A stretch of 55,165 bases of DNA from Bacillota bacterium (lineage in GTDB: Bacteria; Bacillota; Sulfobacillia; Sulfobacillales; JAIMBI01): positions 1 through 55,165 of the forward strand of contig JAJZWS010000015.1 in NCBI GenBank assembly GCA_021846565.1, read 5' to 3'. Below, in pieces: positions 1 to 55,165 of the stretch. Numbering within the stretch: the stretch's first letter is position 1; every line of letters begins with the position of its first letter. Below the pieces are notes generated by a model. It was not told where the DNA came from. It did not search any database and saw nothing but the letters and a program-made list of their open reading frames with translations. Position numbers and translations under genes: made by a program.

Positions 1-338
1 GGAGCCTCCGTCGGGGGGGGGGGACACCAACCCGACCCAGCACGAAGCCGGCTCAGCGTGGGGGAAGGGGCGCCGGCCCCGGCTCTGGGGGCGGCCGGGC
101 CGGCCGGTGCTGCCGGGCCGTTTTCGCATCGGGTGCCGGAGGTGGCCTGGTGGGCCCATGAGAAATGGGTCTATCGGTCCATTTTTTCGGCGCCTCAACT
201 TTTTTGCAGGGATAGGTGGGCCGGGCCGCGAAGGGTCGCTTCCCCTCTGAACGGAACGTGAGTTGTATGCGGAACAGTGCCCGACCCTGCATCAGTAAGG
301 ACGCGCCGTGAGCGACTGCGCTAGATGGAGGTGACCCG
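1..338. other. Left-edge region without a recognised gene
   Basis: No reading frame here looks like a protein I recognise, and the open frames are low-complexity Pro/Arg/Gly products typical of GC-rich non-coding DNA. The stretch contains a probable terminator (163-187). At its right end is the ribosome-binding site GGAGGTG that serves the regulator starting at 339. I compared it by eye with tRNA, tmRNA, RNase P and common riboswitch patterns and found no match. Confidence 0.5.
163..187 (+). terminator. Probable rho-independent terminator
   Basis: AAATGG (163-168) pairs with CCATTT (179-184) around a 10-nt loop, and a run of six T (182-187) follows. It would end a plus-strand transcript entering from the left, upstream of the LuxR-type gene. 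The stem is short, so strength is uncertain. Confidence 0.5.
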
Positions 339-1094
339 ATGTCGCTTCGAAGTCCGACTGTCAGTCGCGTGATCGTAACCGGAGGGTCTCCAGGAATGTG
401 CCTAATGCTGGCGGCGTGGCTGTCGGAGGCGGACAGAACCCGCCCATTCATCTCGGCCGCTCCAAACGGCGATCTGAACCTAATTGTCTCCAACGCCGAC
501 GTGGTGGTGGTGGTGACTCAAACCGAAGATGACCTGCAGCGAGTGGCATCCCTGCACACCGTGCGCCGTGAGCACCATCCGTCCCTCCTCGCCCTGCTGG
601 CGGAGCCTTCACCTGCGTTGCTGGGCCGCGTCCTCAGGATGGAGGTTGATGTCGTAGCGGCGATGCCGCTGCCGAGCCGCCTCCTGCTTTCCCTGATGAG
701 CATGACGGTTGACGGCGTCGACCCCGGCACACAGATTGCCGTGCTGCCCGCGGAGTTTGTGGGCCAACTCCCGCTGGTGGATGCGGGGCGCTTCGCCGAC
801 AACCCGGCCCCCTCGGTCGTTGGAGAAGGCTTGAGCCACCGCGAGCAGGAGGTCCTGCAATTGTTGGACCGGGATCTGACCAATGATGCAATCGCGCAGA
901 CCCTGGTGATTTCTCCGTATACGGTTAAGCGGCACCTGGAAAATATTTTTCGCAAACTCGAGGTGAGTTCTCGGTACGAGGCGGTCCGTGCGGCGCATCG
1001 CAGCGGGCTTTTGAAAAGCCGTCGCAGGGACCTGGCGGACAACTTGTTTGCCCGCAACACCGGTGGCATGGCGTTGCACCAGACCAACACTTAG
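339..1094 (+). CDS. LuxR-family transcriptional regulator with degenerate receiver-like N-terminus
   Basis: A 251-residue protein. Residues about 165-230 form a LuxR/FixJ helix-turn-helix, with the hallmarks LSHREQEVLQLL, NDAIAQTLVISPYTVKRHLENIF and KLEVSSRYEA. The N-terminal ~130 residues have receiver-like alternating hydrophobic strands but no clear phosphoacceptor aspartate in the expected motif, so phosphorylation is doubtful. The ATG start is set by GGAGGTG seven bases upstream. No sensor kinase is adjacent. The gene converges on the end of the polysaccharide operon (stop at 1206), so regulation of that locus is possible but only inferred from position. Confidence 0.85.
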   Translation: MSLRSPTVSRVIVTGGSPGMCLMLAAWLSEADRTRPFISAAPNGDLNLIVSNADVVVVVTQTEDDLQRVASLHTVRREHHPSLLALLAEPSPALLGRVLRMEVDVVAAMPLPSRLLLSLMSMTVDGVDPGTQIAVLPAEFVGQLPLVDAGRFADNPAPSVVGEGLSHREQEVLQLLDRDLTNDAIAQTLVISPYTVKRHLENIFRKLEVSSRYEAVRAAHRSGLLKSRRRDLADNLFARNTGGMALHQTNT

Positions 1095-1205
1095 TCACGC
1101 CGAGTCACGCCAAACCCGGGCCCGCAGGGAAGGGCTCCCCAACCTGCCCTCGTGGCTGCGGAGCATCCTTGCCCCGCTCTGGCCGATTCCTCAGTGTGCC
1201 TCGCT

Positions 1206-2369
1206 TCAGGCGCGGTGCGCCCGGGCGATCGCCAGCACGGCCTCGATGACGTCGTCCACGTCAACGTCCGTCATGCTGGGATAAAGCGGCAACGATATTT
1301 CGCCCGCAAAGTAAGCGTCCGCACGCGGAAACATGCCGGGCCGCCAGCCAAACCGCTCCCGATAGTAGCTCATGTGGCTCAGGGGGATAAAATGCACGGC
1401 CGTGCCGATGTTTCGGGCCGTGAGCGCCTCGATGAACGCGTCCCGCCCGATGGAGAGGGTGCCGGGCACCAGCCGCAGGGGATAGAGATGCCAGGCGTGC
1501 ACGACGTCGGACGCCACGTGGGGAATCGTAAGCGCCGGGTCGCCGGAAAACGCACGGTTCATTCGCTGGGCTATGGCCGCCCGCCGCGCCTGCAGCGCGG
1601 GCAGGCGGCCCAGCTGCACCAGCCCCAGGGCCGCCTGGACGTCAGTCATGTTGTACTTATAGCCCGGCTCTAAAATGTCGTAGCGCCACTGGCCCGTCTT
1701 GGTGTAGCGGTTCCACGCATTTTTGCTCATCCCATGCAGGCCCAGCACGCGCAGCCGCTCTTCGGTGGCCTGGTCGGGCACCACCAGCGCGCCGCCTTCG
1801 CCGGTGGCCAGGTTCTTGGTGGCGTAGAACGAAAACGCCGCCAGCCAGGGAAACGACCCGATGCGCCGCCCATGATATTCGGTGGCCATCGCGTGGGCGG
1901 CGTCTTCGACGATCCCAAGCCCGCGCTCGCCCGCCAGCGCCGCCAGGGCATCCCAGTCCGCGGGATGGCCCGCCAGATCCACCGGCAGGATCGCGCGGGT
2001 GGCCGGGGTGATGGCCGCGCGCACCGCCTCGGGGTCAATGCACCCCGTTGCGGGGTCCACGTCGGCCAGCACCGGGGTGGCCCCGACATGCAGGATGACG
2101 TTGACCGACGCGGCAAACGTCAGCGGTGTCGTGATCACCTCATCGCCCGGTCCCACACCGCTGGCGATGAGGGCCAGGTGGAGGGCGGCCGTGCAGGAAT
2201 TGAGGGCCACCACGCGGGCTCCCCCCAAGTACGCCGAGAGCGCCTCCTCGAAAGCGCCGACCCGGGGTCCCCGCGTGATCCACAGCGAGCGCACCGCCTC
2301 GGCCACCGCCTCGGCCTCCTCGACGCCCATCGCCGGCCGATTGTAGTCCAGGTACGTCTCCCGCGCCAT
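1206..2369 (-). CDS. DegT/DnrJ/EryC1/StrS aminotransferase (ArnB/PglE-like)
   Basis: A 387-residue PLP-dependent sugar aminotransferase of normal family length. The PLP lysine lies in FSFYATKNLATGEGGALV, and EDAAHA is the cofactor-binding Asp region. The segments PGYKYNMTDVQAAL, GIGTAVHFIPLS and YYRERF resemble ArnB and PglE, which aminate the C4 keto group of 4-keto-6-deoxy UDP-sugars. The CapD-like dehydratase at 9251-11197 could supply such a substrate. AAGGGGGC precedes the ATG. It is the last gene of the minus-strand series, 38 bases after the epimerase. The exact sugar substrate cannot be read from sequence. Confidence 0.9.
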   Translation of the reverse strand: MARETYLDYNRPAMGVEEAEAVAEAVRSLWITRGPRVGAFEEALSAYLGGARVVALNSCTAALHLALIASGVGPGDEVITTPLTFAASVNVILHVGATPVLADVDPATGCIDPEAVRAAITPATRAILPVDLAGHPADWDALAALAGERGLGIVEDAAHAMATEYHGRRIGSFPWLAAFSFYATKNLATGEGGALVVPDQATEERLRVLGLHGMSKNAWNRYTKTGQWRYDILEPGYKYNMTDVQAALGLVQLGRLPALQARRAAIAQRMNRAFSGDPALTIPHVASDVVHAWHLYPLRLVPGTLSIGRDAFIEALTARNIGTAVHFIPLSHMSYYRERFGWRPGMFPRADAYFAGEISLPLYPSMTDVDVDDVIEAVLAIARAHRA

Positions 2370-2407
2370 CGATCTGCCCCCTTGCCTCTGCCCGTGCTAT
2401 GACCCTC

Positions 2408-3451
2408 CTACGCCTGGATCAGGTCCGACACGATGGCCGCCGCCACCCCCGTGGCCGCGGACCGCGCTTGGCCCCGCGCCTGTCCCGACGCCATCGCGGC
2501 CGCCAGATCCCCTGGCTCGGGCACCAGGACGGCATGCCCTCCCTCCAAAAGGTCCAGCCACTCGGTTTCGGTGCGCAGGATGTAGCACGGCACCCCCAAA
2601 AGGCCGGCTTCCCGCTGCACGCCGCCCGAATCGGTGACGACCGCCCGCGCATGGCGTATCAACGCCAAACTTTCCGGATATCCCACAGGCTCCACCACCC
2701 GAATGCCCGCCGGCAGATGAGAGCCGGCCTGGTCCAGCCGTGCACGCGTGCGCGGATGCATCGGCCAGACGACGGGCCCCGGAAGAGTCCCCAGTGCCGT
2801 GATGATGGCGGCCAGCCGCCGGCCATCGTCGGTGTTCTCCTGCCGATGCACGGTGGCGAGATGATACCCGCCGGCCTGCAGGCCAAGCGTCCCCAGCCAG
2901 GATGCGGGCCGTTCGGGCACCAGGGCCAGCGCCTCATCCATCACATCCCCCACCACCGACACTCCCTGCGTGATGCCCTCTAAAGCCAGCTGGCGCGCCG
3001 CAAAGGGCGCCGGGCAGTACAGGCGCGCGGCCAGATGGTCCGTCAGCACGCGGTTCACCTCTTCGGGCATGGCTCGGTTGTAGCTGCGCAGGCCCGCCTC
3101 CACGTGCGCCACCGGCACCTGGAGCTTGGCGGCCGCCAAGGCGCCGGCCAGCGTGCTGTTGGTGTCGCCGTACACCAGCACCCAGTCGGGTTGCTCGCGC
3201 TGGATCACCGGGTCGAGACGCTTTAACATTTCCCCGGTTTGTTCGCCATGCGTCCCCGATCCCACCCCCAGCGCCACGTCGGGGGTGGGAAGCGGGAGCT
3301 GGTCGAAAAACACCCGCGACAAATTCTGGTCGTAGTGCTGGCCCGTGTGCACCAACACCTCCGTGGCCACCTGACGGAGCGCCGCCGACAGGACGGCCGC
3401 TTTGATGAACTGCGGCCGCGCCCCCACCACGGTCAGGATCTTCCGGGCCAT
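2408..3451 (-). CDS. wbpI: Non-hydrolysing UDP-sugar 2-epimerase, WbpI-like
   Basis: A 347-residue WecB/WbpI-family enzyme. N-terminal VVGARPQFIKAA, the conserved HVEAGLRS, and VTDSGGVQREA are family motifs. The stretch PCYILRTETEWLDLLEGG (TETEW rather than the TERPE of plain UDP-GlcNAc epimerases) is the form I associate with WbpI, which epimerises UDP-2,3-diacetamido-glucuronic acid at C2 to the manno form. The start codon overlaps the stop of the wbpE-like gene (TAATG), implying translational coupling. The other four Wbp steps in the locus support this choice. A UDP-GlcNAc 2-epimerase (WecB) is the main alternative. Confidence 0.85.
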   Translation of the reverse strand: MARKILTVVGARPQFIKAAVLSAALRQVATEVLVHTGQHYDQNLSRVFFDQLPLPTPDVALGVGSGTHGEQTGEMLKRLDPVIQREQPDWVLVYGDTNSTLAGALAAAKLQVPVAHVEAGLRSYNRAMPEEVNRVLTDHLAARLYCPAPFAARQLALEGITQGVSVVGDVMDEALALVPERPASWLGTLGLQAGGYHLATVHRQENTDDGRRLAAIITALGTLPGPVVWPMHPRTRARLDQAGSHLPAGIRVVEPVGYPESLALIRHARAVVTDSGGVQREAGLLGVPCYILRTETEWLDLLEGGHAVLVPEPGDLAAAMASGQARGQARSAATGVAAAIVSDLIQA

Positions 3452-4755
3452 TACGACCGTCCGCGGTAAAACGCCGCCACCGCATCAACCACCCGGTCCA
3501 CCGCCGCGGGCGCCAGTTCCGGAAACAGCGGGAGGGCGAGCGCCTCCCGGGTCAGCCGCTCCGCCTCGGGAAAGGCGCCGGCCCCGACGCCCGCAGCCGC
3601 CAGCGCGGGCATCAGGTGCAGCGCGTGCGGGTAGTACACGGTGGTGCCGATGCCCGCCGCTTTCAGATGCGCGGCGAGCGCATCCCGGGCATGCGCCCGC
3701 ACCGTGTACTGGTGATACACGTGCTGCGCGCCGTCCGGCACGGCCTGGGGCGTCACCCATCCGGCCAGTCCCGCGTCGGCAATCCCCTGGGTGTATCGCG
3801 CCGCTAGGGCCTGACGCGCCGCCGTCCACTCCGCGACGTGCCCAAGCTTCACCCGCAGCACAGCCGCCTGCAGCGCGTCCAGGCGCGAATTGATGCCCGG
3901 AACTTCATGGTAGTACTTTTGCCGTGCACCGTGGCGCGCCAGCATCTTCACTTGGTCGGCCAGCGCCTCATCGCGGGTGGTGACCAATCCCGCGTCGCCA
4001 AACGCGCCCCAATTTTTCGTCGGAAAGAACGAAAAGCACCCCAGAGCCCCCACGGTGCCGGCCACCCGACCATCCCGGGACGCCAGGATGGCCTGGGCAG
4101 CATCTTCCACAATGGGGCCCGGAAATTGTCGACCCATCGTGGTCACGTCGGCCATCAGCCCAAACAGATGGACCGGCAATATGGCCCGGGTTCGGGGGGT
4201 CACCCGCGCCAGCGCCCCTGCCGTGTCCAGGTTAAACGTATCGCGATCGATGTCGGCGAAGACCGGCCGCGCGCCCGTTCTCAAAATACTGCCTGCTGTT
4301 GCAAAGAATGTAAACGGAGTGGTGATGACATCGTCCCCCGGCCCTACCCCCAGGGCACAAAGGGCGAGGTACAGGGCATCGGAGCCATTGGCCACGCCAA
4401 CCGCCGTCACGCCGCTGCCGAGGAGTTGGGCCGCTTCGCGCTCCAGCGCCGCCACCTCGGGACCCTGGATGAACTGACCGGAGTCCACGACCCGTGCCCA
4501 AGCCGCATCCAGTTCCGGCCGCAGCGCCGCAATCTGTTCGGTGAGGGTGAAGCTGGGAATCTCAATGGGTGCCTTTTGCTTCGGATCCGCGGCCGGCAGG
4601 CGGCTCGTGTTTTGGTTGGTGTCCGTGATGGGTATCCCCCGCTTCTCGACGAATCTGACGAGGCGGCCTCGTCCACGGTCCAGGATACAACGACGGAGCG
4701 ATGCGCGGGAGGCATAGCCCCCGGGGGAGATCCCGGTTTCATGCTTTGGTGGCAC
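3451..4755 (-). CDS. wbpE: DegT-family aminotransferase, WbpE-like
   Basis: A PLP-dependent sugar aminotransferase. The family domain begins at IEIPSFTLTEQIAALRPELD and includes SGQFIQGPEV, TTPFTFFATAGSI, EDAAQAI, the PLP lysine in FSFFPTKNWGAFGDAG, and SRLDALQAAVL. It probably puts the C3 amino group on the 3-keto UDP-GlcNAc-uronate made by the WbpB-like enzyme. The start is uncertain. The first in-frame GTG with a plausible GGAG site is at 4755, giving about 60 residues beyond the family N-terminus with no family resemblance. An ATT at 4566 lies just where the domain begins. A start-codon change or small indel near 4570 should be considered. Confidence 0.82.
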   Translation of the reverse strand: MPPKHETGISPGGYASRASLRRCILDRGRGRLVRFVEKRGIPITDTNQNTSRLPAADPKQKAPIEIPSFTLTEQIAALRPELDAAWARVVDSGQFIQGPEVAALEREAAQLLGSGVTAVGVANGSDALYLALCALGVGPGDDVITTPFTFFATAGSILRTGARPVFADIDRDTFNLDTAGALARVTPRTRAILPVHLFGLMADVTTMGRQFPGPIVEDAAQAILASRDGRVAGTVGALGCFSFFPTKNWGAFGDAGLVTTRDEALADQVKMLARHGARQKYYHEVPGINSRLDALQAAVLRVKLGHVAEWTAARQALAARYTQGIADAGLAGWVTPQAVPDGAQHVYHQYTVRAHARDALAAHLKAAGIGTTVYYPHALHLMPALAAAGVGAGAFPEAERLTREALALPLFPELAPAAVDRVVDAVAAFYRGRS

Positions 4756-4777
4756 CACCTTCTTCTCCGTGCATAAC

Positions 4778-4806
4778 TTGCCGTTGAGCCCATGATTAGC
4801 TATCTC
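4778..4806 (+). promoter_or_regulatory. Probable sigma-70-type promoter for the peptidoglycan-binding gene
   Basis: TTGCCG (4778-4783) and TATCTC (4801-4806) are separated by exactly 17 bases. The predicted transcript would have a leader of about 110 bases before the ATG at 4924. The same TTGCCG -35 box recurs in the second promoter of the gene at 11748. Confidence 0.5.
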
Positions 4807-4923
4807 GCATCCCAGAGCTGACGCGGCCGGTTGTTCGAAAGGGTCCGTTCCGTCGATGGTTCCCGTCCCGGGACACGAGTCGCCACGGCGCCCCGTTGCA
4901 CGGCACAAGGAGGTTCGTTTCTG

Positions 4924-6126
4924 ATGGCACTGTTTGACAGCACCTTTGCTCCGTACCACCCGTTTGGCAGCCGCCTCCTGAACATCGGCGCGGAGGGAAC
5001 CGACGTCGCGGTGGTTCAGGCGGTGTACGACCTCATGCTGTCCACCATGAACCCGTCGTCGGGTCCCATCGGGTCCCCCATCACGATTGACGGCAAGTAC
5101 GGCGCCGCCACCAAAGCGGCCGTCCGCGCCATCCAGTCCTACTTCGGCATTGCCAACGACGGCGTCGCGGGCGAAAACACGTACTGGCTCTATGGCCAAG
5201 GGGTGGGGTCGCACGTGAGCTTCGGAGGACCGGTGTACGGCAGCCGGCAGCTGCAGACGGGCAACAGCGGCGGCGACGTCACCATCCTGCAAAATCGCCT
5301 GAACCTGTTTCGCTACGCCAGCATCATCGGGCACCCCGCCACCACCACGTTTGACAGCGCCACGGCGTCGGCGGTGCTGGCGTTCAAGTCCGACGCGGAG
5401 TCCAACGGCGACACCGGATTGCCATCCAACCCCATCGCCGGATTCGGCTTCTACGACGCCACGTGGATCTATACGTTTGCGGGCGGCCGCGCGATGGAGA
5501 CCGGCCGCAACGGCTTTGACGTGGTGTTCCTGCAGGTCCTGCTGACCGACCTCGGGTACTACACGGGCCGGGTCACGGGGTACTACGACCCCGCAACGCG
5601 CGACGCGGTGCGCGCCTTCCAGCGCGCGGTGGGCATCACGGTGGACGGGATCGTCGGCCCGGTCACGTTTTACCAGCTGGGCAAGCGGAATCCCCACGCG
5701 GCCCCGAATCCCCTCGGGATCGCCTGGCCGCCCGCCATCACACCCGAGGTGTCGGTGTGCTCCTCGCCGCTCTTGTCCACCTTGTCGTCGAACCTGCACC
5801 CCTTTGGGTCCGCCTCGCTCACCATGAACGAGTCCGAGGGATTTGAAGCCTTGAACGTGACCGGCAACACCATGCCCGAGCCAACGTCCTTTGGGACGCG
5901 CTACGGCACCTACGCCTTCACGGTGACCAATCCCATCACCGGCACGGTGTTTGCCAACCAGCTCATGGTCCGCCTGTCGGGCGCCGACGACTGGGGCGGC
6001 AGTCTGGACGTGGGCGTGGCCACCATCCCCAAGGGAGCCGTGGCGGTGTATCCCACGCCCACCGGCTCCAGCACCGGCCCCTACGGCCCCCGCGTGCTGG
6101 CGGGCAACCTCGCCAGCTGCCACTAA
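4924..6126 (+). CDS. Protein with three peptidoglycan-binding (PG_binding_1-like) repeats
   Basis: A 400-residue protein. Three PG_binding_1-type modules are visible: residues ~20-88 (DGKYGAATKAAVRAIQSYFG), ~103-160 (FDSATASAVLAFKSD) and ~190-255 (YYDPATRDAVRAFQRAVG then VDGIVGPVT). A C-terminal ~130-residue beta-rich tail of unknown fold follows. The first residues (MALFDSTFAPYHPFG) are not a signal peptide, so export, if any, is unconventional. The start is fixed by AAGGAGG ten bases upstream. The gene sits inverted between the two halves of the glycan operon, suggesting an envelope role. Very similar proteins are, from memory, typical of Sulfobacillus. Confidence 0.88.
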   Translation: MALFDSTFAPYHPFGSRLLNIGAEGTDVAVVQAVYDLMLSTMNPSSGPIGSPITIDGKYGAATKAAVRAIQSYFGIANDGVAGENTYWLYGQGVGSHVSFGGPVYGSRQLQTGNSGGDVTILQNRLNLFRYASIIGHPATTTFDSATASAVLAFKSDAESNGDTGLPSNPIAGFGFYDATWIYTFAGGRAMETGRNGFDVVFLQVLLTDLGYYTGRVTGYYDPATRDAVRAFQRAVGITVDGIVGPVTFYQLGKRNPHAAPNPLGIAWPPAITPEVSVCSSPLLSTLSSNLHPFGSASLTMNESEGFEALNVTGNTMPEPTSFGTRYGTYAFTVTNPITGTVFANQLMVRLSGADDWGGSLDVGVATIPKGAVAVYPTPTGSSTGPYGPRVLAGNLASCH

Positions 6127-6144
6127 CCCGACCCACCTTGACCT

Positions 6145-6165
6145 GGGGGGCGGCGCCCGCCCCCC
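6145..6165. terminator. GC-rich hairpin between convergent genes
   Basis: A nine-base stem (6145-6153 with 6157-6165) with a 3-nt loop lies directly between the stop of the peptidoglycan-binding gene and the stop of the acetyltransferase gene. It can fold on either strand and may end both transcripts. No U-tract follows, so efficiency is uncertain. Confidence 0.45.
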
Positions 6166-6902
6166 TATCGGCTTCCCTGGGGGGCGGCATCGTCCGGATA
6201 GATGAGCTGCTCGGCAGGCGTATCGCGCACCTCACGAGCGGGCACGCCCATTACCACACGGTACGGCGGCACGTCCCGGGTGGCCACAGCGCCCGCCGCC
6301 ACCACCGCCTCCTGCCCCACGCGAATGCCGGGCAAGAGCACGGCCCCTGCCCCCACACGCGCGCCCCGTTCGATGTGCGGCCCGCGCTGGGCGCCGTGCC
6401 GCGCCGCGGTCCGGGCCAGATAGGGGTCGTTGGTGGTGGTCACGTGGGGCGCGAGAAACACGTCTTCGGCCACGGTGGAGCGGGCCGTCAGGTACGCGCC
6501 GGTCTGCAGTTTGGTGCGCGCCCCCACCGTGCTGTCGTTCTCAATGGTAGCCAAATGGCCCACCACCACCTGGTCGCCCAGTCGACAGCGCTCCCGCACC
6601 TGCGCCCCGTCGGCCACAAAGACCTGCTCGCCCAGGGTGGTGCCGGCATAGAGAATCGCATGGGTTCCCACGTGGGTCCCGCGCCCCACCACCAACGGCG
6701 GCAGGTCCGACACCGCGAGCGTGCTGGTGGCCGATCGGGCGGGCGGCTTGCCCAGCACCGCGTAGTCCTCCACCACCACGTCCTCGGCAATCCGCGTGCC
6801 GGGATACACCACCACGCCGTGTCCCAGCACCACGTGCGCTCCAAACTCGGCGTCCTCTCCGATTTCAACCCCCGGTCCCTGCCGCTCAGGTGCCTTGGCC
6901 AT
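6165..6902 (-). CDS. wbpD: Left-handed beta-helix N-acetyltransferase, WbpD/WlbB-like
   Basis: A 245-residue hexapeptide-repeat acyltransferase. Repeats such as VEIGEDAEFGAHVVLG, VVVGRGTHVGTHAILY and IERGARVGAGAVLLPG form a left-handed beta helix ending in VVMGVPAREV. In the Wbp pathway this enzyme acetylates the C3 amine of UDP-2-acetamido-3-amino-glucuronate. The start is taken at the ATG overlapping the end of the oxidoreductase gene by 17 bases. An upstream in-frame extension of 18 residues lies wholly inside that gene and looks spurious. Substrate assignment rests on operon context. Confidence 0.87.
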   Translation of the reverse strand: MAKAPERQGPGVEIGEDAEFGAHVVLGHGVVVYPGTRIAEDVVVEDYAVLGKPPARSATSTLAVSDLPPLVVGRGTHVGTHAILYAGTTLGEQVFVADGAQVRERCRLGDQVVVGHLATIENDSTVGARTKLQTGAYLTARSTVAEDVFLAPHVTTTNDPYLARTAARHGAQRGPHIERGARVGAGAVLLPGIRVGQEAVVAAGAVATRDVPPYRVVMGVPAREVRDTPAEQLIYPDDAAPQGSR

Positions 6903-7923
6903 GGGCTGCCTCCAGTGACACCGGGTGGTCCAGAGCCGCCGATCGTGTGAGCGCATCCACGAGCGCCAGCGCGTCCAACGTGGACGCCGCCGACAGGACG
7001 GGCGGCTGGCGCGTCGCGATGGACTCCAAAAAGTCCTCCAGCGCCTGCAGGTGGCTGGCCCAAGTGGGCTCTGCCGGACGCTCGGCCAGCGCGCGGAGCA
7101 CCCTCGCGTCGCGGTCCCCGTCGGGCGTCCGCAGCACGGACAATTCGGCTGCGGTCGGCCCCAGCACCGCCACCCCCTCGCTGCCCACCACGGTAAGCCG
7201 CTCTTCGAGATTGGTGCGGGGCACCGACGTGGTGGCCGCCACGGTCACCAGCGCCCCGCTGCGAAACCGCACGGTGCCCGCCACGGTGTCCTCCGCCTCG
7301 ATGGTGTGGGTCTTGGTGTCCGCATAGCAAAACACTTCGGCGGCCGGGCCAAACACTTCCACCGCCAAGTCTAGCGCGTGAACCGCCTGATTAAAAAGCA
7401 TGCCGCCATCCAGCGCCCGGGTGCCCCGCCAGCTGGCTTCATCGAAGTAAGCCTGGGGGCGGGCCCATCGGACGGCCACTCCACCGGACAGCAACGTGCC
7501 GAGAGCGCCCTCCCGCACGAGGGACAGCAGCGCGGCGGGGGCCGCCAGCAGCCGATTGAAGTGGGTCACCGCCAAAATGACCCCGGCGTCCTCGGCAAAC
7601 TGTGTCAGCGTGCGTGCCACCTCGATGGAGAGCGCCAGCGGCTTTTCCACCAACACATCCAGTCCCTGTTCCATGGCTTCCATCGCCTGCTCGGGATGGA
7701 GCCCGGACGGGCTGGCCAAGATCACCGCATCCAGCCCTTCGTGGTGAATCAGATCGGTGGGCCGCTCGTAGGCCGTCGCGTCAAACGGCACGCCGGCCGC
7801 CTCGGCACGTTCGCGGTCCGTGTCGCACGTGGCCACTAGCGTGGCCTCCGGGAGACGCGCGAGCGCTTGCAGGTGCTTTTGGCCAATTTTGCCGCAGCCG
7901 ATGATCCCTATTCTGATGGCCAT
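6886..7923 (-). CDS. wbpB: Gfo/Idh/MocA-family oxidoreductase, WbpB/WlbA-like
   Basis: A 345-residue NAD(P)-dependent oxidoreductase. The Rossmann motif GIIGCGKIGQKHL is at residues 5-17, the catalytic EKP signature is in VLVEKPLALS, and WRGTRALDGGMLFNQAVHALD matches the substrate domain of WlbA-type 3-dehydrogenases. It is expected to oxidise C3 of UDP-GlcNAc-uronate ahead of the aminotransferase step. It starts three bases after the dehydrogenase stop and overlaps the acetyltransferase start, so the genes are one transcription unit. The family is broad, and the role is chosen from its neighbours. Confidence 0.87.
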   Translation of the reverse strand: MAIRIGIIGCGKIGQKHLQALARLPEATLVATCDTDRERAEAAGVPFDATAYERPTDLIHHEGLDAVILASPSGLHPEQAMEAMEQGLDVLVEKPLALSIEVARTLTQFAEDAGVILAVTHFNRLLAAPAALLSLVREGALGTLLSGGVAVRWARPQAYFDEASWRGTRALDGGMLFNQAVHALDLAVEVFGPAAEVFCYADTKTHTIEAEDTVAGTVRFRSGALVTVAATTSVPRTNLEERLTVVGSEGVAVLGPTAAELSVLRTPDGDRDARVLRALAERPAEPTWASHLQALEDFLESIATRQPPVLSAASTLDALALVDALTRSAALDHPVSLEAAHGQGT

Positions 7924-7926
7924 CGG

Positions 7927-9267
7927 CTACAACTTCACCACACGGGCCACGGCCTCGGGGTCGGCCGGGGCGCGGCCCAGGGCGTTGCGGGTGTCCAGCA
8001 CCAGCCGCGCATGGCGGCGCACCAGGCCGTAGTCCACGTCAGAATGGTCCGTCGTGATCACGACGGCGTCGGCCCAGCGGAGCCGCTCCGGCGTGAGCGC
8101 CACGGCCGACAGGGTCCGGGGGAAGGCGGCCTGAGGCTTCACCGTCGGCACCTTGGGATCATGGTACACCACCAGAGCTCCGCGCGCGGTCAACACCTCC
8201 AGGACTTTGAGTGCCGGCGACTCGCGGGCATCGTTGCTGTCGCGCTTGTACGCCACCCCCAACAGCAGGATCCGCGCCCCCTTGAGCGACTTCTCCCCCT
8301 CATTCAGCATCGCCTGCAGTTTGTCCACGACAAAATACGGCATGCGCAGGTTGATGTCCCCCGCCAGTTCGATGAACCGCGTGGAAAAGTCGTATTCGCG
8401 CGCCTTCCACGCAAGATAAAACGGGTCTAAGGGGATACAGTGGCCCCCGACGCCCGGACCCGGGTAGAAGATTTGAATCCCGAAGGGTTTGGTGCCGGCG
8501 GCGTCCAGCACCTGCCACACATCAAGGCCCATGCGGTCGCACAACAGCGCCATCTCGTTCACCAGCGCGATGTTGACCGCGCGATACGTGTTCTCAAACA
8601 CTTTGGCCATCTCGGCCACCGCGGGCGACGACACCCGAATCACCTGGTCCAGCGACTGGCTGTAAAACAAGCGTCCCAGCTCGCCACAGGTGTCGGTGAC
8701 CCCGCCCACCAGCTTCGGCGTGTTGCGCGTGTGAAAGCGGGGGTTGCCGGGATCCACCCGCTCCGGGGAGAACGCCACAAACATCTGCCGCCCCACCTCA
8801 AGGCCGCTGGTTTCCAGGATGGGGCGCAACACCTCTTCGGTGGTGCCCGGATACGTCGTCGACTCCAACACCACCAACTGGCCGGGCCGCATCACCGACC
8901 GCACCCGCTCGGCCACCGCCAGAATATATGACAGATCCGGCTCTTTGTTGGGCGTAAGTGGCGTCGGCACGCAAATCACGATGACGTCCGCACGGGTCAA
9001 ATCCTGGTACCGCGTGGTGGCCGTGAGACGCCCGGCCGCGACCGCCTCCACCAAATCCCCGCTCGATACGTCGGGGATGTAGTTCTCGGCGCGATTGACT
9101 CGGGCCACCTTGTCGGCGTTGTCGTCCAGCCCCAGGACCTGAAAGCCGGCGCGTGACTGTTCCACCGCCAGCGGCAACCCCACGTAGCCCAATCCCACCA
9201 CGCCGACGACCGCCCGCCGCTCCGTCAGGCGCTCGGCCAAGGCTGCGGCGTCAGGACTCCAAGCCAT
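7927..9267 (-). CDS. wbpA: UDP-N-acetylglucosamine 6-dehydrogenase, WbpA-like
   Basis: A 446-residue UDP-glucose/GDP-mannose dehydrogenase-family enzyme. The NAD-binding motif VGVVGLGYVGLPLA starts near residue 22. The catalytic cysteine is Cys277 in GPGVGGHCIPLDPFYLAW, and the C-terminal domain begins near ILLLGVAYKRDSNDARESP. It oxidises the C6 hydroxyl of the UDP-sugar to a carboxylate. The GGHCIPLDPFYL form fits UDP-GlcNAc or UDP-GalNAc dehydrogenases rather than UDP-glucose dehydrogenase, in keeping with the neighbouring Wbp enzymes. Its start overlaps the upstream CapD-like gene by 17 bases. Confidence 0.9.
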   Translation of the reverse strand: MAWSPDAAALAERLTERRAVVGVVGLGYVGLPLAVEQSRAGFQVLGLDDNADKVARVNRAENYIPDVSSGDLVEAVAAGRLTATTRYQDLTRADVIVICVPTPLTPNKEPDLSYILAVAERVRSVMRPGQLVVLESTTYPGTTEEVLRPILETSGLEVGRQMFVAFSPERVDPGNPRFHTRNTPKLVGGVTDTCGELGRLFYSQSLDQVIRVSSPAVAEMAKVFENTYRAVNIALVNEMALLCDRMGLDVWQVLDAAGTKPFGIQIFYPGPGVGGHCIPLDPFYLAWKAREYDFSTRFIELAGDINLRMPYFVVDKLQAMLNEGEKSLKGARILLLGVAYKRDSNDARESPALKVLEVLTARGALVVYHDPKVPTVKPQAAFPRTLSAVALTPERLRWADAVVITTDHSDVDYGLVRRHARLVLDTRNALGRAPADPEAVARVVKL

Positions 9268-11197
9268 GCGTCTCTCCTCTCAGGTCAGCCTGCCGGGCGG
9301 CGGTGGGCAACGTGGCCACCCGGTCGGCGCGGTTGGGCCGGTACTCCGGCACCAGCCGCGTCAGCGCCGTCAGCACGGCCTCGTCCTGGCCCGCTTCGGC
9401 CAAGCCCAAAAGCTCGTCCAGCCGGCTCAGCACCTCCTGGCGATGGCCCGCCTCCTGCCGTGCGATGAAAATCCGCTCATGGCGGCTCACCCGGGCGCGG
9501 TCGTCGCCCGTGAGCAGTTCTTCGTAAAGCTTCTCACCCGGGCGCATCCCCACGATTTGAATATCGATGTCGTCGCCGGGGACGAGCCCGGAGAGCCGGA
9601 TGAGGTTCATGGCCAGGTCCAGAATGCGAATCGGCTCCCCCATGTCCAGCACGAAAATTTCGCCGCCGCGTCCCATGGCACCCGCCTGGATGACCAGCTG
9701 AGCCGCCTCGGTGGCGGTCATGAAGTACCGCACCATCTCGGGGTGCGTCACCGTCACCGGGCCGCCGGCGCGGATCTGCTGTTCGAAAATCGGCACCACG
9801 CTGCCACGGCTGCCCAGCACATTGCCAAACCGCACCGATACAAATTTGGTGTGGCGGGCTTGCTCCGCCAGGGCCGACATCAGAAGCTCCCCCGCGCGCT
9901 TGGTGGCCCCGTACACGCTGGTGGGATTGACCGCCTTGTCGGTCGATATAAAAACCAGGCGGTCCACGTGGTACCGCTCCGCCAGGTCGGCCACGTGCCA
10001 AAGGCTGCCCACGTTGTTGCGCAACGCCTCGTCCGGCTGCGCTTCCATGAGCGGCACGTGCTTGTGGGCCGCCGCATGAAAAATGACATCGGGGCGCTCG
10101 CGTTCAAACAGCCGCTCCAGGTGGGGCTTGTCCCGAAGGTCCGCCACCAGCGGCACGGCCGCCACGGTGGGAAACAAGCGGGCCACATCCCGGTGGATGT
10201 CAAAGACGCTCGTTTCGTCCAGCCCCAGCAGCAACAGCCGTGCCGGATCGAAGCGCGCAACCTGGCGAGCCAACTCGGACCCGATGGATCCCCCGGCGCC
10301 GGTGACCAGCACCGTGCGGCCCGTGATGTATCCCGCAATCTCGGCCAAATCAATGTGCGCCGGCTCCCGCTGCAGCAAGTCTTCAATCTCGACGTCCCGG
10401 ATCTGGCTGACGCGCACCTGGCCGTCAATCATCTGGTTGACACCGGCCACCACGCGCACCCGAAGCGCCAGTCGGCGCGCCTCCTCCACCACCGTGCGCA
10501 GCACCCGCCCCTCGACGGATGGCATGGCCACGATGATTTGGTCCACCGGGCCACTGGTGGGTCCCTCGAGGTCGACGGCGCCCACGACCGCTTGCAGGTC
10601 GACCAGCCGCCCCAGCACGCGGAGCGTGCCCATCTGCATGCCCTGCTTCTGGGGATCGTCGTCCAAAAAACCGACCGCGTGGCCCACCTCGGGATGGCGC
10701 TCCATTTCGGCCGCCACCATCTGACCCATTTTGCCAGCGCCCAAGATGAGTACCTGCGACTGGTTGAACCGGCGGCCGCGCCACACCAGATCGGTCATGG
10801 ACCGGCGCACAAAGCGCGTGCCGCCCATCAGGAGAAGTCCCAAGAGCCAATACAGCGCAAAGACGGCCCGCGGATAATGCGCGCCGCCGTTTGCGAAAAT
10901 TCCCAGGGTAAACCACATGGCCGACAAACTGATGGCGACGATCAACAGGAGCGCGTCGCGCGCCGAGGCATACTGCCACAGGCGATGGTAAATCCGCATG
11001 CCCCAGAAGATGGCCACGGCGCCCACCGTGAAGAGGGGCAGCGCATGCAGATAAGGCACCAAATAGGCGGACGGCACATGCGGCGTGTCGAAGCGCAGAT
11101 AAAACGCAAAGTAGACCGCGACGTTCACCAACGCCGCGTCCAACAGCATGTTCAGGACCATGCGCGTATACCGGCGCCCCCGCTCGGTGAACGTCAC
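9251..11197 (-). CDS. CapD/WbpM-like UDP-sugar 4,6-dehydratase with membrane domain
   Basis: A 648-residue two-part protein. The first ~150 residues contain about four to five membrane helices, starting at MVLNMLLDAALVNVAVYFAF. A CoA-binding-like Rossmann segment follows (LILGAGKMGQMVAAEM). The C-terminal half is an SDR-extended domain with VLVTGAGGSIGSELARQV, STDKAVNPTSVYGATKR and FVSVRFGNVLGSRGSVVP. WbpM/FlaA1 members remove water from UDP-GlcNAc to give the 4-keto-6-deoxy sugar. The GTG start at 11197 is chosen because an AGGGGGG tract precedes it and it gives the usual N-terminus. This is the first gene of the operon. Confidence 0.9.
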   Translation of the reverse strand: MTFTERGRRYTRMVLNMLLDAALVNVAVYFAFYLRFDTPHVPSAYLVPYLHALPLFTVGAVAIFWGMRIYHRLWQYASARDALLLIVAISLSAMWFTLGIFANGGAHYPRAVFALYWLLGLLLMGGTRFVRRSMTDLVWRGRRFNQSQVLILGAGKMGQMVAAEMERHPEVGHAVGFLDDDPQKQGMQMGTLRVLGRLVDLQAVVGAVDLEGPTSGPVDQIIVAMPSVEGRVLRTVVEEARRLALRVRVVAGVNQMIDGQVRVSQIRDVEIEDLLQREPAHIDLAEIAGYITGRTVLVTGAGGSIGSELARQVARFDPARLLLLGLDETSVFDIHRDVARLFPTVAAVPLVADLRDKPHLERLFERERPDVIFHAAAHKHVPLMEAQPDEALRNNVGSLWHVADLAERYHVDRLVFISTDKAVNPTSVYGATKRAGELLMSALAEQARHTKFVSVRFGNVLGSRGSVVPIFEQQIRAGGPVTVTHPEMVRYFMTATEAAQLVIQAGAMGRGGEIFVLDMGEPIRILDLAMNLIRLSGLVPGDDIDIQIVGMRPGEKLYEELLTGDDRARVSRHERIFIARQEAGHRQEVLSRLDELLGLAEAGQDEAVLTALTRLVPEYRPNRADRVATLPTAARQADLRGETHGLES

Positions 11198-11231
11198 CCG
11201 TAGAACCCCCCTGTCTCCACGTCGAGGTTCG

Positions 11232-11237
11232 ATTATA
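11232..11237 (-). promoter_or_regulatory. Candidate -10 box for the glycan operon
   Basis: A perfect TATAAT on the minus strand lies 35 bases upstream of the GTG start of the CapD-like gene. The -35 position (about 11255-11260) reads ACTAGA, a poor match, so an activator or another sigma factor may be needed. Confidence 0.5.
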
Positions 11238-11376
11238 CCGCACGTCGCGGCCGGTCTAGTGCGCACGTCGTCCGGCCTAGCCACCGCCGCCCGATGGGGC
11301 GGTTCTCCGGCGCGCGCCGGTATGCCATTTTGTGTCTTTTTCAATGACTATGCTCGTCGCAAGGTTCGCCCAACAC

Positions 11377-11405
11377 TTGCGATAGCGGCAACGCCTTCGT
11401 ATACT
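11377..11405 (+). promoter_or_regulatory. Upstream member of a tandem promoter pair (P1)
   Basis: TTGCGA (11377-11382) and TATACT (11400-11405) with a 17-base spacer make a near-consensus housekeeping promoter. The 12-mer CCTTCGTATACT that contains the -10 box is repeated exactly 101 bases downstream in P2. Confidence 0.7.
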
Positions 11406-11477
11406 CGCCGTGGTGTCGATCCTGGCGCAGCCCGACTGGGGCGGCGGCCGACGGGTGTGAATGTTCGGTCGACTTGC

Positions 11478-11506
11478 TTGCCGGACTTGTAAGCCCTTCG
11501 TATACT
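11478..11506 (+). promoter_or_regulatory. Downstream member of a tandem promoter pair (P2)
   Basis: TTGCCG (11478-11483) and TATACT (11501-11506) are separated by 17 bases. It shares CCTTCGTATACT with P1. Transcription from here would give a leader of about 235 bases before the lipoprotein start at 11748. Confidence 0.7.
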
Positions 11507-11747
11507 TACCAGCGATGCCAAGGTGCGCGGGATAGGTTGGCACGCGCCGTGCGGCCCGAAGCGGACCCTTGCAGGAATTCCGGGCCACCGAGTCGAATAC
11601 CAGTCGCGATCCACACGAGGTATCGTCTCAACACGCACCTTGGTGGATGTGGCCCAACGACCCGATTCCCTCGGATTTCCGTCGCATTCCGTGCGATTCC
11701 GTCCCGATCCGGGTTCTGTTTCCTTGACTTTCGGAGGGAGGATCGCG
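11507..11747 (+). other. Long 5' leader of the peptide-binding lipoprotein gene
   Basis: About 240 bases lie between promoter P2 and the ATG. No convincing gene is present. The last third carries repeated ATTCCGT-like motifs (around 11680-11705). I could not match it to a known riboswitch. The ribosome-binding site GGAGGGAGG closes the leader. Confidence 0.5.
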
Positions 11748-13460
11748 ATGAGTTTGATTCCCAACTCGAAGCTGGGGCGCTGGGCGTTTGCGGGCATTGG
11801 CTCGCTGGGCCTGCTGCTGGCCGCCTGTGGCGGCACCCCGGCGGCCACCGGCACGGTGCCGAAGCAAATCACCCTGGTGGGCGACGTCGCCTCGAACCCC
11901 ACCTGGTGGTTCTCGGTAACGCCGGTGTCGTTTAATTCGACGTCCAACTTTGCCACCAGCTACATGTATCAGGGATTGCTCTGGATTTCGAAAACCGACA
12001 CGATCAACTACAGTCGGTCCATCGCCAGCAGCATCACGCCCAGCAAGAACGACACGGTGTACACGATCCAGCTGAACCCCAAGTGGAAGTGGTCCAACGG
12101 TCACCCCGTGACCGCCGCCGACTGCGTATACGCGTGGGATCTGGCCCACTGGTCCGCTGCCAAGGGGGCGCCGTGGGTCGACAGCAACGTCGGCTCGCAC
12201 TCCTTTGACGAAATCACGAACGCGGTGGCCACGGGCACCCACACGCTGGTCGTGACGGTGGCCGCGCCCATCAGCCCGCTGTACGTGGAGCTGGCGTCGC
12301 TCGGCTACCTGTCCCCAGTACCCAGGTTCGCGGTGGACAAATACTCGAACCACAACCAGGAGCTCAGCTACCTGGAGAAGATTGGGGTCAACCCAAGCAA
12401 CCCGCTGTTCCAAATCGTCGACGGTCCGTACTACCCGTCCAAGGTGGTCAAGAACCAGTACACGATCATGAAGGCCAACCCGAACTACGCGGGGCACAAG
12501 GCCGCTATCAAGACCATTGTGTTCCAGGACGAGGCCACCGCGGCGTCAGAGTTCGCGGCTACCAAGACCGGTCTGTTTGCGCAGACTGCGCCCGGCTCCG
12601 CGTACTACACCGCCGGCAAGCAGATCAAGGGCTACTTGCAAAAGCCGGTGCCGTACAACTACGGCTTCCAGATGATTGAACCCAACTACTCATCCCAAGC
12701 GCCGGTGATTGGCGGCTTGTTTAACCAGCTGTACTTTCGCCAGGCGATGCAGATGGGCATCAACCAGCCCGCGATGATCAAAGCGTTCTACCACGGCTAC
12801 GGCGTCCCCGAGTGGGCCCCGGTGCCGCGGCTGCCGGCGAGCCCGTTCTATGACACCGCCACCAAGGGCTATGCCTACAACCCGACAGCCGGGTTGAAGC
12901 TGATGGAGTCGCACGGCTGGACTCTGAACAGCAACCACGTCCTCACCCGCAACGGGGTGACCCTGAGCTTCACCATGATGGTGACGTCAGGGTCCACGAC
13001 CATGACCAACGTGGCGCAGTACATGAAGACCACGTGGGCCAAAGAGGGCATCGACGTCCATCTGGACCTCCTGCCGTTCAACCAGCTCATCACCTTCGTG
13101 ACTACGCCGTCCGACGCCAACAAGTGGACGCTCACCTGGTGGGGCGGATGGAGCACGGGACTGGGCTTCCCGCCGCTGTCGCTGTATGAGACCGGCGCGG
13201 CCAACAACTTCGGTGGGTTTGCCAGCCCGAGCCTGAACGCCCTGGCGCTGGCGACGTACCGTCCGGGAACCATCGCGCAGGTGTACGCACGCGTGCACGC
13301 CTACGATCTGGCCGCGGCGCACGACCTGCCGGTCCTGCTGCTGCCGGAGACGACGCCCGCCTACCAGCTGGTGAAGCCGTGGCTGCACGGCGTGGAGAAG
13401 TACTCCGTGCCCATCGACGCTTACCAGGAGCTGTGGCGCTGGACGGTTACCGCCCAGTAG
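11748..13460 (+). CDS. Peptide/solute-binding lipoprotein of an ABC importer (SBP_bac_5, OppA/DppA type)
   Basis: A 570-residue extracellular binding lipoprotein. The signal peptide ends in lipobox LLLAAC, with Cys27 as the lipid anchor. The mature part has SBP_bac_5 features: YQGLLW early, a WKWSNGHPVTAADCVYAWDLA stretch (the family signature) near residue 110, and KLMESHGW plus GIDVHLDLLPFNQ in the C-terminal lobe. No permease or ATPase gene is present in the window, so the partner transporter must be elsewhere. Two tandem promoters, a strong Shine-Dalgarno site and a perfect terminator suggest high, monocistronic expression. Confidence 0.92.
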   Translation: MSLIPNSKLGRWAFAGIGSLGLLLAACGGTPAATGTVPKQITLVGDVASNPTWWFSVTPVSFNSTSNFATSYMYQGLLWISKTDTINYSRSIASSITPSKNDTVYTIQLNPKWKWSNGHPVTAADCVYAWDLAHWSAAKGAPWVDSNVGSHSFDEITNAVATGTHTLVVTVAAPISPLYVELASLGYLSPVPRFAVDKYSNHNQELSYLEKIGVNPSNPLFQIVDGPYYPSKVVKNQYTIMKANPNYAGHKAAIKTIVFQDEATAASEFAATKTGLFAQTAPGSAYYTAGKQIKGYLQKPVPYNYGFQMIEPNYSSQAPVIGGLFNQLYFRQAMQMGINQPAMIKAFYHGYGVPEWAPVPRLPASPFYDTATKGYAYNPTAGLKLMESHGWTLNSNHVLTRNGVTLSFTMMVTSGSTTMTNVAQYMKTTWAKEGIDVHLDLLPFNQLITFVTTPSDANKWTLTWWGGWSTGLGFPPLSLYETGAANNFGGFASPSLNALALATYRPGTIAQVYARVHAYDLAAAHDLPVLLLPETTPAYQLVKPWLHGVEKYSVPIDAYQELWRWTVTAQ

Positions 13461-13478
13461 CTGATGGACCCGCTTCTA

Positions 13479-13525
13479 AGAAACCGCCCTCCCACAGGAG
13501 GGCGGTTTCTCTGTCCCCTTTTTGA
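13479..13525 (+). terminator. Strong rho-independent terminator
   Basis: A perfect 14-bp stem (13479-13492 with 13497-13510) with loop CACA is followed after a few bases by a T-rich tract ending in TTTTT at 13519-13523. It lies 18 bases past the stop of the binding lipoprotein. Confidence 0.92.
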
Positions 13526-13592
13526 AGCATCGCGCGCGGAGCCGCCGCCCGCTTGCTGGCACCTGGCCCAGGCAAATGCGCTGTCGCCGCCG

Positions 13593-14933
13593 TCAGGACA
13601 ACGGGAGGCTTGGGCGGCCCGGCGTCAGCGCGGCCTGGCGCGTCCACCAGTCGGCCATGGCCAGGACACGCTGGTCGGCGCCCGGCACCCCCACGATCTG
13701 CAGTCCCGTCGGCAGTCCCTCGGCGGACTCACCCATGGGCACGGATACCGCGGGAAAGCCCAGCACGCTGGCGGGTAGCGTCAGCGACACCAGCGCTTCC
13801 CACACGCTCGTGGCTCCCCGAGGCAGCCGGACGCGGTCTTCCCCGACCCGGGGCGCCACCACGCCCACCGTGGGGAGCACCATGACGCCGGCGCCCATGC
13901 GCCGCCGATACTGGGCGATCAGATGGCGACGCTCCGCCTGGGCCGCCAGATAGTCCACGGCCGAGACGTCGCGGCCCTCCTCCAGCCGGGCGGCCAGGTT
14001 GCCTCCCAGCTGGGATCGGCGGGGGCCTTCCAGCACTCGACGGTGGACCAAGAACGATTCTGGCCGCCGCACCGCCAAAAACACATCGCGCCAGTGCGCC
14101 CATGGGTCGAGCATCATGGGCTCCACCCGGCATCCTGCCGCCTCCAGCACGCCTAGGGCGTGTGCCCATGCGCGCGCAACGTCGGCGTCGAGACGTCCCG
14201 ACCAATAGGCGTCCGGCACCAGCACCGGGACGCGTGCGCCGGCGTTCCATGCATCCTGGTCCCTGACCGCGCCGCCCATACTGCCAAACAGCGCGGCCGC
14301 GTCAGCGACGGAATGGGCCAGCGGTCCCACCGTATCGAAGGACGGCGCCAGGGCCATAATGCCCGTCGTGGGCAGCGCACCAAACGTGGGTTTGAAGCCC
14401 ACCACCCCGCACAGCGCGGCGGGAATGCGAATCGACCCGGCGGTGTCGGTCCCCAGCCCCCCCATGGCCATGCCCGCCGCCACGGCGGCCGCGGTACCTC
14501 CGGAGGACCCCCCGGGAATGCGACTGGAGTCCCAGGGATTGGTGGTGGGGGCGGTGATGACCCCGAAGGCCAATTCTTCCGTGTTGGTTTTCCCCAAAAG
14601 CACCGCGCCCGCCTCGCGCCAGCGGCGAACCACGGCCGCGTCGCGCGCGGGGCGCATCCGGTACGCCCGCGAACCCCCGGTGGTGGGCATGCCGGCCACG
14701 TCGGCCAGATCCTTCACCACCAGCGGCGCCCCTGACCAGGCACCCGGTCCGGGTGCCCGTGCCTGACGCTCCACCGCCCCGCGGTCGTAGTGCAAAAACG
14801 CGTGCACCCGAGGCTCCCAGCATTGGATGGCATGATCCGCCTGCTTCCACAGCGCGTACGGTGCAAGCCGCCCGGCCCTTATAGCACGCTCAGCCGCCTG
14901 CCAGTCGGGCCATTCATCCGAGAACACCGGCAA
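13593..14933 (-). CDS. Amidase-signature family hydrolase (GatA-like)
   Basis: A 446-residue amidase-signature enzyme. The Ser-cisSer-Lys triad is visible as Lys in PLVVKDLADVAG, cis-Ser in PGGSSGGTAAAVAAG and nucleophilic Ser in GTDTAGSIRIPAA. The family hydrolyses amide bonds of varied substrates. No gatB or gatC is adjacent, so this is probably a stand-alone amidase rather than the Glu-tRNA(Gln) amidotransferase subunit. Its start overlaps the end of the HD-GYP gene by 20 bases, so the two are co-transcribed and probably translationally coupled. The substrate is unknown. Confidence 0.9.
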   Translation of the reverse strand: MPVFSDEWPDWQAAERAIRAGRLAPYALWKQADHAIQCWEPRVHAFLHYDRGAVERQARAPGPGAWSGAPLVVKDLADVAGMPTTGGSRAYRMRPARDAAVVRRWREAGAVLLGKTNTEELAFGVITAPTTNPWDSSRIPGGSSGGTAAAVAAGMAMGGLGTDTAGSIRIPAALCGVVGFKPTFGALPTTGIMALAPSFDTVGPLAHSVADAAALFGSMGGAVRDQDAWNAGARVPVLVPDAYWSGRLDADVARAWAHALGVLEAAGCRVEPMMLDPWAHWRDVFLAVRRPESFLVHRRVLEGPRRSQLGGNLAARLEEGRDVSAVDYLAAQAERRHLIAQYRRRMGAGVMVLPTVGVVAPRVGEDRVRLPRGATSVWEALVSLTLPASVLGFPAVSVPMGESAEGLPTGLQIVGVPGADQRVLAMADWWTRQAALTPGRPSLPLS

Positions 14934-16338
14934 CCCCCTCGCCCGAACCAGCGACGGGCACGGACCCCGACCGCACCAGTTCGGCCAGCGCCTCGACAGC
15001 GTCGCCGGCCAGTTGCCGCCCGGCCTCCGGCATCATCAGCCCCAGCGCCTCTTCCGGGGTCATACTGGCCTTGTACGGGCGCGCCGAGGTGAGCGCATCG
15101 AACACATCCGCGACCGCCACCACCGTGCCCATCGCGGGAATGTCCGCGCCAGCGAGCCCGCGATGGTAGCCGGATCCGTCCAGGCGTTCGTGGTGGGCGG
15201 CGGCGGCGGCCGCCACCCGGTTTAACGTTCCCACCGCGGAGAGCGGCGACAAAATTTCGGCCGTCAGAGCGGGGTGCTCCTGCACCGCGCGGAACTCCTC
15301 GGCCGTGAGGCGGCCGGGCTTGTCCAGGATCAGGTTGGAGACCCCCAGCTTGCCCAGGTCGTGATAGAACCCGGACAATACGGTTTCTTGCACCACGGCG
15401 GGCTCCCACCCCATCTGGGCCGCCAGGCGACCGGCATAAAGCGCCGTGCGCTCGGAGTGGTGCTCGGTCCAGGGTGACTTCCGGTCCACGATCTCGGCAA
15501 ACACCTCGGCCATGGGCACCAAACCCGCCTCCAGCGAGAGCGCATCCCCGGCCGGCTCCATGGGGGCAACACGGTCTAAGTCCTCAGGACCGCGGACGGC
15601 GGCCAGCTCGTCGAAGAAGTTTGGCTGGCGGCTTATCGACAGGAACGCCTCGGCCAGCTCGGGGTCGAACCACGTCCCCCGGCGCGCGCGCACCACATCG
15701 CGGGCCACCTGGGCGCCGCCGCGACTCCACGCAATTTCCGTCTGCTGGGCCAAGTTCGCGATGCGGGCCAACAACGGAATGGCCGGTCCGGCCAAACCCA
15801 GCGGATACCCCGAACCATCCCAGTGCTCGTCGAGGTTCAAGACGGCATCGGGCACCAGGTTGTCCCACCCCAGGCGACGCACCAGCTGCGCTCCCGTCGT
15901 GCAGCGTTCCCGCACCAGCTCGCGGGCAGCCCCGGGTCCGTGCCGTCCGAGCACCGCCAGCTGGCGGATCCGCCGACCCAAAGACCCACCCCGGGCGGCC
16001 GTGTGCACCGCAAACTGGGCCGCACGGTGCCAGCGCGACCAATTGACCATCCTCAGATCTCGCTTGGCCGCGCGGTCGTCGGTCCCAAACCACGAAGACA
16101 TATGGTGGGCCGTCGCGGAGCAGCCCGTATCCTTCAACAGGACGGCATAAAATAACTGGTGACGGGTGTCGGCATCCAAGACCAGCACGTTGGCCATTTG
16201 CATCGCGATCCAGCAAGCGCGCAACGAATGCCCCAGCGGCTCTCCTTCACCCAAGTCCAATGCGCGGGACAGCGTAGCAATCACCCTGGCGCGGGTGAGC
16301 GGGCCCTCTCGGTCAAGCTGCAAACGACCGCCGTCCAC
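14914..16338 (-). CDS. Tandem HD-GYP-type phosphohydrolase, probable cyclic-di-GMP turnover or sensing
   Basis: About 474 residues with two HD-GYP-like halves. The C-terminal half has a complete set: HHSERTALYAGRLA, FYHDLGKLGVSN and HHERLDGSGYHRGLAGADIP, followed by VVAVADVFDALTSARPYK. The N-terminal half keeps a DGSGYPLGL motif but has LLKDTGCS where the HD dyad should be, so it is likely inactive or regulatory. The active half would degrade cyclic di-GMP or a related dinucleotide. The GTG at 16338 is preferred because AAGGGGGG lies upstream. A GTG at 16380 is the longer alternative. Confidence 0.88.
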   Translation of the reverse strand: MDGGRLQLDREGPLTRARVIATLSRALDLGEGEPLGHSLRACWIAMQMANVLVLDADTRHQLFYAVLLKDTGCSATAHHMSSWFGTDDRAAKRDLRMVNWSRWHRAAQFAVHTAARGGSLGRRIRQLAVLGRHGPGAARELVRERCTTGAQLVRRLGWDNLVPDAVLNLDEHWDGSGYPLGLAGPAIPLLARIANLAQQTEIAWSRGGAQVARDVVRARRGTWFDPELAEAFLSISRQPNFFDELAAVRGPEDLDRVAPMEPAGDALSLEAGLVPMAEVFAEIVDRKSPWTEHHSERTALYAGRLAAQMGWEPAVVQETVLSGFYHDLGKLGVSNLILDKPGRLTAEEFRAVQEHPALTAEILSPLSAVGTLNRVAAAAAAHHERLDGSGYHRGLAGADIPAMGTVVAVADVFDALTSARPYKASMTPEEALGLMMPEAGRQLAGDAVEALAELVRSGSVPVAGSGEGVAGVLG

Positions 16339-16503
16339 GGGGCGCCCCCCTTTTTCTCCTGATGGGGTGAGGTTCGCCACGCGCCGGAGGAGTCCTGCCC
16401 GACGGTGCCCTCAATCCCAAGCGAGCGGGGACGGTCCGGCCACCATCCCCACTCGCTGACTCCCACTTACGCTGGTTCGGGCTCGAGGGATCGTCGCCCA
16501 GCA

Positions 16504-16776
16504 TCACCAGGCATTTTGCTCGCGCTTCAGCCGCACCTCCCACCCAGAGCGGAGCCAGCGATAGTCAATCACCCCGTGATCTTGGAGAAACAGCACTGAG
16601 GCATATACGTCCGCATGCGCCAGGCGTTGCGCCGGCACGATGCGCGACAACCGAACCCACTGTCCGCGGTACCTAAGACAGGCCGCCACAATGCGGGTCA
16701 TCACCCGCACGCGGGGGCGGATGGCCCGCTTGAGTCCCATGCCGGGATGCACCAGCGCCATTGTGTTGCGATTCAT
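16504..16776 (-). CDS. Small hypothetical protein, winged-helix-like
   Basis: A 90-residue basic protein starting at an ATG preceded by GGGGAGGG. The C-terminal half (RLAHADVYASVLFLQDHGVIDYRWLRSG) looks like a small winged helix with a recognition helix and a beta wing ending in WEVRLKRE. It could be a small DNA-binding protein. I do not recognise a family. It precedes the HD-GYP gene on the same strand by 165 bases. Confidence 0.55.
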   Translation of the reverse strand: MNRNTMALVHPGMGLKRAIRPRVRVMTRIVAACLRYRGQWVRLSRIVPAQRLAHADVYASVLFLQDHGVIDYRWLRSGWEVRLKREQNAW

Positions 16777-17120
16777 CGCGCCCTCCCCACTCAACTCTCT
16801 CCCTCGTGTGTCTCCATTGTGCATGGCGAGTCTGAGTGTTTCCTGAGAGTCCCGTTGAGATCCCGTTAAAAGATCTTCGCGGGGGCCGCGCCTTTTGGGT
16901 ATGGTGTGCCACGCACCTGTTGGAGGGCGCGAGACATCCGCCGCGAACGTCCGGCCGCCCGTCCATCATCCCTGCCCGACGACGCGCCGGGTTAATTTCG
17001 AAGCCGAGCCGGGCGCCGCCGCCCCGCGCGATGGGCCCCCATGGATCACCGGTTGGTCCCTGGGCCCCCGGTGGCATAACGGCGTCATCAGTGGTTACTG
17101 CCGTAAGGGAGGCGTCTCCT
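16777..17120. other. Intergenic region between divergent genes
   Basis: No gene is recognised. A direct repeat TCCCGTT occurs twice near 16850-16866. A weak promoter-like TTGGTC with CATAAC about 16 bases later is found just before the UPF0158 gene. Confidence 0.4.
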
Positions 17121-17692
17121 GTGCGAAAACTTCACGTGGACCTCTCCGACATCGCCATGGCCATGGAGTCGGGGGACAGCGAGCACGCCTGGTACCTGGA
17201 CCGGGAGTCCGGGTGCGTCGTCCTTGTGCCCGTCGAACTGCAGGGGGAGGATGTCCTGGATGCCAAGTATTGCGACCGCCTGCCTCCCTGGGAGCAGGCG
17301 GGGGTCCCCCAGGCACGGGAGATTTATCTGGGGTCGGACCGATACGTATCCATGCGCCGTGAGTCGCCTCGTGGGGAGTATGAACTCATGCTTGGGTTTG
17401 CCGAGTCCGTCCCCGATTCGGCGCTCCAGGCGTTGTTGCTGGCGGCACTGGACGGGCCGGGCGCGTTTGGACGCTTTCAGCGCGCGCTCGACCGGCATCC
17501 CGCCGAACGCGACGCGTGGGACCGCCAGCGCCAGGAGTTTCCCCCCGGCGCGTGCGCGTATGGCTCCGCGAGCTGGGCATCGAACCGTCTAGGCATGCCC
17601 GGTCGGGGGGAGCACGGCAAGCCCCGGGGTCCCAAAGGGGTCCGCCACACGACGCCCTTGGGTGCACACTGACACGACCCCTCAAGCCGTAA
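17121..17692 (+). pseudogene. UPF0158 family protein, frameshifted at a C6 run
   Basis: GTG start with AAGGGAGG upstream. The frame reads MRKLHVDLSDIAMAMES, then AWYLDRESGCVVLV, and continues to RQRQEF, matching UPF0158 proteins (function unknown). After a run of six C near 17540 the frame departs. The typical family ending VRVWLRELGIEP appears in the -1 frame and runs to a TAA at 17690-17692. One extra C would restore a full protein of about 190 residues. As read, the uncorrected frame ends at 17672 with an unrelated tail. Either a sequencing error in the homopolymer or a real recent frameshift explains this. Confidence 0.8.
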
Positions 17693-18899
17693 CGGCCACG
17701 GTACGAGTGTCCCGGTGCCGTACCACCACCACCAGGACCCCGGCCAGGACCATCCAGATGGCAAGCGCCGAAAAGGCCCAGGCGAAGTGGCCGGTGTGAT
17801 CCAGCACCCACCCGAAGGCGGGCGGATACAGCGCCGACCCCAAAAAGACCGCGGAGCCGGTCCAGCTCATGGCCTGGCCCGCGCCCCATGCCGGCACGCG
17901 CTCGCCCGACCAGGTCAGCACCAGCGCATTCCAGCCCACGGCGCCAATGCCCAGCGGCAGCAGGATCCCCAGGAGCAGGGCGGTCGGGGTGGCGGCGGGC
18001 GCCCACCCAAACGCCAGCGCGGCCGCCGCCCCGGTCGCGGCCGCCCCGAGGATAATGCCCGGCCGCTGCCCACCGCGGCGGTCCGACCACCACCCGAGCC
18101 CGATGCGTCCCACGCCGCCCCCCACCTGCACCAGCGCCAGTCCCAAGCCCGCAGCCGGCAGAGTCCAACCATGGCGAGTCGCCAAGTCGGCAATCGTAAA
18201 GGTCAGCACCGAATACTGCGCCGCCACCAGCATCATCCCCACCGCCATCGGTCCCAGGGCCGGCCGCAGCCACTTCAGCCCCGGGAGTCGGGCGGCCGGC
18301 GCTGGAGCGCGGGCCCGGCCGCGGATAACCAGTCCAAAAGTCCAGGCGCTGGCCAGCACCAGGAGCGCGATGGCCAAAAATACGCCGCCGGTGCCCCAGC
18401 CCGGCACCAATAGCGGGATGAGCACGGCACCCGCTGCGGCACCGAGGGGGACGCCGGTTTGCCGGATGCCCATCACCATGCCCCGCGCCCGCCCGGCAAA
18501 GGCGTCAAATACGGCCCGCGTCCCGGCGCTGGGAATGCCCCCAAGCCCAATGCCCATGACAAACAGAAGCGCCAGCAGCACCCCGTACCCGTGGACCCGC
18601 GACACCCCAAATCCGGCGATGAGCGACCAGGCACCCCCCACCCCCAAAAGCCAACGGGGTCCGAGGCGGTCCACCAGCACCCCCGCCACGGTCAGTCCTA
18701 CCATCATGCCAAGGGATGTGGCGGAGACCAAGGTCCCCATCTGGCTGAAGGACAGATGCAGGGCAGCCCGGAAAAACACCGCCAGCACCGCCACCCCCTG
18801 CTGGCTCAGCGATGCACCGGCCTGCGACAGCGTCGCCATGCCCAAAAACAGCCCGGGCGCCGTGCGCCCGGGAAAACCCCGGGGATCCCAGGGAGACAA
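17682..18899 (-). CDS. MFS transporter
   Basis: A major facilitator superfamily permease of about 405 residues with 12 predicted helices. The loop 2-3 motif appears as GVLVDRLGPRWLLGVGG, and its repeat in the second half as GRIGLGWWSDRRGGQRPG. The start is uncertain. TTG at 18899 gives a normal N-terminus just before the first helix (GLFLGMATLSQAGASL), with GGAGGTGG about 18 bases upstream. Longer in-frame starts reach 19007 but add non-family sequence. The substrate is unknown. Its stop overlaps the end of the convergent UPF0158 gene. Confidence 0.85.
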   Translation of the reverse strand: MSPWDPRGFPGRTAPGLFLGMATLSQAGASLSQQGVAVLAVFFRAALHLSFSQMGTLVSATSLGMMVGLTVAGVLVDRLGPRWLLGVGGAWSLIAGFGVSRVHGYGVLLALLFVMGIGLGGIPSAGTRAVFDAFAGRARGMVMGIRQTGVPLGAAAGAVLIPLLVPGWGTGGVFLAIALLVLASAWTFGLVIRGRARAPAPAARLPGLKWLRPALGPMAVGMMLVAAQYSVLTFTIADLATRHGWTLPAAGLGLALVQVGGGVGRIGLGWWSDRRGGQRPGIILGAAATGAAAALAFGWAPAATPTALLLGILLPLGIGAVGWNALVLTWSGERVPAWGAGQAMSWTGSAVFLGSALYPPAFGWVLDHTGHFAWAFSALAIWMVLAGVLVVVVRHRDTRTVAVTA

Positions 18900-19007
18900 T
18901 TGCGCCAGAACCCTGCCACCTCCTGCGGCATCCCAACACGGCCGTGCTGACCTGGACCCGTGATGCATACGCTGCAACAAACGCCGACGCCAGGGGAGGT
19001 CAAGCAC

Positions 19008-19502
19008 ATGCCTCGCCAGTCCACACGCCGCGTGGTGACCGCCGGCCTGGTGGCCACCCTGATTCTCACGCTGGTGCTGACGGCGGGGCCCGCCATCGGG
19101 GCGCCGCCGCTCAACCTCCCGTTGTGGGACGGCACCCTCTTCACCCTGAACTTAACGCTTGCGGTCGGATTCGGCTACCTGGTGCACTTCACGGTGGGCG
19201 TGGCGCTCGCCTCGCTGTACGTTCAGGTGGTGGAGCCGCAGCTCGCCGGAGAACCATGGCTCAAGGGCGCCATCTTCGGGGCCATGGTGTGGGCGGCGCT
19301 CATGTTGGTGGGCCTGCCCCTCTTTGATGCGCTGGATCCGCTGGTGGCCAACGGGCTCATGGCCGCGCCCGGCATGTTCGCGCTGGGGCTGGGCGTCACC
19401 GCTCCCTTGATGCTGCTCGTGGCGCATCTGCTGTACGGCGCGGTTTTAGGTCAGCTCACCGGCGCGCAGGCGTTGCACGCGGTGCGCCGGAGAGCTTTCT
19501 GA
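19008..19502 (+). CDS. Four-helix integral membrane protein of unknown function
   Basis: A 164-residue protein with about four membrane segments: VTAGLVATLILTLVLTAG, a helix around FGYLVHFTVGVALASLYV, AIFGAMVWAALMLVGLPL, and the last near LGVTAPLMLLVAHLLYGAVLG. The ATG is set by GGGGAGG eight bases upstream. It resembles uncharacterised YagU/DUF6789-type membrane proteins, but that is a weak impression. It is divergent from the MFS gene. Confidence 0.75.
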   Translation: MPRQSTRRVVTAGLVATLILTLVLTAGPAIGAPPLNLPLWDGTLFTLNLTLAVGFGYLVHFTVGVALASLYVQVVEPQLAGEPWLKGAIFGAMVWAALMLVGLPLFDALDPLVANGLMAAPGMFALGLGVTAPLMLLVAHLLYGAVLGQLTGAQALHAVRRRAF

Positions 19503-19516
19503 GCTCCGCCGCCTGC

Positions 19517-20786
19517 CTAGGGCCCAGCCGGGCTCCACGTGGCGTACGCCGCCGCGCCGCCCGTGTCGACAATCGCGGCCTGGCCACTGGGGGACATGCT
19601 CGCCGCCACGTCCGGGAGGGCCGGGTGGATGCCTGGGAGATTCTCCGGCGCCTGTCCTTGCCGCCAAACCGCCAGCGGCCCGTTCTGCAACGGGTCGCGC
19701 ATCACCAGAAGTGTGGTGCCCGACACCACACCGATGACCGACTGAGTCATGGTGTCGGGCCAGGTCCACACCGTCTGTCCCTCGAGGCTGACCACGCGGT
19801 CGGCACCCTGGCCCTGGGGGTCGGGGGTGCCAATCCAGAGAAACTGAGAGTTGGCTGCCCACTCGATGCCGTTGCCCACCGGCGCCTGGCCCATGAGATG
19901 GCCAGACGCCACCGCATAGATAAAGGTGGCCCCCACCATCTGCTGCTGAGCCCCCACCCCGTAGTCTCCCATCACCCAAATCGCCACGTACCGGCCGTTG
20001 GGAGAAAAGACGATCCGCTCGACGCTCACGCTGCCCGCTGCCTTAGGCAGATGCAGTCGTGGGAGGTACACCGTGGCCAGCACGCGGGGAGGCACCGCAT
20101 CAAACTGCCACAAGCGAATCGGCGCCGTGGCCGAACTGGGCTGGTGCAGCGAGGGCACCTGCTGATTGCCCACGGGGTGAACCACCGCAGGGTAGCGGTG
20201 CCCCCCCCACCACGGCGCCCACGCGGCCACTGGGCGCGACGCACACCTGGCTCCCCGCAAGCGCGAGGGTGTGCCCGTTGGCCCACGCGAGCGCCAGGGT
20301 CCCGGACCGATAGCCCCCCGTCACGATGGCCGGGCCCTGGGCCGTCTCCACCCACTGCTGCCAGCAGTCCGTCGCCCCCGTCCAGGGGACTGGGGTGCCG
20401 AGCGACGTGCCCTGAACCGGATACAGCCAGTCGTGGCGGCGGCTCCATGACGCCACAATGGCGTCGTGGGCCGTCAGCGCCACCACCGACCGTCCCAACC
20501 CCAGCGCCACTTGCTCGCCACGCAGGGGGTTGGTCGACCCGACCTCTGCAATCCCCTGCCGCGGGTCCACGGCAAACGCGAAGTGCGTCCCGGCCGGGGA
20601 CCACCGGGTGCGCGTCCACCGCACGGGACGCGCCAAGGGGCCATATATGGCCACCCCCTGCACGGTGGACTTGAGGGGGACGGCGGCGGCCCCGCCATGG
20701 ACGGCCGCGCCGCACCCCGCTACGATGAGACTCACGGCGCCAAGTGCGACGCCCAGCGTGCTCGTCGGAGTGAACTGGCGCCTCAT
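19517..20786 (-). pseudogene. Beta-propeller-like lipoprotein, frameshifted at a G8 run
   Basis: The ATG at 20786 opens a frame with lipobox LIVAGC (Cys25) followed by repeated hydrophobic/aromatic strands (for example VRWTRTRWSPAGTHFAFAV), like TolB/WD-type propellers. The frame stops at 20100. A second frame, open from about 20260 to 19517, continues the same style of protein (SPNGRYVAIWVMG, WAANSQFLWIG). The frames join at a run of eight G (minus strand, about 20200-20207): ...RVGAVVGG | GHRYPAVVHPVG. One indel there would give a single lipoprotein of about 420 residues. It is divergent from the sensor kinase, so it may be its target or input. Confidence 0.78.
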
Positions 20787-20910
20787 CACCGCCCCCTTGA
20801 ACCTCACAACGCCCAGGCGGCCCGAGGGCTTCCGCACGTGCTGGTCAGACTTCGGACCGATGCACGTCCCCCGCCCCTCGGGTACGATAACGGCACAAGG
20901 GAGGGGTGTC

Positions 20911-22503
20911 GTGCCTTCACCACGCCCGGTTGCGCCGCCGCCCAGCGCCGACGCCTCCGCCGTGGCCATTCTGCACCAGGTTGCCTCGATCTTAAACGAG
21001 GAACCCGACGTGGTGGCCGCCATGAACCGCGTCCTGCCGCGACTCACGGCTGCGCTGGGGCTTCACACCGCGTGGATGTTCCTGTTCCAGTCGGACGGGC
21101 GCACCGTCTCGCAAATCGCCTCCAGCGGACTGCCGCCCGCGCTGGCGGAGGGTCGCCGCCGGCCGCTCCGCCACGGCACCTGCTTCTGCCAAGATGCTTT
21201 TCGCGCCGAGCATCTCACCCGGGCGGTCAACATCGTGGAGTGCAGCCGGCTGCGCGACGCCACGGGCGACACCGGGCGCCTGGTGCTGCACGCGTCGGTG
21301 CCCCTCACGTCCAAAGGGCAGCGGTTGGGCATTCTGAACGTCGCGAGCCCCGGCCGTGAGCTGTTTGGCAAGGACGTGCTGGCCGTGCTGTCCGCCGTGG
21401 GACAGCAGGTGGCGGTCGCGGTGGAACGCACGCGCTTATACCGTGACGTGGATCGCCGCGCGGTCGCCCTGACCGGCCTGCAGGAAGCCGTGGCCGACCT
21501 GCAGACCGCCCACTCGGACGCCGAGGTGGCAGACCGGGCCATCGCGGCCGCCCGCACGCGCTTGGGCGTCCGGCGCGCAGCGTTGTGGCTGGATGGCGCC
21601 CGGCACGGGCAGCCGGGCTGGCACCGCGTGCCCGCCAACGGCCGCGCGCCGGTGGGGGGACCGCCCCCCACCCCCGGGCCCGTGGGCCCCGGATCCCCTT
21701 GGCATCCGGGCACCCGCCATCCCGCCGAGGTGCTGCCGCTCATCACCGGCGCCCAAGTGATTGGGGTGTTGTCGCTGGTGCTGAACCCAGGCGACCGGGA
21801 CGACCAGGGGGTGCTGCGCCCGGTCCTCCATGCCTACGCGACGCACATTGCGCTGGCGCTGGCCAACGCGGAGCTTCTGGCCGAAACCGAACGGCTGGGC
21901 GCATTGGAGGAACGGCAGCGCCTGGCGCGCGAGCTGCATGACGCGGTGAGCCAGGAACTGTTTTCGGCCACACTCACCTTGGCCGCGGCGGAGCGCCTCG
22001 TGGCGGCCGGCCAGCCCCAGGGGAGCACCGTGCTGACCCAGGGTCGCACCCAAGTGCAGCATGGGCTGGCGGAGCTCCGCGCCCTGGTTTATGAACTGGT
22101 CCCGCCCGACGACGATCGGCTGGCGTCGGCCCTGCATCGGCTGGCGGAAGCGACCGGTGCCTGCCTCACGTTTGACGCGGAGAATCCCACCCGAGTCGAC
22201 GTGCGCCGGGCCCTGTACCGGATTGCGCAGGAGGCCGTACACAACGCCCTCCGCCATGCGCCTCGCACCCCCATCACCATGTGCTGCGCCGGTCGAGGAG
22301 CGGGACTAGTGCTGTCGATCACGGACGCCGGCCCTGGCTTTGAGCCCGCGGCGCAGTCCAGGGGTCTGGGGCTGCGCCACATGCGGGAGCGGGCGGACGC
22401 CATTGGCGCCGCGCTGACCATCATCAGCCGGCCGGGTGCCGGGACCACCGTACAGGTAGAATGGCCGGCGCCCCCCGCGGTCGGCAAGGAGGGGTCGCAA
22501 TGA
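20911..22503 (+). CDS. Sensor histidine kinase with two GAF domains (NarL/DesK class)
   Basis: A 530-residue, apparently soluble kinase. The first GAF domain spans residues ~30-175 (HGTCFCQDAFRAEHLT, LGILNVASPG). A second, divergent GAF lies at ~190-325 (VIGVLSLVLNPG). A HisKA_3 dimerisation domain has the phosphoacceptor His343 in RQRLARELHDAVSQELFS, and a HATPase_c has ALYRIAQEAVHNALRHA and DAGPGFEP. The GTG start at 20911 follows AAGGGAGGGG. The regulator gene overlaps by four bases (ATGA). The signal is unknown; a GAF domain rich in Cys and His could bind a small molecule. Confidence 0.93.
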   Translation: MPSPRPVAPPPSADASAVAILHQVASILNEEPDVVAAMNRVLPRLTAALGLHTAWMFLFQSDGRTVSQIASSGLPPALAEGRRRPLRHGTCFCQDAFRAEHLTRAVNIVECSRLRDATGDTGRLVLHASVPLTSKGQRLGILNVASPGRELFGKDVLAVLSAVGQQVAVAVERTRLYRDVDRRAVALTGLQEAVADLQTAHSDAEVADRAIAAARTRLGVRRAALWLDGARHGQPGWHRVPANGRAPVGGPPPTPGPVGPGSPWHPGTRHPAEVLPLITGAQVIGVLSLVLNPGDRDDQGVLRPVLHAYATHIALALANAELLAETERLGALEERQRLARELHDAVSQELFSATLTLAAAERLVAAGQPQGSTVLTQGRTQVQHGLAELRALVYELVPPDDDRLASALHRLAEATGACLTFDAENPTRVDVRRALYRIAQEAVHNALRHAPRTPITMCCAGRGAGLVLSITDAGPGFEPAAQSRGLGLRHMRERADAIGAALTIISRPGAGTTVQVEWPAPPAVGKEGSQ

Positions 22504-23135
22504 TTCGGGTCGTGCTGGTGGACGACCACCCGGTGGTGCTGCAGGGCCTCAGGTCGTATCTGGCGCTGGACGATCAGATTGACGTCGTGGCGGCCGTGGG
22601 GACGGCCCACGAGGCCCTGGCGGTGCTGAATCGGCTGCCCGTGCCGCCTGACGTCGTGTTGATGGACATGCATCTGCCTGACCTGGACGGGCCGGCGGCC
22701 GTGCGGGCCGTGAAAGGGCGGTGCCCAACCGTGCCGGTGGTGGCGCTCTCCAGCTTCGCCGAGGAGGGGCTGGTGGTGGCGGCCGTCCGAGCCGGCGCCG
22801 CCGGGTATTTGTTCAAGGCCATTCCGCCCGAGCAGCTGCTGGAGGCCGTGAAAATCGCTGCGAGCGGCGCTCCCGTGCTGCATCCCGAGGTGCAGCGCGT
22901 GCTGTTGGCCCACGCCGCGCAACACGGACCCACGGACCCGCTGTCCCCGCGCGAGTTGGAAGTGCTGGCGTGCATGGGGCGGGGACTCTCCAACAAAGAG
23001 ATTGGTGCGGTATTGGCCATCACCGAGAAAACTGTGAAGACGCACGTGAGCCACATTTTGGCGAAACTCAATGTTCAGGACCGCACGCAGGCCGTCTTGG
23101 CGGGCATCCGAGACCACTACATCCAAGCCCCGTGA
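22500..23135 (+). CDS. NarL/FixJ-type response regulator
   Basis: A 211-residue response regulator. The receiver domain has DDHPVVL at residues ~9-15, phosphoacceptor Asp56 in DVVLMDMHLPD, and the switch Lys in AAGYLFKAIPPEQ. The LuxR-type helix-turn-helix at the C-terminus reads LSPRELEVLACMGRGLSNKEIGAVLAITEKTVKTHVSHILAKL. It overlaps the kinase gene by ATGA and is its evident partner. The two flanking lipoprotein genes are candidate targets. Confidence 0.95.
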   Translation: MIRVVLVDDHPVVLQGLRSYLALDDQIDVVAAVGTAHEALAVLNRLPVPPDVVLMDMHLPDLDGPAAVRAVKGRCPTVPVVALSSFAEEGLVVAAVRAGAAGYLFKAIPPEQLLEAVKIAASGAPVLHPEVQRVLLAHAAQHGPTDPLSPRELEVLACMGRGLSNKEIGAVLAITEKTVKTHVSHILAKLNVQDRTQAVLAGIRDHYIQAP

Positions 23136-23138
23136 CCG

Positions 23139-24167
23139 TCAGGGCTTTGCGACGGTCAGGTTGGCCAGCGTCGCGCCCACCGCGCCGGTTTGCCCTTCCA
23201 CGACCACGGTCGTGCCCGACACCGTGACCGTGGCATACACCCCGCCCCCGGGCAGGTCTCGCTCCGCCACGGTGCGTCCCCCCACCACCACGTCGGTCGT
23301 GCTGCTTTTCGCGTAGGGAGCCGGAGGCCCCGCCTGCCACTCGGTCGCCAGCACCGGCGACCCACTGCTGTCCTGATACTGCATGATCAGCTCGGTACCG
23401 TACGTGGCCGTCTTCACCACCCGGACGCTTTCGAGGGCCAAGCCCGCATGCACCGTGGGCACCACCGCTGAATACGCGAGCGTGCTGGTGTCGGTCGTCA
23501 GGGCAGTCAACACCGTGGGGGTGGTGTTGACTGCCGTGGCACCGGTGGGGGGCAGGAAGCGAAAGGTGCTCGAGGCGATGGGGGCGGTGGTGCTGTAATC
23601 CGTCACCTTGAGCGTGACCGTGGCCCCCCCCTGGTGCAGCGTGAGCCGAGTGGGCTCCAGGTTGTGGGACAGCGTCAGGGTGCCGGTCGCCGCCTGACCT
23701 GCCAACTGCCCGCGAAAGTCCAGCACCGTCGCTGCCCCCTGCTTGGTCGGGTGGGCAAAGCGCACACTTTGCAAAAACGTCGGCCAGTCGAACGTGATCC
23801 AGCGCAAGTCATAGCCGGTGGTGGGCATGGAGGACTGGACCGCGTACTGGCTGCCCCCAGGCTGGTACGTCCACACGTTGGTACCATCATCCACGGTCGT
23901 GGTGGTCCGACCGCCCGAAACGGTCAACGCCTCCGCCACCCGCCGATTCGAGGTTTTCACCACCGCGGTCGCGTACGCCGTGGTGCTCTTGCTGTCACGG
24001 ATGGCAGCGATACGCACCGTCAGGGCATGCACGGCTGCGGCCCGAGTCTCGAGCGACGCATGCAGCCGGGAGAGCGCCGTCGAGGTGCCGGTGCCCGCCA
24101 CGAGCCCGCCACAGCCCGCCAAAAGCAGGGCCGCCAAGGGCATGATCGCAAACACTCGCCATCCCAC
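23139..24167 (-). CDS. LolA/LppX-like lipoprotein
   Basis: A 342-residue lipoprotein. The GTG start at 24167 follows GAGGTGG, giving a short signal with lipobox LLLAGC (Cys19). The body resembles the half-barrel LolA/LppX/LprG group and DUF2092-like outer-layer lipoproteins: an N-terminal helix, then strands with TVDDGTNVWTYQPGGSQY and a following TGTLTLSHNLEPTRLTLH. Such proteins may carry lipids or sense envelope state. It ends three bases from the response-regulator stop (convergent). Confidence 0.75.
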   Translation of the reverse strand: MGWRVFAIMPLAALLLAGCGGLVAGTGTSTALSRLHASLETRAAAVHALTVRIAAIRDSKSTTAYATAVVKTSNRRVAEALTVSGGRTTTTVDDGTNVWTYQPGGSQYAVQSSMPTTGYDLRWITFDWPTFLQSVRFAHPTKQGAATVLDFRGQLAGQAATGTLTLSHNLEPTRLTLHQGGATVTLKVTDYSTTAPIASSTFRFLPPTGATAVNTTPTVLTALTTDTSTLAYSAVVPTVHAGLALESVRVVKTATYGTELIMQYQDSSGSPVLATEWQAGPPAPYAKSSTTDVVVGGRTVAERDLPGGGVYATVTVSGTTVVVEGQTGAVGATLANLTVAKP

Positions 24168-24405
24168 GCCACCACCTCTTTCGGTTCCGCCATGTTCGAC
24201 CGCTGGCTGCATGCTACGCCGTTGCGCTAAGCGGTTCAACCCACGCGAAGAATTTCCAGGCGCCCACTAGACACCCCACGTCTAAGCCGTTACGATTGGT
24301 GTGACCACATGCAAACGTCTACCGTTTTGCCCTTCGCGGCTGCATGACGGTTGGGATGACAGACCCCGATGAATCGGATGCAATTGAGAGGCAGGATGAG
24401 AAGAC

Positions 24406-24933
24406 ATGGCCGACGAGCGACCGGATCGGATAGCGATATTCGTCGACGGGGCCAACATGTTCTATGCGCAGCGGATTTTGAGTTGGCACCTGGATTTCGC
24501 GCGGGTCATAGAGCACTTCACCCGCGGCGCCGATTTGTACAATGCGTACTACTACACCGGCGTCCAGGTACCCCCCGATCTGTCGCAGCGCGACTTCCTC
24601 ACCGCGTTGCGCCACCTGGGCTTCACGGTCCGGGAGAAGGTCATCAAGGAGGCGTACGACCAGAGCAACTCCACCACCATTCGGCGGGCCAACCTGGACA
24701 TTGAGATTGTCATCGACATGTTCAACACCGCCAGCCGATACGATGTGGCAGTGCTCATGAGTGGCGACGGCGACTTCGAACGGGCAGTGGAGCTGTTGCG
24801 CTCCAAGGGCAAGGAGATTATCGGCGTAGGCACCCGCGGCATGATTGCGGCCGAACTGGAAAACGCCTGCGACCGGTACGTTAAGCTGGAAGATATCCGC
24901 GACGCCGTGGAAAAAATTCGCAATCCGGTCTAA
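24406..24933 (+). CDS. NYN-domain (LabA/DUF88-like) putative RNase
   Basis: A 175-residue PIN-like NYN domain protein. The acidic metal-binding residues are visible in IAIFVDGANMFYAQ (residues 9-22), NLDIEIVIDM and VLMSGDGDFERAVELL, and the typical C-terminal strand reads GKEIIGVGTRGMIAAELENACDRYVKLEDI. The family is expected to cleave RNA, but members of the LabA group also act in regulation. A weak AGGATGAG site precedes the ATG. It stands alone. Confidence 0.9.
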   Translation: MADERPDRIAIFVDGANMFYAQRILSWHLDFARVIEHFTRGADLYNAYYYTGVQVPPDLSQRDFLTALRHLGFTVREKVIKEAYDQSNSTTIRRANLDIEIVIDMFNTASRYDVAVLMSGDGDFERAVELLRSKGKEIIGVGTRGMIAAELENACDRYVKLEDIRDAVEKIRNPV

Positions 24934-24970
24934 CGCGTCTGACTCCCGTCCCAGGGTGGTCTGTCCACCG

Positions 24971-25008
24971 CCAACCGAGCACCCGCGCACGCATCGGGGC
25001 TCGGTTGG
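24971..25008. repeat. Inverted repeat (10-bp arms)
   Basis: CCAACCGAGC (24971-24980) is the reverse complement of GCTCGGTTGG (24999-25008), separated by 18 bases. It lies 37 bases after the NYN gene and could end that transcript, though no T-run follows. Confidence 0.4.
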
Positions 25009-25154
25009 TGATCCGTACAACCGGGGTACAGGCTGAGCAGCGCGGCCACAGGCACCGGATCTCGCCACCCGGCGGAGGTGGCCCGGGTGTGCGCACTGAG
25101 GCGATGACGGGGCCCGCCGGGCGACCCGGACCGTCGCGACGCAGGCTTGGCCCA

Positions 25155-25688
25155 TTAATCTACCGGATCTCCCCGGGGGCCCAACCCCCAGCCCTCGTAA
25201 TACCGACCGGCCCAAAACAGGAGCGGGGGCACCGGGCCGTCCAACCCGGCGCCCCCTCCCGCCTTTACGTGGGCCACCACGATCGTGTGATCCCCCGCAT
25301 CATGCGTGGCCGCCACCTGGCAGTCCAGCCACCCTACGGCCCCGCGCACCACCGCATGCCCCGCAACCGTCCAGTCGGCCTCGGGCATGCCCAGGCGCCG
25401 CACCGCGTGGCGGGAAAACCGGTCGGCGACCGAACCCTGCCGTCCCGCCAGCACCGACAGCGTGAAAACCTGCCCGTGCGGCGGCACGAGGGCATCGTGC
25501 ACCGCACGGCCACGGCCCACCACCACCAGCACCGACGGCGGAGCCAATGACACCGACGTCACGGCGTTGACCGTCATGCCTACCCAGGACTCGTCGTCGG
25601 GCACCAGCAGCACCGCGACCCCGGTCGCCCACGCCCGCATCGCCTGCCGGAAGGCAGTCTCTGCCACCGGCAGGGCCTGGGCGGTCAC
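25155..25688 (-). CDS. Flavin reductase-like FMN-binding protein
   Basis: A 177-residue flavin reductase domain protein. Features are the N-terminal helix AFRQAMRAWATGVAVLLV, MTVNAVTSVSLAPPSVLV (flavin-binding strand-loop), DRFSRHAVRR, and the C-terminal PLLFWAGRYYEGW. These enzymes reduce free FMN with NAD(P)H to feed two-component monooxygenases. The GTG start overlaps the end of the broken FMN reductase gene (GTGA). It appears to be the only intact member of a riboswitch-controlled sulfur-acquisition operon. Confidence 0.87.
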   Translation of the reverse strand: MTAQALPVAETAFRQAMRAWATGVAVLLVPDDESWVGMTVNAVTSVSLAPPSVLVVVGRGRAVHDALVPPHGQVFTLSVLAGRQGSVADRFSRHAVRRLGMPEADWTVAGHAVVRGAVGWLDCQVAATHDAGDHTIVVAHVKAGGGAGLDGPVPPLLFWAGRYYEGWGLGPRGDPVD

Positions 25689-26096
25689 GTGCCTCGTCGC
25701 GTGGCGGGGGTTAAGCGGAGGGTGCGGTCCACCACGCGGACCGTCGGCGCCCAGCTGCCATTCGGCGGGGACTCCACAGGCGTCACGGCCACCCCTTCCG
25801 GTGCGGTCAGTGCCGGAACGAACGCAAACCGGGGCCGCCGGGTGTGGTCCCGTGCCAGCGCATGATCGAGGCTTCCGCCGGCGCCCACCAGCCCCACCAC
25901 CTTTCCCCGCATCGATTCTTCGGCAGCAGACCCACCAGGTTCTTCAGCGCCCCAGTATACGTGCCGCGATAAATCGGCGTGCCCACCAGCAGCCTATCGG
26001 GCGGGTACCGGTCCCACAGCCGACCGTCGCACGTCCAGCAGCTGGGCGGTACGGGCGTGGGGAGTGAAGCTGCCCGAGACCGCCATCAGCTTCATG
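25685..26096 (-). pseudogene. NADPH-dependent FMN reductase (SsuE/MsuE-like), decayed
   Basis: The ATG at 26096 with GAGGTGAG upstream begins MKLMAVSGSFTPHARTAQLLD, the normal start of SsuE-type FMN reductases. The frame then stops. In other frames come DRLLVGTPIYRGTYTGALKNL and, further on, RGKVVGLVGAGGSLDHALA and RPRFAFVPALTAPEGV, all recognisable parts of the family. At least two frameshifts and an internal deletion of about 50 residues are needed to explain this. The intact enzyme would supply reduced FMN to the monooxygenase encoded just upstream. Confidence 0.83.
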
Positions 26097-27093
26097 CTCT
26101 CACCTCGGTTCGCCGGGACGCGAGCGCGGATGCGGGGGACGACGTCACGGCCAAAAGCCTCCACCGTTTGAATGAAGTCCAAGAAGGCGCGTCGCACGAG
26201 GTTCACGCCCACCGCCCGCAGCACCCCGATGCGCTGCGCCGCCTGTAGGGGTGTGCCCATGAGCCCGGCCTTGAAGCCACGGCACCAGGTCTTCGCAGCG
26301 TGAGCGGGCCCACCTGCCCTGTCCGTCCCGTGTGGCCTGGCCGGCTTGTGTCGCCACCTTCCCAAATTCGCGCACCTTCGGCACCAGCGTGGAACACGAT
26401 GTGACAGCACCTGTCGGGCGCCTGCCTCCTCGGCCCGCGCAATGACCAAGGCATTGACCGCAAACCGGATCTGGTCCTGAGGGCTGTAGCCTCGAGGCTG
26501 TCCCCCTTCTTGCAGTACGAGTCGCTGCCCGTCCCGGCCATCTCCCGGGCCGCCGTGACGTTTCCCCCCTGGAACATCTCCGGGTGCGGCTTCTGCCCCA
26601 CTTCGGATCCAGTGGAGTGCCGCTGATTCGCTGGAAGTCGCCATCACATGTGAACGCTTCGTCGGTCCACAGCCCTTCACCCCCGGATGAACTCGACCGA
26701 CCGGCGGTATCGATTGTCGTGGTCCAGCCACGGTTCACCCGACCCCGTGACTTCCCCTTGAATCCACCCACGACGTTCAGGTTCAGACGACCCCACTGAC
26801 CCCACGGATTGTTCCGCCGTAGCAATCACCTTGGCCACCACGACCCGGATGAGCTTAAACCGCTCCGTCACGGTGGCCAGCGCCACCGCCGTGCTGATCG
26901 CCTCCAGCTGCTTGTCGACCCGGTAGCGGGCAAAGAAGTGCCCCTGCGCCAATGCATCGTCAAACCCGACTGCGCCCACGACCCGGGCCAGGCACCGACG
27001 GTCGCCACACAACCCGTCGGTGCGCGTCGGCAGCTTGGTCACTTCCAGCCGCCCGCTCACATGGGAACACCAGTACGCCAATTTGCGATCCAC
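26097..27093 (-). pseudogene. LLM-class flavin monooxygenase (SfnG/SsuD-like), heavily frameshifted
   Basis: The GTG at 27093 follows GGGAGGG. Family pieces lie in order but in changing frames: LAYWCSHVSGRLEVTKLPTR, LEAISTAVALATVTERFKLI, GRLNLNVVGG, GEPWLDHDNRYRRSVEFIRG, DEAFTCDGDFQRI, KPHPEMFQGGNVTAAREMAG, RFAVNALVIARAEEAGAR and LDFIQTVEAFGRDVVPRIRA. This is the layout of dimethylsulfone or alkanesulfonate monooxygenases, which release sulfite from organosulfur compounds under sulfur starvation. Numerous indels make it non-functional. The SAM-I riboswitch upstream fits the sulfur role. Confidence 0.85.
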
Positions 27094-27140
27094 CGCCTTC
27101 CCTCCCCTTCTCCCTGACTGGCGACGCGCCGCGTCCCAAG

Positions 27141-27307
27141 AAAAACCCCCGAAGCCCGAAAGGACAGAGGTGCCAGAGCGGGGACGCCCCTCTCATCTCC
27201 CGGATTGCCATCCGCAGGAGTTGGCACCGTGGCCCGCCAGGCCGGCCGGTTGCTGCAGCGTCATCGGGCCAGTCCTTGCAATACACCGATGGATACCTCA
27301 TGGGGCG
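27141..27307 (-). promoter_or_regulatory. SAM-I (S-box) riboswitch, possibly degenerate
   Basis: On the minus strand the S-box core is clear: GGACTGGCCCGATGA, then GCAACCGG, then GGTGCCAACTCCTGCGG and GAGATGAGAGG, in correct order and spacing. The outer P1 helix pairs CGCCCC (27307-27302) with GGGGCG (27190-27185). Downstream is the usual terminator tract (CCTCTGTCCTTTCGGG... then TTTTT at 27145-27141), but its 3' arm no longer matches well. High S-adenosylmethionine would normally stop transcription of the organosulfur monooxygenase gene that starts 48 bases further on. The J1/2 segment differs from consensus. Confidence 0.88.
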
Positions 27308-27507
27308 TTCCTTGGCGCCTGGGACGCATCCGCGTTCCCGGAGCGACCGGGCCCGCGCGGCCGCGCCCACAACCCCCCACCCACCGAGCCGCCTCGTTTA
27401 TGATAGGCGGGCGGCGCGGACCAGCTCACGGGTCCGCCGTCCGGCCAGCGGGCGTCAGCTGCCCTGCGGCCCTCGGCGGCTTCTGACAGAAAGAAGGGGA
27501 GCGAGCC

Positions 27508-28312
27508 ATGACGGTGTCGTTGACGGTCGACCTGGCGCGGCGATTGGAGTGGGGGATGGCGGCCGCGAATCCGCGGGTGCTGACCGCGCTCCACCAGGTG
27601 GCGCCCAGCCACCCCGGGGCGCTGCTGACGCGCCAGGGGGTGACGGCGGTCTACGGCGGTCCGGGATTCCCCTTAAACCAGGCGGTTGGCGTCGGCATGG
27701 AGGGGCCGGTCTCCCCGGATTTGGCGGGCGCCATCGAGGTATTTTATGGAACTCATCATGCCTCGGTCGTCCGGGTCGCATCGCTCGCCCACCCCACGGC
27801 ATTCTCCGTGACCGCCGACCGAGGCTATCATCACCAATCTGGGCCACCGGTGGGTGCCGAACTTGACCCGTTGGCGGCCCGCCGGGGCGCGGCCCGACCC
27901 CCGGGTGCGGGTGGCTGAGCCACTCGACGAACTGGTTTGGGCCCGCACCGTGGACGCGGGATTCGCCGACACCGAGAACGCCCCACCAGAGGACGGCCTG
28001 GCACTGTCGCGGGCGTTCTTTCGGATGGGCGGCGGTGCCGTCCCGGTGCTGGCCGTGCAGGAGGGTGTAGCCGCCGCCGGGATGCTGGACGTGGACGGGG
28101 ACGTGGCGGCGCTATTCGCCACCGCCACCCGGCCCGCCTACCGACGGAGGGGTTTACAGGCGGCGCTGCTGGACTTTCGGCTGCGGATGGCGCAGGAGCG
28201 GGGGTGCACCCTCGCCACCATCGAGACCGACCCCGGGTCGGCGTCCCAGCGCAACGTCGAACGCGCGGGCTTCCGGATGGCTTACGTGGCCGCATCGTTG
28301 CTTCGTCCGTAG
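27508..28312 (+). pseudogene. GNAT N-acetyltransferase, one frameshift
   Basis: The ATG at 27508 follows GGGGAGCG. The first frame (to about 27825) gives the N-terminal domain (LEWGMAAANPRVLTALHQV, GGPGFPLNQAVGVGMEGP). It then shifts by one base around TATCATCACC to a second frame that continues ITNLGHRWVPNLTRW and contains the acetyl-CoA-binding GNAT core: AVQEGVAAAGMLDVDGDVAAL, ATRPAYRRRGLQAALLDFRL and NVERAGFRMAYV. A single indel would restore a protein of about 268 residues. Substrate unknown. Confidence 0.8.
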
Positions 28313-28389
28313 CGGCAGCCCCACAGCGGGCCCGGTGCGGGGGCGCGGCGGCCGTGGCCAGGGGGAAAGCGCGGGCGGGGGAGGATGCC

Positions 28390-28905
28390 ATGGAGTACAC
28401 CGTGCGGCCCATTTTGGATCCGCGGCGGAAGGCTGCCATCACGGAAGACGTGCTTCGCGCTGCCCGAGTGGTTTGGCATCGAGGCGGCCATCGCGGAGTA
28501 CGTCCCCGAAGTCCCGGCCATGGCCTATCGGGCCGGTTGGGTGTCCGATCGTCCCGTGGGATTTCCGGCTCTCAAGCGGCACAACGCATACACGACCGAG
28601 ATTTATTGCATGGGCATTCGGCCCGAGGTGCACCACGCCGGCCTGGGCAGCGCGCGGGTGGCGGCCTGCGAAGCGCACAGCGTGAAGGGCGGGGCGGAGT
28701 TCCTCACGGTCAAGACGCTCGACGCCTCTCGACAGCCTATGCCAAGACACGGGCGTTCTACCTCGCTCGGGGGTTTCGTCCGCTCGAGGCGTTCCCCACG
28801 CTGCGGGACGAGGCGAATCCCTGTCTCTTCATGGCCAAGGCTTTAGCCCCACCGTCTGACACGGATCCCGCGCGTCGTGCCGCCGCGGGCGGACAGGGCT
28901 TGTGA
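28390..28905 (+). pseudogene. GNAT N-acetyltransferase, two frameshifts
   Basis: It starts MEYTVRPILDPRRKAAITED in one frame. Near 28460 it moves by one base to LPEWFGIEAAIAEYVPEV, then VGFPALKRHNAYTTEIYCMG (with core GIRPEVHHAGLG). Near 28735 it returns to the first frame for YAKTRAFYLARGFRPLEAF and FPTLRDEANPCLFMAKAL. The assembled sequence is a familiar Firmicute GNAT of about 160 residues. The two opposite shifts argue for real decay or paired errors. It follows the other broken GNAT gene by 77 bases. Confidence 0.82.
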
Positions 28906-29001
28906 GACGCTCTCCCGTCCCGCGCGGTGACGCACGGTCCCGGCGGGGTTCACGCACCGCACAGCACCGGACAATTCGCCGAGTGATAATACTCGCGCGA
29001 T

Positions 29002-29038
29002 CACGCAGGACACCGCACTCAGGGCGGTGTCCTGCGTG
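29002..29038 (-). terminator. Perfect 15-bp hairpin after the DUF1540 gene
   Basis: Bases 29002-29016 and 29024-29038 are perfect reverse complements with a 7-nt loop. It begins 13 bases beyond the DUF1540 stop on the minus strand and would also face the plus-strand GNAT remnant. There is no U-tract, so it may be a 3' end-protecting hairpin rather than a classical terminator. Confidence 0.6.
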
Positions 29039-29050
29039 AAGCCGGCCAGC

Positions 29051-29245
29051 TTAGTGCTTCGGGTCGAAACTGGCGCAGAAGGTGTCGCGCTCCTGCAGCG
29101 GGCTGGATCCGCCTACGACATTGGAGAGCCCGCTCCCTTTGCTGGCGGACTGCTGCACCCAGATTTCCTGCAGGTTGCAGTTGTCCCCATTCGCCCAGTG
29201 CAGGCACTCGGTCACTTTACACTTGATGCTCTGCTGTCCGGCCAC
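29051..29245 (-). CDS. DUF1540 small cysteine-motif protein
   Basis: A 64-residue protein with the DUF1540 cysteine pattern: IKCKVTECLHWANGDNCNLQEIWV followed at a distance by DTFCASF, four cysteines likely to bind one metal. GTG at 29245 is chosen because GGGGAGGTGG lies five bases upstream. A GTG at 29254 is inside that site. DUF1540 proteins are common in spore-forming Firmicutes and of unknown function. It is intact although its neighbours are broken. Confidence 0.85.
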   Translation of the reverse strand: MAGQQSIKCKVTECLHWANGDNCNLQEIWVQQSASKGSGLSNVVGGSSPLQERDTFCASFDPKH

Positions 29246-29576
29246 ATTAGCCACCTCCCCAGTTTCTTGCGATACCCGTGCTAGGGTTCACCGGCGCGCC
29301 GATTTTTAGCGCACCCCACCACGAGACACACGATGGCGGGTTCCGTGGTGTCGGCGCCCCACCTCTCGGCGGCCATGCGGCCGCGCCATGCTGCCTGGGC
29401 CGTAGGCGGGCCGGGGAGAGGAGCCTTGTCCGCCGTTTTCATCGGACCACATGGGAAATATGGGCGTACGCCGGCTGGAACGGCAGGCCATTGGAGACTG
29501 GGGCACGTTACCATAGGTGCCGTGACGAACCGTCCCAGCACCCCGTCAGAGAGTCCCCGCGCGTCTGGAGAGAGAT
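29246..29576. other. Intergenic region
   Basis: This region lies between the divergent DUF1540 and Rpn-type genes. I see no gene, no riboswitch pattern and no clear promoter pair. The reading frames crossing it have no family resemblance. Confidence 0.4.
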
Positions 29577-30550
29577 GTGAGGCACGTGTCCTTCAAGCAT
29601 CTGAACCGCCACGCGAAAAACATCGCCCAGAAAGAACTGGTGCGGGTCTTGGCCGATGCGGCCTTGGAGTGGTACGGCATCGACAGCTCCCCCATCGTGC
29701 AGGGGCTGCCCTCCAACGTTCCCCGCGTGGCGGCCCACGAAGCCGTGGTCGATTCTGTGTTCCTCGCCGACGACGGCCACTTGGTCCACTTGGAGTTTCA
29801 GTCCACGCCCGAGCCCGACCGGTACCGGTTCTTGGGATATGCCAGCGCCTTGGCCACCACCCACCGCGCCCCTGTGCAGGTGGTGGTATACCTCACCGGC
29901 CGCACCCCGCCACCGCGGTGCTCGACGCACGCAGTATCCGGTTTTCGGAGGAGTTTGTCCTCATCGGGACGCGGGACGGCGTCGCGGTGGAGGAGCGGCT
30001 GCACCGCTTGGTGGACAGCGGATCGGCGTGGAACGGTGCCGGCCTGTTGGGCCTCGCGTACTGGCCCTTTATGCGCCATCCGAGGCGACGCAGTCGGCGC
30101 GCGCGACCTGGGCGGTCAAGACGGCCGCCGGGCTGCCCCGTGACCCGGGCCTGGCCGCCATGGGCTGGTCGTGGCGCTCGCCACTCCCTTTTTATCGAAC
30201 GCCGACGTAAACTACGTGCAGGAGGTGTTGCGGATGAGCCGCTTGATGCGCGAGCTCACCCAGGAAGCCGAGGACCGCGGCCGACACCAAGGACATCAGG
30301 CTGGCCTGCAGGAGGGCCGGCAACAGGGCCTGAAAGAGGGCCTGAAAGAGGGCCTGAAAGAAGGACGCCAGGAAGGACGAAGCGAGGGCCAGACCCGCTT
30401 GCTGGAGATTCAGTTGACCCAGCGCTTTGGTGCGTTGCCCGAGGCCGTCCGCTCGCGTCTGACAGCCCTGTCGGCCAGTCAAGTCGAGGCCCTCGCGTTG
30501 CGACTGGTGACCCCTGGACGGCGTCATGGCGGAACGGCAAGTCCTGTAGC
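29577..30550 (+). pseudogene. Rpn/YhgA-like PD-(D/E)XK nuclease family protein, three frameshifts
   Basis: The GTG at 29577 opens FKHLNRHAKNIAQKELVRVL and reaches the nuclease core (VVDSVFLADDGHLVHLEFQS, Asp and Glu-x-Gln), then GYASALATTHRAPVQVVVYL. The protein continues in three further frames in turn: RSIRFSEEFVLIGTRDGVAVEERL; ATWAVKTAAGLPRDPG; then NADVNYVQEVLRMSRLMREL with a Gly-Glu-Lys-rich repeat and LLEIQLTQRFGALPEAVRSR. This C-terminus resembles the DUF4351-type tail of Rpn proteins. Such proteins are implicated in recombination, mobile DNA or phage defence. With three shifts it is very probably dead. Confidence 0.75.
30326..30361 (+). repeat. Three perfect 12-bp tandem repeats
   Basis: GGGCCTGAAAGA occurs three times in a row. 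It encodes the LKEG repeats in the C-terminal region of the broken Rpn-type gene, and continues imperfectly on both sides as QEGR-type units. Confidence 0.85.
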
Positions 30551-31185
30551 CCACCGGCGCCTCCTGGCGGGGCCGCAGGTCGCATCCCCACGCCGGACTC
30601 CACCCGATGGGGTCGCCTTGGTTGTGCCCCGTCACCGTAGGGTTGTTGCGCACGCGCACCGAAACCCGCCGCGGGCGCCGGTTCTTGTGATGCCTCCATA
30701 CTTGGGGCTGACGCCGATGACAGGCGGGACCCGGTGGGAGGCCGCCGAGGGGGACGGCTGGCTGGCTGGTTCGGTCGGCGGAGGGCACTGCGCCGGCCCC
30801 AAGACTGCTCGCGCAGGCGGGCGCGGTCGCGATCCGGATGCTCCAGCCCTGTCCGCTCACGGACATCGCTTCGCCCGTCAGCCCCAGACGGCGCGGGCGT
30901 GATGAGCCAGCCGCCCGCAGTCTTTTGTCATTCGCCGCCACGAGCCCGCGGTCTGCTCGGGGTCGCGGACTGAGATCCGGACCGGAGCCGCTCTCCAACG
31001 ACGGCTGCGCTGCGCAAACTGGCGATGAGCCTGTGCGGCAGCGGGGGTACGCGAACCTACTTGCAGGCTTGCGGGCTTGACCGCCCGGCCCTCACTTTCA
31101 CATGACGGGCCAAGCCCATGTCGTCGGGGCGCCCAGTGTGTGCTCCGCGCCCACCGGTTCCCAGGGTTTCGGTCCAGGTCGACGG
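30551..31185. other. About 635 bases without a recognised gene
   Basis: Open frames cross this stretch on both strands but give compositionally biased products with no family resemblance. It may contain remnants of a further lost gene (minus-strand fragments around 30560-30720 look protein-like but I cannot place them). The right end leads into the promoter at 31186. Confidence 0.35.
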
Positions 31186-31217
31186 TTGAGAGACACATCT
31201 CTCACGATTGATATACC
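31186..31217 (+). promoter_or_regulatory. Promoter with operator-like palindrome before the quinone reductase gene
   Basis: A -35-like TTGAGA (31186-31191) is followed by GATATA/TATACC around 31210-31217. Overlapping the -35 and spacer is a perfect inverted repeat, TGAGAGA-CACA-TCTCTCA (31187-31204). That is the position expected for a repressor or redox-responsive regulator. Confidence 0.55.
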
Positions 31218-31230
31218 AAGGAGGCTGGGC

Positions 31231-32244
31231 ATGCAAGCCATCGTGCTGACAGACTATGGTGACCCCGAGGTGCTCCGGGTCACGAGGGTGGATGATCCCG
31301 TCCCGGGTTCCGCCGACGTGCTGGTCGCCATCGAGGCCAGCGCCGTCAACCGTGCCGATGTGCTGCAGCGTCGGGGTGCGTACCCGTCGCCCGTGCCGCG
31401 GCCGCCGGCGGAAATTCCCGGACTGGAGTTCAGTGGATCAGTGGTGGCGGTAGGCTCCGCCGTCACGCGGGTGGTCGTGGGCGACGCGGTCCTGGGGCTG
31501 TTGTCCGGGGGCGGCTATGCCGAGCGTGTGGCCACGCCCGAGCGGATGGTGCTGCCAGTGCCGCCGGGCTTCACGTTTGCGGAGGCGGCCGCCTTGCCCG
31601 AAGCCTTTTTCACCGCCTACGACGCGCTTCAGCAGGTGCGCCTGGCGATGGGTGACACGGTACTGATTCACGCCGCGGCCAGTGGCGTGGGCACCAGCGC
31701 GGTGCAGCTGGCCCACCACTTGGGTGCCCGCGTGCTGGCGACCTGCTCGGCCGGCAAGATGGCCCGGGTCGAGGCCCTCGGCGCCGATGCCGTCGCCGAC
31801 TACCGCGCCGGCTCGACGCCGGACTTTGTGCGGCGGGAGACGGCGGGGCGCGGCGTGGATGCCATTTTGGACTTTGTCGGCGCCGACACTCTGGAGCAAA
31901 ACATCGAGGCGCTGGCGGTGGGCGGACGTCTCATCGTGATCGGGACCCTCTCGGGCGGCATCGCGCCCATCAACTTGTCGCACTTGATGGCCAAGCGCGC
32001 CTCGGTCACCGGCACCTTGCTCCGCAGCCGACCCCCCGAAGAAAAAATGGCGCTGACTCAGGCCATCGGGCGGCATGTCTGGCCGTTTTGGGCTGACGGG
32101 CGCATACGCCCGGTGATGGATCGGGTTTTTCCGCTGGCCGAGGCGGCCGACGCCCACCGGCGCATGGAGGCCAACCAGAACGTCGGCAAAATTGGGCTCG
32201 GCATTGGACCCGCGGCGCTGCGACCGCCGGTGGCTGGCCGATGA
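31231..32244 (+). CDS. NAD(P)H:quinone oxidoreductase, zinc-free MDR family (QOR/PIG3-like)
   Basis: A 337-residue medium-chain reductase. Residues 1-130 form the GroES-like domain (VLQRRGAYPSPVPRPPAEIPGLEFSG pattern). The Rossmann domain has VLIHAAASGVGTSAVQLA, and the C-terminus reads VGKIGLGI. The zinc ligands of alcohol dehydrogenases are absent. The PIG3-type motif RADVLQRRGAYP suggests reduction of quinones with NADPH. AAGGAGG precedes the ATG. The downstream hydrolase gene overlaps by ATGA. The palindrome in its promoter suggests induction by its substrate or by oxidants. Confidence 0.9.
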   Translation: MQAIVLTDYGDPEVLRVTRVDDPVPGSADVLVAIEASAVNRADVLQRRGAYPSPVPRPPAEIPGLEFSGSVVAVGSAVTRVVVGDAVLGLLSGGGYAERVATPERMVLPVPPGFTFAEAAALPEAFFTAYDALQQVRLAMGDTVLIHAAASGVGTSAVQLAHHLGARVLATCSAGKMARVEALGADAVADYRAGSTPDFVRRETAGRGVDAILDFVGADTLEQNIEALAVGGRLIVIGTLSGGIAPINLSHLMAKRASVTGTLLRSRPPEEKMALTQAIGRHVWPFWADGRIRPVMDRVFPLAEAADAHRRMEANQNVGKIGLGIGPAALRPPVAGR

Positions 32245-32795
32245 GCACCACGGCGCTGGTCCTGATTGACATACAGCGCGACTACTTCCCCGGCGGCCGC
32301 ATGCCGCTCTGGGAACCCGAGGCAGCGGCTGAAACCGCGGGCCGCGTGCTGGCGCGCTTCCGTCGCGCCGGGATGCCTGTGGTGCACGTGCGGCATGAGT
32401 CCAAGGCACCCGGCGCAACCTTCTTTCTCCCCGGAACCGACGGGCTCGCCTTTCATCCGGCCGTGGCGCCGACCCCGAACGAGGTGGTCATCACCAAGCA
32501 CTACCCGAATGCCTTTCGGGGAACGCCGCTGGCCACCTGGCTCCAGTCGCGCGGTGTGGCGCAGCTGGTCATCGTCGGCATGATGACCCACATGTGCATC
32601 GACACCACCGTGCGGGCGGCCGCCGACCTCGCGTTCACGAATTGGGTGGTGTCGGATGCCACGGCCACCCGCGCGCTGGCGCACGCCGGGCGGGAGATTG
32701 CCCCGGTCGAGGTGGCGGGTGCCTTTTTGGCCGCGCTGGATGGCTCGTTCGCGCGGGTGGTGGCTGCCGACGACCCACGGCTACCGGGCGTCTAG
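32241..32795 (+). CDS. Isochorismatase-like cysteine hydrolase
   Basis: A 184-residue isochorismatase-family enzyme with the Asp-Lys-Cys triad: Asp in VLIDIQRDYF, Lys in VVITKHYPNAF and Cys in GMMTHMCIDTTVRAA. This family includes nicotinamidases and other amide hydrolases; the sequence does not look like a classic nicotinamidase. It overlaps the reductase gene by four bases and so works in the same condition. Confidence 0.9.
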   Translation: MSTTALVLIDIQRDYFPGGRMPLWEPEAAAETAGRVLARFRRAGMPVVHVRHESKAPGATFFLPGTDGLAFHPAVAPTPNEVVITKHYPNAFRGTPLATWLQSRGVAQLVIVGMMTHMCIDTTVRAAADLAFTNWVVSDATATRALAHAGREIAPVEVAGAFLAALDGSFARVVAADDPRLPGV

Positions 32796-33562
32796 CCCGC
32801 TTCCAGGCGGATTTTCGTCCACTCCCAACTGAAGCCGACGGCCTCCGCGAGACGCAGGCCCGCCGTGTTGCCGGCGGCCACCTGCGTCACCGCCTGCCGG
32901 TGGCCGGTCTCGGCGCGGGCTCCCAAGCCCGCGGCCACGAGCCGCCGACCAAACCCCTGCCGTCGCACGTCGGGCAGCACTCCCAGCCACACCACCTGCA
33001 CGTCCCGGTTGGGATTTACGCGATCGGCATAAAAAGCCACCCCGCGTCCTTGGTGCCGCCACAAAAAGCCCTGGCTGCCCTCGTGCCGGTCAAAAAACTG
33101 CCAGACAACACGCCGGCCGCCCTTGGTTTTGAACACTTGGTCGTACAGCGGGCCCAGGGTCTCAGCGTCGCCGGCAGACACCGGAGTGGCGTCCCGCGGG
33201 GCAACGTGCGCGGCCGGGTCCAGGGCACTGCGCAACTGGAACATTTCCCCGACGGCCTCCAGCGCTTGGCGGTGTCCCGCCGCCAAAACGCCCGGCTGAA
33301 AGCTGTAGGCCGCCAGCACGCGGGGCTTGACCCACATGAGGGCCGCCTCGCTGGCCTCTTCGGGCGGCTCGTTGGCGTTGAGCCCCAGCACCTGGGTGAC
33401 CTCGTCCCCCACCCACGTGATGGCCCCCACCCGGTTGCCCCCGTCTTCGATCCAGCCGAAGCGCAAGCCGGCGTCATCGTACCAGGCCTCCCAGTCCCGC
33501 ACCCGAAGACCGACGCTCCATGGATCGTGCGGGGGCCGCCCCGGCACGACTTTATACGCCAA
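32792..33562 (-). CDS. GNAT-family acetyltransferase
   Basis: A 256-residue protein with a C-terminal GNAT fold: VQVVWLGVLPDVRRQGFGRRLV carries the acetyl-CoA pyrophosphate loop, then NTAGLRLAEAVGF. The N-terminal half may be a second, degenerate GNAT domain. TTG at 33562 is used, preceded by AAGGAGG. It converges on the isochorismatase gene with a 4-base overlap. Substrate unknown. Confidence 0.85.
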   Translation of the reverse strand: MAYKVVPGRPPHDPWSVGLRVRDWEAWYDDAGLRFGWIEDGGNRVGAITWVGDEVTQVLGLNANEPPEEASEAALMWVKPRVLAAYSFQPGVLAAGHRQALEAVGEMFQLRSALDPAAHVAPRDATPVSAGDAETLGPLYDQVFKTKGGRRVVWQFFDRHEGSQGFLWRHQGRGVAFYADRVNPNRDVQVVWLGVLPDVRRQGFGRRLVAAGLGARAETGHRQAVTQVAAGNTAGLRLAEAVGFSWEWTKIRLEAG

Positions 33563-33613
33563 TCCCGCGCCTCCTTCCGGTTCTTGCCACGCCCCACCGG
33601 CGTCCTTTCAGGC

Positions 33614-34594
33614 TTATGACTCCGCGTGCGGCGCCAAGAACGCGTCGCGCAGGCGGTCCCCCCGCGCCCCACCCCCCACGGCCGCCATGAGGGCGCCCAC
33701 CACGGGCTCCACCTCGGTCACGTGCGACCAGGCCCGCACCGTGGTGCGGTGCAGGGCCAAGTGAAAGGCGTCCCGCAGCAAGGGATGGGCTCCAAACCAC
33801 AGCGACCCGGCCAGCACCACTTCGACGGACCCGCCGTCGGGGTCGTGCGCCAACAGCCGCGCCGCGGCCGCGCCGGCCGACTCGCCCAGCCGTGTCCCCA
33901 TGGTGACCAGGAGATCCTGGCACACCCGGTCCCCGCGTCCCGCCTCCCGAAAAATCAGTGGGGCCAGGAGTCCCAACGTCAACTCGTCGATGCGGCCAAA
34001 ATACAGGGCGGCGGCCAGGGAGGCAAAATCCGACACCCCCAGCGCGGCGGGGATCACCTGGGCCAGGGTGGTCGCGGGCCCGCGCCCTTCATCCGCCCGA
34101 AAGGCATGATGCAACGCCATTTTCACCAGGTCGGCTCCGCCCCCCCAGTCCCCCAGCGGATAGCCCAAGCCGCCGATGTGAAAGGCCAACCCGTCCTGGT
34201 GGCGCGCCAGCACGTTGGTGCCCGTGCCCGCCAGCACCAACACGGCCATCGGGCCCGACCCGGTTCGACCGGCCGTGAGCGCAATCTCGGCGTCGTTCAC
34301 CACCGTAAAGGAAAATCCCAACCGGTCCCGAAGCGCCGCAGTCAGGCCCGCCACGTCCTCGGGGAAGTCGGCGCCGGCCATGCCCAGCACCGCCCTGGAT
34401 ACGGTGTCCGGCCCCGTGGCGGCCGATACGAGCGCCGCCGCGACTGCCTCCGCCACGGCGCCGGCGGCCGCGGTCATGCCCACCACCTGATGGTTGGAGG
34501 GGCCAGCGGTGCCGCGGCCCACCACCTGGTGGCCATCGGACACCAGGGCCACCGTGCTGGTGGCTCCGCCATCCACCCCGACAAAGCACGTCAT
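33614..34594 (-). CDS. BadF/BadG-family sugar kinase (N-acetylglucosamine kinase-like)
   Basis: A 326-residue ASKHA-fold kinase. The phosphate-1 loop GVDGGATSTVALV is at the N-terminus, then the conserved VVNDAEIALTAG, LVLAGTGTNVLA and IGGLGYPLGDWGGGADLV. This is the pattern of NagK/MurK-type kinases that phosphorylate GlcNAc or MurNAc. Its ATG overlaps the stop of the GH4 gene (ATGA). Together they suggest salvage of amino sugars or beta-glycosides; the precise sugar is not decided by sequence. Confidence 0.88.
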   Translation of the reverse strand: MTCFVGVDGGATSTVALVSDGHQVVGRGTAGPSNHQVVGMTAAAGAVAEAVAAALVSAATGPDTVSRAVLGMAGADFPEDVAGLTAALRDRLGFSFTVVNDAEIALTAGRTGSGPMAVLVLAGTGTNVLARHQDGLAFHIGGLGYPLGDWGGGADLVKMALHHAFRADEGRGPATTLAQVIPAALGVSDFASLAAALYFGRIDELTLGLLAPLIFREAGRGDRVCQDLLVTMGTRLGESAGAAAARLLAHDPDGGSVEVVLAGSLWFGAHPLLRDAFHLALHRTTVRAWSHVTEVEPVVGALMAAVGGGARGDRLRDAFLAPHAES

Positions 34595-35937
34595 GCGCCG
34601 CGAAACCGGGGCAGGTAGACCGCGTGGGCCTCCAGCAGGTCATCCAGCAGCGCCTCGGCCACCCCCGCGCTGGGCACCAAGGGGTTGTTGACGAGCGCCG
34701 TGAGCGCCAGGGCCCGCGACCCTTGGAGCGCGGCCGCAATGGTCAGGCGTTCGTACGCCTTGACCTGCTGCACCAGTCCCGCCACGGCGGCTGGCAGCGG
34801 ACCCACCGCCAGGGGACGCGGCCCCCGGCCGTCTATGAGCGCTGACACTTCAATGACCGCCGTCGCGGGCAACTCGGGGACCACGGTGCCGTTGGGCAGG
34901 TTCACCGCCAGTTCGGTCGGGTGGTCCTGCGCCAACGCCCGGATGAGTTCGATGGCCACCGTCGAATAGTACGCGCCGCCCCGTTCCGACAGGCCAGGCG
35001 GCAGGCGGGTCTCGTCCGGCACGCGATAGTGGTCAAACAGCTCCGGCTCCAGCCGCAGCAGGTAGTCCGCGCGCGTGCCCCGGCCCTCCGCCACATCGCG
35101 CTCCTGTTCGGCCCGCATCCGGTCCGCCTGCCAGTAGTACCGGAGGTAGGGGCTGGGCAGCTGCCCCAACGCCGCCGCGAGGGTGGGGCCGTACTGGTTG
35201 GCGGGCACTTCCGGGCGGTCGGCCCACCGGGGGTCCCCAACGCCGCTGGCACCCAACATCTGCGCGGTCACCTCGGAGCCGTCCATATACACGCGCGCAA
35301 ACGACAGATGGTTCAGCCCGATGACGTCGAGACCCACCCGCGAGACATCCACCTCCAGCGCCTCGGCCACCATGCGGCGGGCGATGTAGGGGCCGTTGCA
35401 CAGCCCAATCACCCGCGGGCCCGCCACCTGGCCAACGGCCTCGGTGATCACCCCCGCGGGGTTGGTGAAGTTCAAAATCCAGGCCGACGGGGCGTCGGCC
35501 CGAATCGCCTGCGCCATCGCCACCGCGACCGGCACCGTGCGAAGCGCCTTGGAAAATCCTCCGGGCCCCACGGTCTCCTGGCCGACGATGCCGTGCCGCA
35601 GCGGCACATGCTCATCGCGGGCGCGGGCAGCGAGCCCCCCCACCCGGTACTGCGTCAGCACAAAGTCCGCGCCGGAAAACGGTTGCGGACACTCTGGCAG
35701 CAGGGCCCCTTCCACCACCACCCCGCGGCCGGCCTGCGCGGCCAGCCGCTGGCCAAACGCCGTGATGGCGAGAAGCTTCTCGCGTCCCGCCGGCACGTCC
35801 AGCAGGCGGACCCGCGCCACCGGCAAGTGCTCATCGTGGAGGAGCCCCATCAGCAGTTCCCCCGTGTACGCACTGCCGCCGCCCACCACCACCACTTCGA
35901 GTCCCGTGGACTTGCCGGACCCGGCGGAACCGCTCAT
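34591..35937 (-). CDS. Family 4 glycoside hydrolase (6-phospho-beta-glucosidase-like)
   Basis: A 448-residue NAD- and metal-dependent GH4 enzyme. N-terminal VVVVGGGSAYTGELLMGL binds NAD. Catalytic/metal residues lie in ILNFTNPAG, VIGLCNGPYIAR (Cys) and VIGLNHLSFARVY (His). GH4 enzymes cleave glycosides by a redox mechanism and many need a 6-phosphate. The ATG at 35937, after GAGGTG, is preferred to an upstream in-frame start. No PTS gene is nearby, so the substrate may instead be unphosphorylated or phosphorylated by the adjacent kinase. Confidence 0.9.
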   Translation of the reverse strand: MSGSAGSGKSTGLEVVVVGGGSAYTGELLMGLLHDEHLPVARVRLLDVPAGREKLLAITAFGQRLAAQAGRGVVVEGALLPECPQPFSGADFVLTQYRVGGLAARARDEHVPLRHGIVGQETVGPGGFSKALRTVPVAVAMAQAIRADAPSAWILNFTNPAGVITEAVGQVAGPRVIGLCNGPYIARRMVAEALEVDVSRVGLDVIGLNHLSFARVYMDGSEVTAQMLGASGVGDPRWADRPEVPANQYGPTLAAALGQLPSPYLRYYWQADRMRAEQERDVAEGRGTRADYLLRLEPELFDHYRVPDETRLPPGLSERGGAYYSTVAIELIRALAQDHPTELAVNLPNGTVVPELPATAVIEVSALIDGRGPRPLAVGPLPAAVAGLVQQVKAYERLTIAAALQGSRALALTALVNNPLVPSAGVAEALLDDLLEAHAVYLPRFRGA

Positions 35938-35974
35938 GTGCACCTCGCGTTTCGTGGGGCCGTAGACAGGCCCC

Positions 35975-36003
35975 GGTATGGATTCCATAGTCTACCACAT
36001 CAA
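35975..36003 (-). promoter_or_regulatory. Candidate promoter and operator of the GH4-kinase operon
   Basis: On the minus strand TTGATG (36003-35998) and CATACC (35980-35975) are 17 bases apart. The 13-base palindrome TATGGATTCCATA (35977-35989) overlaps the -10 end, a site where a sugar-responsive repressor could bind. Confidence 0.45.
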
Positions 36004-36040
36004 TTGAAGCGGATCGCTCCATACGACGAGCATCGCGGCC

Positions 36041-36229
36041 TCATTCGAACAGGGAATGGGCAAACGCATGATGCCTAGTGAGCAACTGGGTTACCCAAAT
36101 CATGTACACTCCACCCAGGAGAAGTACCAAACTCATGGCCTGGACGAAGCCACGCCCATAGCGGCTCGGATATCGGTACAAAAATACCCCCACCGCCATT
36201 ACGGCGAGGCCCAGCACCCAACCCGCCAC
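36041..36229 (-). CDS. Small two-helix membrane protein
   Basis: A 62-residue protein with two hydrophobic helices (WVLGLAVMAVGVFLYRYP and QAMSLVLLLGGVYMIWVTQLL). The GTG start lacks a strong ribosome-binding site. TATAGT upstream on the same strand may be its -10 box. Function unknown. Confidence 0.6.
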   Translation of the reverse strand: MAGWVLGLAVMAVGVFLYRYPSRYGRGFVQAMSLVLLLGGVYMIWVTQLLTRHHAFAHSLFE

Positions 36230-36266
36230 CCGCTCGGCTCGCCCTCGCCGCCCTGACCGTCATCTC

Positions 36267-36272
36267 ACTATA
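36267..36272 (-). promoter_or_regulatory. Candidate -10 box for the small membrane protein
   Basis: TATAGT on the minus strand, 38 bases upstream of the GTG at 36229. The -35 position is a poor match (TCTGAG). Confidence 0.35.
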
Positions 36273-36444
36273 GCACGCCGGCCGTCCGTCTCAGATCCCA
36301 CAAACATGCGCCAAGACGCCCTTTGCGACCGTCGCGACCGTGCGGCGGACGGGGTCCGGAATTAATCGACATCACCGTCGGCCAGCGGTCGCTAACCTTT
36401 TCGGTCCTCCATGCGTTACACTGGGTCAGATACGGAGGTGGACG

Positions 36445-37737
36445 ATGGACGGCCAGAAACGGACGGTGCGCCGCAGATTCCGACCCGGGAGAATGCTGGC
36501 GGTTCTTGCGGGCCTTTTGGTGCTGGGCGGATCGATAGTGGCCGCGAAAACCTTCCTAGAACCCCTGGGAGCTTTTGGGACGCCGACGAAAAACGCCAGC
36601 CCCCAGTACCACCAGTTTGCGTTTCGGCACCGCATTACGATCCTGCTGATGGGCAGTTCGTTGCAGACGGCCGCCAACGGCACGCTCATCACGAACAAGA
36701 ATGCACGCAACCGCACCGACACGATGATTCTCTTGTCGATTGACCCCACCACCAAGCAGGTGGGCGTGCTGTCGATTCCCCGCGACACGCTGGTGAACCT
36801 GCCGGGCGTAGGGGTGACCAAGATTGCAGAAGCCGCCTACGTGGGCGGGCTCCCCGAAGCGGTCCAGGTGGTGCAGTCCACGTTTCACGTGCCGGTGGAC
36901 TACTACGCCTACCTGAGCATGTTTCAGTTCCCCAAGCTCATCAACGACATGGGCGGCCTGGTGGTGGATGTCCCGCACCCCGAGGTGTACCAGCCGTCGG
37001 GCGGCAAGCTGGGCATCGACCTCAAAGCGGGTGTGCAGCGGTTGAACGGGTGGCAGGTGCTGGCCTTCACCCGCTTCCGCCAAACCCAGCAGGGGGACAT
37101 CAGCCGCATTCAGCAGCAGCAAACTGTGTTGCAGGACATTGCACACCAGCTGTTGCAGCCGAAAAACATTCCCCTCATCCCGAAGCTCGTCGGGGACTTC
37201 TCCAACATGGTGAACACCAACATGAGTACGCCCCAGATGCTGTCGTTGGCGCTCTTTTCCAAGCAGATCAACCTGTCGACGATCCGCTACGGCACGGTGC
37301 CGGGCATGGCCACCCAGAACCACGACGCGCTGCTGTCAGGCGTCCTAGACAACTGGACTATGAGTCAGCACCTCACGTCGGTGGTCATTCAAAACGTGCT
37401 GCTGGCCCAGCAGCTCACGGCCACCCAAAAGAAGTCCTTGAAGATTTACGTGGCGAGCGGCACGTCGTCCCTGGCGCCGGCCAACGCCCTGGCCCAACAG
37501 CTGACCAAGTCCGGCTACACCGTCGTGGGTGTAGGCTGGGCCAACACCCACACACACCAGCGGACCGTCATTCTGAACACCACCGGCGACAAGTGGCTGG
37601 ACACGTCGCTCCAGCAGATGGTGGGCAGCAGTGTGGTGCAGTTTACCGCCTACCACACGACGCCGTGGGACCTCAAAATCACGGTGGGCAGCGACTACAC
37701 CGCGCCCACCGGGGGGTCGAGCTCCTCCGGCGGCTAG
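36445..37737 (+). CDS. LCP-family (LytR-CpsA-Psr) cell-wall glycopolymer ligase
   Basis: A 430-residue membrane-anchored protein: a cytoplasmic Arg-rich start, one helix at ~15-35 (MLAVLAGLLVLGGSIVAAK), then the LCP domain. Key motifs are RNRTDTMILLSIDP, VLSIPRDTLV, and LAFTRFRQTQQGDISRIQQQQ. A LytR_C domain follows (IYVASGTSSLAPANALAQQL, then GWANTHTHQ) and a Gly/Ser-rich end. LCP enzymes move undecaprenyl-linked glycopolymers to peptidoglycan, so this is a candidate for attaching the polysaccharide made by the 1-11 kb locus. GGAGGTG precedes the ATG. Confidence 0.93.
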   Translation: MDGQKRTVRRRFRPGRMLAVLAGLLVLGGSIVAAKTFLEPLGAFGTPTKNASPQYHQFAFRHRITILLMGSSLQTAANGTLITNKNARNRTDTMILLSIDPTTKQVGVLSIPRDTLVNLPGVGVTKIAEAAYVGGLPEAVQVVQSTFHVPVDYYAYLSMFQFPKLINDMGGLVVDVPHPEVYQPSGGKLGIDLKAGVQRLNGWQVLAFTRFRQTQQGDISRIQQQQTVLQDIAHQLLQPKNIPLIPKLVGDFSNMVNTNMSTPQMLSLALFSKQINLSTIRYGTVPGMATQNHDALLSGVLDNWTMSQHLTSVVIQNVLLAQQLTATQKKSLKIYVASGTSSLAPANALAQQLTKSGYTVVGVGWANTHTHQRTVILNTTGDKWLDTSLQQMVGSSVVQFTAYHTTPWDLKITVGSDYTAPTGGSSSSGG

Positions 37738-37758
37738 TGGACCAGCCGCTCCGTTCGT

Positions 37759-37784
37759 GTGGCGCCGGCTTAAGCCGGCGCCAC
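37759..37784. terminator. 26-base perfect palindrome between convergent genes
   Basis: The two 13-base arms meet at CTTAAG, forming a hairpin on either strand. It overlaps the last codons and stop of arsC and lies 21 bases past the LCP stop. It is a probable shared transcription end, though no long T-run follows. Confidence 0.6.
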
Positions 37785-38195
37785 TCCTTCTGTCAGCAAC
37801 TCGGTCACCCGCTCCCGGATCTGATCCCGCACGCTGCGAAACACCGCCAGCCGCTCGTCCTCCGTGCCGGTGGCGCGGGCCGGGTCCGGCAGCGGCCAGT
37901 GCAGGCGGCGCACGTGCGCGGGCGTCACCGGACAGCGCTCCCGGGCATCGCCGCACAGCGTCACGACGATATCCGCCGTGTTGAGCCGCTCCGGGTCAAT
38001 GGGCTTGGACTGGTGCCCCGTAAGGTCGATGCCCGCTTCCTCCATCACCCGGATGGCCAGCGGGTTCACCCGCGAGGGTTCCAACCCCCCGCTTTCGGCC
38101 CGCTGGCTCTTGCCGGCCAGCGCATTGAAGAATCCCTCCGCCATCTGGCTGCGGGCCGAATTCCCGGTGCAGATGAAATAAATCCTCTGGGCCAT
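37770..38195 (-). CDS. arsC: Arsenate reductase, thioredoxin-coupled type
   Basis: A 141-residue low-molecular-weight phosphatase-fold arsenate reductase. The P-loop is CTGNSARS with Cys9 as nucleophile. The redox cysteines Cys81 and Cys88 sit in TLCGDARERCPV, the layout of Staphylococcus/Bacillus thioredoxin-linked ArsC. It reduces arsenate to arsenite. No arsR or arsB is adjacent; it follows dinB by 75 bases on the same strand. Arsenic resistance is common in metal-rich acidic habitats. Confidence 0.93.
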   Translation of the reverse strand: MAQRIYFICTGNSARSQMAEGFFNALAGKSQRAESGGLEPSRVNPLAIRVMEEAGIDLTGHQSKPIDPERLNTADIVVTLCGDARERCPVTPAHVRRLHWPLPDPARATGTEDERLAVFRSVRDQIRERVTELLTEGVAPA

Positions 38196-38270
38196 GTTGC
38201 GGCCTCCTTCTTATCCTTGTCGGTGCGAATCGCGTGTGGGTGTCGAACCCGCCCGGAGAACCCCGGCGCC

Positions 38271-39533
38271 TCACGGGTCACGCTCCCCGGGACGTGGCGC
38301 CTCGTCCGCGTGGTCCCGTTCAAAGGACGATCCCCCCAGCTCCGGGGCTTGGGCCAATAGGCGGGCGGGCCTAATGGCCTCCGCACCAAACCGTTGCCGA
38401 ATCCGGTCAATGGCGTCGGCGCGCGCGGCCTCAGCCCGGGCCGCCCCGCCCGGCGCATCCCCCCAGTCGAGCCGCGTCTGGACCGATTCTGGTGCCCAGC
38501 CACTCACGGTGAGCCCCAAGAGACGGACCGGGTCCGGGTGCGGCCGGGTTTCAAATAGGCGAACAGCCGCGCGGTACAGCGGATCCGTATAGCAGGTGGC
38601 GGACTCGAGCTGCATCTGGTGGGTGTGGTTCACGAACCGGTGGGTCTTGTATTTCAGCGCCACGGTGCGCCCGGACAGTCCCGCCGCACGGAGCCGGCTG
38701 GCGACGTGGTCCGCCAGCGCCAGCAGCACCGGCCGCGCGTCCCGGGCCGCCGTCACATCCTGCGCCAGCGTGGTTTCCGCCCCCACGGAGCGCGTATCGG
38801 TGGGCGTCGGCTGCATGACGGGGGTGGGGTCCTGGCCGCGAGCCCGCTCCCGAAGCATGCGCCCGCTCTGACCCAGCCAGGCGATGAGGCGCGCGTCATC
38901 CAGCGCCGCCAGCTGACCAACGGTCTCGATGCCGTGGCCATGCAGGCGCTCGGTCAATTTGGGGCCGACACCATACAGATCGCCTACCGGACGCGGCCAG
39001 AGGCGCGCGGGCACCTCGGCCGGCCACAGCACCGTGATGCCGGCCGGCTTGCTCCAATCGCTCACCTGTTTGGCCAGCATTTTATTGGCGCTTACCCCTA
39101 CGCTCACCGTGAGGCCGCACGCTGCCTGCACCGCGACCTGCAGTGCCCGGGCCGCTTGGATAGGGTCCGGCCCCCACAAATGCCAACCCCCGGTCATGTC
39201 CAGCCACGCCTCATCAATTGAGAGGGGCTCCACCAGCGGCGAAAAGGCGGGAAAGACGGCGCGCATCTGGCGTGAGCGCTGACGATAGAGGGTGGGAGCG
39301 GGAGGCACCACCACCAGCGTGGGGCACAGCCCGAGCGCGCGGCCCAGCGGCATGGCGGTGCGAATGCCGAAGGCGCGCGCCGGGTAGCTCGCGGTCAACA
39401 CCACGCCGTGGCGCTCCGACGGGTTGCCGGCCACCACCATGGGCACCGTGGCCAAGCGGGGATCCTCCGCGATGTGGCAGGCGGCAAAGAAGGCATCCGC
39501 ATCACAGTGAAACACCACGGGATCGCTGGCCAC
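38271..39533 (-). CDS. dinB: DNA polymerase IV (Y-family translesion polymerase)
   Basis: A 420-residue Y-family polymerase. The catalytic acidic residues are in VVFHCDADAFFAACH (Asp11, Asp13) and VEPLSIDEAWLDMTG (Asp-Glu). Palm/thumb motifs include SVGVSANKMLAKQVSDWSKP and the helix-hairpin-helix DLYGVGPKLTERL. The little-finger domain follows. It copies damaged DNA with low fidelity. The GTG start follows GGGGAGGGG. A beta-clamp motif at the C-terminus is not obvious. Confidence 0.93.
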   Translation of the reverse strand: MASDPVVFHCDADAFFAACHIAEDPRLATVPMVVAGNPSERHGVVLTASYPARAFGIRTAMPLGRALGLCPTLVVVPPAPTLYRQRSRQMRAVFPAFSPLVEPLSIDEAWLDMTGGWHLWGPDPIQAARALQVAVQAACGLTVSVGVSANKMLAKQVSDWSKPAGITVLWPAEVPARLWPRPVGDLYGVGPKLTERLHGHGIETVGQLAALDDARLIAWLGQSGRMLRERARGQDPTPVMQPTPTDTRSVGAETTLAQDVTAARDARPVLLALADHVASRLRAAGLSGRTVALKYKTHRFVNHTHQMQLESATCYTDPLYRAAVRLFETRPHPDPVRLLGLTVSGWAPESVQTRLDWGDAPGGAARAEAARADAIDRIRQRFGAEAIRPARLLAQAPELGGSSFERDHADEAPRPGERDP

Positions 39534-39592
39534 GCCGTCCCCTCCCCGCCTATCCTACCAGGATGCCTGGCTGCGGGTGGGCGCAAGGGCGA

Positions 39593-40192
39593 TCAGCCCA
39601 CCGTGAGGTGCGCCATGATGAGGACGATCAAGACCTGCAGACTGCCCTGCACCGCAGCCAGTCGAAAGATCACGGTATTGGCCCGCTGGATGCGGGCGGC
39701 ATCCGGCTCGCGCCGTGCCAGTTCACCGGCGATGCGCCACTCGTTCCAGCTGATCGCCGCGCCCTGCACCACCAGGATGACGGACACCCCGATGGCCACG
39801 CTGACCCATGCCAAGTCGGGGCTTCCCGGCGACAGAAACCCGAAGGCATGCGCCAGAAACCATCCCCCCACCACACTGGTGAACGCCACCGTGGGCATGT
39901 ACAAGAGCGTCCTGGGCACAAGGTACCGCATCAGGGCGCGCCGTTCGGCCGGAGTGATGCGTCGGAGCACCGGGCCCAGGATAAATCCCAGGAACAGGTC
40001 AGCGCCGGTCCAGAGCATGCCCGCCATGACGTGGCTGTAGTCTAGGAGATAGAGATTTTTGGTGACGACGGCCACCCCCGTGACGAGAGGGAGAATCAGG
40101 ATCCACCAGGTCAGCTGCCGCCAGCGGCCTTGGGCCCCTGGCGGCTGTCGCCCGTTGTACCCGTCATGAGTTTTCGCTCTACCCCGGTTCAT
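39593..40192 (-). CDS. Membrane protein, DUF2269-like
   Basis: A 199-residue protein with about five membrane helices (LTWWILILPLVTGVAVV, the conserved-looking SHVMAGMLWTGADLFLGFILGPVLRR, TLLYMPTVAFTSVVGGWFLAHA, WVSVAIGVSVILVVQG and the C-terminal FRLAAVQGSLQVLIVLIMAHL). HVMAGMLWTGADLFLGF with His and Trp resembles DUF2269/CopD-like proteins. The ATG at 40192 follows AAGGAGG. Function unknown. Confidence 0.75.
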   Translation of the reverse strand: MNRGRAKTHDGYNGRQPPGAQGRWRQLTWWILILPLVTGVAVVTKNLYLLDYSHVMAGMLWTGADLFLGFILGPVLRRITPAERRALMRYLVPRTLLYMPTVAFTSVVGGWFLAHAFGFLSPGSPDLAWVSVAIGVSVILVVQGAAISWNEWRIAGELARREPDAARIQRANTVIFRLAAVQGSLQVLIVLIMAHLTVG

Positions 40193-40421
40193 GCGATGCA
40201 CCTCCTTGAACCCCTGAGCGTATCCGGGTCACCCGCCCACTATAGATCTCTTGGAGGGGCCCCTTGATGACACCGGCCTGCGCGCACCGCCGGTGAAAGG
40301 CGCCACTCGCTGGCTCCGAGCCGGTGTTTGTGGTAGTTTACCAGCGTCGTACCCGTCACAGCATTTGCCCGGAAGCATCCTGAATCCTCTCCCACCAAAT
40401 GCATCTTACGGAGTGAACACC

Positions 40422-41674
40422 ATGCCCCGTGCGCCGAAACCGGCCCTAAAGCCCACGCCCCCCTCAGGTTGGCAGGAGCTTCGCGCAATTCTCTCCCCCA
40501 AGACGTCCGTGCTGTTTATGGCGTCGTTGCTCACACCCGCCGCCGCCTTCATGCTGTATCCGTTTTTGACGATTTACTTCACCCACACGCTGGGGATGGC
40601 CATCGCGGTGGCCGGGACCCTGCTGTCGGTTCGGTTTCTAGCCACTGCCACGCTGTCGTTTGTCGGCGGATGGGCCTCGGACCGATACGGGCTGGTGCCG
40701 GTGTACGTGCTGGCGGGCGTGGTGACCGCGGTGGCGCTCTGGCTAATGGCTTATGAACACAGCGGGGTGGTTCTGGCGCTGCTCCTGGTCGTGCTGGGCA
40801 TTTCGGCCGCGACGGTCAACGCGAACGTTCGTGGGCTGGCGAATCTGGGCGTTCCCGCAGCGCATCGGGCGACGGTGCAGAACTACGTGCACTGGCTCAA
40901 CAATGTCGGTATGGCGATGGCGCTGCCGTTCTCGGCGTTTCTCCTGCACGCGGGCTCGTCCCGCCTGCCCTTTTTCGTGGCGGCCGGAGGCTATCTCGCC
41001 ATGGCGGCGGTCGTCGCGTGGGGGTTCCGGTCGGATGCGGCACCCTCAAGCGTGGCGGCCACCGGGTCCAATCCGTGGACCATCGTGCGGGCGACCGAGC
41101 TTTTCGCCTCCTCATGGCCGCTTTTCTGCTGTGGGTGGCGGTAGAGATGCAGTTTGAATCGAACATTCCCCTGGACCTGTCGCGCCATTTTCCTCACGGC
41201 GCTGAGCTGTATGGCACGCTCGGCATGCTGGACCTTATCATCGTGTTTGTCTTGCAGCTGATAGTGAGCCACTGGCTGGCCAAGGTGACGTCTCCCTGGT
41301 ACGGGTACCTCGGCTTTCTCCTGCTGGGTGGACTGATCCTCGGAGGACTCTGGCAAACCGTTTTCGGTTGGACCCTGGCCATCATCTTGCTGAGCGTGGG
41401 CGAAGTGTTCAGCATCAGCCAGATCATGGGGCTGATGGGTGTGCTGCCCCAGGAGGGGCAGCAGGGCAGCTATTTTGCCCTATTTGGCATGGTGCAGGGG
41501 CTGGGTACCTTTGTCGCGTACGCTGTGGGGAGCACCGCGTACCAGGGGCTGGGGCCGGGGGTGTTGTTCACGCTGTGCCTGCTCGCCGCAGCCGCGTCTG
41601 CGGTGCTGTATCGACAGGCCCATCACGTCCACGCCCGGCCTGCGGCCGCCCGGTTGTTGACGCGGCAAGGCTGA
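40422..41674 (+). pseudogene. MFS transporter, single frameshift
   Basis: The ATG at 40422 follows GGAGTG. The first frame gives six to seven helices (SKTSVLFMASLLTPAAAF-like start, GGWASDRYGLVPVYV, LLLVVLGISAATVNANVRG), then breaks near 41105 at GAGCTTTTCGCC. A second frame carries the rest, beginning RLLMAAFLLWVAVEMQFES and ending LTRQG. The joined protein would be a typical ~415-residue drug/MFS permease. The lesion lies next to a TTTT run, so an error in the sequence is possible. Confidence 0.85.
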
Positions 41675-41740
41675 CCGAGGGTCCGCCTGCGGGCTCGGCG
41701 CCACCGGCCCCGTCGAAGTTACATCATGACAAGATACTAT

Positions 41741-41769
41741 TTGCCTATGCGCCCTATCCATGCCATACT
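41741..41769 (+). promoter_or_regulatory. Promoter for the 79-residue protein gene
   Basis: TTGCCT (41741-41746) and CATACT (41764-41769) are separated by 17 bases. Between this and the start codon are three closely spaced GTTC-type repeats (about 41789-41811), which might bind a regulator. Confidence 0.5.
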
Positions 41770-41836
41770 GAATGTGTCCCATACGTTCCGTTCTGTTCGG
41801 TTCTGTTCCAGTAGTGGCGTTCACAGGAGGGAAACC

Positions 41837-42076
41837 ATGAACATCAAGGAAGTTGACGGGGAACCCTCGATGTCTCGTCGGGGCCGGTTATCTCCCTTTC
41901 AGCCCGTATACGACCGTCTGGCTAAGCTGGACGATAGCAAATGGCTGGAGGTCACTGCGGATTCCGAGGAGGAATTCCACAAGCTGCTCACAAGTTTTCG
42001 AGCCCATCGCAACCCCAAGATGCGGACTCGGACCAAGGACAACACGGTCATTTTTGTGCAGGAGCGGCGCCAGTAG
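41837..42076 (+). CDS. Small hypothetical protein, 79 residues
   Basis: The start is fixed by AGGAGGG seven bases upstream. The protein is charged and compact: SPFQPVYDRLAKLDDSKWLE, then a helix EEEFHKLLTSFRAHRNPKM and a final strand NTVIFVQER. It looks like an alpha/beta single domain, perhaps nucleic-acid or ribosome associated, but I recognise no family. It has its own promoter and hairpin, so it is a stand-alone unit. Confidence 0.72.
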   Translation: MNIKEVDGEPSMSRRGRLSPFQPVYDRLAKLDDSKWLEVTADSEEEFHKLLTSFRAHRNPKMRTRTKDNTVIFVQERRQ

Positions 42077-42117
42077 GCACCCGCACCATGTCCTTTCGAT
42101 GGATTCCCCCCTCCGCC

Positions 42118-42153
42118 GGTGCCCCTCTCTCGCTCGAGCGAGAGAGGGGCACC
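42118..42153. terminator. 36-base perfect palindrome
   Basis: Two 18-base arms meet at CTCGAG. It lies 42 bases after the small gene on the plus strand and 11 bases before the end of the AlkZ-like remnant on the minus strand. It can act as a bidirectional transcription end, but lacks T-runs. Confidence 0.65.
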
Positions 42154-42163
42154 ATACGGGTAG

Positions 42164-43112
42164 CTAGGCCTCCCAACGGAGAGCGAGGCGGCCGGCCAGC
42201 CCGTTCCGCGGCAACCCTGCTGCTTCTGCCATGACTGCGCCGCACGCCCTTGGTCGCAGGTGTCGCCGAGGGTCGGGCCTGCCCGCCACCACGTCCTTAC
42301 CACGTCGCCGTCCAGCAACCGTCCGCCCGGCCATACCGAAAGCGTCCACCACGCGTGCCGCCGGCTGGCCTCCGGCACCATCAACTCCCAATCCGCCCCC
42401 TGCCACAGGAGATAGGCGTCGCCGGTCGGCAGCCCTCTCTCCCGCTGATGCCCGGACGCTGTCCTCGTCCTCGGTGAGGATCCAGGCCTTACCTGCTGGC
42501 ACCCGCACTGGAGTCCGGTGGCAGTCCTCCGTCACCCACGTAGCCGCGCCCGCCCTCCCAAAGCCTCCGGCGTGGTTGGCGCAGATGTGCAGACAGCGGG
42601 CCAAAAGCTCTGCTCGCGTGCCTCGGCACGCATATGTCCGGGGCGGCCACTGTCCGGCGCGCCCCATCCCACCGCATGACCACGGTGCGCCTGGGCGCAC
42701 CGTATCGCAGTCGGTTGGGATGAACGCCGAGCCCGCTCCCGGCCTCCCCGTAGGCCAGGCATCGACCATCGAGGTGGCCGTGCGAGGGCTGCTCTACACG
42801 GACGGCACGCTCGGGAGCCCAGGCTTCGTGGGGCAAACTCCCCGCGTGAAGACGGCTTGGTCGCCCGCCGCCAGCACAAACTCATGCAAGCGTGGGCCCC
42901 ACACCTGAACCAGTGAAGGGTCGTCCCACGTCGCGGGCTCGGTTCCCGCCGCCCGTGCGTGGATCCACAGCCGCGCCTGACGCGACATGCTGTCCGGCAG
43001 GCCCGCCTCAGAGATTCCGGGCCGTTGGGAAGCCGCTCGTCCAGCGCCCCCACCCGCCGTCAAAACGCCAGGGCTTGTTCGCGCGTCAGCCCGAGCCGTG
43101 CCCTGGCGCCAT
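42164..43112 (-). pseudogene. AlkZ-like winged-helix DNA-binding protein (DNA glycosylase family), decayed
   Basis: The ATG at 43112 follows AAGGAGG. Pieces matching the HTH_42/AlkZ family appear in order in several frames: LGLTREQALAF followed at once by a TGA stop; VGALDERLPNGPESLRRA; GTEPATWDDPSLVQVWGPRLHEFVLAA; YGEAGSGLGVHPNRLRYGAP; TPVRVPAGKAWILTEDEDSVRA; and finally LPRNGLAGRLALRWE, the family's C-terminal strand. Intact relatives are associated with unhooking DNA crosslinks. Several frameshifts and stops make this a pseudogene. Confidence 0.78.
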
Positions 43113-43201
43113 CCCGTTGACCTCCTTCGCCAACGGCCGCCGCGACCCGTCCGGCTGCAGTGACCGTGGGACCGTTCGTCTGGCAGCGCCGCCGAGGTCG
43201 A

Positions 43202-43825
43202 TCAGAGGGGCAGACCCACCACGCGCGCCGGGTCGCCGTTGCTCCCCGCCACTTTGATGGGCAGGGCCACCAGTTGAAACACGTCGGGCAGCTCCGGCGT
43301 GTATGCGAGATTTTCCACGATAAGACAGTCGCCCCCCAATAGAATGCGGTGCAGCGGAAATGTCTCGGTGTCCACCGGGTCTGCGGACGGAGTGTCCAAC
43401 GCCAACATGGTCACACCCCGGTCCACCAGCCAATGGGCCGCCTCCTCTGTGAGGACTGGGAAGGAGCCAAAATATTCTGGGGTGTTCCACCGCGCATGGG
43501 TGCCGGTGTCCAACACGATCGCCCGGTGATGGCAGTCCTCCCCCAGCTGTGCGACCAACAGATCCACGCCCACCAGAGCCGCCCCCCCGGCATGCACCAC
43601 GTGAGCCGGGCACATGAACCGCGCCAGCGGGTACTCGTGCAGCGAGGGCCGATGGGCAAAGAAATGGAGCGGCCCGTCAATGTGCGTGCCGACATGATTC
43701 CAGAACCGATATTCCGACAGCCCGTAGCCATCGCGGGCCGCTTCCGCAAAATGATGCAGCACCGGGGATGGCTGTCCAGGGTACATCAGCATGTCCTCGG
43801 ACACCGTTCGCGTCAAATCCCACAT
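43202..43825 (-). CDS. Cyclase-family protein (kynurenine formamidase-like)
   Basis: A 207-residue metal-dependent hydrolase of the cyclase family. The signature HVGTHIDGPLHFF (H-x-G-T-H-x-D-x-P-x-H) binds metal, and LTRTVSEDMLMYPGQP is the typical N-terminus. LGGDCLIVENLAY and FQLVALPIKVAGSNGDPARVV follow the family. The ATG is preceded by GAGAGGAGCC. Members hydrolyse N-formylkynurenine or related amides/lactones; no tryptophan-degradation partner is present. Confidence 0.9.
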   Translation of the reverse strand: MWDLTRTVSEDMLMYPGQPSPVLHHFAEAARDGYGLSEYRFWNHVGTHIDGPLHFFAHRPSLHEYPLARFMCPAHVVHAGGAALVGVDLLVAQLGEDCHHRAIVLDTGTHARWNTPEYFGSFPVLTEEAAHWLVDRGVTMLALDTPSADPVDTETFPLHRILLGGDCLIVENLAYTPELPDVFQLVALPIKVAGSNGDPARVVGLPL

Positions 43826-43856
43826 GCGAAGGCTCCTCTCGTATCGCCTCCCGCAA

Positions 43857-44390
43857 TTATAGCGGCGCGGGCGGGCGTCCCGACCCCTGGCGGGCCCACT
43901 CCAGCGCACGCACTTCCAGAGCCGCTACGTACGGCCTTTTCGCCGGACTGTACTCATGCGTGTCGCGGTACGCCTGGGGCCAGTCCCGCCTTGAAGGAGC
44001 CGTAGGCGTCGCGCTCCGCGGCGACGCTTCGCAGGTAATCGCGCACCGCCAGATGCCGCGCGATATCGGGGTCGCCCCGCTGGTAGACGTGCAGATGATG
44101 CGAGCGGGCGGATCCGCCCTTCAGAAACAGACGGCGGCCGAAAATCCCGTGCGGTCCGGCGGCCTCATACCCTAGGGCCGCCAGCTCCCGTGGGCGCTCG
44201 TCGAAGGGGTGAAGTCGTGCACCGCCGCTAGGATGTCAATCACCGGCTTGGCGGGCAGGCCGGGGGCGGCGGTGCTGCCGAAGTGCTCGACGAAAACCAG
44301 GTGCAGCGGAAGAGCGTCGATGAGCGCCGCACGCGCGCACTCAAACGCGACCGCCCACTGGGGAGTGTACGCGGTGAGGCGGACGTTCAT
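43857..44390 (-). pseudogene. GrpB family (UPF0157) protein, two frameshifts
   Basis: It starts MNVRLTAYTPQWAVAFECAR and has the GrpB core VFVEHFGSTAAPGLPAKPVIDIL, then a TAG near 44172. The rest lies in two other frames: ELAALGYEAAGPHGIFGRRL with SHHLHVYQRGDPDIARHLAV, and finally AYRDTHEYSPAKRPYVAALE. Rejoined it is a standard GrpB-like nucleotidyltransferase-fold protein of about 175 residues, whose role is unknown. Confidence 0.82.
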
Positions 44391-44466
44391 AGGGCGACCC
44401 GCCGCCATGGCCCGCTCTGCCCGGACGCGACACGCCCCATGGGGCTCCTGACCCGGCCGACGCGAG

Positions 44467-45117
44467 TCATCTCGGACCCGCCTCTACGGACTCGCCCACC
44501 GCCAAGCGGCGCACCTCCACCCCCAGCACCTCTGCTTCGTGGGCCAGCGTCTCATCCAACACTCGAAGCCCCCAATCACTAAGGAGGCCATCGTGGATGG
44601 CCAGCGCGCGGCGGGGCTTGACTGCCCGCAGATATCGGATGAGGTCGGACATCGTCATCCACGGCGCCTGCCCAGGCACCAGCAGCGTCCCCACATCCAA
44701 CACCGGCAGCGCGTCGCCAGGATGCAGCACGTCGCCATCCACCAGAAACCCGACGTTGTCGACCGGGGGAAGGTCGGGGTGGCTCACGTGATGCTTCTCG
44801 CCCACCACCGACACGTCAAAACCCGCGGCCGTGAACGTCTCGCCATTTCGCACGACCCTGACACGGTCTGCCACCGGCGTCAGGTGGCGGGCCACCCCGG
44901 GACAGGTGTAGACGGTAAGCTGGGGGTTGGCCGCCATCGCGGCCACGAGGCGGTCCCAGTCAACATGATCAAAGTGCTCGTGGGTGATGAGCACGTGGTC
45001 CACACCGGCAAAAATGCCGCCTTGCGGACTCATGACGCCGGGGTCGATGACCAGTGCCTCGCGCCCGTTGTCAATCCGGACGCAGGCGTGGCCAAACTTC
45101 GTGATGCTAAGGCTCAA
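44467..45117 (-). CDS. Metallo-beta-lactamase-fold hydrolase (UlaG-like)
   Basis: A 216-residue MBL-fold protein. It starts LSLSITKFGHACVRIDNG, with the metal motif VLITHEHFDHVDWDRL and further ligands in GEKHHVSHPDLP, GDVLHPGD and ALAIHDGLLSDWG. This arrangement is the UlaG/YfhG-like branch, often lactonases or phosphodiesterases of unknown substrate. TTG at 45117 is preferred because GGGGGAGGG stands nine bases upstream. A longer ORF extends to 45483 but without family sequence. Confidence 0.87.
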   Translation of the reverse strand: MSLSITKFGHACVRIDNGREALVIDPGVMSPQGGIFAGVDHVLITHEHFDHVDWDRLVAAMAANPQLTVYTCPGVARHLTPVADRVRVVRNGETFTAAGFDVSVVGEKHHVSHPDLPPVDNVGFLVDGDVLHPGDALPVLDVGTLLVPGQAPWMTMSDLIRYLRAVKPRRALAIHDGLLSDWGLRVLDETLAHEAEVLGVEVRRLAVGESVEAGPR

Positions 45118-45556
45118 CGTGGATCCCTCCCCCTGGCACCATGCCATGACGGCCGTTCCCCGGCAATGGCCCATCCCCCAACGCGGTGGGAGTGTTTCCG
45201 GTCCCGTAAACCGGGGACGGGCCCCTGGGTGCCCGTTGTCAGGTCGGCTCGTCTGCGGTAGGTGGGCAACACCGGTCGCAAGGTCTGGCTGGGCCCACGA
45301 GCTCGCTGCGGGCTCCCCGCCCTGGGGCTGGTGGCGGCGTGGGTCCCGCGAGGACGCGCAATGGACCGGATGCCCCGCCAGGTTCCGTGCCGATTGGGGG
45401 GCACTGCTCCCGGGTCCCTGTGCGTCGCTCGCTCGGGTGTGCGGCCGACGGGGACAAGCGCCGTACCGACAAGGGGGTGACAATGGTGTAATGTGACCGA
45501 AGCGCGGCTAGGCCACGCTGTCGGCATCGGGCGGCCCACATCCGGGGAGGGGATGC
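45118..45556. other. About 440 bases without a recognised gene
   Basis: This stretch lies between divergent genes. No family-like reading frame is seen. Near the right end, GGTGACA and TGTGACC (about 45477-45499) form an imperfect inverted repeat with a 9-base centre that might be an operator. Confidence 0.4.
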
Positions 45557-46705
45557 ATGCAACCCGATGGCAGGAGAGGGGAACGGCCTTTGGACATCAT
45601 CCTGAACAGCGACCGTCCCCCGCGGAGTCCCTGGGGCGGGATGCGACACCGCGTGTCGCCCCGCGATCCACGGTGGGCGAGCCTGCGGTCAACTTTTCCC
45701 GGGGCGCCGGACCTGCCGGAGGGGAATTGGTACTGGATGCGCGCCCCGGCCCCCGACGCATCCCAAGCGTGGCGGGTCGCCATGCCGGACACCGGCAGCC
45801 ACGATGGCCGGCAGGAATTCCTGCACCACGTGCTGGCGTTCCCGGCGCTCCACGACCCCTCGGTGGTTCGCGAGCTTGTGCGCCGCCCGCTGGTTTTTTG
45901 GCAAAGCGACGTCCTGTTTGTGTTCTCGCCTCCGGGCGAGGCCGTCACACGGATTCGCTTTGCGGGGAGCCAGGGAGCCCAGAGGTCTTGGTGGCGGCGC
46001 GTCATCAGCACTGGAGTGGCCGTGCTGGCGAAACTGAAGCTCCTGCTGGTGTTTGGCTCGGTGTTGGTGACCATGGGCCTCTATGCCCTGTTGCTGGGCT
46101 GGCCATTTGCCATCGGGTTTGTCGCGCTGATAGCCTGTCATGAGATGGGGCATGTGGTGGCAGCCCGCCGCCGCCACATGAAAACCAGTTTGCCCATCTT
46201 TCTTCCGTTTCTGGGCGCCTTCATTGGGCTGCGTCAACGACCCCAGGATGCCAGCGAAGAAGCGTTTTTGGGCATTGCCGGACCCGTCTTTGGGCTGGCC
46301 GCCACCGGCGTGGCCGCGCTGCTGTGGGCAGTGACGAGCGACCCATTCTGGGCGGCGCTCGCCAGCGCCGGCTTCCTGATTCACGTGTTCAACCTCATGC
46401 CAGTGCTGCCGCTGGACGGTGGGCGCACCGTCGGGTTCTGGCGCTGGCTGGCATGGATTCCCGGAGGCTTGGGCGCCCTGGCCGTTCTGTTCTACCGCCC
46501 CACGCCCCCCCACTGGCAGTTTGACCCGGTGGCCGTGTTGCTCATCGCCTTGGTCATTTGGTCCCTCTCGGTGGAGCCGCGCAACCGACCCGGAGGCTAT
46601 ACCGACATCGGGGCCCGAGCCCGCTGGGGATACACGGCGCTCTGGGCGGCGCTCTTGGCCGTCAGCGTGATTGGCTATGTGACGTTGGGCGCGTACGCCA
46701 TATGA
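45557..46705 (+). CDS. Site-2 protease family membrane metalloprotease (M50)
   Basis: A 382-residue protein. A ~145-residue cytosolic N-terminal domain precedes about six membrane helices. The zinc site is HEMGH at residues 195-199 in IACHEMGHVVAARRR, and the third ligand is in NLMPVLPLDGGRTVGFW. LPIFLPFLGAFIGLRQRPQ and AGPVFGLAATGVAAL are typical of this family. Such enzymes cleave membrane-spanning regulators or process stress proteins. GGGGAGGGG precedes the ATG. No anti-sigma factor is adjacent. Confidence 0.92.
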   Translation: MQPDGRRGERPLDIILNSDRPPRSPWGGMRHRVSPRDPRWASLRSTFPGAPDLPEGNWYWMRAPAPDASQAWRVAMPDTGSHDGRQEFLHHVLAFPALHDPSVVRELVRRPLVFWQSDVLFVFSPPGEAVTRIRFAGSQGAQRSWWRRVISTGVAVLAKLKLLLVFGSVLVTMGLYALLLGWPFAIGFVALIACHEMGHVVAARRRHMKTSLPIFLPFLGAFIGLRQRPQDASEEAFLGIAGPVFGLAATGVAALLWAVTSDPFWAALASAGFLIHVFNLMPVLPLDGGRTVGFWRWLAWIPGGLGALAVLFYRPTPPHWQFDPVAVLLIALVIWSLSVEPRNRPGGYTDIGARARWGYTALWAALLAVSVIGYVTLGAYAI

Positions 46706-46750
46706 CTCGCGGAGGCGCCCCCGGGGCCTATCAGAGCGTCAGCCGCACGG

Positions 46751-47212
46751 TCATGGCGTCGGCGGCCGCCACTCGCGGACTATCTCCCCCTCTAAGACTT
46801 CGCCTGTCGGCATAAAGCCCAGCGACGCATACAGCGCCTCCGCCGCCTGATTGTCCGGCTCGTAGGAAATGCGCATGGGGCCGGGCCGCTCGTGCTGGAT
46901 GCGCTCCATCAGGGCAAGCATGGCGGCCCGGCCCACCCCGCGCCGTTGAAACCGCGCGTCACTCATCAGGCGGTCGATCCATGGCAGTTCGGAAGGCAGA
47001 TGCGGGCCATACGTGGCGAACCCTACCAGGGCTTGGGGAACGGCCGCCTCATAGATGGCCAGCGGCACGTAGCGGTCAAAAATTTTCGCCTGGGCGAGGG
47101 AAAACAGGTTGCTCGCCACAAAGTGCCTCTGATCCTCCGCCACTTGCAGCTGGATAACCTCCAGCCAGTTGGTGGCATCCACCGGCCTGAGCACCGCGCG
47201 ACCCATGTTCAT
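46751..47212 (-). CDS. GNAT acetyltransferase (spermidine acetyltransferase-like)
   Basis: A 153-residue GNAT protein. LRPVDATNWLEVIQLQVAEDQRHFVASN and SLAQAKIFDRYVPLAIYE are typical of BltD/SpeG-like diamine acetyltransferases. The acetyl-CoA loop is ARFQRRGVGRAAMLALMER, and YEPDNQAAEALYASLGF follows. It probably acetylates polyamines or a similar amine. AAGGGCTAGGG upstream of the ATG is a modest ribosome-binding site. Confidence 0.87.
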   Translation of the reverse strand: MNMGRAVLRPVDATNWLEVIQLQVAEDQRHFVASNLFSLAQAKIFDRYVPLAIYEAAVPQALVGFATYGPHLPSELPWIDRLMSDARFQRRGVGRAAMLALMERIQHERPGPMRISYEPDNQAAEALYASLGFMPTGEVLEGEIVREWRPPTP

Positions 47213-47313
47213 CCATCCCTAGCCCTTCACTACGACATACGACCCGACGCCGCCCGAGAGAACCGGTCACAGCATAGCACCGGGCCCGCTGGACTCCGGC
47301 CGCACCGGAAGAC

Positions 47314-48402
47314 GTGGTGGACCGCGAGGACTTCATGGTCGAGGCGGTGGAGCGGCTCTTTATGGGCAACAACGTCATGGTGGCGGGCCCACGGCGCATC
47401 GGCAAGTCCAGCGTCGCGGGCGAGGTTCGGCGGCGTCTTCAGTCGCGTGGTGCGTACACGGCCTACGTCGATTTGTTTCGCACCAGCTCGCTCGAGGAGC
47501 TGGCGACGCGCCTCTTGGAATCCGTGCTGGCCAACCGGACGGGCCCGCTGGCCGCGGTGGCCCGCGGGGTACAGGACCTCAGGCGCATGTTGGCCCAGGC
47601 GCGGGTGTCGGCGACGATCCACGACCTGGACTTGGCCGTGGCGCTGTTGGAGCGCCCCCATGGCTTCCCGGCCGACACGTTTGAGCTGGCGCTCTCCACG
47701 GCCGACCGGCTGGCCAAGCACGACCAGCGCCGCGTAGTGCTGGTGTTTGACGAATTCCAGGACATCGACCAGTTGGGCGGGGTGAGCCTGCAAAAACGCA
47801 TGCGGTCGGTTCTGCAGCAGCAATCCCATACCGCGTGTCTCTTTCTCGGCAGCCAGGCCGATCTTATGGAGAAGCTGTTTGGGAGCCCCCGAGCCGTCTT
47901 CTTTCGCTTTGCCCTTCCCATGCACCTGCCTCCCACTCCCTGGGCGGCGTGGGCGGCGTATCTCGTCGACCGGCTCGCCGCCCAGCATGTGACCATCGAC
48001 GAGCCGGCGCTGGCGCTGCTGGCGGAGAAGACGGGCGGCCACCCGCACGGCGTGATGGTCGTGATGGACGCCGCCCTCATGCGGACGCGCCTGGCCGGAA
48101 CGGCGGCCATTACCGCGGACGACGTCCTGTATGGATACGCGTCCGCCTTAGACACGCTGGGGGGCCTCTACGCGCAGCAGTGGATCGCCGTCCGCGCCCG
48201 CCGCAACGCGCCGCGCGTCCTGATGGCGGTGGCCGAGGGCCGCCCCCCGTACGCCAACCGGGAAACGTCGGCGGGCAGCGTGGCCAAGGCCATCACCTGG
48301 CTGACGACCGAGGGGCTCATCGCGTCGTCGGCCCGCGGCGAGCACCACGTCGTGGAGCCGATGTTTGCCGCGTGGCTGAAAACCTTGCACGGGGCTCCGT
48401 AA
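47314..48402 (+). CDS. P-loop ATPase with winged-helix C-terminus (archaeal-ATPase/STAND-like)
   Basis: A 362-residue ATPase. Walker A is VAGPRRIGKSSVAGEV, Walker B is VVLVFDEFQDIDQLG. FLGSQADLMEKLFGSPRAVFFRFALPMHLPP is the sensor-1 region and its follow-on in the MNS/ARCH-type ATPases. The C-terminal ~80 residues (AVAEGRPPYANRE..., TWLTTEGLIASSARGEHHVVEPMFAAWL) form a winged helix. No partner gene (for example a DUF234 nuclease) is present. The GTG start lacks a strong Shine-Dalgarno site. Function unknown. Confidence 0.87.
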   Translation: MVDREDFMVEAVERLFMGNNVMVAGPRRIGKSSVAGEVRRRLQSRGAYTAYVDLFRTSSLEELATRLLESVLANRTGPLAAVARGVQDLRRMLAQARVSATIHDLDLAVALLERPHGFPADTFELALSTADRLAKHDQRRVVLVFDEFQDIDQLGGVSLQKRMRSVLQQQSHTACLFLGSQADLMEKLFGSPRAVFFRFALPMHLPPTPWAAWAAYLVDRLAAQHVTIDEPALALLAEKTGGHPHGVMVVMDAALMRTRLAGTAAITADDVLYGYASALDTLGGLYAQQWIAVRARRNAPRVLMAVAEGRPPYANRETSAGSVAKAITWLTTEGLIASSARGEHHVVEPMFAAWLKTLHGAP

Positions 48403-48467
48403 CCGACGCGCATCACCAGGCGCCGCGTGGTGGGCTTATGTAAAGACCGTCTGGCTACGCTGCCGGC

Positions 48468-49250
48468 TTATCGCCGATGGTCGCGGCAGTACGCCCACTG
48501 CGCCTCGTGCGCGCGCGTGAGCCAGGGCAGGGTGAGGCGCGCATCCTGCGACGCGCGCCCCTGCTCCAGGTCGTCCAGGTACCCCATGTCCTGCTCCAGG
48601 CGGTGGCGAAAGGCTTGGTTGTCAGCCACCTGACCGTGGCCCGGCACCACGACCGCCACCTCCACCAGCGCCGCGAAGCGCTCCAACGCCCGCCGGTAGT
48701 CGCCCACGGGGTCCGGCTCCTCGGTGTCCAGGAGGGGCACCTCAATGTCGGACAGCAGGTCGCCCGCCACCAGCACGTGCACCTCCGGCAGCCACAAGGC
48801 CGCCGCACCGGCGGCATGGGCATTGTGCGCCAGCACGTGGACTGTCGGGCCCGGCCATGGGATCGCCCCGGCCCCCGGCGGCAGCGGGGTGAGCTGCCCA
48901 AACAGCGCCAGATCGTGGCCGGGGGCGGCGGCCTCCACGCCCGCCACCATCCCGTCGCGCGCCGTCTCCGCGATGTGGACGGCGCGCGCCGTGGCATAGC
49001 GCGGCGCCGTCCCCAGCGCGCGGCACCACAGCACGTGATCCCAGTGGGGATGAGTCGAAAACCCGCACGCCACGTCGAGGCCCCGAGAGCCCAACTCCGC
49101 GGCGAGGGACGCGAGATCGGCGGCGGACACGGCGGGATCCACCACCAGGCACTCGCCGTCGGTCCCCATCACCACGGTCGTGGTGGTGCTGTAGAGCTCA
49201 TGCGTGGCGACCAAGACCCCTCGAGCCACTTCCTGCAGCGTGGATGCCAT
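48468..49250 (-). CDS. Metallo-beta-lactamase-fold hydrolase
   Basis: A 260-residue MBL-fold enzyme. FSTHPHWDHVLWC is the metal motif (HxHxDH with Trp), later ligands are in HNAHAAGAAALW, VAGDLLSDIEVPLLD and VVPGHGQVADNQA. N-terminal GVLVATHELYSTTTTVVMGTDGECLVVDP is usual for this group. The ATG is set by GGGAGG nine bases upstream. Substrate unknown. Confidence 0.9.
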   Translation of the reverse strand: MASTLQEVARGVLVATHELYSTTTTVVMGTDGECLVVDPAVSAADLASLAAELGSRGLDVACGFSTHPHWDHVLWCRALGTAPRYATARAVHIAETARDGMVAGVEAAAPGHDLALFGQLTPLPPGAGAIPWPGPTVHVLAHNAHAAGAAALWLPEVHVLVAGDLLSDIEVPLLDTEEPDPVGDYRRALERFAALVEVAVVVPGHGQVADNQAFRHRLEQDMGYLDDLEQGRASQDARLTLPWLTRAHEAQWAYCRDHRR

Positions 49251-49364
49251 AACGAATACCTCCCAGGTGATAAGTGCGGGCGCGGCCACACTCTGGACGA
49301 CATCGTGCGGCCCACGCCACCTGCGGTCAACGGGTGGGGAGGCGGCGGGCACCGGATCGGACGG

Positions 49365-50223
49365 TCAGTCGGAAGCCCGGTACACCGGGCTTGCTTCGCG
49401 CAGGACGTCCCCGAGGTGGCCCACGGGTCCCAGATGCGCGAGCTTCTCGGGATTGATCACGGCCCGAATCACGTGGACCCGCTCGTCCACGATGGCGAGG
49501 GACTAGGTGTTAAGCACCCTGCCCTCCCGGTCCAAGAAAATGGCGCCTGGCGCCCGTTTAGGGCGTGCTCCTCCAGAACGCCCCCGAGCCGGCCGGCTCC
49601 CACGATGGGCTGCCACCGCAGGGCGTGGGGCCCCTGTCGCCCACGGGGCGGACGTCGGCGCCTAAAACGTTTGCAGCGCGGCCACGTCCCTCGCTCGGAA
49701 GGCGTCGAAGAACCGCCGGGCCAGCTCGGCACGGTTTCCCGTGTCGGCCGGGAATCGCGGGCGGCCCACGTGCAGGTGGCGGCGGGCCCACCGCCAGCTG
49801 GCGGCACGCGGCTTCGGATCGTCCCACCGACGAGGCAATCTCCGTGAATTCAAACCCACACACCTCGCGCAGGACAAACACCGCCCGCTCCCGACGGCTT
49901 AAGCGCTCCAAGATGACCAGAGCCGCCATCGACAAGGAGTCCGCCAGCTCCACCGCACGCGCTGGGTCCTCGTACGGGTCGGTCAGCAGGGGGCCGGAAA
50001 CCAGGGTCCCACGTAGGTCTCCCGGCGCACGCGGGCGGACCGCAGCCCGAGCGTCACGGTGCCCGCCAAAAAAGCTTTGGCCGCGGTGGGCACGGTCGGC
50101 GAAGCGTCGTACCCGGCACGCTTCCTGGACCGCGTCCTCGGCGTCGCTCACGCTGGCCCGCATCCGAAACGCGATGGCAAACCGCATCGGGGCGCACGCC
50201 TCGAACTCCTCCCCCGGCTTCAC
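49365..50223 (-). pseudogene. ECF41-type (SigJ-like) sigma factor, decayed
   Basis: The GTG at 50223 overlaps the stop of the epimerase gene. Sigma region 2 is recognisable (FEACAPMRFAIAFRMRASVSDAEDAVQEA), then in another frame TAAKAFLAGTVT and LRSARARRETYVGPW, and back in the first frame ELADSLSMAALVILERLSRRERAVFVLREVCGFEFTEIASSVGRSEAACRQLA (region 4). The SnoaL-like extension typical of ECF41 is seen in pieces: ELARRFFDAFRARDVAAL, QPIVGAGRLGGVL, and after a TAG, VINPEKLAHLGPVGHL. The frameshifts, a stop and an internal deletion make it non-functional. Confidence 0.85.
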
Positions 50224-51143
50224 GACAAGCCCTCTCGGACGCCATCGCGCCACGAGGGATGCCTCAGCACCCACCCCAGCTCCCCCTTGGGCCTGGCGTC
50301 GGAAAAGCCGCGCCCCTCGGTCATCATCGCCACCGCCACGTCCCCGGCCAGCACCCGGACCAGCCACCCCGGGACGCGCATCGGGCGCTTCGCGCTACAG
50401 CACCCCGCGAGGTGGGGCAGCCACGCAGCGGCAGGAGCAGGTTCCTCGTCGACCCTGTTAACAACGCCCCGCGTCGCCAACTCCACAGCCAGCACGGTGG
50501 CGCTGGCCGCGTCGTCGACAGGCACCCACGAGCAGTGGCCCTGGCGCCCACCCACCACCGGAAACTGTCGCTGGCGCACCAGCGTCACCTGATCATCGGT
50601 GGCGCCGGGGCCGTACAGACCGCCGTACCGCAGGACGGTGCCCCCCGTCCCGAGGACGGCCTCCTCCAGGTGGCGCACGGCCACCATCACCGGCTCGGCC
50701 GCCGTCCCCGCGTAAAGGTCCAACCGAAGAGCCGCCGTCTTCACCCATCCGCCCTGCCGAATGCCGCTCCAGCTGGCGCAGCTCTGCGCGACCAGGTGGG
50801 GTACGCCCGCCGCGGCCGCCGCGGTCACCAGATGATCGGTCCCCTCGGTGCGGAGCCGGTTGGTCACCGCGAACCACCGGTCCATGTGCTTCATATCGGG
50901 CCGCCTCCCCCCGATGGCGGTCATCTGGGGGACAATCACGTCCGGGTGCGCTTGGGCCACCACCTCGCCGACCGCCATGGCGTTTAAGCCGTCCATCACG
51001 GCGGCATCCGCACCCATGTGCTCTATGGCGGCCCGCTTGGCCGCGCTCTGCGTGGTGGCCGTCACCTAGTGGCCCCGCAGCACCAGCTCGGGCACCAGCC
51101 GCCGCCCCATGACCCCGGTTCCCCCCGCCACGAAAACCCGCAT
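50220..51143 (-). pseudogene. NAD(P)-dependent epimerase/dehydratase (SDR), in-frame amber stop
   Basis: The ATG at 51143 follows GGGAGGG and opens MRVFVAGGTGVMGRRLVPELVLRGH, a Rossmann motif. A single TAG at 51066-51068 interrupts at residue 26, where a polar residue such as Gln (CAG) is expected. The same frame continues VTATTQSAAKRAAIEHMGADAAVMDGLN to a normal end at 50220 (about 308 residues). It is the classical partner gene of ECF41 sigma factors (decarboxylase, oxidoreductase or epimerase). A restart at the GTG right after the stop would lack the NAD-binding loop. Confidence 0.85.
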
Positions 51144-51181
51144 CCCCATCCCTCCCGCATCACGTCTCGATCCAATCGTCA

Positions 51182-51208
51182 GACGAGACGGCGCGGCCGG
51201 GTGTGACA
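51182..51208 (-). promoter_or_regulatory. ECF41-type promoter, exact consensus
   Basis: On the minus strand TGTCACA (51208-51202) and CGTC (51185-51182) are separated by exactly 16 bases, the motif I recall as conserved upstream of ECF41-controlled genes. It lies 39 bases before the epimerase start, so the sigma factor would have driven its own operon. The site survives although the sigma gene is broken. Confidence 0.82.
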
Positions 51209-51388
51209 TCGGGCGGCGAGTGCGGGGGGTCGACCAAACACTGCGTGCCTTGGATGCGGCGCGATCGGTGCTGGCGCCCATGTTACACCGCCGGAGGTGC
51301 ATGGCCAGCGGGACCATGCTAGAGTCCAGATATCCCCGGCGCCGTTCGACGGGACGAGACGAAGATTAAGAACGAAAGGGCGCTGAAC

Positions 51389-51763
51389 ATGGACGGAGCG
51401 CAGACGGCAACGCTGGCGGAGGACATGGTGCACTCCTATTTCGTCTGCAACCAGGCTCGCTGGCGGCATCCAGAGACCGCGGAGGGGGCTGGCCCCCAGA
51501 GCCCGCCCCGCCCGCCGACTCCACCCCCGGCAGGCGTCGCGGGGTTGGCGCATCCGCGCTCACCCAGAGACCTCTGGGCCGATGTGGATTACGACGTCCA
51601 CCACGACTGGGGCCACCTGTGCCATGCCGTGTCGGTGTTGTCCCACGACCGGATCCTGTCCGTCGCGCGGGAGGTGCTGGGACTTTGGGACCCAATCGTC
51701 GGCAACATCGCCGACGTGGCCACCGACGCCCTGACGGCCGCGTGCCGCGCCACCTCGGCCTAG
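51389..51763 (+). CDS. Hypothetical protein with proline-rich linker
   Basis: A 124-residue product. Codon third positions are strongly G/C-biased as in neighbouring genes. There is a short N-terminal helix (TLAEDMVHSYFVCNQARW), a Pro-rich linker (~35-52), then a His- and Asp-rich segment (DVDYDVHHDWGHLCHAVSVL) and a C-terminal helix. I do not recognise a family; HHDWGHLCHA might bind metal. A weak AAAGGG precedes the ATG. Confidence 0.5.
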   Translation: MDGAQTATLAEDMVHSYFVCNQARWRHPETAEGAGPQSPPRPPTPPPAGVAGLAHPRSPRDLWADVDYDVHHDWGHLCHAVSVLSHDRILSVAREVLGLWDPIVGNIADVATDALTAACRATSA

Positions 51764-51843
51764 TCGAGCTCCGCGGCGGCCGGCACGCCGGGCCAAGGCG
51801 ACCGTCCCCGCGGGCGTGTGCGAGGTAATCGCGTCCGAGCCCG

Positions 51844-52710
51844 CTAGCCGCGCCCATTAAGCTGCTGCAGCCAGGCCACGACCGCCGGCCCCACGATGTC
51901 CGGCCGCTGGGCGTGCGGATAGTGGCCGGCCTCGGGCACCAGCAGCAGATCCGCCCGACCGTTCCCCACCTGCTCCGCCACCCCCCGCGCCTCCACCTCG
52001 GGATCGGCAAAGTTGGGGTCCAGCTCGCCCATGACGACCAGCGTAGGCACCGCCACCCGTGGGAGCAGATTAGCCGCTGAGGCGTGGCGGCTGCGAGCCA
52101 TGCGCGAGAAGCCGCGGGCGTACCCGGGCCGCCGCAGATGGGCCACCCGCTGGGCGCAGTACGCCTCGTAGTCGGCGGGCTTTCTCCCGGCATAAAGGGC
52201 CGGGAGATACGCCCGCCACGTGGCGGCGGCCCACCAGGAGGCGGTGGCGGTCTGCTGCAGCTGGCGCTGCAACCATCCCCCGGGTGTATCGCGCACCAAC
52301 GGCCCCACCAGCACCAGCGCTCCAACCAGAGGGGCGCGCTCGACGGCCACGACCACGGCGGCCGCCGCCCCGGTCGAACTGCCCACGATCACGACGGGAC
52401 GCGTGGGGACACCGGCGTCGGGGGCTTGCAACGTCTCGATGACGGCCGCCACGTCCAGAGCGGTCTCCCCGTCGCCGTAGCGCGCAAACGTCGTGTCACT
52501 GTCCCCGTGGCCACGCAGGTCCATGGTCGCCACGCGGAATCCCGCCGAGGCAAGATCGGGCGCCAAGAAGCGATAGGTGGCCCGGGCGTCGCCCATCCCC
52601 GGCACCAGAACGACCAGCGGGCCCTCGCCCACCACGTCATAGGCCACGCGGCCCCCCGGCCGCGACACAAATCGTGCGACCGCCAGCGCATGCCGGTCCC
52701 TGTTCTTCAT
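51844..52710 (-). CDS. Alpha/beta hydrolase
   Basis: A 288-residue alpha/beta-hydrolase-fold enzyme. The oxyanion-hole region is VVLVPGMGDARATY. The nucleophile elbow is VIVGSSTGAAA (Ser in G-x-S-x-G). The acid is in VMGELDPNFADPE, and the His in VPEAGHYPHAQRP. DLRGHGDSDTTFARYGD is typical of the family. The start is taken at the ATG at 52710; its ribosome-binding site is weak and a longer ORF reaches 52842. Substrate unknown. Confidence 0.88.
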   Translation of the reverse strand: MKNRDRHALAVARFVSRPGGRVAYDVVGEGPLVVLVPGMGDARATYRFLAPDLASAGFRVATMDLRGHGDSDTTFARYGDGETALDVAAVIETLQAPDAGVPTRPVVIVGSSTGAAAAVVVAVERAPLVGALVLVGPLVRDTPGGWLQRQLQQTATASWWAAATWRAYLPALYAGRKPADYEAYCAQRVAHLRRPGYARGFSRMARSRHASAANLLPRVAVPTLVVMGELDPNFADPEVEARGVAEQVGNGRADLLLVPEAGHYPHAQRPDIVGPAVVAWLQQLNGRG

Positions 52711-52897
52711 GGACCCAATGTCTTGAGATTTGACGGTCCTGTCAATCAGGAGAGGCCAGTCTGACCAGCGGCCGGGGATGGCCGGGGCGACCGCAACAAA
52801 TGACAGCTGGCGCGCGGCCAGGAGAGGCTCCCCGGCCTCCAACTTTCCTGCTCGGTGCCTCGTCCTTCACCTGTTACACTGGCCCAGGAGTGATCGC

Positions 52898-53617
52898 ATG
52901 AGTGCTGCACAGTTCACCGTCGCCCCCGAGATTTTTGACCGTCTGCCAGGTCTGACGATTGTGGTAGCCTGGGCGACGGGCCTCGACAACGACGGGGACA
53001 ACCCAACCGTCGACGACGACTGGGCCTCATCCTGGGCCACCGCGGGCCTCCTGGCCGATACGTTGCCCAATCCCCAGTCCCATCCCCACGTCAAAGCCTG
53101 GGGCGACCGCTTGAAGACAGGCGGGGTGTCCCGCAAGGACTTCCCCCCGTCGGTCGAAGCGGTGCTGCGCCGGGCCATGAAGCGCGGACGCCGGTTTTCC
53201 ATCAATCCGCTGGTCGACTTCTACAACGCCGTCGCGCTGCGGCACGTGGTGCCGGCCGGCGCCTTTGATGTGGGCGCCCTGCCCCAAAACGTGGTGCTGC
53301 GCACGAGTCGTGCCGGGGACACGTTTTGGGCGCTGGACGCCGACGCGCCGGTTCCGGTACCCGAAGGCGAGATTGCATATGCCGCCGGCTCGACCGTGCT
53401 CACCCGCCAGCTCATGTGGCGACAGTCACGGGCCGGGTTGGTAACGCCGGCCACCACCACCGTGCTTTTTATGTCAGAGCTTTTGCCCGAGCACCCGGCG
53501 GACCTGCCGGACCGGGTGGCCGACGGATTCCAGGAAGGCTTCCAGCGCCACTTCGGCGTCGATCCCCAGATGGGTCGGATCACGGCCGATGCCCCGACGT
53601 TCACGGGGACACGGTGA
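52898..53617 (+). CDS. B3/B4 domain protein (tRNA-editing-like)
   Basis: A 239-residue stand-alone B3/B4 domain, as found in the beta subunit of phenylalanyl-tRNA synthetase, where it removes wrongly attached amino acids. SVEAVLRRAMKRGRRFSINPLVDFYNAVALRHVVPAGAFDV is the family core, and LTRQLMWRQSRAGLVTPATTTVLFMSEL lies near the end. The ATG follows CCAGGAG. It overlaps the next gene by GTGA. Free-standing B3/B4 proteins are thought to act on aminoacyl-tRNA in trans, but this is not proven. Confidence 0.87.
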   Translation: MSAAQFTVAPEIFDRLPGLTIVVAWATGLDNDGDNPTVDDDWASSWATAGLLADTLPNPQSHPHVKAWGDRLKTGGVSRKDFPPSVEAVLRRAMKRGRRFSINPLVDFYNAVALRHVVPAGAFDVGALPQNVVLRTSRAGDTFWALDADAPVPVPEGEIAYAAGSTVLTRQLMWRQSRAGLVTPATTTVLFMSELLPEHPADLPDRVADGFQEGFQRHFGVDPQMGRITADAPTFTGTR

Positions 53618-54693
53618 CGACTCAAACATTTCGTGAGGTTGTGGAGGAGGTGGAGCACCACATGGTACCCACGGTGGCGATTCTTGAGGAGGCGGACCGC
53701 GAAGACGAGCACGCGGCACGCGAAGGCCGCGGACGCTTTGGAGCCCTGGTGCGGGCGTTTTTCGCGGCCGGCCTCCCGGCGGACACCGTCATGTACAGCG
53801 ACGAGCGGTGCGGAGAGGCCGAGCACCGGCTGAATCAGGCCGACGCGGTGCTGGTGTTTGTGAACCCGGTGCACAACGGGCAGGACCGCTCGGTGCTGGA
53901 CCCGATGCTGGAGCGGGTCGCACGCCGGGGCACGCTGGTCAGTGCGCACCCCACCGTGATTGAGCAGATGGGCACCAAGCGTGTGCTGGTGGACACTGAA
54001 GCCATGACCTGGTCGCTGGGGGACGCCCACCATCTGGACGGGGGCCCCACGAGCCTTCCGGCGTTCCAGCGCCGTCTCCAAGAGGGACCCCGCGTGTTAA
54101 AGCAGGTGAGGGGCAACGGCGGCGCCGGCGTATGGCGTCTCACGTGGATGAGCGGTGACGCGGGTGCGTCAACGGTGCACGTCCTGAGAGCCACCGACCG
54201 TGAGGGGGGGGCCGTCATGCCGTGGGCCGCGTTTCAGGCCACCATGGAGCAGTACTGGGCCGGCGGTACCTGGGTGGACCAGCCCTACCGGCGGCCCAGC
54301 CCCGACGGCATGGTGCGCTGCTACCTGTCGGGCGAAACCGTGGCGGGCTTCGGCCACCAGCGGGTGGGGGCGCTCACGGCGGGCCCCGGCGAACAGCCGA
54401 TGCCGTCCACCCCGCGGCAGTACTCACCGCCCACCGACCCACGCTTCCAGGGGCTTCGTGCGCGCATGGAGCGCGAGTGGGTCCCCGCGCTGCTGGACGC
54501 GGTCCATCTGGACGCCGATGACCTCCCGGTGATTTGGGACGCAGACTTTTTCTGGGATCGGCCGGCCAGGGGACCCGAGCGGTTTGGTCTCTGCGAGATC
54601 AATGCGAGCGCCGTGCATCCGTATCCCGACGCGGCCATCTCCCCCATGGTGGCCGCCACCCAGCAACGCCTGTCGTCCGCCGCCCGCGCATGA
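53614..54693 (+). CDS. Cj0069-family ATP-grasp-like protein
   Basis: A 359-residue protein. VLKQVRGNGGAGVWRLTW resembles an ATP-grasp nucleotide loop and matches the Cj0069 family (LKQxRGxxGxGxWRV). LPVIWDADFFWDRP and FGLCEINASAVHPYPDAAI carry the Asp and Glu-x-Asn metal ligands near the C-terminus. ATP-grasp enzymes join a carboxylate to an amine or thiol. The GTG start overlaps the B3/B4 gene, and the next gene overlaps by ATGA. The substrate is unknown. Confidence 0.82.
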   Translation: MTTQTFREVVEEVEHHMVPTVAILEEADREDEHAAREGRGRFGALVRAFFAAGLPADTVMYSDERCGEAEHRLNQADAVLVFVNPVHNGQDRSVLDPMLERVARRGTLVSAHPTVIEQMGTKRVLVDTEAMTWSLGDAHHLDGGPTSLPAFQRRLQEGPRVLKQVRGNGGAGVWRLTWMSGDAGASTVHVLRATDREGGAVMPWAAFQATMEQYWAGGTWVDQPYRRPSPDGMVRCYLSGETVAGFGHQRVGALTAGPGEQPMPSTPRQYSPPTDPRFQGLRARMEREWVPALLDAVHLDADDLPVIWDADFFWDRPARGPERFGLCEINASAVHPYPDAAISPMVAATQQRLSSAARA

Positions 54694-55149
54694 CCGCCCA
54701 GCGCCAGCTGACATGGTTCGCCGACCACGCCGCCGAGGGCCGCCCGGCGCCCCCCACGCGCGCGTTGGTGGTGTGCGAGCCGCATGCGCAGCATCGTGTC
54801 TGGCATAAAGACGTGGGAAATGCGAGGCCGGGCCACCCGGATTCGCGGAGCCATTGGGATCATTGCGGGCGGCACGGGCACCATCGTGGGGGTGGCCACC
54901 CTCGTCGACTGTCTCGGCCCGCTGGACCTGAGAGAGTATTACGGGGGTTGGCGCCAGCGGGGGGCGGACGCGCCAGCCTACAACCCGCTCCCCTATGCCA
55001 CCACCTACGCCTGGGTGCTGGCTTATGCGCGGCGGGCATCCCGGGTGGTGCCCTATCACCATCCGTCGGGAGCGGTCGTCTGGGTATCCCTGAGCCCTGA
55101 TGCCGCGCGCGCTGTGGCCGCTGCCGTGGGGGATCCAGCGAGCGTGTGA
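54690..55149 (+). pseudogene. ASCH-domain protein, one frameshift
   Basis: The ATG at 54690 overlaps the ATP-grasp stop. The first frame (TWFADHAAEGRPAPPTRALVVCEPH) is joined near 54785 to the next frame MRSIVSGIKTWEMRGRATRIRGAIGIIAGGTGTIVGVATLVDCLGPL, a clear ASCH domain (a PUA-like fold expected to bind RNA). The C-terminus (YATTYAWVLAYARRASRVVPY) fits the family. Restoring one base gives a protein of about 153 residues. Because the lesion is single, an error in the sequence is plausible. Confidence 0.8.
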
Positions 55150-55165
55150 GGATCCGCCGCGCACG

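Follow-up and report, generated by a model that had tools for sequence, protein, structure and literature searches.

Among the closest described relatives of the first gene in this locus is CtdA, a stand-alone trans-editing enzyme that removes canavanine from canavanyl-tRNA(Arg) (PMC10018355). Canavanyl-tRNA is likewise a substrate of a distant Clostridium homologue that is 35% identical to CtdA (PMC10018355). The window analyzed here (the whole stretch of DNA, 55,165 nucleotides) corresponds to contig C93 in a draft genome (G000) that totals 3.4 Mb over 134 contigs, and it carries three successive genes on the plus strand that encode a B3/4-domain protein, an ATP-grasp protein of the Cj0069/DUF6815 family and an ASCH-domain protein. 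In our best reading, the locus places a trans-editing deacylase beside a partly decaying, mobile cassette of ligase and ASCH genes. A locus 92% identical to that of the window was found in a metagenome-assembled Bacillota genome. The genus was sampled with four genomes, namely that of the window, its sister G002, G003 and the diverged congener G001, and two contigs of this sample end within the cluster. The window contig itself ends at position 55165, 16 bases past the ASCH gene, so the sequence 3' of ASCH is unreadable. The features of the locus are as follows.

51847 to 52710, minus strand: alpha/beta hydrolase gene, divergent, upstream of the B3/4 gene (Pfam Abhydrolase_6, E 8e-23)
52898 to 53617, plus strand: stand-alone B3/4-domain protein of 239 aa, predicted trans-editing aminoacyl-tRNA deacylase and CtdA homologue
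53614 to 53661, plus strand: 16 codons from a GTG that would extend the ATP-grasp protein N-terminally, probably not coding
53652 to 53655, plus strand: GGAG, candidate ribosome-binding site for the ATG at 53662; the same GGAG precedes the corresponding ATG of G003
53662 to 54693, plus strand: Cj0069-family/DUF6815 protein, probable glutathione-synthetase-type ATP-grasp ligase, 343 aa from the ATG at 53662
54690 to 55149, plus strand: ASCH-domain gene of the TTHA0113 type, interrupted by a 2-base gap near 54790, with the C-terminal part (54784 to 55149) in another frame

Family assignments of the three genes

The family assignments of the first-pass annotation (B3/4, Cj0069-like ATP-grasp and ASCH) hold for all three genes. 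The B3/4 frame runs from the ATG at 52898 to the TGA at 53615-53617, and its product matches Pfam B3_4 with 63.3 bits (cut-off 29.3, E 2.8e-17). Among PDB entries, the single sequence matches 9mkl (E 1.5e-16) and CtdA (9f7e, E 6e-13), and the profile matches both about equally well (1.3e-44 and 1.5e-44, respectively), with the PheRS beta subunit (3e-6) behind both. As judged from substitution rates, the gene is under purifying selection, with omega values of 0.12-0.17 against three congeners.

Both CtdA matches, and the activity of the distant Clostridium homologue, would fit a true CtdA, i.e., a canavanyl-tRNA(Arg) deacylase whose neighbors are incidental, but other observations make this identity distinctly unlikely. 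No Rfam family, riboswitch or other RNA, reaches its gathering score upstream of B3/4 or anywhere else in the window. Reading by eye, we recognized no canavanine-degradation genes among the open reading frames of the window, up to the contig end at 55165, and the best full-length plasmid relatives of the protein, from Streptomyces and Deinococcus, have different neighbors.

The ATP-grasp frame ends at the TGA at 54691-54693. Its product scores 245.7 bits against NF033816 (cut-off 150) and 88.2 bits against DUF6815 (PF20668), the latter being the only Pfam family with a useful E-value. An HMMER profile search of the PDB returned no relatives, and a single-sequence AlphaFold2 model was uninformative (pLDDT 34.6). 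Comparison by hhalign with single E. coli sequences gave weak values for GshB (0.0024), RimK (0.006) and DdlB (0.066), next to 0.08-0.24 for controls, and therefore an alignment of GshB was built. Against the resulting profile, the Cj0069 profile aligned over 196 columns with a probability of 95.9% and an E-value of 5.5e-9, as compared to 0.026-0.33 for control profiles, and the alignment pairs the ATP-binding lysine and the Gly-rich loop of both families. The lysine and the Gly-rich loop are found throughout an alignment of 16 Cj0069 sequences, the lysine being invariant, together with an equally invariant E-I-N motif near the end, which is similar to columns E281/N283 of GshB and lies outside the hhalign block. 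These profile comparisons support the assignment of the Cj0069 family to the glutathione-synthetase type of ATP-grasp proteins. The omega value of the gene is 0.40 against G002. A phage origin of the gene was rejected, as searches of phage records and viral contigs gave no match.

The C-terminal part of the ASCH gene matches PF04266 with 23.4 bits (cut-off 21.2), and the GxKxxExR motif of the domain is present as SGIKTWEMR. In the PDB it matches 2dp9 and 1wk2, both TTHA0113 (E about 3.5e-10). The same part also matches a stretch of proteins annotated as DruA (Druantia) on Piscirickettsia plasmids (H68-H76), and the closest plasmid ASCH gene, on pSC2 of Paenibacillus polymyxa (L076), adjoins genes for a DUF262 protein and an MjaI-family restriction endonuclease.

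Gene starts, overlaps and lesions

The first-pass annotation described the three genes as translationally coupled through overlaps of four bases. Both overlaps are present in the DNA, and the one between the ATP-grasp and ASCH genes is supported, being kept as ATGA (54690-54693) in the window and in G002, and as TAATG in the diverged G001. The GTGA overlap between the B3/4 and ATP-grasp genes (53614-53617) is likewise found in the window and in G002, where the extension frame from the GTG is open as well. In G003, the ATP-grasp frame contains a stop between the position of this GTG and the ATG that matches the window ATG at 53662, and the match to the NF033816 model sets in at residue 20 when the protein is read from the GTG. 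For these two reasons the ATP-grasp protein more probably starts at the ATG at 53662, 44 nt past the stop of B3/4, than at the GTG, and given the in-frame stop in the congener, translational coupling of B3/4 with the ATP-grasp gene is doubtful. No terminator clearly above chance was detected between these two genes, and no sigma-70 promoter was found by consensus. As the two genes are adjacent in three congeners and no clear terminator separates them, they may still be co-transcribed and functionally linked.

ASCH begins with the ATG at 54690. Roughly the first 34 codons share one frame, and the conserved part (54784-55149) occupies another. Alignment with G002, whose ASCH frame is open across this site up to the end of its contig, places a gap of two bases near 54790, and the frameshift noted previously is thus real in this assembly. 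Sequence comparison does not separate a base-calling error from a mutation at this position, the two possibilities raised previously. An error of sequencing or assembly, with an intact gene in the living organism, would be in line with the open frame of the sister genome and with the draft status of both assemblies, yet it appears the less probable explanation, since the ASCH lesion of G001 is of another kind (an in-frame TAG) and is preceded by two frameshifts in the ATP-grasp gene (contig C65, L011 5573-7036), and since two more genes of the window are broken within 5.5 kb upstream. The independent lesion in G001 and the two broken neighbors therefore favor real decay over an error in a draft assembly.

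These two neighbors together span positions 49574-51317 of the window. An SDR/epimerase gene (about 50.2-51.3 kb) is broken by an in-frame TGA relative to G003 (L013), and an ECF sigma factor gene (about 49.6-50.4 kb) is frameshifted, matching its G003 homologue (L013) in several frames. The ATP-grasp gene of G034 (L015) is also split into two frames. Elsewhere in the window genome, positions 1-283 of contig C112 (L051) hold a partial copy of the B3/4 upstream region and the first 32 codons, running into another coding sequence; this copy has 81% DNA identity to positions 52861-52987 of the window, and the same contig matches positions 45563-46705 at 80%.

Distribution and neighborhoods of the three families

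Within the genus sample, the B3/4 gene adjoins the ATP-grasp gene in three of four genomes (G000, G002 and G003), an adjacency that persists up to a dS of 0.46 for B3/4. In G001, B3/4 is located on contig C11 beside the divergent hydrolase, and the ATP-grasp and ASCH genes, both broken, are on contig C65. This separation points to distinct histories of two units, and the stop-start overlap of the ATP-grasp and ASCH genes in G000, G002 and G001 argues for the coherence of the second of these as a cassette.

Beyond the genus, B3/4 matches are present in 10 of 42 genomes of the order and ASCH matches in 15 of 42, 6 of 41 relatives in the order have the ATP-grasp gene, and NF033816 matches occur in 10 of 154 genomes of the class. 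For other phyla, the search covered plasmid and phage records as well as a single scan of genome contigs. When co-occurrence of the three families was examined, no B3/4 or ASCH match was detected beside the ATP-grasp gene in eight other Bacillota loci (L014, L015, L042, L043, L089-L092), nor within 5-6 kb of it in 12 plasmid loci, and in G030 and G034 the ATP-grasp and ASCH genes are on separate contigs. Within what was searched, co-localization of the three genes is thus confined to one genus. The proposal that they form one aminoacyl-tRNA quality-control unit finds no support in these data, and the split in G001, the separate contigs of G030 and G034 and the 12 plasmid loci largely refute it as a general arrangement beyond the genus.

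The alpha/beta hydrolase was considered as the true partner of B3/4. The pair is found in G000, in G002 and in G001, where neither the ATP-grasp nor the ASCH gene adjoins it, and the window hydrolase has identities of 82% and 65% to its counterparts in L012 and L050. No match was obtained in the G003 locus (L013), so the hydrolase is absent beside B3/4 there, and the hydrolases that adjoin B3/4 in G004 and G006 did not match that of the window; a partnership was not adopted for these reasons. In G004 (L055) the hydrolase gene is directly upstream of B3/4, and in G006 (L056 197-1737), from another genus within the same family, the B3/4 start and a further alpha/beta hydrolase gene share four bases.

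ATP-grasp genes of this family are present in 25 plasmid records. In 9 of the 12 plasmid loci inspected (L023, L025-L030, L105, L107), ChrA and/or ChrB are encoded within 5-6 kb, although these are not all independent events, as a single element recurs in nearly identical form in several of the Sphingomonad records. On Ti plasmids of Agrobacterium and Rhizobium (two cases) chrA overlaps the ATP-grasp gene by four bases. Neighbors in such chromate loci include chrA and genes for ChrB-domain, Fe-Mn superoxide dismutase and DUF1259 proteins, of which only the last two are present in L024. A decayed Bacillota locus (L044, G185:C67) has a ChrB match too. Among the hits of the window there are no chromate genes.

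A joint role of the three genes was also weighed in the light of these neighborhoods. They might constitute one aminoacyl-tRNA quality-control or stress unit, in which the ligase would make or use an unusual amino acid or peptide, the B3/4 protein would clear tRNA mischarged with this compound and the ASCH protein would handle RNA. In yeast, chromium induces mistranslation in an oxygen-dependent manner (PMC2246270), and oxidation of amino-acid pools is reported to lead to mistranslation in E. coli (PMC4066437). Such a documented connection of chromate or oxidative stress to translation errors would make a joint role possible, and the adjacency of B3/4 and the ATP-grasp gene in three of the four genomes agrees with it. 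In contrast, neither the three-gene arrangement nor the B3/4-ATP-grasp pair was found outside the genus, G001 has B3/4 apart from the ATP-grasp and ASCH genes, both genomes that are readable to the end of ASCH have it in broken form, and no chromate genes are among the hits of the window. We therefore regard a single unit as unlikely.

Interpretation and comparison with known systems

Overall, the locus is probably a genus-restricted juxtaposition of two units rather than a conserved three-part system, and it looks like a recent local arrangement. The first unit would be the B3/4 protein, which by analogy with CtdA and the PheRS editing domain may bind mischarged aminoacyl-tRNA and hydrolyze its ester bond. 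The second would be the two-gene cassette with overlapping stop and start, the ATP-grasp gene followed by ASCH. By homology, the ATP-grasp protein would form an acyl-phosphate from a carboxylate and ligate this to an amine. Its product would most plausibly be a small peptide or thiol for metal or oxidative stress, a link to stress metabolism suggested by the recurrence of its relatives in the chromate-resistance loci of other bacteria. The ASCH protein, whose gene is broken here, may bind RNA or a modified nucleoside, as is presumed from its domain.

A more speculative extension, in which we place little confidence, is that in this genus a GshB-like ligase was recruited together with the B3/4 deacylase, and formerly with ASCH, as a stress unit that limits mistranslation from amino-acid analogues made by metals or oxidation, and that Cj0069 ligases are a general, unrecognized component of chromate and oxidative resistance. 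If the genes do act together, tRNA proofreading would be joined to an ATP-dependent ligase, a combination undescribed in the literature that we found. Even if the arrangement is due to chance, the uncharacterized Cj0069/DUF6815 family gains a probable chemistry, that of the glutathione-synthetase-type ATP-grasp proteins, and, through the repeated location of its plasmid relatives in chromate-resistance loci, a role that can be tested.

In comparison with known systems, the B3/4 protein shares with CtdA its stand-alone organization, its length of about 230-240 aa and the profile match reported above, although the single-sequence match to 9f7e is limited to residues 62-217. Unlike CtdA, it is encoded with no guanidine riboswitch or canavanine operon in sight, though not all CtdA genes have the riboswitch. 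The ATP-grasp protein is a full-length member of the Cj0069 family (NF033816, with DUF6815, PF20668) above the curated cut-off; relative to GshB, its C-terminal third, corresponding to DUF6815, is left unaligned by hhalign. Whereas genes of this family elsewhere are often part of chromate-resistance loci, that of the window is located between B3/4 and ASCH. Finally, the match to TTHA0113 of Thermus thermophilus (2dp9/1wk2) covers residues 4-104 in the C-terminal part of ASCH, and the window gene differs in being frameshifted; TTHA0113 is itself a hypothetical protein.
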